Shown in pieces: positions 1-32,669 of a stretch of DNA of 32,669 nucleotides. The stretch is from assembly GCF_003063295.1 (NCBI RefSeq), contig NZ_MUXF01000008.1, forward strand, positions 1 to 32,669. Reading direction: 5' to 3'. The notes below the pieces were generated by a model. The model did no database searches. It was not told the DNA's origin and worked only from the letters and a program-made list of their open reading frames with translations. The translations under genes were made by a program, and so were the position numbers. Positions within the stretch are counted from its first letter, which is position 1; each line of letters opens with the position of its first letter. The stretch comes from Arcobacter lacus (GTDB lineage Bacteria > Campylobacterota > Campylobacteria > Campylobacterales > Arcobacteraceae).

Positions 1-220
1 AGTAGTTATTCCAGTTCCCTCAAGGTCTAAATATCCACCAACAGATAAATTATCAGGTAAAGCAGTTATTCCAGTTCCTCTAAGGTCTAAATATCCACCA
101 ACAGATAAATTATCAGGTAAAGCAGTTATTCCAGTTCCTCTAAGGTATAAACTTCCACCAACAGATAAATTATCAGGTAAAGTAGTTATTCCAGTTCCCT
201 CAAGGTCTAAATATCCACCA
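1..220. repeat. 60-bp tandem coding repeats
   Basis: Three full 60-bp units (1-60, 61-120, 121-180) and a partial fourth (181-220) are nearly identical. They differ mainly at the positions that give Glu/Arg, Tyr/Ser and Asp/Tyr. The period is 20 codons, so copy-number change keeps the frame. The array continues beyond the left edge. Confidence 0.95.
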
Positions 221-276
221 TAAACCAACTTTTCACCATCTTGTTTTAATTCATATCCTAAATCTTTTAATGTCAT
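1..276 (-). CDS. LPDN-repeat protein, N-terminal part (runs off the window)
   Basis: Reading leftward from ATG at 276-274, the frame stays open to base 1 (92 codons, no stop). A short N-terminus beginning MTLKDLGYELKQDGEKLVYG is followed by tandem 20-residue units of the form LPDNLSVGGYLDLRGTGITA, one per 60 bp. These resemble the leucine-rich-like LPDN repeats seen in many phage and bacterial proteins, which should fold as a regular beta solenoid; their function is not established. A clear ribosome site (AGGAG at about 285-289) precedes the ATG, which supports the start. The upstream 480 nt is non-coding and probably shares its transcript, driven from the operator/promoter element at 782-832. 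The C-terminal part is outside the window. Confidence 0.8.
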   Translation of the reverse strand, partial: MTLKDLGYELKQDGEKLVYGGYLDLEGTGITTLPDNLSVGGSLYLRGTGITALPDNLSVGGYLDLRGTGITALPDNLSVGGYLDLEGTGITT

Positions 277-289
277 CTTTTCTCCTTTA

Positions 290-776
290 AATTTTAGACT
301 TAACAAAGCAGTCAATACCTTTCAATAAAGACGGATTTCTTTATTTTGTTTCACATAACTATTACTAACAACAAATATAATAAATTTAACGATGTTCTTG
401 ACTGCTTGATTAAATCTAAAGATAAATCTTAAGTAAGTAGTGCCATAGGACTTTCACCTATGGACGATATATTTCAAGTGTTAGTTCGCACTCAATAAAG
501 AGGATATGGCTTAATATTTTCACTTGTATTAAAGGAACAATTTATACTTTCCACATATTTACCGAACTTGTCTTACAGTATAACTTCTTGATTGTCCTAT
601 CACTCGCCGTACTATTGTGTCTATCTTCCACCACACTACTTATTTAAGATTTAAAGTTTGACCGACTTCTCGTGCTTATCCGCGTTAAGATAAGATTTCC
701 TTTTTAGGATAAGGAACTCAACCTATTTTAAAGAGTGTTTTCTCTTACAATGTTTTAAACTAAAACTTGTTTTGAT
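290..776 (-). ncRNA. Candidate large structured RNA or long structured leader
   Basis: No open frame of useful size exists here on either strand, but perfect or near-perfect hairpin arms are dense. They are 306-315 with 398-407 (10 bp) enclosing 324-330 with 339-345 (7 bp), 443-449 with 457-463 (7 bp, loop UGAAAGU on the minus strand), 675-680 with 689-694, 697-702 with 711-716, 731-735 with 742-746, and 747-757 with 761-770 (one bulge). Strand is inferred: the 51-bp element at 782-832 is an exact inverted copy of the one that should drive rightward early transcription at 3770, so by analogy transcription here starts near 776 and runs left into the LPDN gene. It could be a phage-type large RNA (GOLLD or ROOL-like), a regulatory leader, or a degraded group II-like RNA. 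I cannot assign a family by eye. Confidence 0.45.
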
Positions 777-781
777 AAAAG

Positions 782-832
782 AATATTACCAATATGGAAA
801 TTAAATAAAGCTTAAAATATTACCAATATGGA
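782..832 (-). promoter_or_regulatory. Left operator pair / leftward promoter element (exact inverted copy of 3720-3770)
   Basis: Two direct copies of aatattaccaatatggaaat lie at 782-801 and 816-835, 34 bp apart. Each contains the dyad ATATT-ACC-AATAT. Positions 782-832 are the exact reverse complement of 3720-3770 over 51 bp, including the spacer between operator copies. In lambda terms this is the PL/OL position: bound by the repressor and able to fire leftward into 776-1. It also lies just upstream of the rightward promoter at 848-875. Confidence 0.75.
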
Positions 833-847
833 AATAAATTTTATAAC

Positions 848-875
848 TTGAAATTAAAAAGGTTTTAGATAAAAT
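848..875 (+). promoter_or_regulatory. Putative promoter of the zinc-ribbon/nuclease pair
   Basis: TTGAAA (848-853), a 16-bp spacer and TAAAAT (870-875) precede the gene starting at 904; an overlapping TATAAT is at 879-884. The -35 box begins 13 bp after the second operator copy, so repressor bound there could repress or activate it. Confidence 0.45.
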
Positions 876-903
876 CTATATAATTAAATAAAAAGGGGTT
901 AGA

Positions 904-1749
904 ATGGCATTAATAAAATGTAAAGAATGCAATAAAGACATATCATCAACTGTTAAAGTTTGTCCTCATTGTGGTTATAAAAAGAAACCAAGCAAACTTA
1001 CTTACTTTATAGTTATTGTACTTGGGATAATAATAGGAAGCATATATCTAACTAACAAACATGGTAATTCAAATATAGAAAATAAAGTTCAAGAGCAGCA
1101 ACAAGTAAAAAACCTATTTACTGAAATTGAGTCTAATTTATTTAGAGCCATGATTGAAGATGAAATAGAAGTAACAGCAGATGGTGGAGAGTCATCACTT
1201 GTAGAAATGAATATTTTAATATTACCTCAAATAGTCACAGCTGATAAGCTTCAAAGAGAATATGTTAAAAATGAAGTTAAGGCAGATGAACAATATAAAA
1301 ATAAAATCTTATTAGTTTCTGGGAAAATTGATAACATTCAAAAAGATGCCTTTAATAATATGAACTTGAAGTTAATAGGTGGGGATAATATGTTTTTATA
1401 TCCAACTGCACAAGTTGAAGACAAATATACTAGCTGGGTAGCATCACTTAATAAAGGGAATAATGTTAAATTAGTTTGTAAGGGCAGAGGATTTGTTATC
1501 GGAACTGCAAGTTTAGGTAATTGTGTTCCTTATTATAATTGGCTTCAAAATCAAAATATAGGTTCAAAAATACTAAATGATTATAAAAATAATCCAGAAG
1601 GAAATACTAAAACAATGATAAATATTATTAAAGTGGTAGGACAAAAATTAGATATAAATGGTTTTTGTAGCACAGCAACTTATAATAAAGAAAAATGCTT
1701 AGGCGAAGGAATTAAAATATTAGAAAAACTAAAAAAAGAAAAAAAATAG
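904..1749 (+). CDS. Zinc-ribbon, membrane-anchored OB-fold (tRNA_anti-like) protein
   Basis: 281 aa. Residues 6-23 form a zinc ribbon (C6-x2-C9 and C20-x2-C23, the second as CPHCG). A single membrane helix follows at about 32-50. The rest contains a stretch at about 115-190 (NEVKADEQYKNKILLVSGKI and onward) typical of the tRNA_anti-like OB fold found in many bacterial envelope proteins and prophages. The domain order suggests a cytoplasmic ribbon and an exported OB domain. The ATG has AAGGGG upstream. It is followed after 3 nt by the exported nuclease, with which it probably forms an operon. Sitting inside the immunity region, it looks like an accessory (moron) gene. The biochemical role is unknown. 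Confidence 0.75.
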   Translation: MALIKCKECNKDISSTVKVCPHCGYKKKPSKLTYFIVIVLGIIIGSIYLTNKHGNSNIENKVQEQQQVKNLFTEIESNLFRAMIEDEIEVTADGGESSLVEMNILILPQIVTADKLQREYVKNEVKADEQYKNKILLVSGKIDNIQKDAFNNMNLKLIGGDNMFLYPTAQVEDKYTSWVASLNKGNNVKLVCKGRGFVIGTASLGNCVPYYNWLQNQNIGSKILNDYKNNPEGNTKTMINIIKVVGQKLDINGFCSTATYNKEKCLGEGIKILEKLKKEKK

Positions 1750-1752
1750 TAA

Positions 1753-2205
1753 ATGATAAGAACTATACTTGTACTTATAGTCCTATCTTCCTATTTATTC
1801 TCTCTTGAATTAATAGGTAAGGTAGTGAAAGTATCTGATGGAGATACAATCACAGTTCTTACAAGCGATAAAACTCAATATAAAATTAGATTGAACGATA
1901 TTGATGCTCCAGAAAAAAAACAAGCTTTTGGAAATAAATCAAAAGATAATTTAGCTAAATATATAGCTGGTAAGACTGTAACTGTTCAATATCAAAAAAA
2001 AGATAAATATAAAAGAATACTTGGAACTATCTACTATAACAATATAGATATTAATTTGCAACAAGTAAAAGATGGTTTTGCATGGGTTTATAAAAAGTAT
2101 TCAAAAAATCAAGATTACTATAATGCTGAAAAACTAGCAAGGGAAAATAAAAAAGGGCTTTGGATTGATAAGAATCCAATAGCCCCTTGGGAGTTTAGGA
2201 AATAG
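1753..2205 (+). CDS. Exported thermonuclease-like nuclease (SNase family)
   Basis: 150 aa with an N-terminal signal peptide (hydrophobic residues 4-16, likely cut near LFS-LE). The staphylococcal-nuclease fold is clear: VSDGDTITV at 27-35, RLNDIDAPE at 46-54 and YKRILG at 86-91. The catalytic set of the family corresponds to D31, R46, D51, E54 and R88, all present. The enzyme should hydrolyse DNA and RNA in a calcium-dependent way, in the periplasm or outside. It is 3 nt downstream of the zinc-ribbon gene and converges on the antirepressor gene. Prophage-borne nucleases of other families are known to block natural transformation in Campylobacter; a similar role, or degradation of incoming phage DNA, is an inference here. 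Confidence 0.9.
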   Translation: MIRTILVLIVLSSYLFSLELIGKVVKVSDGDTITVLTSDKTQYKIRLNDIDAPEKKQAFGNKSKDNLAKYIAGKTVTVQYQKKDKYKRILGTIYYNNIDINLQQVKDGFAWVYKKYSKNQDYYNAEKLARENKKGLWIDKNPIAPWEFRK

Positions 2206-2211
2206 AATTAA

Positions 2212-2964
2212 TCATAAATTAAAAGAGTTTTTAATTTTTTTAGTTAAAGCAACTTGTCCTTTACCAGTTATCTTTGTAGTCATTGTAATTCTTGTACTAC
2301 CATCTGGATTGTTTATTGTTCTTTCTGTAACTTCAAAATAACCATTATCTATGTATTGTTGCATTGGTTGATTGTATCCGTTTCCACTTGAAATAAGATA
2401 TTTATTATCTCTTAGCCATTGAAAAAGTCTATTTTGTCCAATATTAAAATCATCTGTACTTATTACTTTTGCAAATTGTCCTATTAATATTGATGTTTCA
2501 CTTTGCGCAACACTATCTGCAAATACAATCTTTGGCTTTTGTACTTCTATTGTATCTTGAAGTGTAATAACTTTATTTTGTAATTGATTTATAACTTTTG
2601 AATTTTCCAAAAGTAACTGTTCAATAGTCATAGGTTTATTTGCTTGTTTCTCTACTTCAATAAAGTATTTTCTAACTTTTCTACCTTTTTCAGTATTTGA
2701 AACCATGCAAAGTTCTTTAGCCATATCAAGAGTTACTATATAATCTTCTCTTGGTCTTCCAAACTTTTCGTCATTTTTGACGATAATATAATCAGCCATA
2801 TTTTCAAAATTATATTTTTCTACTGCTCTTTGTATCCATTTTGAATATTCAGTATTTATACCTAAGAACTCATAAAGTTCTCTACTATTTACAGAATTTA
2901 ATTGTTCTGTTCCAATATTTGTTTTTAGAATTTTGATTAATTCTATTTTCTCTAATTTACTCAT
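2212..2964 (-). CDS. Phage antirepressor (AntA/AntB domain plus KilAC domain)
   Basis: 250 aa. Residues 15-110 match the AntA/AntB antirepressor domain (NSVNSRELYEFLGI, FENMADYI, DYIVTLDMAKELCMV). A short coiled stretch is followed at 145-245 by a KilAC/ANT domain (KIVFADSVAQSETSILIGQ, NIGQNRLFQWLRDNKYLI, ERTINNPDGSTRITMTTKIT). Such proteins inactivate phage repressors or bind DNA in early regulation. AGGAG lies upstream of the ATG. Unusually, it is transcribed in the same direction as the repressor, with a 119-bp gap that has no clear terminator, so it may be partly co-transcribed with it or have its own promoter. It ends 6 bp from the convergent nuclease gene. Confidence 0.9.
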   Translation of the reverse strand: MSKLEKIELIKILKTNIGTEQLNSVNSRELYEFLGINTEYSKWIQRAVEKYNFENMADYIIVKNDEKFGRPREDYIVTLDMAKELCMVSNTEKGRKVRKYFIEVEKQANKPMTIEQLLLENSKVINQLQNKVITLQDTIEVQKPKIVFADSVAQSETSILIGQFAKVISTDDFNIGQNRLFQWLRDNKYLISSGNGYNQPMQQYIDNGYFEVTERTINNPDGSTRITMTTKITGKGQVALTKKIKNSFNL

Positions 2965-3083
2965 GAATAAATTACTCCTGCTTTAATTTTTTGTATACAG
3001 AAAAATTTTATCAAAAATAAATTTTGTGATTAAAATTTATTACATTTTGAAATATTTTTATTTAATTTATGTTTCCTATTAAT

Positions 3084-3674
3084 TTAAAAATCTTTGTCTA
3101 TTCGTCCGACTACTCTAGCCATAACTAAATCATAATTATCATCACAATGTATAGTTATTATGTCATAGTCAGGGTTCAAAGGTAGTAGAGATATTATTGT
3201 TCCAACTTCATTAATTTTATATTTTTTAATTCCACTTTCACCATTTAACCAATAATGTACAATTTTACCATTATCAATAATTTGGTTTGGTATGCAATAT
3301 ACTATATCCCCATCATTTATTTTTGGAGCCATACTATCACCGTCAGCTTCAACAGCATACATACCATCTATGTACATATCAAGTGGAACAGAAACAGGCT
3401 CATAATTACTTAAATCATAATCTTTTGGTTTTCCACAAGATGATTTACCTATAAGAGGTACTAGCTTTGAAGATAAAGACTGATTACCCATTATTTCATC
3501 AATGCTCATATTTAAAGCCTTAGAAATTAAAGGGTATAAAGAAACTGGTATATTTCTTTGTTCATTTAGATATCTATTTAAGTTTACAGTTGTTTCTTCT
3601 ATCATATCTGCAAAATCTTTTTGTGATAGTTTTTTATCTTTTAAAATTTGTTTAATATTAGAACCTACGCCCAT
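3084..3674 (-). CDS. CI-type repressor, HTH plus S24 (LexA-like) self-cleaving domain
   Basis: 196 aa. An XRE helix-turn-helix occupies about 5-62 (LSQKDFADMIEETTVNLNRY). A LexA/S24 peptidase domain follows, with the serine in GDSM (S114) and the general-base lysine in GIKKYK (K150). The predicted cleavage site is C80-G81 in SSCGKP; Cys-Gly replaces the commoner Ala-Gly, as in some UmuD and phage repressors. It should keep lysogeny by binding the double operators at 3720-3770 and 782-835 and be inactivated through RecA after DNA damage. An AAGGA site precedes the ATG, and an extended -10 (TGGTATAAT, minus strand, about 3700-3708) is a good promoter. It is divergent from the Cro-like gene. Confidence 0.92.
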   Translation of the reverse strand: MGVGSNIKQILKDKKLSQKDFADMIEETTVNLNRYLNEQRNIPVSLYPLISKALNMSIDEIMGNQSLSSKLVPLIGKSSCGKPKDYDLSNYEPVSVPLDMYIDGMYAVEADGDSMAPKINDGDIVYCIPNQIIDNGKIVHYWLNGESGIKKYKINEVGTIISLLPLNPDYDIITIHCDDNYDLVMARVVGRIDKDF

Positions 3675-3699
3675 TTAATTCCTTACATTTTAATGATTT

Positions 3700-3708
3700 A
3701 TTATACCA
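3700..3708 (-). promoter_or_regulatory. Repressor promoter (extended -10)
   Basis: On the minus strand TGGTATAAT (3708-3700) lies about 26 bp before the repressor ATG. TGn plus TATAAT is a complete extended -10. The operator element begins about 12 bp upstream, so repressor binding can control its own synthesis. Confidence 0.6.
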
Positions 3709-3719
3709 TAGTGGAAATA

Positions 3720-3770
3720 TCCATATTGGTAATATTTTAAGCTTTATTTAATTTCCATATTGGTAATATT
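3720..3770 (+). promoter_or_regulatory. Right operator pair / early rightward promoter element
   Basis: Two copies of attNNccatattggtaatatt-type operator occur, with the full 20-mer at 3751-3770 and the second at 3717-3736 (first two bases diverged). Each contains ATATT-GGT-AATAT. The second operator contains a -10-like TAATAT at 3764-3769, which ends 6 bp before the ATG of the Cro-like gene. Repressor bound here would block that promoter directly. The 51 bp are exactly repeated in inverse at 782-832. Confidence 0.8.
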
Positions 3771-3775
3771 GCTAT

Positions 3776-4009
3776 ATGAAAAAAATAAGTCAAGAACAAA
3801 TAAAAAAAATACTTAAGTGTGAACTTTCTACTGTTTCAAGATATTTGACTGGAAAAAGAGCAATTAAATTATCTTCTGCTTTAAAAGTTAGTGAAGAGTT
3901 AAAAGTACCAATTGAAATTTTTACAGACAAAGAAACTCAAGTTAAATTTTTTGGGAAATCTTTTCTCTCTGAAAATATACAAAAACCAAAACAAAATGAA
4001 AAGGTTTAA
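3776..4009 (+). CDS. Cro-like small HTH regulator
   Basis: 77 aa. Residues 3-50 form a helix-turn-helix (ISQEQIKKILKCELSTVSRY, then KVSEELKVPIEIF), with a basic polar tail. Its place, divergent from the CI-type repressor and first in the early operon, is that of Cro. No Shine-Dalgarno sequence precedes the ATG, and the -10-like TAATAT (3764-3769) ends only 6 bp upstream, which suggests a leaderless message. The stop overlaps the next start (TAATG). Confidence 0.78.
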   Translation: MKKISQEQIKKILKCELSTVSRYLTGKRAIKLSSALKVSEELKVPIEIFTDKETQVKFFGKSFLSENIQKPKQNEKV

Positions 4010-4452
4010 TGATGGCTAAATCAAACAAAGAGATTGAATATTACAGAGTTTTAAGAGCCAAAATGATGGTTAAAGCTGAAATGCTTAATGTTAATTGGGC
4101 GAGATATTATGCCAACCTTTTGGATTTAGGTGGAGTTAATAATGAACAATATCTAAAGAACTATTTCAATGATGACCAAAAGAGATTTAATAGTGAACAA
4201 TTGATAACTATATTGATTGATTTAGAAGATGTAAAAGAGATTGAAATTATTACTCAATGTCAAATGCAAAATGAAGTTCTAAAAGCTGTTAAAGAGATTG
4301 GAAGTATAACAAGTGAAATGGAAAAACAATTTGATAATAAAGATGAAATAAATAGTAGTGAAGCTTCAAAGGTTTTAAGTAAAGCTAGACCTTTATTAGC
4401 AGTTGTTAATAGATTTGTATTAAGACTTGAAGAAACTAAAGCAAGAAATTAA
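4009..4452 (+). CDS. Early regulatory protein, possibly CII-like
   Basis: 147 aa, acidic and helical, no membrane segment. The start may be ATG 4009 (overlapping the previous stop) or ATG 4012, which is better spaced from AAAAGG. The layout (N-terminal helices, LGGVNNEQYLKNYFNDDQKR, SEQLITILIDLEDV, and a long C-terminal helix) loosely recalls the P2/186 CII-like regulators, with a DNA-binding turn followed by a 'peq...lt' segment. Position right after Cro agrees with that. The match is by eye and weak; an unrelated early protein is possible. Confidence 0.5.
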   Translation: MMAKSNKEIEYYRVLRAKMMVKAEMLNVNWARYYANLLDLGGVNNEQYLKNYFNDDQKRFNSEQLITILIDLEDVKEIEIITQCQMQNEVLKAVKEIGSITSEMEKQFDNKDEINSSEASKVLSKARPLLAVVNRFVLRLEETKARN

Positions 4453-4465
4453 GAGGAGTTAGAAA

Positions 4466-4588
4466 ATGAAATTAATCATAAATGGAATTGCTAAATATTT
4501 CCAAAATATAAAAGATAAAAAAACAAAAGTTAAATTAACTCACCTCGATTTAAAAGGTGAAAAACCTATAAAGCTATCTTTTAATTAG
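4466..4588 (+). CDS. 40-aa early ORF
   Basis: ATG at 4466 preceded by GAGGAG (4453-4458) opens 40 codons: a lysine-rich basic peptide starting MKLIINGIAKYFQNIKDKKT and ending in KLSFN. The strong ribosome site 7 nt upstream and its place 13 nt after the preceding stop favour real translation. The stop lies in a hairpin (4570-4576 with 4590-4596), so translation could influence folding of the following leader. Possible roles are leader peptide or small early inhibitor; function unknown. Confidence 0.55.
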   Translation: MKLIINGIAKYFQNIKDKKTKVKLTHLDLKGEKPIKLSFN

Positions 4589-4886
4589 GTAGCTTTGATT
4601 AGGCACATTATCCCCTTAGTGTGTCTAACAAAAGCTATTAAGCTTTAATGTGTTTTAAGAAATTTTTCCTTTATTGGATTAGAGTGAGTCTTGATTTGGC
4701 TTTCCTTTCTCACTCTAATTTAAAACACCCATCAAATGGTGCAACGAGATTATATTAAAAATATTCTTAGTTGCTTACAAAAAACCTTTTACAAACTAAC
4801 TACTCGTTTTTTAAAAATTCCTCCAAGATACAAAATTGGGGTAGTTAGTTGGTTTGTAAAGGCAAATAGTATCTTTGGAGGATATT
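4589..4886 (+). promoter_or_regulatory. Structured leader that can sequester the ribosome site of the helicase-methyltransferase gene
   Basis: This 298-nt stretch has no supported gene but many exact stems: 4631-4636 with 4641-4646; 4650-4658 with 4720-4728 (9 bp) stacked directly on 4678-4688 with 4709-4719 (11 bp); 4741-4745 with 4770-4774. Near the start codon two long stems interlock. Stem A pairs 4785-4803 with 4841-4862 (7 plus about 9 bp around a 4-nt bulge). Stem B pairs 4819-4831 (TCCTCCAAGATAC) with 4869-4882 (GTATCTTTGGAGGA, one bulge). The 3' arm of B contains the GGAGG ribosome site for ATG 4887. The arms are ordered A, B, A', B', so A and B are either a pseudoknot or alternatives. 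This is a classic arrangement for translational control; the ligand or partner is unknown. Confidence 0.6.
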
Positions 4887-7448
4887 ATGAGTAAGAATGA
4901 AGTACCTTACAATGAATTTATAAAAAATAAAATCAAACTAAAAGAAGAACAAGGCTTTTCAAACATTCAAATAAGCGATATTAATCCAATTCTAAAAGAC
5001 CATCAAAAAGCAATAGTAAGATGGGCAGTAAGACAAGGTAGAGCAGCAATATTTGCATCTTTTGGTTTAGGTAAAACAATAATACAACTTGAAACTGTAA
5101 GAATTACTAGAAATTATGCAGGTGGATATGGATTAATAGTATGCCCTTTAGGTGTTAGAGGCGAGTTTATAAATGATGCAAAATTACTAAATGTTAAAGT
5201 TAAATTTATAAGAAGTGTTGAAGAAGTAGAAGATGAAAAAACTATTTATTTAACTAATTATGAAACTATCAGAGATGGAAAAATAGATCCTAATTTCTTT
5301 ACAGTTGCTAGTTTAGATGAAGCTAGTGTTTTAAGAGGATTTGGTGGAACTAAGACATTTAGAGAATTTATGGCTTTATTTGCTGGTGATAGAAAAACTA
5401 TGAATTTAAGAACAATAAGAGAGTCGGTACCTTATAGATTCGTAGCTACTGCAACACCATCACCAAATGATTATATAGAACTTTTAGCATATAGTGCTTT
5501 TTTAGGTGTTATGGATGTATCACAAGCAAAAACAAGATTTTTTAAACGAGATAGTACAAAAGCTGATAAATTAACTCTTCATAGTCATAAAGAAGATGAG
5601 TTTTGGTTATGGGTAAGTTCATGGGGATTATTTGTACAGAAACCATCTGATTTGGGTTTTAGTGATGATGGATATTCATTGCCTGATATGAAAATCAACT
5701 GGGTAGAACTTGCAAATGAAGAAAATGACTTTGACTATGACCATAATGGTCAAGCTATTATGTTTAGAGACTCTTCAACTTCTTTAATTGAAGCAAGTAG
5801 AGAAAAAAGAGACTCTGCTCCTAAAAGAATTAAAGCTGCACAAGAAATAATTAAAACATATACAAACAATGAACAAATTGTTATTTGGGCTGATTTAAAC
5901 TATGAACAAGAAGAAACAGAAAAAGCCTTAAAAGAGATAAATTGTGATTATATCTCTCTATATGGAAATCAAACAATAGACGAAAGAGAAAAACAATTAA
6001 ACAGTTGGAAAGCTAAAGAAAAAAGAGTTTTTTTATCTAAGCCTATGATGTATGGTAGTGGTGTAAATCTTCAGCAATCAAACAAAATGATTTTTTTAGG
6101 AATTGGTTTTAAATTTAATGATTTTATACAGGCTATTCATAGAATTTATAGATTTTTACAAAGTAAAGAAGTAGAGATAAATATTATCTATACAGAAGCA
6201 GAAAATGGTGTAAGAAAAATATTAGAGGAAAAATGGATGAAACATAATAAAACAGTAGAAAAAATGACAGAAATAATCAAAAATTATGGTCTAAGTAATA
6301 AAGAAATGTTTGAAGTACTTGAAAGAAAGATAGGAGTAGAAAGAATAGAATCTAGTTCTAAATTATATACATTAGTTCATAATGATACAGTTGAAGAAAC
6401 TAAAAACATGCAAGAAAATTCTATGGATATGATTTTAACTTCAATCCCTTTTTCTAGCCAATATGAGTATAGTCCTAATTATTGTGATTTTGGACATAGT
6501 GATACAAATAGCCACTTTTTTGAGCAAATGGATTTTTTAAGTCCAGAACTTTTAAGAGTTTTAAAACCTGGACGAATTGCTGCAATACATGTAAAAGATA
6601 GAATAGTACCAGGTGGACTTACTGATTTAGGTTTTCAAACAGTTTATCCATTTCATAGTAATTGTATAAACCATTATATTAAACATGGTTTTGCTTATAT
6701 GGGAATGATTACAGTAGTTACAGATGTTGTAAGAGAAAATAATCAAACTTATAGATTAGGGTGGAGTGAAGTTTGCAAAGATGGAAGTAAAATATCTTGT
6801 GGTATGCCTGAGTATATATTACTTTTTAGAAAACCACAAACTGATAATACAAGAGCTTATGCAGATGATCCAGTTGTTAAAAATAAAAGTGACTATTCGA
6901 GAGCAAGATGGCAAACAGATGCACATGGTTTTTGGAGAAGTTCTGGAGATAGATTACTTATGCCAGAAGAACTTGAAAAAATGGAAAGTGATAAGATATT
7001 TCAAACTTTCAGAGATAGACATTTAGAGTCTATTTATGATTATGAACATCATGTAAAAATAGGTGAACATTTAGACTTAAAAGGTAAATTACCAGTTTCA
7101 TTTATGCTTTTACAGCCACCATCTTGGAATGAAGATGTTTGGACTGATGTAGCAAGAATGAGAACTCTAAATATGATACAAAAACAAAAAGGGCAAGAAC
7201 AGCATTTATGTCCTTTACAATTTGACATAATCCAAAGATTAGTTAATAGATTCACAAATAAAGGTGAGATAGTTTTTGACCCTTTTAGTGGTATAGGTAG
7301 CACTGGATATATATCTTTAAAAGAAGATAGAAAATACAGAGGACATGAATTAAATTTTGGTTATTGGGTTGATAGTTGTAGTTACTTAAAAAGTGCAGAA
7401 GATGAAAAATTGTTACCATCTTTATTTGACTTTATGGGAGTTGCATAA
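4887..7448 (+). CDS. SNF2-type helicase fused to a beta-class DNA methyltransferase
   Basis: 853 aa from ATG 4887, chosen because GGAGG sits 5 nt upstream; the frame extends to an upstream TTG at 4875 but that lies inside the ribosome site. The N-terminal half is an SF2 helicase: Walker A SFGLGKT (58-64), DEAS box (about 147-150), TATPS (about 190), then the C-lobe GSGVNL and QAIHRIYR (about 410-420). The C-terminal half is an amino-methyltransferase in beta order: catalytic TSIPF (about 517, an S-I-P-F variant of the N/D/S-P-P-Y/F motif) and, near the end, the SAM motif DPFSGIGSTG (about 797). It should methylate adenine-N6 or cytosine-N4, using ATP to move along DNA. No nuclease domain is seen, so it is probably a self-protection or anti-restriction enzyme. 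Translation is probably controlled by the upstream leader. Confidence 0.88.
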   Translation: MSKNEVPYNEFIKNKIKLKEEQGFSNIQISDINPILKDHQKAIVRWAVRQGRAAIFASFGLGKTIIQLETVRITRNYAGGYGLIVCPLGVRGEFINDAKLLNVKVKFIRSVEEVEDEKTIYLTNYETIRDGKIDPNFFTVASLDEASVLRGFGGTKTFREFMALFAGDRKTMNLRTIRESVPYRFVATATPSPNDYIELLAYSAFLGVMDVSQAKTRFFKRDSTKADKLTLHSHKEDEFWLWVSSWGLFVQKPSDLGFSDDGYSLPDMKINWVELANEENDFDYDHNGQAIMFRDSSTSLIEASREKRDSAPKRIKAAQEIIKTYTNNEQIVIWADLNYEQEETEKALKEINCDYISLYGNQTIDEREKQLNSWKAKEKRVFLSKPMMYGSGVNLQQSNKMIFLGIGFKFNDFIQAIHRIYRFLQSKEVEINIIYTEAENGVRKILEEKWMKHNKTVEKMTEIIKNYGLSNKEMFEVLERKIGVERIESSSKLYTLVHNDTVEETKNMQENSMDMILTSIPFSSQYEYSPNYCDFGHSDTNSHFFEQMDFLSPELLRVLKPGRIAAIHVKDRIVPGGLTDLGFQTVYPFHSNCINHYIKHGFAYMGMITVVTDVVRENNQTYRLGWSEVCKDGSKISCGMPEYILLFRKPQTDNTRAYADDPVVKNKSDYSRARWQTDAHGFWRSSGDRLLMPEELEKMESDKIFQTFRDRHLESIYDYEHHVKIGEHLDLKGKLPVSFMLLQPPSWNEDVWTDVARMRTLNMIQKQKGQEQHLCPLQFDIIQRLVNRFTNKGEIVFDPFSGIGSTGYISLKEDRKYRGHELNFGYWVDSCSYLKSAEDEKLLPSLFDFMGVA

Positions 7449-8380
7449 TGAAAAGATACATAGCAATAGACCTATTAGCTTTAAAACAACATAAATTAGC
7501 CTTAGAAGAGTGGACATTATTAGAAAATATTTATTTTATGAGTAATAATGAATTTGGTTGGTGTTATGCAAGTAAAGACACTCTAAGAGATATTATTCAA
7601 GTTTCAAATGGTCAAATATATAAAATTATTAAAAAGCTTTTAGATAATGGTTTTTTAGTTAAAAATAATGAAACTGGATATTTAAAGGTTACTCAAAAAT
7701 GGATAACTATTAGTAGTGGAATAGTAGATACAAAAGGGTGTGGAGACCCTCTCCAAAAAATGGAAAATATATCTCCAAAAAATGGAATAGACCCTCTCCA
7801 AAAAATGGAGACAAAGATAGATAATATTAAGAGAGATATTAAGAAAGAAGAAAGAGAGAGTAATAGTAATTCTACTAATGCAAATTTTGAAGAAGAAAAA
7901 AATATCCCTCACTCTTTTTCTAAAAATGAAAATAAAAAATTTGAAGATGAAAAATTAAATCCAAGAGAAGTTATTGAAGCTTACAAAGAAAAAATTTCAG
8001 ACAAACATGGTGATGTTCAAGAGCCTAGCAGTTTTAACCAAATTATTTTGAGAAAGACTGATATCCAAAAAATGATTATTGCGATAGATAATTATGCAAA
8101 AGCATTAAAACTTAGCGGAAAGAAACCAGAAAAGCTATTTTTCTTTATCCGTGATGGAATTTACCTTGATTACCAAAACGAGCAAGTTATAGAACTTGGC
8201 AAAAATCAAGCTTTAGTTCCAAATGATTTAATTGGTAAAAGCTTTTCTGTTGATGGTGAAACTATCAAATTTTTAAAAGATGGGTATTTAAAAATAGAGA
8301 AAGACCATAAAGTTACAAATGCTAAAAATGTAGCTGATATGGTTAATACAATTAGAACTGCTTTAGGCGGTGAAAGATGA
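7448..8380 (+). CDS. Phage replication initiator (winged-helix, O-like)
   Basis: 310 aa. The N-terminus (1-90) is a winged helix typical of phage replication proteins (LALEEWTLLENIYFMSN, WCYASKDTLRDIIQVSNGQI, IIKKLLDNGFLVKN). A low-complexity linker (about 95-175) is encoded by iteron-like repeats. The C-terminal part (NPREVIEAYKEKI, then DIQKMIIAIDNYAKALKL and KKPEKLFFFIRDGIY) resembles domains that recruit the helicase. It overlaps the methyltransferase stop (TAATG). Arrangement and internal repeats match the lambda O style, in which the initiator binds sites within its own gene. The DnaC/helicase-loader partner is not obvious downstream. Confidence 0.75.
   Translation: MKRYIAIDLLALKQHKLALEEWTLLENIYFMSNNEFGWCYASKDTLRDIIQVSNGQIYKIIKKLLDNGFLVKNNETGYLKVTQKWITISSGIVDTKGCGDPLQKMENISPKNGIDPLQKMETKIDNIKRDIKKEERESNSNSTNANFEEEKNIPHSFSKNENKKFEDEKLNPREVIEAYKEKISDKHGDVQEPSSFNQIILRKTDIQKMIIAIDNYAKALKLSGKKPEKLFFFIRDGIYLDYQNEQVIELGKNQALVPNDLIGKSFSVDGETIKFLKDGYLKIEKDHKVTNAKNVADMVNTIRTALGGER
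7741..7900. other. Candidate replication origin inside the initiator gene
   Basis: Three exact copies of ctccaaaaaatgga lie at 7751-7764, 7773-7786 and 7796-7809, 22 and 23 bp apart (two helical turns). The third extends to the perfect dyad CTCCA-AAAAA-TGGAG, and TGGAGA-CCC-TCTCCA (7741-7755) overlaps the first. They are followed by about 90 bp of purine-rich, very AT-rich sequence (7810-7900) suitable for unwinding. This is the iteron plus AT-rich arrangement of lambda-type origins. It is inferred, not proven. Confidence 0.55.
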
Positions 8381-8895
8381 GAATATTAACACAAGCAGAA
8401 ATGAAAGAGTTTGAAATAACTTTTGATTATTTGAATAATTATATTGGTGGATTTGCAGATTGGAAATATAAAAAGACAACAATTTATGATTTAAAAATTA
8501 ATGGCATGCCTTTACCAAATGAACTTTTAGCTTTTTCAAGAAGTTTAGAAAGATTAAATGCACTAAATAAACTAAATATGCAATTTGATAAATCACATAA
8601 TTCGTTACATAAGATTAGTTTACTTTTTAATGATTCAACAGAAGATAGAAAAAAAATAGTTCTTCAAATATTAATTAACTATTGCTTCAAAGCTAAAGTT
8701 CAACCATATAAGCTAAGAGTTGAAGAAGTTAGAAATGGAAAATATTACTTTGTTGCTCTAAATGTAGTTAAAAAAGATGAACCTATTGTAGCTATTTTTG
8801 ATGGTAATTATGTAAGTAAAATTGAACAAGAAGAAGATGATCACAATTTCTATGATGGTTTAGAAACTATGAGAAAATTAAAAGTAGGTGCATGA
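8377..8895 (+). CDS. Hypothetical early protein
   Basis: 172 aa; start overlaps the initiator stop (ATGA), indicating coupled translation. No signal peptide or membrane segment. Mixed helix and strand, with LKINGMPLPNELLAF, then a KLRVEEVRNGKYYFVALNVV strand-like stretch and an acidic IEQEEDDHNFYDG near the end. I do not recognise the family. Its place between initiator and resolvase suggests a replication or recombination accessory. Confidence 0.7.
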   Translation: MRILTQAEMKEFEITFDYLNNYIGGFADWKYKKTTIYDLKINGMPLPNELLAFSRSLERLNALNKLNMQFDKSHNSLHKISLLFNDSTEDRKKIVLQILINYCFKAKVQPYKLRVEEVRNGKYYFVALNVVKKDEPIVAIFDGNYVSKIEQEEDDHNFYDGLETMRKLKVGA

Positions 8896-9074
8896 TGGGT
8901 GCAAAACCAAAAGAGATTATTTTAAGAGATTGTAGCAAATGTAATGAGAGTATCAAACAAGATAATAAGTTGCATTGCAAGATAAAAATTAAAGATTTGA
9001 ATTTGCCATTTTCTTGTTATAGCGAAGTAACTGTAAAAAGAGAATGCGGATATTTTAAGGAGATAAACAAATGA
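8892..9074 (+). CDS. Small cysteine-rich protein, possibly zinc-binding
   Basis: 60 aa with five cysteines: RDCSKCNES at 13-21, HCKI near 28-31, SCYSE near 41-45 and ECGYF near 50-54. The CxxC pair plus later single cysteines suggests a metal knuckle. Both ends overlap neighbours by ATGA. An alternative start is the adjacent ATG at 8895. The function is unknown. Confidence 0.65.
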   Translation: MMGAKPKEIILRDCSKCNESIKQDNKLHCKIKIKDLNLPFSCYSEVTVKRECGYFKEINK

Positions 9075-9166
9075 ATTATTTAGTCGATATTTTAACTATT
9101 TTGTTGATTGGTATAGGTGTTGCAGTTGGGTTTGTAATTAGTTTGTTTGAAAAGGATAAAAGATGA
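9071..9166 (+). CDS. 31-aa single-pass membrane peptide
   Basis: ATG 9071 overlaps the stop of the gene before it (ATGA), and its TGA at 9164-9166 overlaps the start of the gene after it (ATG 9163). The peptide starts MNYLVDILTILLIGIGVAVG and is almost entirely one hydrophobic helix, followed by the charged tail FEKDKR. Stop/start overlaps on both sides are strong evidence that it is translated. The function is unknown; small membrane peptides in early phage operons often act on host envelope proteins. Confidence 0.7.
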   Translation: MNYLVDILTILLIGIGVAVGFVISLFEKDKR

Positions 9167-9399
9167 GTAGTTATTGGCACAACGAATCAAATAAAATAAT
9201 AGATAAAGTAATTAAAGAAAAAGGAAAACTTATAACATTAAAAGATATTGATGAAGCATATCCTTTTGGAGAACGAGCAAGACACCCTTATAAAATGTGG
9301 TTAAAAGCCAGAAAAGAAAAAGCTATTAAATTAGGACTTTTAAAAATAGATACATCAAATCAAGACATGGGTTTATTCAAGGAACATATCAATGACTAA
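9163..9399 (+). CDS. Conserved-looking small phage protein
   Basis: 78 aa, basic. The central segment AYPFGERARHPYKMWLKARK has the look of a conserved phage motif (YPFG, HPYK, W), which I have seen in uncharacterised phage early proteins but cannot assign. It begins in an ATGA overlap and ends 8 nt into the RusA gene. No membrane segment. Confidence 0.65.
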   Translation: MSSYWHNESNKIIDKVIKEKGKLITLKDIDEAYPFGERARHPYKMWLKARKEKAIKLGLLKIDTSNQDMGLFKEHIND

Positions 9400-9784
9400 A
9401 CCAATTATCCCAACTGAACATCAAGAGCAATCTTTAGAATGTAATCTTGTACCACCATCTGTAAATCATCTTTATCAAACATATTCAAAAAATGGAAAAA
9501 TAATAAGAACTATGACAAAAGAGGGATTGCAATTCAAAAGAGCATTATCTCTACTTGCAAAAGCAAAAAAGTTTAAATTAATAGAGGGGGATTGTTCTCT
9601 TGAATATACACTGTATTGTAGCAAAAAAGGGAGAACGGATTTAGATAATACTTTAAAAGCAATACAAGATTCGTTAGAAGGGATAGCTTATAAAAATGAT
9701 TCACAAATTGTAGAAATTGTAGCAAGAAAAATTAGGAACTCTAATAAAGATGGTTTTTTTATTGTTATTAGGAGTGTTAAATGA
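9392..9784 (+). CDS. rusA: RusA-like Holliday junction resolvase
   Basis: 130 aa. The RusA signature is complete: N-terminal PPSVNHLY (21-28), then GRTDLDNTLKAIQDSLEG (80-97) and NDSQI (102-106). D83, D85 and D103 correspond to the catalytic aspartates of E. coli RusA, and K89 to its catalytic lysine; the usual DD before the last acid is ND here. The dimer should cut four-way junctions to resolve replication or recombination intermediates before packaging. The start overlaps the previous gene by 8 nt, and its stop overlaps the next small ORF (ATGA). Confidence 0.9.
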   Translation: MTKPIIPTEHQEQSLECNLVPPSVNHLYQTYSKNGKIIRTMTKEGLQFKRALSLLAKAKKFKLIEGDCSLEYTLYCSKKGRTDLDNTLKAIQDSLEGIAYKNDSQIVEIVARKIRNSNKDGFFIVIRSVK

Positions 9785-9864
9785 ATAAGCAAGGTTATAA
9801 GGCTATTGTTTGTTATGGAAGTAGTGCAGCAATAAAAGAGACTGAAGAATATATAAAAGGATAA
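9781..9864 (+). CDS. 27-aa peptide
   Basis: ATG 9781 overlaps the RusA stop (ATGA) and runs 27 codons, starting MNKQGYKAIVCYGSSAAIKE. It ends 4 nt before the next start. The coupling supports translation, although the peptide is short and has no recognisable domain. Confidence 0.5.
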   Translation: MNKQGYKAIVCYGSSAAIKETEEYIKG

Positions 9865-9868
9865 AACA

Positions 9869-10540
9869 ATGTCATCAAATATTTTATTGGATTTAAGAGA
9901 AAATACAAAGAATAAAGAAATGCTAAACTCTTTTTATCAATGTGTAGATTTATTTGATGACAATTTAGAAGATTTAGCAGTAGCAATGATATTAATACGA
10001 AAACAAATAGGAACTAATGAAAGACCAAATATTGTTTACAAAAAAGTAGAAGAGGGTAAATTTAATTTGCTTTTTAATTATTGTGAGTATTTATTAGATT
10101 TACCTACAAATACATTAAAAAATCTTAAAAACCTAGTAATCTTAAAAAAAGAAAAAATATTAAATAGAATTTTTGAAAATAAAATTGAATTTCCAATATT
10201 TAAAAAAGATGATGCAGGAAATGTTTATAAGTTTAATGATGAAATTGATTTTGAAGTAGTGTTTATTAAAAATAAAAACAATTTAAAAAATGATTTAGAA
10301 TTTAATGATAGTAATTTAAAATTAGTACATTGTGATAAAGAAAGAGAACTATATAACAATCAACCTATTTGGTGTTGGAATAATGGATATAAAGAAAAGC
10401 AATTAAGATTTTATAATAGTTTTTCTAAGTGTGCTTATAGTTGTTATAGTAAATCTATTTTTGATTTTCACTTTGATAACTATAAGGCTTTAAATTTAGA
10501 GCAAATAGATATTTTAGATTTTATGATGGAGTTTGAATAA
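9869..10540 (+). CDS. Hypothetical protein before the terminase genes
   Basis: 223 aa, soluble, acidic, rich in Asn, Lys, Phe and Leu. Contains a cysteine-rich C-terminal patch (QPIWCWNNG, SKCAYSCYSKSIFDF). No family recognised. Its stop overlaps the small terminase start (TAATG). It could be a late regulator or packaging accessory by position only. Confidence 0.7.
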   Translation: MSSNILLDLRENTKNKEMLNSFYQCVDLFDDNLEDLAVAMILIRKQIGTNERPNIVYKKVEEGKFNLLFNYCEYLLDLPTNTLKNLKNLVILKKEKILNRIFENKIEFPIFKKDDAGNVYKFNDEIDFEVVFIKNKNNLKNDLEFNDSNLKLVHCDKERELYNNQPIWCWNNGYKEKQLRFYNSFSKCAYSCYSKSIFDFHFDNYKALNLEQIDILDFMMEFE

Positions 10541-11121
10541 TGGCTAAGCTTTCAGATAGACAAAAGAACAATATTATTGCTAAATGGAAAACAGGTCAAT
10601 ATACTAAATCAGCATTAGCAAAAACATATAAAGTTGATGAAAAAACAATAAGAAATATTACCGAAAACATAGAGCCTAAAAATGCCGATTTTGTCGAAGC
10701 TACATTAATGCTTGAAAAAGTCAAAAAGTCCGAGTTAAGTCCGATAGAAATAACAGAAATAGATAAGGCTGTAAAGTATAGATTAGAAAAGGAATTTTCG
10801 GAGGATAATAAAAGAGTTAGAATATATGATACTTCGTTTAAAATACTTGATACTATTGATGGAATATTAAAAAAAGGTAAAGTTGAAGAAAAGGTATCAG
10901 TAGGCGATGGAGTGCAACAATTTGAAGAAAGATACCTTAATGCAAATGATACTGAAAAATTAGCAAATGCAGTTGATAAATTATCTATAACTACAAATGT
11001 AAATCAAAGACACTCAAGCAGTCAAGTAAATATTCAAAATACAAATGCACAGCAAACAAATATAGAATTAAGCAAAGATATTATCCTTGAAACATTAAGC
11101 GAGTTTGAAAGTGATTATTGA
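10540..11121 (+). CDS. Terminase small subunit (probable)
   Basis: 193 aa. An N-terminal helix-turn-helix (RQKNNIIAKWKTGQYTKSAL, AKTYKVDEKTIRNI) recalls Terminase_2-type DNA-recognition subunits. The middle is helical and could oligomerise; the C-terminus is Gln/Asn-rich and ends with an acidic helix, as in small subunits that contact the motor. It sits immediately before the large terminase and overlaps it by one base. The call rests on HTH plus position. Confidence 0.72.
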   Translation: MAKLSDRQKNNIIAKWKTGQYTKSALAKTYKVDEKTIRNITENIEPKNADFVEATLMLEKVKKSELSPIEITEIDKAVKYRLEKEFSEDNKRVRIYDTSFKILDTIDGILKKGKVEEKVSVGDGVQQFEERYLNANDTEKLANAVDKLSITTNVNQRHSSSQVNIQNTNAQQTNIELSKDIILETLSEFESDY

Positions 11122-12509
11122 TGAATAATATAGCACTTAAAGGAATATTATTAGAAGATTTTAAAAGATATCTTAGATGGTCCTTTAAAACAAAATATAA
11201 CTCAAAGATAATATTAAAGCAGTTTCATATTGATATTTGTAATTTATTAGTTGATGTTTATTTAGGACATATTAAAAACTTGATTATTAATATGCCTCCA
11301 AGAAGTGGTAAGACTGAAATCTTAAATACTTTTTGTGAGTGGACCTTAACAAAACATCCTGAAAGTAAAAATATTATGACTTCATATTCAGATATGTTAG
11401 TAACTAATAATTCACAAGCTATTAGAGATATGCTTATGAGTAAAGAACATTATAGTTTATTTGGTATTGAAACAAAAAAAGATAGTACAGCCAAAAAACT
11501 ATGGAAAACTAATTTAGATGGTGGACTTTATGCAGTATCAAGTTTTGGGCAAATTACTGGTTTTGGTGCTGGGCTTAAAAAAGATGGATGGGGTGGTTTT
11601 ATTGGAGTAGATGATCCATTAAAGCCAGACGATAGAGAAAGTTTATTAAAACTTGATAAAGTTAAAGATTGGTTTGAAACCACATTGTCAAATAGAAAAA
11701 ATAAGCCAGATACTCCAATAATTATAATTATGCAAAGATTACATACTAATGACCTTGTAGGGCTTATACTAAATAATGCTTTTGGTGATAAAAATGAATG
11801 GACCCATTATAAAGTAGAAATAATTGATGAAATAAATAAATGCTCATTATGGGAAGAATATTATCCATATAACAAGTTAATGACTATAAAGGCTAATAAC
11901 TCAGATTATTACCACTCTCAATTCCAACAATCACCAATCATCAAAGGTGGAAATATCTTTAAGACTTCATGGATTAAATATATATCTCGAGAGGTTATTA
12001 ATACTATCATTTTTGAAAGATATTTTATTACAGTTGATACAGCTTTAAAAAACAATGAAAAAAATGATTACACAGTTTATAGTGCCTTTGGAGTATTTGA
12101 GAATAGATTATATTACCTGGATATGTTCAGAGGTAAGCCATTATCAAAAGAGCGAGAAGTAACAGCAAGAGACTTTTATAACAGAAATAATAAATATCCG
12201 TTCCAGGGAATGCACATCGAACAAAAAGCAAGTGGAGTGGATTTATTTCAAAGAATGAAAGATGATGGCTTTATGGTTTTTGAAATTGAAAGGAATGTTG
12301 ATAAAGTATTTAGAGCAAATAATAATGTAAGCTATTTGGAAATATACGGATTGTATGTTGTTGAAGATTTACCTAATGTTACTGACTTTATAAGTGAATA
12401 TGAACAGTTTCCAAATTCTAAAAATGATGACATCATAGATACTTTAATTGATGGTGTAGAAATAGCATACAAAAACAATATTTTAGATTATGAAGCAATC
12501 AATGGATAA
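11121..12509 (+). CDS. Terminase large subunit
   Basis: 462 aa from ATG 11121 (TGATG overlap with the previous stop; the TTG at 11118 is less likely). The ATPase has Walker A PPRSGKT (59-65) and a Walker B ending in GVDDP (about 160). The RNase H-like nuclease shows FITVDTAL (about 300), an IEQKASG strand (about 370) and DDIIDTLIDGVEIA near the C-terminus, supplying the metal-binding acids. It is the DNA-packaging motor and headful or site cutter that docks on the portal encoded next. No ribosome site of its own is seen, so translation is probably coupled. Confidence 0.93.
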   Translation: MNNIALKGILLEDFKRYLRWSFKTKYNSKIILKQFHIDICNLLVDVYLGHIKNLIINMPPRSGKTEILNTFCEWTLTKHPESKNIMTSYSDMLVTNNSQAIRDMLMSKEHYSLFGIETKKDSTAKKLWKTNLDGGLYAVSSFGQITGFGAGLKKDGWGGFIGVDDPLKPDDRESLLKLDKVKDWFETTLSNRKNKPDTPIIIIMQRLHTNDLVGLILNNAFGDKNEWTHYKVEIIDEINKCSLWEEYYPYNKLMTIKANNSDYYHSQFQQSPIIKGGNIFKTSWIKYISREVINTIIFERYFITVDTALKNNEKNDYTVYSAFGVFENRLYYLDMFRGKPLSKEREVTARDFYNRNNKYPFQGMHIEQKASGVDLFQRMKDDGFMVFEIERNVDKVFRANNNVSYLEIYGLYVVEDLPNVTDFISEYEQFPNSKNDDIIDTLIDGVEIAYKNNILDYEAING

Positions 12510-12519
12510 ATGATTTTTT

Positions 12520-12557
12520 AGCCTTTTTTTGAGTGTTATAATAAAATCAAAAAGGCT
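12520..12557 (+). promoter_or_regulatory. Late promoter nested in a hairpin before the portal gene
   Basis: TGTTATAAT (12534-12542) is an extended -10. It lies in the loop of an inverted repeat AGCCTTTTT (12520-12528) / AAAAAGGCT (12549-12557), whose 3' arm also carries the AAAGG ribosome site for ATG 12562. The downstream sequence (TATAATAAAATCAAAAAGG) is nearly the same as the one before the tape measure gene. Confidence 0.5.
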
Positions 12558-12561
12558 TTTA

Positions 12562-13767
12562 ATGAATTTTAGCTTTAAAGATGGTCTAAAATCTCTTACT
12601 AATTTACTTGCTAATAATAGAAGTGGAGTGAATAATAATAAACTCTTTTCAACTGCGGTATCTAATGATGAATTAAACTCTATTTATAAACTTGGTATTG
12701 GTAGAAAAATAACTAATATTAAATCATCAAATATCTTTAAAGAGGGATTTAGTGCAGAGGGTGAAGCTGGAGCAGAGACCCTAAAATTTATTGATAAAAA
12801 ACTTCTAAAAGAATTAAAAAAAGCTTCTGAGTATATGATGGCATTCGGTCGTGGTGTAATTGTGATTATAGATAAAAATGCTAATGACCCATTACAACCT
12901 ATGAAATCAGTTAATTTACAAACTGTTAGATTTAAAGCTTTTAGTGGTGCAAAAGTAACTGTACAGATAAATAGTTCTTTGAATGAACTTGATGAAAGAT
13001 ACAACGAACCAGAATATTATCGAATTGGTACACAAGTAATACATCATAGTAGAGTAATGGATTTTCAATATTATCAACCAGTAGAAGATGATAAAAGTTC
13101 ATATAATTATGGTGGGATAAGTGAATTTGAACTTATTTATTCTCAACTTATAAATGATAGTGTAATTGAAAGAGCAATCCCTACACTTGTAGAAAAAATC
13201 TCGACTATGTTTTATAAGATAAAAGACTTTAAGTCTAAACTACAACAAAAACAAGAAAAACATTTAGTTGATTATTTTCATAGGTTAGAAAATTTAAGGT
13301 CAATTTATGGTGCTGGATTACTTGATGCAGAAGATGATACTAAAACAGAGACACAAAATTTAAGTGGATTAGATAGTGTTGATACTATTACTTTAAGAAG
13401 ATTATCTTTAGTAACTGGAATACCTTTAAGCTGGTTAGTTGGTGAGAATGTAAAAGGGTTAAACTCATCAGGAAAAACAGAAGAGACAATATTTTGGAGC
13501 ATGGTTAAAAATCTAGGAAATGATTTTATTTTACCAGTTCTAAATCAAAAATTAGAATTTATGGGATTAACTGTTGTTTGGTTTAATGAACAATATCAAA
13601 GCACACCAACAGAAAAAGCAGATTATGAAACAAAGGTTTTTACTAATGCTTTATTGGTTCAACAATTAGGATTAGATGATATTGCATATATAAAAGATAG
13701 AGGTGTAGAAATAGATGTAAAGAAAAGCTTTGATGAAATATTTAATGAAGATGGAATTGAAGAGTAA
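12562..13767 (+). CDS. Portal protein (DUF1073 / Phage_portal_3 type)
   Basis: 401 aa from ATG 12562, chosen over the in-frame TTG at 12529 because the promoter TATAAT would lie inside the longer version. Typical DUF1073 features are the early LGIGRKITNIKSSNIFKEGF segment and the late IPLSWLVGENVKGLNSSG with an acidic helix after it. Twelve copies should form the ring at the capsid vertex through which the terminase pumps DNA. Family members are often labelled Acb1-like because of fusions to an anti-CBASS enzyme; no such catalytic domain is evident here. Confidence 0.88.
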   Translation: MNFSFKDGLKSLTNLLANNRSGVNNNKLFSTAVSNDELNSIYKLGIGRKITNIKSSNIFKEGFSAEGEAGAETLKFIDKKLLKELKKASEYMMAFGRGVIVIIDKNANDPLQPMKSVNLQTVRFKAFSGAKVTVQINSSLNELDERYNEPEYYRIGTQVIHHSRVMDFQYYQPVEDDKSSYNYGGISEFELIYSQLINDSVIERAIPTLVEKISTMFYKIKDFKSKLQQKQEKHLVDYFHRLENLRSIYGAGLLDAEDDTKTETQNLSGLDSVDTITLRRLSLVTGIPLSWLVGENVKGLNSSGKTEETIFWSMVKNLGNDFILPVLNQKLEFMGLTVVWFNEQYQSTPTEKADYETKVFTNALLVQQLGLDDIAYIKDRGVEIDVKKSFDEIFNEDGIEE

Positions 13768-13771
13768 TTAA

Positions 13772-14623
13772 ATGAACTTTGATTTAAAAGCATATCTCAA
13801 GCAAACTACAAAAAGAAAAACTTATGAAATAAAAGCATATAGACATACTGATAATTTTGAAGCAGAACTTGAAAACTTTTTACATTTTATGAATGACAAA
13901 ATAGCAGAAAGATATAAAAATCAAGTCTTAAATAAATTAAATGTTTCAACAATTAATAAATTCCAAGATGCACAAGTTGGAAATTTTGCAGTTATATTTA
14001 AAGTGTTATCAAAAGTAGCTTTAAGAATGCTATTGAAACAATTCTCAAATAAAAGATTAGAAAAATACATCAAAGCATTATATTTAAAAGTAAACATAGC
14101 TAATCAATCAAATATTTATAAAGCTATTGAAAAAGATATTGGAATAAATATAAAAGATGTCATTAAAACAGATGGCTTAAATAGTTTTGTAAATGCAAAT
14201 AGTTTAAAAACACTTTTACAAATACAAGCTACAAGAGATAAAGCAATTGAAGATATGAGTAATAATCTTCTTAGACTAATGACAATGGGTCAAAGCTTAG
14301 ACACTCTTTATGAAGAAGTTGAAAATATAACTGGTAAAAATAAAAATAAATCTATTTTGGTAGCTAGACAAGAACTAACAGTTTTTAATTCTCAACTAAA
14401 TAAAAAAAGAGCAGCCAATCTTGGATTTAATCAAAGGAAATGGAATGCAGTTGGTGGAGATAGTGGAAATAAAAGAACTAGAAAATGTCACACAGCAAGA
14501 AATGGAAAATTTTATCCAGTTGATGGAAAGCTTTATAGTTCTTGTGACGGAAAATCAATCGAAGTAGGCGAGGAAATTAATTGCAGATGTTGGGATACTT
14601 TTGTTATGGATTTAGAAGATTAG
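13772..14623 (+). CDS. Mu gpF-like head morphogenesis (minor capsid) protein
   Basis: 283 aa. The C-terminus has the family's cysteine/histidine cluster: RKCHTARNGKFYPVDG and EEINCRCWDTF (NCRCW box). The N-terminal part is helical and basic. Members are minor head proteins acting in capsid assembly or DNA ejection. It follows the portal gene by 4 nt, the standard order portal then gpF-like then protease. Confidence 0.88.
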   Translation: MNFDLKAYLKQTTKRKTYEIKAYRHTDNFEAELENFLHFMNDKIAERYKNQVLNKLNVSTINKFQDAQVGNFAVIFKVLSKVALRMLLKQFSNKRLEKYIKALYLKVNIANQSNIYKAIEKDIGINIKDVIKTDGLNSFVNANSLKTLLQIQATRDKAIEDMSNNLLRLMTMGQSLDTLYEEVENITGKNKNKSILVARQELTVFNSQLNKKRAANLGFNQRKWNAVGGDSGNKRTRKCHTARNGKFYPVDGKLYSSCDGKSIEVGEEINCRCWDTFVMDLED

Positions 14624-14632
14624 GAGTAATAG

Positions 14633-15763
14633 ATGTTTCAAATTAAAAAAGAAGATGGATTATATTTTGTTTACAAAGATAGTCAAAAAATATCAATTGG
14701 TTTTAAAGATGAGGGAATGGCTCAAAAAGAAGTTTTAAATCTAAGTAAAGATTGTCCTTGTCCTTTTAAAGACAAAATGTTTACGCAAGAGGTATCTTTT
14801 ATTGATAGTTTAAATACAGAAAAAAGAACTGTTATATCTATTAGAGATGGGGTTCAAGAATATTTGGGCTTAGAGTTAGGTTTAGAACCATTCGATAAAG
14901 TATTTAAAATATATAGAAGTCCTGAAACTATAAGAGAGTTAAAAGATAAATTGGTTGGTATTCCATTAATTGAAAATCATATTGAGCCAAAAGGTGATAT
15001 AGACGAATCTTTAAAAAAAGGAAATATTTTAAATAGTGAAGAAATTGAAAATATTGATAATAGTTTAGATTCAACATTAGCAATAAGAAACGAAATAACA
15101 CTATTTAAAGATAAGTTAGAATTTAACCATAAGCAATTATCACTAGGATATACAGCAAAAACAGTTCCAAGTGCAGAGTATGATTTTGAACAATTAAATA
15201 TTAATCCTCATCATTTAGGAATAGTTGAAGCTGGTCGTTGTGGTGGTGTTTGTAAATTTAAAGACGAAAAAGGAGTTAAACCTATGGACTTAAATGAGTT
15301 GTTAGCAAAACTAAAAGAAGCTTTAGTAAATGCGAGTGATGCTGATAAGGCTATGATTCTTGAAGCAATGGATAGCATTATTCCTAAAGTTGCAAAGAGT
15401 GATCCAGTAGAAATGGAAAAAAAGTTTGAAGATGCTAAAAAAATAGCTGGTGATGATGCAATTAAAAAATTTATGGATAGTCAAGTTTATAAAGATGCAA
15501 TGCTTCATTATGGAAATGATAGAGCATCTATTATTGGAAAAGCTAAAAATTTCTTAGATGAAAAATATGATTTTAAAACAAAATCAAATGAAACTATCAT
15601 GTCCGATGTTATCAAAGCTGAATATCCAACTGAAAGTTTTAAAGATGCAGAAATTGGTGTCGCTTTTAAATTATTAAAAGAAAGAGAACAACAAGTTTCA
15701 ACTATTGAATTTAAAGATTCAAAAGATGAGATTATTAAAGCATTTGATAAGGAGATAAAATAA
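14633..15763 (+). CDS. DUF2213-type prohead protease fused to scaffold
   Basis: 376 aa. Residues about 50-215 resemble DUF2213 head-maturation proteases: RDGVQEYLGLELGLE, IPLIENHIEP (histidine), then LSLGYTAKT (serine) and INPHHLGIVEAGRCGG. After residue 218 the protein turns into a highly charged helical region ending in KAFDKEIK, as expected for a scaffold. A good internal ribosome site and in-frame ATG lie exactly at this junction (see the nested entry). It should process scaffold and capsid during head maturation. Gene order (before decoration and capsid) fits. Confidence 0.82.
   Translation: MFQIKKEDGLYFVYKDSQKISIGFKDEGMAQKEVLNLSKDCPCPFKDKMFTQEVSFIDSLNTEKRTVISIRDGVQEYLGLELGLEPFDKVFKIYRSPETIRELKDKLVGIPLIENHIEPKGDIDESLKKGNILNSEEIENIDNSLDSTLAIRNEITLFKDKLEFNHKQLSLGYTAKTVPSAEYDFEQLNINPHHLGIVEAGRCGGVCKFKDEKGVKPMDLNELLAKLKEALVNASDADKAMILEAMDSIIPKVAKSDPVEMEKKFEDAKKIAGDDAIKKFMDSQVYKDAMLHYGNDRASIIGKAKNFLDEKYDFKTKSNETIMSDVIKAEYPTESFKDAEIGVAFKLLKEREQQVSTIEFKDSKDEIIKAFDKEIK
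15284..15763 (+). CDS. Possible nested scaffold protein from an internal start
   Basis: Inside the protease gene, AAAAAGGAG (15266-15274) is followed after 9 nt by an in-frame ATG at 15284 (Met218 of the long form). Translation from here would give a 159-aa charged helical protein starting MDLNELLAKLKEALVNASDA, matching the scaffold part only. Lambda makes Nu3 inside C in the same way. The in-frame site at the domain boundary is visible; use of it is inferred. Confidence 0.5.
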   Translation: MDLNELLAKLKEALVNASDADKAMILEAMDSIIPKVAKSDPVEMEKKFEDAKKIAGDDAIKKFMDSQVYKDAMLHYGNDRASIIGKAKNFLDEKYDFKTKSNETIMSDVIKAEYPTESFKDAEIGVAFKLLKEREQQVSTIEFKDSKDEIIKAFDKEIK

Positions 15764-16242
15764 TGGCGTTTGCATCTTATGATTATGCACAAATTGGAAA
15801 TGTTGATGCTGGTGTTATTAATCAAACTTTACCGGCAAAAATAAGCACATATACAGCTAATTACAATGCACCACTTAAAACTGGTAAATTTTCAATTATT
15901 AAAACTGGTAACTTAGCGAATATGGATAAAAGTGCAACTCCAGTTGTTGCTGGATTAGTTTTACAAAGTGTAGTTAATGCTATTGAGAGTGGTGAAACTT
16001 TTGTAAAAACTGGTGATGGTGCAGTTTATCAACTTGATGTTTTAGAGTGGGGATTAGGAACAGTTGATGTTAAAGCTGGAGATACTCCTACTAAATTTGG
16101 AAAAATTTATGCAGTTAATAGTGGTTCAGTTGATGCAGATTTAGGAAAAGCTACAACAACAGCAACTGATAATGTAGAGGTAAAAGGTTATTTCAATAGA
16201 GAAATTAAAGCTGGTGTTTGGGAAGTATTTATCCAACTATAA
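15763..16242 (+). CDS. Capsid decoration/stabilisation protein (probable)
   Basis: 159 aa, beta-rich, Gly/Thr/Val-rich, with no cysteine and no signal. N-terminus MAFASYDYAQIGNVDAGVIN, then LKTGKFSIIKTGNLANMDKS and a final GYFNREIKAGVWEVFIQL strand. Size, composition and position directly before the major capsid gene are those of head decoration proteins in DUF2184-type phages. GGAG precedes the start, which overlaps the previous stop (TAATG). Confidence 0.7.
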   Translation: MAFASYDYAQIGNVDAGVINQTLPAKISTYTANYNAPLKTGKFSIIKTGNLANMDKSATPVVAGLVLQSVVNAIESGETFVKTGDGAVYQLDVLEWGLGTVDVKAGDTPTKFGKIYAVNSGSVDADLGKATTTATDNVEVKGYFNREIKAGVWEVFIQL

Positions 16243-16256
16243 AAAAGAGGTAAAAA

Positions 16257-17198
16257 ATGAAATTAAAAAATTTAATAGATATGAATTCTTTAGTTGCACA
16301 CTTAGAAGTTGCAAAAACTTTTAAAGATGCAAAAGGGATTTTATTGGCTCAAAGTCTTACACATTTAGACCCTAGAGTATTTGTAAAGCTATATCCTGAA
16401 AATGTATTTCTAAATAGTGGTTTAACTATCGACAATACAGGTGGACTTGCTGACACAATTAAGAAAAAAAGAGTATCTGCTAAAGGTAGTTTTAATGATG
16501 TAAATAACAGAGGAACAAATAAAGGGCTTATTTCTTTAGATGGAGAAACTGACTCAATTGCTGTAATTGGAAGAGAAGCAACAATCAACTATACAGATGA
16601 TGAAATTGAGAAAGCTAAATTAGAAAATTATAATTTAGTTGAAAGATTACTTGGTGGTGTTGATGAAGTTTATAGAAAAGAAATTGATGAGATTTTAGCA
16701 GTTGGAAACTCTTTAAATAAAGGGCTTTTAAATTATGCTGGATTTACCACTGATAGTTCTGCTGCAATTACAACTCTAACTGGTGAACAAGCTTATGATG
16801 CTATTGCTTCACTTATTACAGACCAATGGAATGGTGTTAATAATACTAATGGATATATGGCTGATAGAGTAATGTTACCAACAACTGTTATGAATTGGTT
16901 AGCATCGCAAAAATGGAAATCACAAACAAGTGATAAAACAGTTTTAACAGTTTTGAAAGAAGCATTCCCTAACGTTACATTCTTAAATTCTTGGAGAGCA
17001 AACAATGTAAATGGTACTTCTGTAACTACTGCATACTCTACAAATGAGAATGCTATCTTGGTAAGAATACCACAACCTCTAATTATTGGTAAAACTGTTC
17101 CAGAGGGTAGTTTTGGATATAGAGCAGATGCAAAATATAGAATTGCTGGTATTGATGTTGCTGAAAATAAAGCTGGAAGACATTTAACTGGATTATAG
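16257..17198 (+). CDS. Major capsid protein (DUF2184 type, HK97 fold)
   Basis: 313 aa. Reads as a DUF2184-like major capsid: N-terminal helix (LAQSLTHLDPRVFVKLYPEN), GREATINYTDDEIEKAKLEN (E-loop/spine region), then VMLPTTVMNWLASQKW, TVLTVLKEAFPNVTF and a closing FGYRADAKYRIAGIDVAENK strand. Hundreds of copies should form the icosahedral head. AGAGG lies before the ATG. No obvious N-terminal delta domain is present, in keeping with a separate scaffold. Confidence 0.88.
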   Translation: MKLKNLIDMNSLVAHLEVAKTFKDAKGILLAQSLTHLDPRVFVKLYPENVFLNSGLTIDNTGGLADTIKKKRVSAKGSFNDVNNRGTNKGLISLDGETDSIAVIGREATINYTDDEIEKAKLENYNLVERLLGGVDEVYRKEIDEILAVGNSLNKGLLNYAGFTTDSSAAITTLTGEQAYDAIASLITDQWNGVNNTNGYMADRVMLPTTVMNWLASQKWKSQTSDKTVLTVLKEAFPNVTFLNSWRANNVNGTSVTTAYSTNENAILVRIPQPLIIGKTVPEGSFGYRADAKYRIAGIDVAENKAGRHLTGL

Positions 17199-17206
17199 GA
17201 GTAAAT

Positions 17207-17524
17207 ATGCCAAAAGAAGAATTAGAAGCTTTAACAGTTGAAGAACTGAAAGCAAAATGTAAAGAGTTAGGGTTAGAGGGATATTCAAATCTTAAAAAAG
17301 ATGATTTAATCTCTCTTATATTAGGTGATGATGGTAAAAATCCAAAAGAAGAATTAGAAGAAGATAATGAAGAAGAAATCTTTACATTAAATGCTTTAAG
17401 ATGTTGCAAAACTGAAACAAAAGGTGAAGTATTAGGAAAATTTGAGATATCTAAGACTGATTTTGAAGCAGACAAGAAAATCCAGAGATTTATTGAAATT
17501 GGATTTATTGTAGAAGCAGATTGA
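17207..17524 (+). CDS. SAP/HeH-domain head-associated protein
   Basis: 105 aa. Residues 8-40 (LTVEELKAKCKELGLEGYSN, then LKKDDLISLIL) form a SAP/HeH-type helix-extended loop-helix. A strongly acidic linker follows, then a small beta domain (ISKTDFEADKKIQRFIEIGF). Proteins of this sort follow capsid genes in Mu-like and related phages; the domain can bind nucleic acid. The exact role is unknown. Confidence 0.65.
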   Translation: MPKEELEALTVEELKAKCKELGLEGYSNLKKDDLISLILGDDGKNPKEELEEDNEEEIFTLNALRCCKTETKGEVLGKFEISKTDFEADKKIQRFIEIGFIVEAD

Positions 17525-17532
17525 TTTTATAG

Positions 17533-17552
17533 TGTCCTCTTTTCAGAGGGCA
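17533..17552 (+). terminator. Hairpin after the head cluster (terminator or processing site)
   Basis: GTCCTCT-TTTC-AGAGGGC (17534-17551, one G-U pair, extendable by one A-T pair) is the only stable hairpin in the gap between head and neck genes. It is followed by CATTATTAAG rather than a long T-run, so termination would be weak; partial attenuation or RNA processing is as likely. Confidence 0.5.
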
Positions 17553-17575
17553 TTATTAAGATTAAAGGATTTTAA

Positions 17576-17950
17576 ATGGCAATGATTGATGACTTTAAAG
17601 CTAAATTTCCAATGATACCAGCTGAAACTGTTGATAAGTATTTTCCAATGTTTGAGACCACTTACAGATGCTATTATGGTGCAGAGTATGGAAGTAATGC
17701 TTGTGATGATGAAGCTATTTTATATTTAATTGCACATTTAATAACAATTAGTATTCAATCATCTTTAAATGGAGCAAGTCCAACTTTTTCTGTTGCAAGT
17801 GAAAGTGTTGATGGTGTATCTACTTCTTACTTTATGGGTAATGGAAATACTTCTTTAAATGATAGTTTTTTTCTATCTACAATTTACGGGCAAATATATC
17901 TACAATTAATTTCTAAAAATTATGGGAATCAGAAAGAGTCTTTTGTATGA
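17576..17950 (+). CDS. Head-tail adaptor (DUF4054 type)
   Basis: 124 aa with DUF4054 hallmarks: FKAKFPMIPAETVDKYFPMF, AILYLIAHLITIS, then a VASESVDGVSTSYF strand and YGQIYLQLI at the end. These all-helical adaptors bind the portal and connect it to the neck. It comes first in the neck cluster and its stop overlaps the next start (ATGA). Confidence 0.8.
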   Translation: MAMIDDFKAKFPMIPAETVDKYFPMFETTYRCYYGAEYGSNACDDEAILYLIAHLITISIQSSLNGASPTFSVASESVDGVSTSYFMGNGNTSLNDSFFLSTIYGQIYLQLISKNYGNQKESFV

Positions 17951-18444
17951 AAAAAAATGATTTAACACTTTTACAAAATATCATTAAACAAACAAAATTG
18001 GCTCTCAATAATGAAGTACATATTGGTGTTCCAAAAGATGTAGGAGAATATAAAAATGGTCAAAAAATAGTCGAAGTTGGTATAAGACACGAATATGGAT
18101 TAGGTGTACCAAGAAGAAGTTTTTTAAGAATGCCATTTATTGTAAAACAAGCTGAAATCAATAAACAAATAAATATTAGTTGGGAAAAAATAATATCAGG
18201 GAAAAGTACAGCTATTAAAGAATTAGGAGAATTAGGAGTATTAGGACAAAATATTTCTAAAGAAGCTTTTGCAACGGGTGGTTTTGGAAAATGGGAAAAA
18301 TTAAGCCCAATAACTATTAACGGTGGGTGGATAAGACATAAGAATGGAAAATCTTTTAAAATAAATGGAAAAGGAAGTAATGAAATACTTATTGATAAAG
18401 CAAAGCTTGTTCAATCTGTAACTAATTGGGTGGTAGCAAAATGA
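17947..18444 (+). CDS. Tail completion / neck protein (Mu gpG or HK97 gp10-like)
   Basis: 165 aa. Contains VGIRHEYGLGVPRRSFLRMP, the 'hE.G...iP.RpFlr' motif of virion morphogenesis proteins, then a helix with a conserved-looking GELGVLGQ, KWEKLSPITI and a terminal LIDKAKLVQSV ('liDTG.L..s' equivalent with D but not TG). The role is closing the head or completing the tail. ATGA overlap on both sides. Confidence 0.75.
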   Translation: MKKNDLTLLQNIIKQTKLALNNEVHIGVPKDVGEYKNGQKIVEVGIRHEYGLGVPRRSFLRMPFIVKQAEINKQINISWEKIISGKSTAIKELGELGVLGQNISKEAFATGGFGKWEKLSPITINGGWIRHKNGKSFKINGKGSNEILIDKAKLVQSVTNWVVAK

Positions 18445-18764
18445 TACCAAATATGGCAAAAACAGTTTTAAAAAAATCTATTCCTTTGACTATAAAAAGA
18501 GTAGTAAAAACAATTGTAAAAGGTCGCCCAGTTGAAACAATAACAGATATTAAAATTATGGGTTTTCTAAAACCTATACCTCAAGACAAGATAGTAAAAG
18601 ACAAGATAGACTATAACTTGGAATATGTTCATTATGTTGGAATAAATGAAGTAAAGATTAGTGATTTAATTAATTGGAATAATAAAAATTATAGATGCTA
18701 TTCTAAAGCTGATTATTCGACTTATGGATTTTATAAAGCTGATTTAGAAGAGGTAAAAGAATGA
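18441..18764 (+). CDS. Neck/tail protein of unknown detail
   Basis: 107 aa from ATG 18441 (ATGA overlap; an in-frame TTG at 18426 would extend it by 5 residues but lacks support). Beta-rich, basic, with IKRVVKTIVKGRPVETITDI and NYRCYSKADYSTYGFYKADL. No family recognised. By order it lies between the tail completion and tail terminator genes. Confidence 0.65.
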   Translation: MIPNMAKTVLKKSIPLTIKRVVKTIVKGRPVETITDIKIMGFLKPIPQDKIVKDKIDYNLEYVHYVGINEVKISDLINWNNKNYRCYSKADYSTYGFYKADLEEVKE

Positions 18765-19264
18765 TTTTAGAAGAGTATGAAAATGATGTTTTACTTAGCC
18801 TTTATGAAGTTGTAAAAGATACTTTGAATTATGATGAAGAATTACTTTTAATTGGTAGAGAAAATGCCACACAAGATACTTTTACAAAAAATTATATAGT
18901 TCTTGATACTTTAGCAAGTAATCCAGTTTCACAACCTTTAAAAAAATATGATGATATTGATGAAATTGAATATTGGCATACTAATATGGTAGGTACTTTT
19001 ACTCTTGAATTTTACGGAACTAAAGCAATAATAAATTATATAAATTTTTTAAATTTAATAAATAGTCAAGAATGTAGAGATAGTCAAAAAAAGAATGAGA
19101 TTATACTATTTACTCCAAAAAGTACAAACAATTTAAAGATGCAAACTCAGTCAAAATTTTACGAAAGATATGAGGTTGAAGTCGTTATACAATATGTCAT
19201 TAAAACAGCTGTTGAAAGATTAAGGATTGATACAGCTGATATAAATTATTTGATTGAGAGGTAA
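18761..19264 (+). CDS. Tail terminator / neck protein (LIC_12616-like)
   Basis: 167 aa. IVLDTLASNPVSQPLKKYDD and WHTNMVGTFTLEFYGTKAII followed by a helix (YINFLNLINSQE) and a final strand (YEVEVVIQYVIKT) match the pattern of neck terminator proteins that cap the tail tube just before the sheath gene in contractile phages. ATGA overlap with the previous gene; 3 nt before the sheath gene. Confidence 0.7.
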   Translation: MILEEYENDVLLSLYEVVKDTLNYDEELLLIGRENATQDTFTKNYIVLDTLASNPVSQPLKKYDDIDEIEYWHTNMVGTFTLEFYGTKAIINYINFLNLINSQECRDSQKKNEIILFTPKSTNNLKMQTQSKFYERYEVEVVIQYVIKTAVERLRIDTADINYLIER

Positions 19265-19267
19265 ATA

Positions 19268-20794
19268 ATGGCAGCAGTTAATCAAGATATACCATTAGGT
19301 AGAGTAATAAATGTTTCAATTGAGGGTGTTCCTGTTGGTTTAGCTAGAACAAATATGAATATTGTCTGTTTAATGACAAGCGATAAAAGTTTTCTAAATA
19401 GCAATAAAAGAACAGTTTCATATACAGAGTTAAGCGGTGTAGCTGATGATTTCGGAAGTTTTTCAAGAGTTTATCAATTAGCTAAAAGAATATTTACAAA
19501 TGCAAATCCAATAAATAAAGGAAATGGATATCTTGTTATTGGATATTGGAGAGCAGTTGATGAAATCTTAGAAGCAACAAAAGGATATTTAAAAAGTGCA
19601 GAACTAAGCGAAGATGTTGTTGTAAGTACTTTACAAACTATTAAAGATGGTAGTTTTACAATTAATGTCAATGATGCAGAAACTCCACTAACTGTTACAA
19701 ATATTAATTTTACATCTTGTACAAGTTTATCTGATATTGTTGCTTTACTTGGTACTAAAATTACTGGTGCAACAGTAACAAAAAATGGTTTAAATCAAAT
19801 TATTATTACAAGTAATTTAACTGGAACATCTTCAACAGTATCATTTATGAGTGATGCATCAACTGGAACTGGAATTGCTGATGTTCTTTGTTTAAGTAAT
19901 GGAAGTGGTGCAATTTCTGTTAATGGAAAAGCAAGTGAAACTTTAGATGGAGAAAGTAAAGAACAAGCATTAATCGAGGTATCAAAAGAAGAACCTATCA
20001 GAGGTGTTGTTTTTATTGATAAGCCTACTTCAAATGAGGCTAAAGCATTATCTACTTGGGGTATTGCAAATGATTGTTTAGTTTATGATGTGTTTAGTGA
20101 TGAAACTAATTTTACTTTAGATTCTGAAAATAACTTTGTATGGTTTAATAAGTTAAGTGGTGGAGTAAATTATCGAACATTATTTGATAAACAAGCTGAT
20201 AGAGGTTTAGCAGTTGGTTATATGGCTAAAATGCATACTGTAAATTTTGAAGCAACAAATACAGCTTTAACAATGAACTTAAAAGAATTACAAGGATGCT
20301 TACCATCTAAATATTCAGATAGTGAATTAAATTCTGCTCAAAAAGTAGGATTAGATTTATACGGAACATTTGGGAGTTTACCTCGTACATATACAAGTGG
20401 TGCAAATGATTTTACAGATAATGTTTACAATGTTATTGCAGTTAAAAGATTTGTTCAAATTGATGTATTTAATGTGTTGCAAGGTACTCCTACAAAATTG
20501 GCACAAACTGATGAAGATATGCAAAAATTAATAGAAGCAATAGAAAGAACATTATCTTTATTTGTTAGTGCTGGAGTTATTGCTCCAGGCAAATGGAACT
20601 CAACTTATGATTTTGGTAATCCTGAGGTATTTAGAAGAAATATCGAAACTGTTGGTTACTATGTTTATGCTAAGCCTATGAGTGAACAAGCACAAAGCGC
20701 AAGAGAACAAAGAAAAGCACCAGCAATTCAAGTAGCTTTTAAAATGGCTGGAGCAATCCACACAGCAGATATTGCAATAGTATTTGAAAGATAA
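19268..20794 (+). CDS. Contractile tail sheath (DUF3383 type)
   Basis: 508 aa. The N-terminus (IPLGRVINVSIEGVPVGLAR) is the DUF3383 strand involved in the sheath mesh. A variable Thr/Ser-rich domain inserted at about 125-220 is exposed on the surface in relatives. The C-terminal part (FVSAGVIAPGKWNS, RNIETVGYYVYAKPMSEQAQ, QVAFKMAGAIHTADIAIVFE) is the conserved inner domain. It identifies the virion as a contractile-tailed myovirus. The tube gene follows after 11 nt with AAGGAG. Confidence 0.93.
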   Translation: MAAVNQDIPLGRVINVSIEGVPVGLARTNMNIVCLMTSDKSFLNSNKRTVSYTELSGVADDFGSFSRVYQLAKRIFTNANPINKGNGYLVIGYWRAVDEILEATKGYLKSAELSEDVVVSTLQTIKDGSFTINVNDAETPLTVTNINFTSCTSLSDIVALLGTKITGATVTKNGLNQIIITSNLTGTSSTVSFMSDASTGTGIADVLCLSNGSGAISVNGKASETLDGESKEQALIEVSKEEPIRGVVFIDKPTSNEAKALSTWGIANDCLVYDVFSDETNFTLDSENNFVWFNKLSGGVNYRTLFDKQADRGLAVGYMAKMHTVNFEATNTALTMNLKELQGCLPSKYSDSELNSAQKVGLDLYGTFGSLPRTYTSGANDFTDNVYNVIAVKRFVQIDVFNVLQGTPTKLAQTDEDMQKLIEAIERTLSLFVSAGVIAPGKWNSTYDFGNPEVFRRNIETVGYYVYAKPMSEQAQSAREQRKAPAIQVAFKMAGAIHTADIAIVFER

Positions 20795-20805
20795 GGAGTA
20801 AATAT

Positions 20806-21252
20806 ATGGGAAAAGCAATTATTTTAAATGGTGATGCTACAACAATGCAGTTAAGAATAGGAAATGATAACTTAACTGTTGATGACTTAGTAGCTGGTGA
20901 TACTATCACTATAACACCAGTTAATGCAGAAACGACAAGAACTTATGGTGCTGGTAATAGTGTAAATATACAAAGACATACAGCTAAAGATGTTCATACG
21001 ATAGTATTTAGAGTTCAAAAGCTTAATACTACTGATAAAGCTTTAACTAACTACATGAATGCAAAAACTTTATCACAAGTAATTGGGGGAAGTGTAAAAA
21101 CTATTTACTTTGAAGATGGTGAACAGATGATTGAGAACTATAAGATTAGTGGCGGTAGTATAACAACAAAACCGACTGATACAAAAAATAATACAGATGG
21201 AAATAACTCAATGGAATATACTATTGAAGCATTTGTTGTAAGGTTGGCATAA
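20806..21252 (+). CDS. Tail tube protein
   Basis: 148 aa, beta-rich. GDATTMQLRIGNDNLTVDDL, then ITITPVNAETTRTYGAGNSV and an acidic, Asn-rich loop before a last strand MEYTIEAFVVRLA. Size and place directly after the sheath are diagnostic for the tube of contractile tails. Hexameric rings stacked inside the sheath form the DNA channel. It overlaps the chaperone start (TAATG). Confidence 0.88.
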   Translation: MGKAIILNGDATTMQLRIGNDNLTVDDLVAGDTITITPVNAETTRTYGAGNSVNIQRHTAKDVHTIVFRVQKLNTTDKALTNYMNAKTLSQVIGGSVKTIYFEDGEQMIENYKISGGSITTKPTDTKNNTDGNNSMEYTIEAFVVRLA

Positions 21253-21635
21253 TGGATAAAACAGCTAATCTTGATTTAGAAAAAGAAAAAGCTTTTAATC
21301 AATTGGAAGAGTGGCATACTTCAAAAACTTTTTCAATAGGTGAGAAAGAATTTAGATTATCTCAATTAAATCATGAATTTAGAGTAAAAGTATATGCTCT
21401 TTATTCGCAAATTGAAACTCCTATGATTATAGGTAATTGGGGATTTTTAGAAGATGCTAAGTTTAAATCATTATTTAAAGAAGTAGAAAATAAAGTACTT
21501 TTTGAAGATATGCTTATTTCTAAAATTCCTAATTTTTGGGAAGATAATGAGGATATCTATTTAGATTTTATTCAAACTTCATTAAAGCTAATTTGCTATC
21601 CATTTTTTAGGAATAAAAAAAAAGTTATCAACTAA
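21252..21635 (+). CDS. Tail assembly chaperone, short form (lambda G-like)
   Basis: 127 aa, helical and acidic: N-terminal KEKAFNQLEEWHTSKTFSIG, then FRLSQLNHEFRVKVYALYSQ and a C-terminal helix ending FFRNKKKVIN. Position between tube and tape measure is that of G/GT chaperones, which wrap the tape measure and recruit tube subunits. Just before the stop a run of nine A residues (21615-21623) permits a -1 slip into a 76-codon open frame (next entry). Confidence 0.82.
   Translation: MDKTANLDLEKEKAFNQLEEWHTSKTFSIGEKEFRLSQLNHEFRVKVYALYSQIETPMIIGNWGFLEDAKFKSLFKEVENKVLFEDMLISKIPNFWEDNEDIYLDFIQTSLKLICYPFFRNKKKVIN
21615..21623 (+). other. -1 programmed frameshift site
   Basis: Nine consecutive A (reading AAA AAA AAA in frame 0) followed by GTT; A-AAA-AAA-G is a classic -1 slip heptamer. 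Frame 0 ends 12 nt later (TAA 21633-21635), while the -1 frame is open to 21853. The place in the gene order is where G/GT-type frameshifts occur. Confidence 0.8.
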
Positions 21636-21853
21636 CAACAACACCTAAGCAAGAGAACTATTTTAAAAAATATGTTTCCTCTTGCGAAATCTCACAACTT
21701 GAAATGACTTACTTCTCTTTGGTTAAAAAAGGTTATGGCTCTTTAAAAGAATTAAAACAATTAGATACAGATGAAATTATAAATATTATTGATTATGAAA
21801 ATATGATGAATGATATTGAAAGCCTTGTATATGATGAAAGAACGAGTAATTAG
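21623..21853 (+). CDS. Frameshift-encoded C-terminal extension of the tail chaperone (GT-like)
   Basis: From the slip at 21623 the -1 frame reads 76 codons beginning SYQLTTTPKQENYFKKYVSS and ending DERTSN, stop TAG 21851-21853. The fusion with the 124 residues before it would be 200 aa. The extension has no good start or ribosome site of its own, covers the whole 250-nt gap before the tape measure gene, and is helical and charged like T domains that bind the tape measure. It would be missed by plain ORF finding. Confidence 0.75.
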   Translation, partial: SYQLTTTPKQENYFKKYVSSCEISQLEMTYFSLVKKGYGSLKELKQLDTDEIINIIDYENMMNDIESLVYDERTSN

Positions 21854-21860
21854 CAAAAGA

Positions 21861-21888
21861 TATAATAAAAACAAAAAAGGTTTTTTAT
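21861..21888 (+). promoter_or_regulatory. Late promoter-like element before the tape measure gene
   Basis: TATAAT (21861-21866), then A-rich sequence and AAAAAAGG, ending at ATG 21889. The block TATAATAAAAACAAAAAAGG is nearly identical to that before the portal gene (12537-12555). Confidence 0.45.
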
Positions 21889-23463
21889 ATGGCTGTTACT
21901 GAATTAGTTAATAAAATAAGCTTTGTTGGTAGCTTACAACCTCTTGAAAGATTAAATGCTGGATTATCTACTTCTATTAAAGCTATTGGTTTATCATCAG
22001 TAGCTTATGGAACAATGGCAGTAGCTTTAAATTCATGGGTAGATAAAACGACAGAAGCTATTTATCAAACAACAAATTTATCAAAAGAATTGGGTGTTAA
22101 TGTCGAATCTATGCAACAATGGGAATATGTTGCAAAAATGAATGGTTCAACAGCTGATGCATTACAATCTTCAATAGGTGGGCTAAGTGAAAGAATAGGA
22201 GAGTATGCGAAGTTTGATAGTGGAGAGGGTAAAGAAGTTTTTGAAAAGTTAGGAATATCAGTAAAAGATGCAGAGGGTAAAATAAAAAGTGCTGATGTAG
22301 TAATGCAAGATTTAGCTAAATCTATGCAAGGATTAAATGTTTCAGAACAAAGAAGTATTGTTGCTAAACTTGGAATTGATGAAAGTATGCTGCAAACTTT
22401 AAGATTAACAGATACTCAAATTAATCATTTAAAAGATAGTGCTAGTGCATGGGGATTAGTTACAGAAGAACAAGCAGAAGAATTAACAAAATATAAAAGA
22501 AGTTTAACAGATTTAGGATATGGATTTGATGCAGTTAAAACACAATTGGCTATTGCTCTTGCTCCAGCAATGAAAGAAGCTATTGATACTTTTAAAGAAT
22601 TTTTTAAAGAAAATAGAGAGAGTATCCAAGAAGGGTTAAATAAAACTATTGATGTGATAATGTCTTTTGGTAGTGCATTGATTAATATTGGTGGGTTAAT
22701 TTATGATGTAATTGATAATACGGTTGGTTTTAATAATGTTCTTCTAATTTTAGGGGCTAGACTATTGTATGTAAATAGAGCAATGTTTTTAAACCCTTTA
22801 GGATTATTTGTTGCTGGTGTTATTTTAGCTATTGGTGTAATTGGTGATTTAATTGTAGCTTTTAAAGGTGGCGAAAGTGTTATAGCTGATTTCTTTGCAA
22901 GTTTCAATATTGATATTGTAAAAGCTTTAACAGGTGCTTTTGATATATTAAAAGGAACATGGAATGGATTAATTGCAATTGCTTTAAAACTATCAGAAAG
23001 TGTATTAGCTTTATTTGCCATTTTAGAAAAAGGTGGTAAATTTGTAGGTTTAGATTTTGGATTAGGAATTGAAGAACAATATTTAAAAATTAAAGCATTA
23101 AGAGAAGAATATGAGAAGTTATCAAAAAACCAAATAAAAGGTGCTCTTGAAAATGGAATTAAAATTGATTCAACAAAAGGGATAGGAAGTGTTTTAGAAA
23201 AAAATTCAAATCCACTAAATTATAATGATTTAGGAAATGTACACTTACCACCAAATGTTCCTATACTAAAAGATAATGCACTTCTACCAAATAATATAGC
23301 AAATAATACTAACACGGCAACGACAAACAATAATACTCAGAACAATAACATTAAGATTGATGTAAAAAGTGATAATCCAACTATTGCGGGTCAAACTGTT
23401 GTTGATAGCTTAAATAAACAAATATCAAATGCAAATAAACAATTTGATGTTGGGGGTAGATAA
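21889..23463 (+). CDS. Tail tape measure protein
   Basis: 524 aa. N-terminus with repeated small-residue helices (LNAGLSTSIKAIGLSSVAYG), a conserved 'TTNLSKELGVNVESMQQWEY' segment of tape measures, long helices to about 260, hydrophobic segments at about 283-327 (LNPLGLFVAGVILAIGVIGD) and a disordered Asn-rich tail. It sets tail length and helps DNA cross the inner membrane. At 524 aa it predicts a short tail. It starts a new transcription module behind a TATAAT element. Confidence 0.9.
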   Translation: MAVTELVNKISFVGSLQPLERLNAGLSTSIKAIGLSSVAYGTMAVALNSWVDKTTEAIYQTTNLSKELGVNVESMQQWEYVAKMNGSTADALQSSIGGLSERIGEYAKFDSGEGKEVFEKLGISVKDAEGKIKSADVVMQDLAKSMQGLNVSEQRSIVAKLGIDESMLQTLRLTDTQINHLKDSASAWGLVTEEQAEELTKYKRSLTDLGYGFDAVKTQLAIALAPAMKEAIDTFKEFFKENRESIQEGLNKTIDVIMSFGSALINIGGLIYDVIDNTVGFNNVLLILGARLLYVNRAMFLNPLGLFVAGVILAIGVIGDLIVAFKGGESVIADFFASFNIDIVKALTGAFDILKGTWNGLIAIALKLSESVLALFAILEKGGKFVGLDFGLGIEEQYLKIKALREEYEKLSKNQIKGALENGIKIDSTKGIGSVLEKNSNPLNYNDLGNVHLPPNVPILKDNALLPNNIANNTNTATTNNNTQNNNIKIDVKSDNPTIAGQTVVDSLNKQISNANKQFDVGGR

Positions 23464-24266
23464 TGTTTGATAATTTCATAAAAAGTATTGAAGATTTTAC
23501 AAAAAATCCATTTGGAACAACAAAACAAGAAGAAACACAAACTATTGGAATAGCTGGATATAAACTAGATGTTAGATTAAAAGAAAATCCAACATATACA
23601 ACAGATATACCAGATAATTATGTAGAAGATGGTAGTTATGTAAATGACCATTTTGTAGATAAACCTTTAATTGTAACTTTAGAGGGTGAGGTTGCAGATT
23701 TACATTATCAAGAAATAAATACAAATTCTTTAATTGATAATTTATTAACTGATAAATATGCAGGAATAACTGAAAATTTATATCCAAATTATAGAAGTAA
23801 TCAAACTTTACAAAGAATGAATAAGTTAATGGACGATGTAAGATATTCAGAAGTTACAGAGTTAGCGAATAAAACTGGTAATTTATATAATATTTTTGAG
23901 GGTGGAAGAGACAAGGAAACTCTTAATTTTATGGAATTTATTGAGAGATTACAAAATGCAAAAATGCCAGTTAAAATTGAGACTGCATCAAAAACTTATG
24001 AGAATATGGGATTAATATCTTTTGCTCCAGTTAGAGACCAAGTAACAAATACAGCAATTGGTTATCAAGCTACCTTTAAGCAAGTGAGATTTGCTAAAAC
24101 TATTTTAGTTGAAGTTCAAAAGATGACAAAAAATCCAGCAAAAAGTGTAAAAAATAAAGTAGCACCTAAAAGCGATAAAGGAACTGTAAATGGTGAAAAA
24201 GTTCAAGACGCAAAAGCTAAAGAATTACTAAGTCCATTGGTTGCAGTAAAAAGGTTATTCCAATAA
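23463..24266 (+). CDS. Baseplate Dit-like / hub-associated protein
   Basis: 267 aa. The pattern VEDGSYVNDHFVDKPLIVTL and EGEVADL is that of the N-terminal Dit-like domain of phage baseplates ('g..i.DH....p..l.l.G'). The middle includes FMEFIERLQNAKMPVKIETA, with a final FAPVRDQVTNTAIGYQATFK strand and a basic tail. It probably forms the ring joining tube and hub. TAATG coupling with the tape measure. Confidence 0.75.
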   Translation: MFDNFIKSIEDFTKNPFGTTKQEETQTIGIAGYKLDVRLKENPTYTTDIPDNYVEDGSYVNDHFVDKPLIVTLEGEVADLHYQEINTNSLIDNLLTDKYAGITENLYPNYRSNQTLQRMNKLMDDVRYSEVTELANKTGNLYNIFEGGRDKETLNFMEFIERLQNAKMPVKIETASKTYENMGLISFAPVRDQVTNTAIGYQATFKQVRFAKTILVEVQKMTKNPAKSVKNKVAPKSDKGTVNGEKVQDAKAKELLSPLVAVKRLFQ

Positions 24267-24586
24267 TGCTAAAAATAAATATTGACCCTAATCCAAATCA
24301 GAGTTTTAATATACCTTATGAAAATGATATTGCTTATATTGAATTATCTTTTAGAAATCAAAGTTGGTATATGAATATTACTTATGGAGATAAAACAATA
24401 AATGGAATAAGACTATCTTCAAGAGTATTGCTGCTTAAAAACAATTTACCATTTGAACTATTTATTGATGATAAAGGATTAAATTTAGATCCTTTTGATT
24501 TGAATAGTTTTAGTGATAATTTTTTTGATTTTTACTTATTAGAAAGAGATGAAATTGCAGATATAAGAGGTTACGATGTTAGATAG
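24266..24586 (+). CDS. Baseplate plug-like protein (DUF6983 type)
   Basis: 106 aa, beta-rich. NQSFNIPYENDIAYIELSFR, then SWYMNITYGDKTINGIRLSS and FELFIDDKGLNLDPFD match the small baseplate 'plug' proteins found between Dit-like and hub genes of E217-like myoviruses. It starts by TAATG overlap and overlaps the hub gene by 11 nt. Confidence 0.72.
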   Translation: MLKINIDPNPNQSFNIPYENDIAYIELSFRNQSWYMNITYGDKTINGIRLSSRVLLLKNNLPFELFIDDKGLNLDPFDLNSFSDNFFDFYLLERDEIADIRGYDVR

Positions 24587-25469
24587 ATTTGGAAGAAATT
24601 ATAGCTTAGAAATTATCACTTTAAATAACCAAAAGATTACAATTCAACCTGAGTTAAGAATAAGTTTTGACATAACAAAAAGTGTAAAAGGTAGTTTAAA
24701 TAATGGAACTATTCAAATTTATAATTTATCTCAAACAAAAAGAGACCAAATTACAAAAGATGAGGATATAGTAGATAAAGATAAGGAAAAACAGAAAAAA
24801 GAAAAACCTAAAAATCCTGATGATAAAAGAACTTTACCAGCTGATTATATGCAGTTCGAATTAAAAGCTGGATATTCAAAAATTGAAACTATTTTTAAAG
24901 GTGCAATCTCAAAAGCCTTTAGTAAAAAACAAGGTGCTGAATTTATAACAACTATCGAAGCTTATGACGGACTTTATGATATGCAAAATAGCTACACTTC
25001 AAAAGTTGTTAAGGGTAATATCTCGGAGCAAGTGATAAAAGATATGCCAACAGTTAAAAAAGGCAAAATAACCGAACAAAATCCACTTTTAAGACCAAGA
25101 GTTTTGGTAGGGAATTCTTTTAAAATTTTGGAAGAAAATTTAACAGAAAATGAAACTTATTATGTAGATGATGGAGTATTACATATCATTAAAGATAAGG
25201 AAGTAACGAGCAGTTATATACCTTTAGTTAATAGTGAAACTGGACTTTTAGATACTCCTGAAAAAGCAGAGAAAGAAGTAAGATTTGAAACTATGATGAA
25301 CCCACTTTTAAAAATAGGTTGTTTATTAAAACTTGAAAGTCTTTATGATAAACGATTTAATGGTATCTATAAAATCAATACAATACATTATACAGGCGAT
25401 TATGGTGGTACAGATTGGAAACAAGAAGTTTTCTGTATTTCATGTAATGATTATAAGGTTATTAAATGA
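24576..25469 (+). CDS. Baseplate hub protein (gpD/gp27-like)
   Basis: 297 aa. N-terminal DRFGRNYSLEIITLNNQKIT and LRISFDITKSVKGSLNNGTI (hub beta-barrel), a charged KDKEKQKKEKPKNPDDK insertion near residue 70, then FKGAISKAFSKKQGAEFITT and IEAYDG. The C-terminal half with MMNPLLKIGCLLKLES and YKINTIHYTGDYGGTDWKQE is the closing barrel. Trimers should hold the spike encoded next. ATGA overlap with the spike gene. Confidence 0.78.
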   Translation: MLDRFGRNYSLEIITLNNQKITIQPELRISFDITKSVKGSLNNGTIQIYNLSQTKRDQITKDEDIVDKDKEKQKKEKPKNPDDKRTLPADYMQFELKAGYSKIETIFKGAISKAFSKKQGAEFITTIEAYDGLYDMQNSYTSKVVKGNISEQVIKDMPTVKKGKITEQNPLLRPRVLVGNSFKILEENLTENETYYVDDGVLHIIKDKEVTSSYIPLVNSETGLLDTPEKAEKEVRFETMMNPLLKIGCLLKLESLYDKRFNGIYKINTIHYTGDYGGTDWKQEVFCISCNDYKVIK

Positions 25470-26101
25470 TAAACAATAATAATGGGGCTTTAGATTTAGC
25501 AAGTACTATTGGATTAGGAATAATCCAAGCTTTAACAAATACTCATACTAATTTAATTGGTAAAGTTGTAAAAGTTAATAAAAAAACTATTGATGTACAG
25601 CCAGTTATTGCAAGAGAAGTAGATGGAGAAACAATTCCTCTTCCCGTTTTCCCTGATGTTCCAATTATAAATTTTTTAGGTGGAGATAGTTCTATTCAAA
25701 TGCCTATTGCTATTGGTGATTATTGCCAATTATTTGTAAATGAAAGATGTTTGGATAGTTGGTACTTTGGAAACGATAATAAAAAACCATTAAGTCCAAG
25801 AATGTTTGATTATAGTGATTGTGTGGCTTTAGTTGGTCTAAAAAATAAAAATGGTGAACTTGAAATACCAGATAGAATTAAAATGACTGGTGATTGCTTA
25901 CAAATTGGCGATTATGAACATCAAGGGAATAGAGAACAGCTTGGAAATTATACTTTAGAGGGAAATATTTCACAAGTTGGAGATCATGTAATAGATGGTG
26001 ATATTCTTATTAATGGTAAGAGTTTATGGTCTTTTATGAATGAACATACTCATAGCGGTGTACAAAGTGGTGGAAGTAATACAGGAGTGCCAAACATATG
26101 A
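25466..26101 (+). CDS. Baseplate spike (Gp138-like membrane-puncturing)
   Basis: 211 aa. The N-terminal OB-fold segment (NLIGKVVKVNKKTIDVQPVI, then LPVFPDVPIINFLGGD and MPIAIGDYCQLFVNERCLD) is that of Gp138/gpV spikes. It is followed by a short beta-helix with repeated Gly-rich turns, and by the tip motif EHTHSGVQSGGSNTGVP, whose HxH binds the apex metal ion in known spikes. It pierces the outer membrane during contraction. Confidence 0.85.
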   Translation: MINNNNGALDLASTIGLGIIQALTNTHTNLIGKVVKVNKKTIDVQPVIAREVDGETIPLPVFPDVPIINFLGGDSSIQMPIAIGDYCQLFVNERCLDSWYFGNDNKKPLSPRMFDYSDCVALVGLKNKNGELEIPDRIKMTGDCLQIGDYEHQGNREQLGNYTLEGNISQVGDHVIDGDILINGKSLWSFMNEHTHSGVQSGGSNTGVPNI

Positions 26102-26448
26102 GAGTAAGAATGTTAGACAAAAACTGGGATTGGACTTTTGGTAATTCAAAAAACAATTATGTTAATAAAAAAGATGCTCTTAAACAAAATGTCGTTACTA
26201 GAATAAAATCTTGCAAAAATGATTGGTTTTTAGATAGTGAAGCAAATATTGATTGGTGGAATATTTTAGGAATAAAAAGTAATCAAGAAATAGTAAAAAA
26301 TGAAGTTTATAATACGACTATTCAAACTTACGGAGTAATTTCAATAAAAAAAATTGATTTAATTGTTGATAGTGCAAATAGAAAAGCAACCATAAAAATA
26401 GAATTAAAAACAATATATGATGATATTACTTTAGAAGTAGGAGTATAA
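26098..26448 (+). CDS. Baseplate wedge / sheath initiator (gp25-gp46-like)
   Basis: 116 aa. DWTFGNSKNNYVNKKDALKQ and NVVTRIKSCKNDWFLDSEAN, followed by IDWWNILG, are typical of the gp25/Mu gp46-like family that anchors the first sheath ring. ATGA overlap with the spike gene and a one-base gap to baseplate J confirm the order. Confidence 0.82.
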   Translation: MRVRMLDKNWDWTFGNSKNNYVNKKDALKQNVVTRIKSCKNDWFLDSEANIDWWNILGIKSNQEIVKNEVYNTTIQTYGVISIKKIDLIVDSANRKATIKIELKTIYDDITLEVGV

Positions 26449-27618
26449 ATGGAAATAAATCAAAATGGATTTAAAGCAGATAGTTTTATAGAAATTTTAA
26501 CAAGATTATCTAATCAATTAAAAGGTATTTATGGACAAGATATTAATTTAGACCAAGATACACCAGACGGACAATTAGTCGGAATAAATACTACAATAAT
26601 AGATGACTTACAAAGTTTAGGATTATATATTTATAACTCTATGGATCCTGATTTAGCTGAGGGTGTAAATTTAGATAAATTGCTTAAACTATTAGCTAGA
26701 ACTAGAATACCAGCAACAAAGTCAACAGTTGATATTCAATTAGTGTTAAATAAAGATGTAACTATTCCAGCTACTTATACTATTAGTGATACAAATAATC
26801 AACAATGGCAAATATCTACTTCTCAAACTTTAACAGCTGGTACTCATCTTGTTACTTTTGAAAGTGTTGATTATGGAACAATTACTGCAGATATAAATAC
26901 AATAAATCAACAAGTAACTATATTGACTGAAATAGATAGTTTAACAAATCCTAATCCAGCAGTTCCAGGAAGAGATGAGGAAAGCGACCAAATTTTAAGA
27001 GAAAGAAGAAATAAAATATTAGAAGTTAATGCTTATTCAACAATTGGCAGCATAGTTGGGAAGATATTAACTTTGGATAATGTTATTGATGTATGTCCTT
27101 ATGAAAATAAAACAAAAATAGATGATGAAATAACAGGAGTTCCAGCAAATAGTTATTGGTTAATAGTAAAAGGTGGTGAGATAGACCAAATAGCAGAAGT
27201 AATAGCTAAAGATAAAACGGGTGGAACTGGATTAAAAGGTCAAATTGAATTTAATTATGTTGAAAATTTTGTAAGACAAGATGGGACCATAAGACCAATT
27301 ATACATGAAGTAAATTTTGATAGACCTACTGAAAAAGACATCTATTTAAAATTTAATGTAAAAAGAAGAATACCTACTCAAAGCATAGATATAGAAAATA
27401 TAAAAAATACTTTAGCTAATAAATCTTTTTATATTGCACAAAACATTACAGTAACAGAACTTTACGCAACAATATATAGTGCAAGTTCTAATTTTATAGC
27501 TACTGATTTACAAGTATCAAAAGACAATATAAGTTTTGTAGATAATCTTCTTATCGCTGGATATGATGAAGAATTTGTAATAAAACAAGAAAATATTGAG
27601 ATAACGGAGATTTCATAA
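26449..27618 (+). CDS. Baseplate J-like wedge protein (gp47-like)
   Basis: 389 aa. Hallmarks of baseplate J: DINLDQDTPDGQLVGINTTI, then LDKLLKLLARTRIPATKST, SLTNPNPAVPGRDEESDQIL with RERR, and VNAYSTIGSIVGKILTLDNV. It forms the periphery of the baseplate and carries the fibres. TAATG overlap with the next gene. Confidence 0.92.
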   Translation: MEINQNGFKADSFIEILTRLSNQLKGIYGQDINLDQDTPDGQLVGINTTIIDDLQSLGLYIYNSMDPDLAEGVNLDKLLKLLARTRIPATKSTVDIQLVLNKDVTIPATYTISDTNNQQWQISTSQTLTAGTHLVTFESVDYGTITADINTINQQVTILTEIDSLTNPNPAVPGRDEESDQILRERRNKILEVNAYSTIGSIVGKILTLDNVIDVCPYENKTKIDDEITGVPANSYWLIVKGGEIDQIAEVIAKDKTGGTGLKGQIEFNYVENFVRQDGTIRPIIHEVNFDRPTEKDIYLKFNVKRRIPTQSIDIENIKNTLANKSFYIAQNITVTELYATIYSASSNFIATDLQVSKDNISFVDNLLIAGYDEEFVIKQENIEITEIS

Positions 27619-28334
27619 TGTCTTTTATAGAAGAATATGAAAAGCTATTAATTTGGCAGTATCAAGATAAACCAAAAGCCAAAGAACATATAAGATTATT
27701 ACTAACAGAATATAAAAATATATATGACTTATTAAATTCTATTCCTGATGCTTTTGATTTAGATAAGGCTGTTGGAAAACAACAAGATATTTTAGGAAAA
27801 ATTTTAGGTATCAGTCGGAATGTTCCTTTTGCTGTACCTAAAAAATATTTTGGATTTGAAGACCAAGAAGATGCTTATGGATTTGATGATTTAGCTGAGG
27901 GTGTATTAGCTTATCCTTTTAGAGATTTAACAGAAAACGATTATACAAGTGGTCAATTAGATGATTATCAATTTAGATTATTTCTAAAAGCAAAGGCTAT
28001 CAAGAATAATGTTAAAGCAAAAATGATTGATGATGATACAAGATTATCTTTACAAAATGCTATTGATTTTCTTTTTAGTAGTAAAGCTTATATAGTTGAT
28101 AATAAAGATATGACTATGGATATATTTATCGATTTATCGTTTGATTTTAGTTTGATAAAATATATTCAAGAACTTGATTTATTGCCAAGACCTCAAGGTG
28201 TTGAATATAGATTTTTTCAAAGTTTTAGCAATGATAATACTTTCGGATTTGAAGATACACCAGATTCAAAACCTATGGGAGATTTTGATAATTTGGAAGT
28301 AGGCGGAGTTTTTGCTGATATTATAATAATTTAA
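27618..28334 (+). CDS. Baseplate/tail protein (DUF2612 type)
   Basis: 238 aa. LLNSIPDAFDLDKAVGKQQD, then ILGKILGISRNVPF and KKYFGFEDQEDAYGFDDL are the DUF2612 pattern; a similar FGFEDTPDSKPMGDFDNL occurs again near the C-terminus. It takes the place of tail protein I / wedge gp48-like proteins and links baseplate J to the fibre. The final codons (DIIII) overlap the promoter-like TATAAT before the fibre gene. Confidence 0.8.
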   Translation: MSFIEEYEKLLIWQYQDKPKAKEHIRLLLTEYKNIYDLLNSIPDAFDLDKAVGKQQDILGKILGISRNVPFAVPKKYFGFEDQEDAYGFDDLAEGVLAYPFRDLTENDYTSGQLDDYQFRLFLKAKAIKNNVKAKMIDDDTRLSLQNAIDFLFSSKAYIVDNKDMTMDIFIDLSFDFSLIKYIQELDLLPRPQGVEYRFFQSFSNDNTFGFEDTPDSKPMGDFDNLEVGGVFADIIII

Positions 28335-28347
28335 AGGATTTTTTTAA
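28322..28347 (+). promoter_or_regulatory. Late promoter-like element before the tail fibre gene
   Basis: TATAAT (28322-28327), AATTT, AAAGG (28332-28337), then a T-run to ATG 28348. Same plan as the elements at 12537, 21861 and 31817, although here it overlaps the preceding coding end, so chance is possible. Confidence 0.35.
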
Positions 28348-30246
28348 ATGAAATTTGAAAGACCTAATAGCAATATTGTACCTTTTGGAACGAATGCAAA
28401 TGAAAATAAGAGATTTGCATTTGGTACAAATAATTATACAAATGATATAAATGAAAACTTAAATGATAATTTTAAGTTAGGTTGGGAAACTGTTGGAATA
28501 AATAGTAAACCACCAAGACAATGGTTTAATGGATTAGCTTATACTTCAACTTATCTAACTTCTTATTTATTTCAAACTGGTATTCCTGAATGGAATGAAA
28601 ATCAAGAATATTATATAAATTCTATTACTAAAGGTAGTGATGGAAATTTATATCGTTCTTTGGTTGGTACAGAAGGTAGTCCAAATGTAAATAAAAATCC
28701 ATTGACGGAGCCAAATTATTGGAAAAATGATAATCTTGAATTATATGAGGATAGTAAATTTTCAATAGGTTTTATGGATCATTTAACATCTTCACTTACA
28801 AAAACATCAAATAGTATTACATTAACATTTAACGCTGATACAAAAATATATAAATATGGTAAACCTTATTTATTTGAAGCTGGAGAAAGTATAACTTTTA
28901 GTACATCTAGTTTAAGTATTGGTATTGGATATTATATTATTTTAGATTTAGATACTAGAACTCTTTTTGCAAGAAGTGGAACTCCTAATTTTTCAGAAGA
29001 CATTTTAGTGTCATGGATTTTATTAAATAGTTCTTCAAATATTATTTGGGCAAATGATGAAAGACACTTATGTTCTAGAAATGTTGAATGGCATAAAAAT
29101 CATCATTTAGAAGTTGGTGCAAGTTGGTTAAGAGGTGGAAATCTAATATTTACAAAAGATACAGTAGGTGCAGTAAATATTGAAGTTAATACACCAGTTC
29201 TAATAGCTGATGAAGAATTATTTTATACAATAGAACATAACAATACACCAACTTTACCATTCCAGCAAAAACTACAAGGTCCTACTAACTACAATGTTTA
29301 TTTTTTAGATAATAACCAAAATTACGATTTTACAAATAGTGGTAATGGAAGTTGTCCTTTTTTATATAGTGGAACATCTATAAAATACAATGATGCAATA
29401 AATGGTGGACTTGTTAATGCTTCTAATGAAAACTTTGTTTGTTATTGGCAACTATATACAACAGATTGGGAAAATCCTGTAAAAATGATTATAGGTAGAG
29501 TTTCACATTCAAATATATCAGATGCAGAAAAAGAAGTTTTTGAAGATTACGGATTAAATATGCCTGAAATAATAGGAGTTGCTAAAATAATTATTCAAAG
29601 TGATTCTAGCATAATAGGAAATCCACCTTTAAGAATTAGAGGAGTTTATTATCTAAGAAATGAGACTGTTCAGAGTTCTGCTTTAACTCCTACAAATCAT
29701 AATAATTTAGCTGGAAGAAATGAGGCGGACCAACATCCTATAAGTTCTATTACAGGTCTTGAAGAAGCTTTATCAAATTTAGGTACTTTACCAATAGGAC
29801 TACCTTTAGTTAGTTATGAAATTTATCCAAATTGTGTTGTTGCTTTTGGTGGTGAATTCAATAGAGCGGAGTATCCAAAATTGTGGGCTTGGTTACAAGG
29901 AAAAGAATTTTTAAAAACAGAGGCACAGTGGCAAGCTGAAGCAACTGCTAATGGTGGAATTTGTGGTTATTTTTCTAGTGGTAATGGTACAACAAATTTT
30001 AGAGTTCCAAAGTTAGATAAAGCATTCTTAAGACCAGATAGTAGAGGTGTTGCTAGTTATCAAGCTGATGAATTTAAGTCACATAGTCACGGATTACCTG
30101 GGAATATCTCAAATGGTACAACAGACGGAAGTGTTGATTGGAATACTGGTAGTACAACCTCGGCATATTATAATACAAGAACAGCAGGTGGAGCCGAGAC
30201 AAGACCTAAAAATATTGCAGTTTTACCACTAATTGTTGCAAAATAA
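28348..30246 (+). CDS. Tail fibre with C-terminal collar-type tip
   Basis: 632 aa. The N-terminus (RFAFGTNNYTNDINENLNDN, KPPRQWFNGLAYTSTYLTSY) is the baseplate-binding part of many phage fibres. It is followed by a chitin-binding-like GIPEWNENQEYYINSITKGS region, then variable beta-rich modules. The C-terminal 150 residues form a tail-collar fold: FGGEFNRAEYPKLWAWLQG, GTTNFRVPKLDKAFLRPD, SHSHGLPG, and GGAETRPKNIAVLPLIVAK. The SHSH and the terminal ETRPKN motif are standard for these receptor-binding tips. The target receptor is unknown. Confidence 0.88.
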   Translation: MKFERPNSNIVPFGTNANENKRFAFGTNNYTNDINENLNDNFKLGWETVGINSKPPRQWFNGLAYTSTYLTSYLFQTGIPEWNENQEYYINSITKGSDGNLYRSLVGTEGSPNVNKNPLTEPNYWKNDNLELYEDSKFSIGFMDHLTSSLTKTSNSITLTFNADTKIYKYGKPYLFEAGESITFSTSSLSIGIGYYIILDLDTRTLFARSGTPNFSEDILVSWILLNSSSNIIWANDERHLCSRNVEWHKNHHLEVGASWLRGGNLIFTKDTVGAVNIEVNTPVLIADEELFYTIEHNNTPTLPFQQKLQGPTNYNVYFLDNNQNYDFTNSGNGSCPFLYSGTSIKYNDAINGGLVNASNENFVCYWQLYTTDWENPVKMIIGRVSHSNISDAEKEVFEDYGLNMPEIIGVAKIIIQSDSSIIGNPPLRIRGVYYLRNETVQSSALTPTNHNNLAGRNEADQHPISSITGLEEALSNLGTLPIGLPLVSYEIYPNCVVAFGGEFNRAEYPKLWAWLQGKEFLKTEAQWQAEATANGGICGYFSSGNGTTNFRVPKLDKAFLRPDSRGVASYQADEFKSHSHGLPGNISNGTTDGSVDWNTGSTTSAYYNTRTAGGAETRPKNIAVLPLIVAK

Positions 30247-30258
30247 GGAGTTTAAAAT

Positions 30259-30795
30259 ATGAATAAAATTTATAAATACGATATTGAAACAAAAGAGCTT
30301 TTAGAAGAACTTAGAATAAATGAAGCTTATGGAACTAACCTACCATTTACAACAACTATTAAACCACTTGCCAAAAAAGATGGTTTTGCAGTTTCCTTTA
30401 ACGGTACAAAATGGGAATATGTAGAAGATAATAGAAATGCTGTTGTTTATAATAAAGAAACGAAACAAGAGTCTAAAATCGACTACTTAGGAAAAATCAA
30501 AGATGATGTAACTATATCAAAGCCAGAGCAATTTGATAAGTGGGATAATGAAACTAATAGTTGGGTATGCGATGAAGTTGAAAAAGAAAATGATAGAGTT
30601 CAAAATATCAACTCTTACACTCAAAACTATATCACAAAAAAATATCCACTTGAAAAACAATCAAGTGCCAATTTAGGAATATATGGTGAAGAGTACAAAA
30701 ACGAAATGATTTTATTTATTTCTAATGTAATAGAGAAATCAAATTTAGCTATTGCAAATGGTATTAGTTTAGAAGATTTTAAAGAGTCGCTATGA
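30259..30795 (+). CDS. Tail fibre assembly chaperone (probable)
   Basis: 178 aa. N-terminal MNKIYKYDIETKELLEELRI, PLAKKDGFAVSFNGTKWEYV and a mid-protein DKWDNETNSWVCDEV fit tail fibre assembly (Tfa-like) proteins encoded after fibres; the C-terminus is helical (YGEEYKNEMILFISNVIEKS). AAGGAG precedes the ATG. It should help trimerise or cap the fibre tip. Confidence 0.75.
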   Translation: MNKIYKYDIETKELLEELRINEAYGTNLPFTTTIKPLAKKDGFAVSFNGTKWEYVEDNRNAVVYNKETKQESKIDYLGKIKDDVTISKPEQFDKWDNETNSWVCDEVEKENDRVQNINSYTQNYITKKYPLEKQSSANLGIYGEEYKNEMILFISNVIEKSNLAIANGISLEDFKESL

Positions 30796-31238
30796 ATATG
30801 CAAAATATAAATGATATATCAGTTCTATTAAAAATATATTTTTCAATATTTTATTCTTACATATTGATTTCTCTTGATTATGCGGGAATACCTGAAAAGA
30901 CTTTTGTTGTTTTATGTATTTTAATGACAGTTGATATATTTACGGGAATTTGGAAAGGCTATATATTAAAAGAACTTTCATCATCACCTATAACAACAGG
31001 TATTATAAAAAAGTCTGGATTGTTGATTGCTCTTTATATGATTTTTTTAGGTGTTTCAGTTGTATCTGAATTAAATTTTATAGGAAATTTATTCGTTGGA
31101 ATGTTTATATTAGCTGAATTGATTAGTATTGTAGGAAATATCGTTGCTATTAGAGAGAAATATAAAATTTCAGAACATGACGCCCTGCTACAAGTTAGTG
31201 AAGTTTTAAAAGATTTATTCAAAAAAAGGGGAAAATAG
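30792..31238 (+). CDS. Holin
   Basis: 148 aa, three to four membrane helices (about 12-30, 35-52, 72-92, 96-115). ILMTVDIFTGIWKGYILKEL followed by SSPITTGIIKKSGLLIALYM is typical of the holin 4 family ('D..TG..ka......S......Kk'). A charged C-terminal tail faces the cytoplasm. It makes the inner-membrane lesion that triggers lysis. ATGA overlap with the fibre chaperone; spanin gene starts right after the stop. Confidence 0.85.
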   Translation: MNMQNINDISVLLKIYFSIFYSYILISLDYAGIPEKTFVVLCILMTVDIFTGIWKGYILKELSSSPITTGIIKKSGLLIALYMIFLGVSVVSELNFIGNLFVGMFILAELISIVGNIVAIREKYKISEHDALLQVSEVLKDLFKKRGK

Positions 31239-31610
31239 ATGATAAATGATTTATTTGAGAAATACAAATTAGTTTTATTTGTAGGATTAATGTCAATTTT
31301 ATTATCTACAATTTTAGGCTTATCATTATTCTTAAAATATCAAGATAAAAAGATAGTTAAGCTAGAAAATGAATTGAAAACTTGTATTTTAGAAAAGCAA
31401 AATGAAGAAACTAATAATCAAACTTTGCATAATGTAATTACAGATCTAAATAATCAAGCACTAAAAGACTCTATTGATTATGAAAAAAGATTAAAAAAGT
31501 TCAAAGATGAAAAAGATGAGATTTTAGGAATAAATTATAAAAATGTAAGGAGTGATGATTGTGAAGATATTAAACTTATTCTTGATGATATTCGTATTAA
31601 TGGTTATTAG
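31239..31610 (+). CDS. i-spanin (Rz-like)
   Basis: 123 aa. N-terminal membrane helix (LVLFVGLMSILLSTILGLSL, residues about 11-31) as signal anchor, then a periplasmic coiled coil (KKIVKLENELKTCILEKQNE and on). It should span the periplasm with the o-spanin whose gene begins inside it and fuse the membranes in the last lysis step. Assigned from topology and the embedded lipoprotein rather than sequence identity. Confidence 0.78.
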   Translation: MINDLFEKYKLVLFVGLMSILLSTILGLSLFLKYQDKKIVKLENELKTCILEKQNEETNNQTLHNVITDLNNQALKDSIDYEKRLKKFKDEKDEILGINYKNVRSDDCEDIKLILDDIRINGY

Positions 31611-31800
31611 TGGTTGTTCAGACAAAGAAATATTATATGTTGATAGACCAGTTGAAAAAGTAGTAACTAAAAAATGTAACATTCCTGAGCCAAATGAATG
31701 TAAACCAAATAAACCGACTTATACAGAAGAAACTAATCAAATGAGATTATGTGTAAGAGAATATAAAAGATTAGTAGAAATTTGTCAAAATGAAAATTAG
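31561..31800 (+). CDS. o-spanin lipoprotein (Rz1-like), embedded in the i-spanin gene
   Basis: 79 aa from GTG 31561, selected because AAGGAG (31547-31552) is 8 nt upstream; longer starts at 31552 or 31555 are too near that site. It starts in another frame 50 nt before the i-spanin stop. The lipoprotein signal has a hydrophobic core (LNLFLMIFVLMVISGC) with lipobox VISG-C19. The mature part is short, with several prolines and cysteines (NIPEPNECKPNKPTYTEE). It should anchor to the outer membrane and bind the i-spanin. Confidence 0.83.
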   Translation: MKILNLFLMIFVLMVISGCSDKEILYVDRPVEKVVTKKCNIPEPNECKPNKPTYTEETNQMRLCVREYKRLVEICQNEN

Positions 31801-31816
31801 CCTAAATAATACAAGT

Positions 31817-31848
31817 TATAATATATAAAAACAAATAAAGGAATTTAA
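31817..31848 (+). promoter_or_regulatory. Late promoter-like element in the lysis cluster
   Basis: TATAAT (31817-31822), then A-rich sequence and AAAGG (31837-31841) before GTG 31849. Same plan as the elements before the portal and tape measure genes. The gap here (48 nt) is one of the larger ones in the late region. Confidence 0.4.
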
Positions 31849-32064
31849 GTGAAAAATTTATTTAATAAATTAAATGTTTTTAATGTGGGAGCGGTTTTTT
31901 CTTTTTTTATTTGGGTATTTATTTTATTAAATGCACCATCAAAAAATATAATAAATCTAAATGAAGCTTTTAGTTATTTGGTTTGGCAAGAGTCTGTACA
32001 TCTTTATTTAACTTTAACAATAATATTCTGTGGATTTGCAATTTTATACAAAAAAAGACAATAA
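31849..32064 (+). CDS. Small two-helix membrane protein of the lysis cluster
   Basis: 71 aa from GTG 31849 with AAAGG upstream. Two membrane segments (about 13-28, VGAVFSFFIWVFILLN, and 51-65, LYLTLTIIFCGFAILY), short linker with NLNEAFSYLVWQESVH, and a basic C-terminus (KKRQ). No family recognised. Between spanins and muramidase it could be a second holin, antiholin or pinholin-like factor, but this is by position only. The stop directly abuts the muramidase ATG. Confidence 0.7.
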   Translation: MKNLFNKLNVFNVGAVFSFFIWVFILLNAPSKNIINLNEAFSYLVWQESVHLYLTLTIIFCGFAILYKKRQ

Positions 32065-32625
32065 ATGAAACTAATATCACCAAATGAAGCAATAAAAATA
32101 GGATTAGATAAATATTTGGACCATTACAAAAAAGCGGTTCAAGAGTTTTGGCAGTTTGATAAAGTTATAAATAATATACCAATTGAACATTATTTTATTG
32201 CTCAAGCTGTTCAAGAGAGCAGATTTAATCCAAATGCAAAAAGTCCAGTTGGTGCTTTAGGTATTGCACAATTTATGCCTTTAACAGCCAAAGAAGTAGG
32301 GCAAGAACTAAAAGGTCATCAGTTGTTTAAAAATGGTTTTAATCCATTAAATGATATTCAATCAGTATATGCACAAGTTTACTACATGAATAAGCTTTTT
32401 AAAAGTTGGAAAGTCGAAAGAATAGCTTTAGAAAAATTTGAGTTAGCTTTAGCTTCATATAATGCTGGATTAGGAAATATCTTGAAAGCACAAAAATTAA
32501 GTGGTAACCAAAGAAAGTGGAATGATATTAAAAAGTATCTATCAAATATAACTGGAAGAAATAGTTTAGAAACTATTAATTATGTAGAATATATAAAAGG
32601 TTATGTTTTACAAGTAAAAAAATAG
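32065..32625 (+). CDS. SLT-type lytic transglycosylase (endolysin)
   Basis: 186 aa. Soluble SLT fold: AQAVQESRFNPNAKSPVGAL (catalytic E51, ES motif), GIAQFMPLTAKEVG (GxxQ motif), and LALASYNAGLGNILKAQ (AYNAG-type motif). It cleaves the glycan strand of peptidoglycan with anhydromuramic acid formation. There is no signal peptide, so release depends on the holin. It starts immediately after the preceding stop. Confidence 0.9.
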   Translation: MKLISPNEAIKIGLDKYLDHYKKAVQEFWQFDKVINNIPIEHYFIAQAVQESRFNPNAKSPVGALGIAQFMPLTAKEVGQELKGHQLFKNGFNPLNDIQSVYAQVYYMNKLFKSWKVERIALEKFELALASYNAGLGNILKAQKLSGNQRKWNDIKKYLSNITGRNSLETINYVEYIKGYVLQVKK

Positions 32626-32669
32626 TGTGTCAAATTTGTGTCATATTTTTTATATGTAAATTTCAGAAA
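32626..32669. other. AT-rich end of the window after the lysis cluster
   Basis: No gene. A repeated TGTGTCA (about 32625-32631 and 32636-32642) and a weak stem CATAT-TTTTT-ATATG (32642-32656) are the only structure; neither is convincing as terminator or attachment site. Confidence 0.3.

Follow-up and report, generated by a model that had tools for sequence, protein, structure and literature searches.

Organization of the early region

The window analysed here, that is, the whole stretch of 32,669 nucleotides at positions 1 to 32,669 of contig NZ_MUXF01000008.1 of Arcobacter lacus, encodes around the locus of interest a Sie-like protein, a staphylococcal-type nuclease, an antirepressor, an S24 repressor, a Cro-like protein and a helicase-methyltransferase, which we take to be the genes of a temperate phage with a lambda-like layout. 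The left operator (782-838) consists of two 23-nt direct repeats (782-804 and 816-838), 34 nt apart, and an inverted copy of it, the right operator, lies at 3717-3785, with its repeat pair at 3716-3770, before the Cro-like gene at 3776. The first leftward gene (1-276, minus strand), encoding an LPDN leucine-rich-repeat (LRR) protein, is truncated at the contig end, which falls within the 60-nt repeats of this gene and probably represents an assembly break in the repeats. The 92-aa fragment of its product has no match in Pfam, and the LRR naming rests on its relative in phage L066, which has leucine-rich-repeat matches. The gene starts at 276, behind the Shine-Dalgarno sequence AAAGGAG (282-288, minus strand, as read from the sequence), and its own ORF could also begin at a TTG at position 315.

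The minus-strand tract 290-776 forms the leader between the duplicated operator and the start of this gene. The original prediction had described about 480 nt without an ORF at this place and, indeed, the ORF list contains none of at least 60 aa within 316-776; a hidden small ORF is also ruled out, as no frame of at least 20 aa is present on the sense strand of the leader when ATG is taken as the only start codon. Since a search for sigma-70 consensus promoters gave no minus-strand candidate between 776 and 850, we infer the early leftward promoter and transcription start from the operator, at which they would lie.

Five further phages, designated L038, L039, L062, L066 and L122, were identified through neighbouring proteins in viral contigs, and patterns taken from the leaders retrieved no records beyond that of the window itself and some of L038, L039, L062 and L066. 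Each of the six phages has a non-coding leader between its left operator region and the first leftward gene. This gene belongs to the LRR kind in three of them (the window, L039 and L066); its product begins with MFGYKGFDK in L038 and L062, with that of L038 matching DUF7666, and differs from both kinds in L122. An in-frame upstream ATG in L066 lengthens the first gene into the leader element described below as module A. The left operon of the L066 phage (L095, 24-3284, minus strand) comprises the LRR gene, an 82-aa ORF and the genes for a PDDEXK-like protein (DUF3799) and RecT; the lambda PL operon likewise leads to recombination genes. L122 is a distant metagenomic phage with structured leaders at 3510-3790 (minus strand) and 7045-7375 (plus strand), which have different sequences.

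Modular structure of the left leader

When hairpins were defined as exact, non-overlapping Watson-Crick stems with a minimum of 6 bp and 3-12 nt in the loop, the leader was found to contain six (324-345, 443-463, 511-532, 675-694, 697-716 and 752-766), compared with a mean of 1.83 in dinucleotide shuffles, none of which (0/200) reached this number. The hairpin richness on which the original prediction was built is thus retained, the asserted count of at least seven being dependent on the cut-off. Two exact long-range stems of 10 bp (423-653 and 306-407) were also found, a number reached by 2 of 200 shuffles; with mismatches allowed, the long stems measure 23 nt (293-315/398-420, 87%) and 20 nt (423-442/634-653, 95%). 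The tract as a whole folds below shuffles on both strands (z -3.5 on the minus strand and -4.5 on the plus strand), so that energy alone cannot choose the strand of the left leader. Among 200-nt pieces the left leader is not outstanding, with z -2.2 for minus-strand 301-500 and z +1.7 for minus-strand 451-650, and structure along it is uneven.

Comparison with the related phages revealed that the left tract is a string of exchangeable modules, the best conserved of which, module A, adjoins the ribosome-binding site. At the operator side, the 5' segment of the window (656-776, minus strand), which includes the first hairpin (752-766), is of type I and shares 91% identity over 127 nt with that of L039; type II is found in L038, L062 and, more loosely, L122, and L066 has another type. 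In the three type II segments, compared by eye, the arms of the small hairpins differ and GGTG, AGAAAT and ACATTAAA are kept. The 5' segments are not significant by energy (z -1.8 to +0.25, with -1.3 for 656-776 of the window). The middle of the leader is occupied by module B (421-655), delimited by the 20-bp closing stem (423-442/634-653). L039 carries module A twice, and module B sits in the slot of its second copy. A pattern scan found the core of module B in no other viral contig, and its folding is stronger on the plus strand (z -5.5, against -2.4 for the minus strand).

A covarying stem upstream of the first leftward gene

Module A (291-422, minus strand) consists of a 22-pair closing stem, an AU-rich linker, the 324-345 hairpin, a GGU and the 3' arm. 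The hairpin exposes AUCCG in its loop in the window and in four related phages alike; after the GGU, the module varies in L066 and L038. In these five phages the element is 116-137 nt long and ends just ahead of the following gene's Shine-Dalgarno sequence, 4-5 nt from it. The window and L062 are 96% identical over 274-420 of the window, although their operators and first genes are different, and module A is therefore not tied to one gene. For the same reason, the suggestion in the original prediction that the tract might be the long leader of the LPDN gene holds only in part: a leader is preferred here over a stand-alone RNA, and the link to that particular gene is not upheld.

Covariation among homologues, put forward with the original prediction as a check on a structured RNA, was found in module A: across six copies only, those from the window and L062 being almost the same and thus not independent, 16 of 27 pairs show compensatory changes and 92.5% of the cells pair, in a MAFFT alignment with gaps misplaced after the AUCCG hairpin in A1 and with helix 2 counted in one register only. 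None of 500 shuffles reached any of the five measures used, and sliding one strand of the structure left only 0-5 pairs with changes on both sides. Each of the six copies has a folding energy far below that of its shuffles (z -4.3 to -8.4, 0/60 each). For the window's copy, folding is likewise strong on the plus strand (z -4.6); a minus-strand RNA is favoured because the closing stem contains 11 G-U and no A-C cells among 129.

In L122, a long stem occupies the same place; it was matched by the left covariance model (E 0.002 in 12.4 kb, filters off), lacks the AUCCG hairpin and scores alike on both strands (26.9 and 26.5 bits). Hence, the long stem is kept upstream of the first gene in six of six phages, and its length stays as the inner sequence changes. 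The left Shine-Dalgarno sequence is unmasked, its best pairing partners reaching -5.5 to -9.6 kcal/mol in five phages.

A second structured tract in the rightward early operon

A second structured tract (4569-4886), located outside the 290-776 interval under study, lies in the rightward early operon, behind cro and two further ORFs and ahead of the helicase gene. Directly before it is a 40-aa ORF (4466-4588, plus strand, from the ORF list); a similar ORF is listed in L093, and similar frames are seen by eye in other relatives. The tract comprises four conserved hairpins, H1-H4 (4569-4728, plus strand), and a terminal stem, H6 (4788-4860, plus strand; arms 4788-4803 and 4841-4860). The plus-strand piece 4501-4700 is the furthest below shuffles in kcal/mol, by energy rather than by z, among 434 pieces scored by strand; by z, the right tract is led by 30601-30800 (plus strand, z -6.2 from 15 shuffles). 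The piece 28501-28700 (plus strand) also folds below shuffles (z -3.9, 15 shuffles), and both of the latter regions are largely within coding genes.

The right tract is homologous in five phages, in each of which it folds below all 60 shuffles (z -5.7 to -7.6). RNAalifold reported double-sided changes for 12 of the 74 pairs; its covariation term is about zero or slightly unfavourable (+0.12 for the whole tract and +1.04 for the first half), a consequence of the close similarity of the five sequences. L122 shares only the architecture of the terminal stem (z -3.9), and its right tract is not found by the right model. Model R2 is mostly a sequence profile, its structure string holding only the H2 helix. 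Different genes follow the tract: that of the helicase-methyltransferase in the window, one for a Rha/antirepressor protein in L094 of the L062 phage, and one for an ORF6C-domain protein in L091 of the L066 phage.

The loop of H6 holds a strand (4820-4831, plus strand) complementary to the strand that carries the Shine-Dalgarno sequence of the gene at 4887 (4869-4881, plus strand). This complementarity is present in six of six phages, whose best pairing with the Shine-Dalgarno region reaches -15.5 to -19.3 kcal/mol, compared with a best value of -12.2 and a median of -5.6 kcal/mol for 34 hand-picked plus-strand genes of the window, which were not matched for intergenic composition. The masking strands come in three unrelated versions, namely, CCTCCAAGATAC/GTATCTTTGGAGG in the window, CCTCCAGTAC/GTACTGGGAGG in L093 and CTCCTACGAT/ATCGTAGGAG in L122; at the level of sequence, the pairing is thus kept while the letters change, that is, it covaries. 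In L093, a different stretch pairs slightly better with the Shine-Dalgarno region (-16.5 vs -15.3 kcal/mol). In nested folds, the H6 loop strand can instead pair with a G-rich stretch inside the stem. Given that a pseudoknot would require 3-8 nt to cross a stem of at least 14 pairs, the H6 stem and the masking helix may exclude each other.

Distribution and relationship to known RNA classes

Searches against Rfam 15 yielded no match at the gathering score in the whole window or in seven related loci, and the four matches obtained for 200-920 at E up to 10 include none to GOLLD, ROOL or group II families. Membership in GOLLD or ROOL, as contemplated in the original prediction, is accordingly not supported.

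Among 104 genomes of the family and 397 of the class, no additional member was convincing. Phage DNA contained no true homologue: one search gave only 11 short matches (E 0.6) and another six matches from a single Prevotella phage group (E 0.04). Plasmid DNA gave no matches. DNA searches of relatives' genomes produced matches in 50 of 150, short and mostly to the AT-rich operator side of the query, and other DNA searches matched 3, 5 and 8 of 104 genomes; each of these counts includes the window's own genome, and no true homologue was among the matches read. In genome sets with one genome per species, the left model matched its own genome and three others at E 0.5-0.9 among 104 genomes of the family, and the right model its own and six others at E up to 1, the three examined adjoining host genes; among 397 genomes of the class, each model matched only its own genome. 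These large model searches were run with strict filters and scored few candidates per genome, so that weak members can escape them. In 11 other genomes of the family with a relative of the protein encoded at 904-1749, no fetched locus matched the left model at E up to 10, and three of seven virus records also lacked a match to this model. A pattern scan of genome contigs returned nothing, and a protein scan returned one irrelevant record. The tape-measure protein has matches in 140 phage records, all distant, with less than 60% identity.

Discussion

We are modestly inclined to regard both tracts as cis-acting leader RNAs that control the translation of early genes, a reading that builds on their position and conservation, on the covariation of module A and on the complementary masking strand of the right tract. 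According to this model, release of the left operator by the repressor would allow synthesis of the lambda-like prophage's leftward early mRNA, with the leader at its 5' end. The leader would act in cis before any gene, folding in the cell into successive modules, the last of them being the module A stem in front of the ribosome-binding site. Following release of the repressor, both early messages would begin with or contain long folded leaders. Masking of the Shine-Dalgarno sequence is predicted for the right tract only: in an off state, the H6 loop strand would occupy the Shine-Dalgarno sequence of the gene behind it; in an on state, it would pair with the G-rich stretch inside the stem and so free that sequence, with a putative trigger setting the switch. 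Because the left Shine-Dalgarno sequence is not masked, the mechanism on that side is drawn by analogy; the 22-pair stem could act on translation or on mRNA processing, and may be an insulator, a positioning element or a site of processing. In either operon, the leaders would set the timing and efficiency of translation of the first early genes.

Cis-acting leaders that mask the Shine-Dalgarno sequence include riboswitches and phage translational operators. The right tract resembles them in having a strand that pairs with the Shine-Dalgarno region, with a pairing that outlasts sequence change. By contrast, one kind of element precedes unrelated genes here, no Rfam family covers it, and the left tract lacks masking (-5.5 to -9.6 kcal/mol). 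Control by attenuation is rejected, as neither tract contains a terminator-like site on the sense strand; two weak sites of this kind (4539-4561 and 4725-4742) belong to the other strand.

A different kind of control would be RNA-based antitermination as in phage HK022, whose put RNA binds the beta' zinc-binding domain of RNA polymerase and suppresses termination; here, the emerging leaders would bind RNA polymerase and terminators would be read through in both operons. The put element is an RNA of about 70 nt with two stem-loops, found downstream of both early promoters, and its left and right copies share sequence (PMC9378689). The tracts described here likewise place structured RNA downstream of both early operators, and of the putative early promoters, and the occurrence of one element before different genes would also suit such a role. 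However, relative to put, they are long and modular; module A, at 116-137 nt, is a single long stem that encloses a hairpin, rather than a two-stem RNA of about 70 nt; and the best-conserved parts sit at ribosome-binding sites. Moreover, 5 x 5 comparisons covering the five phages other than L122 revealed no significant sequence similarity between left and right tracts (best E 0.05), and left-right homology is rejected on this basis. The tracts also occupy positions in the left and right early operons that parallel those of nutL, nutR and the N leader of lambda; lambda-type nut sites are nevertheless rejected, since the best boxA candidates in ten leaders have 3-5 mismatches in 12 positions relative to the consensus and are equalled in 53 to 200 of 200 shuffles, that is, boxA is no better than chance. 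Overall, put-like antitermination strikes us as unlikely, if worth keeping in mind.

Precedents for processing by RNase III are provided by the N leader of lambda and by early RNA of T7. A site of this type, at which the stem of about 22 bp would be cut and the leader removed so as to set the stability or translation of the early mRNA, would account for a long stem that all six phages keep ahead of the first gene, with its length kept as the inner sequence changes. Such processing alone, however, leaves unexplained both the AUCCG hairpin and the anti-Shine-Dalgarno strand of the right tract, and we consider it quite improbable as the full explanation.

Function at the DNA level, with the inverted repeats serving as recombination linkers between phage modules or as a replication origin and having no role as RNA, is very unlikely: module boundaries at start codons, flanking exchanged genes, and folding on both strands, as expected of inverted repeats, would be in keeping with it, but the 11 G-U vs 0 A-C cells of the closing stem point to one RNA strand, and the anti-Shine-Dalgarno pairing, as far as the sequences tell, covaries. 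As for large RNAs, GOLLD and ROOL form homo-oligomeric RNA cages and are often encoded near tRNA islands (PMC12286853). Despite the size of several hundred nucleotides, the prophage location and the structure that the left tract has in common with the RNAs so described, a stand-alone large phage RNA of this kind, or of a new class of this kind, can be given hardly any credence, considering the lack of an Rfam match, of a tRNA gene in the window, of a common large fold and of a sense-strand terminator before the gene, and considering that its modules are exchangeable, vary among phages and run directly into the ribosome-binding site that follows, the best-conserved one ending 4-5 nt before the Shine-Dalgarno sequence.

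Returning to cis-acting control of translation, the left and right leaders look like undescribed RNA elements of the phage cis-acting leader RNA kind; our searches of the open-licence literature found no description of them. It is conceivable, even if we would not expect it, that exchangeable leader modules in both early operons of this phage group, each ending at the ribosome-binding site of the next gene, whichever it may be, switch early translation in response to a signal by RNA refolding, with no dedicated protein. The right element makes a specific prediction, namely, that one helix decides whether an early gene is translatable. If the modules indeed swap independently of operator and gene, early phage control would have an RNA layer that gene-based annotation misses.
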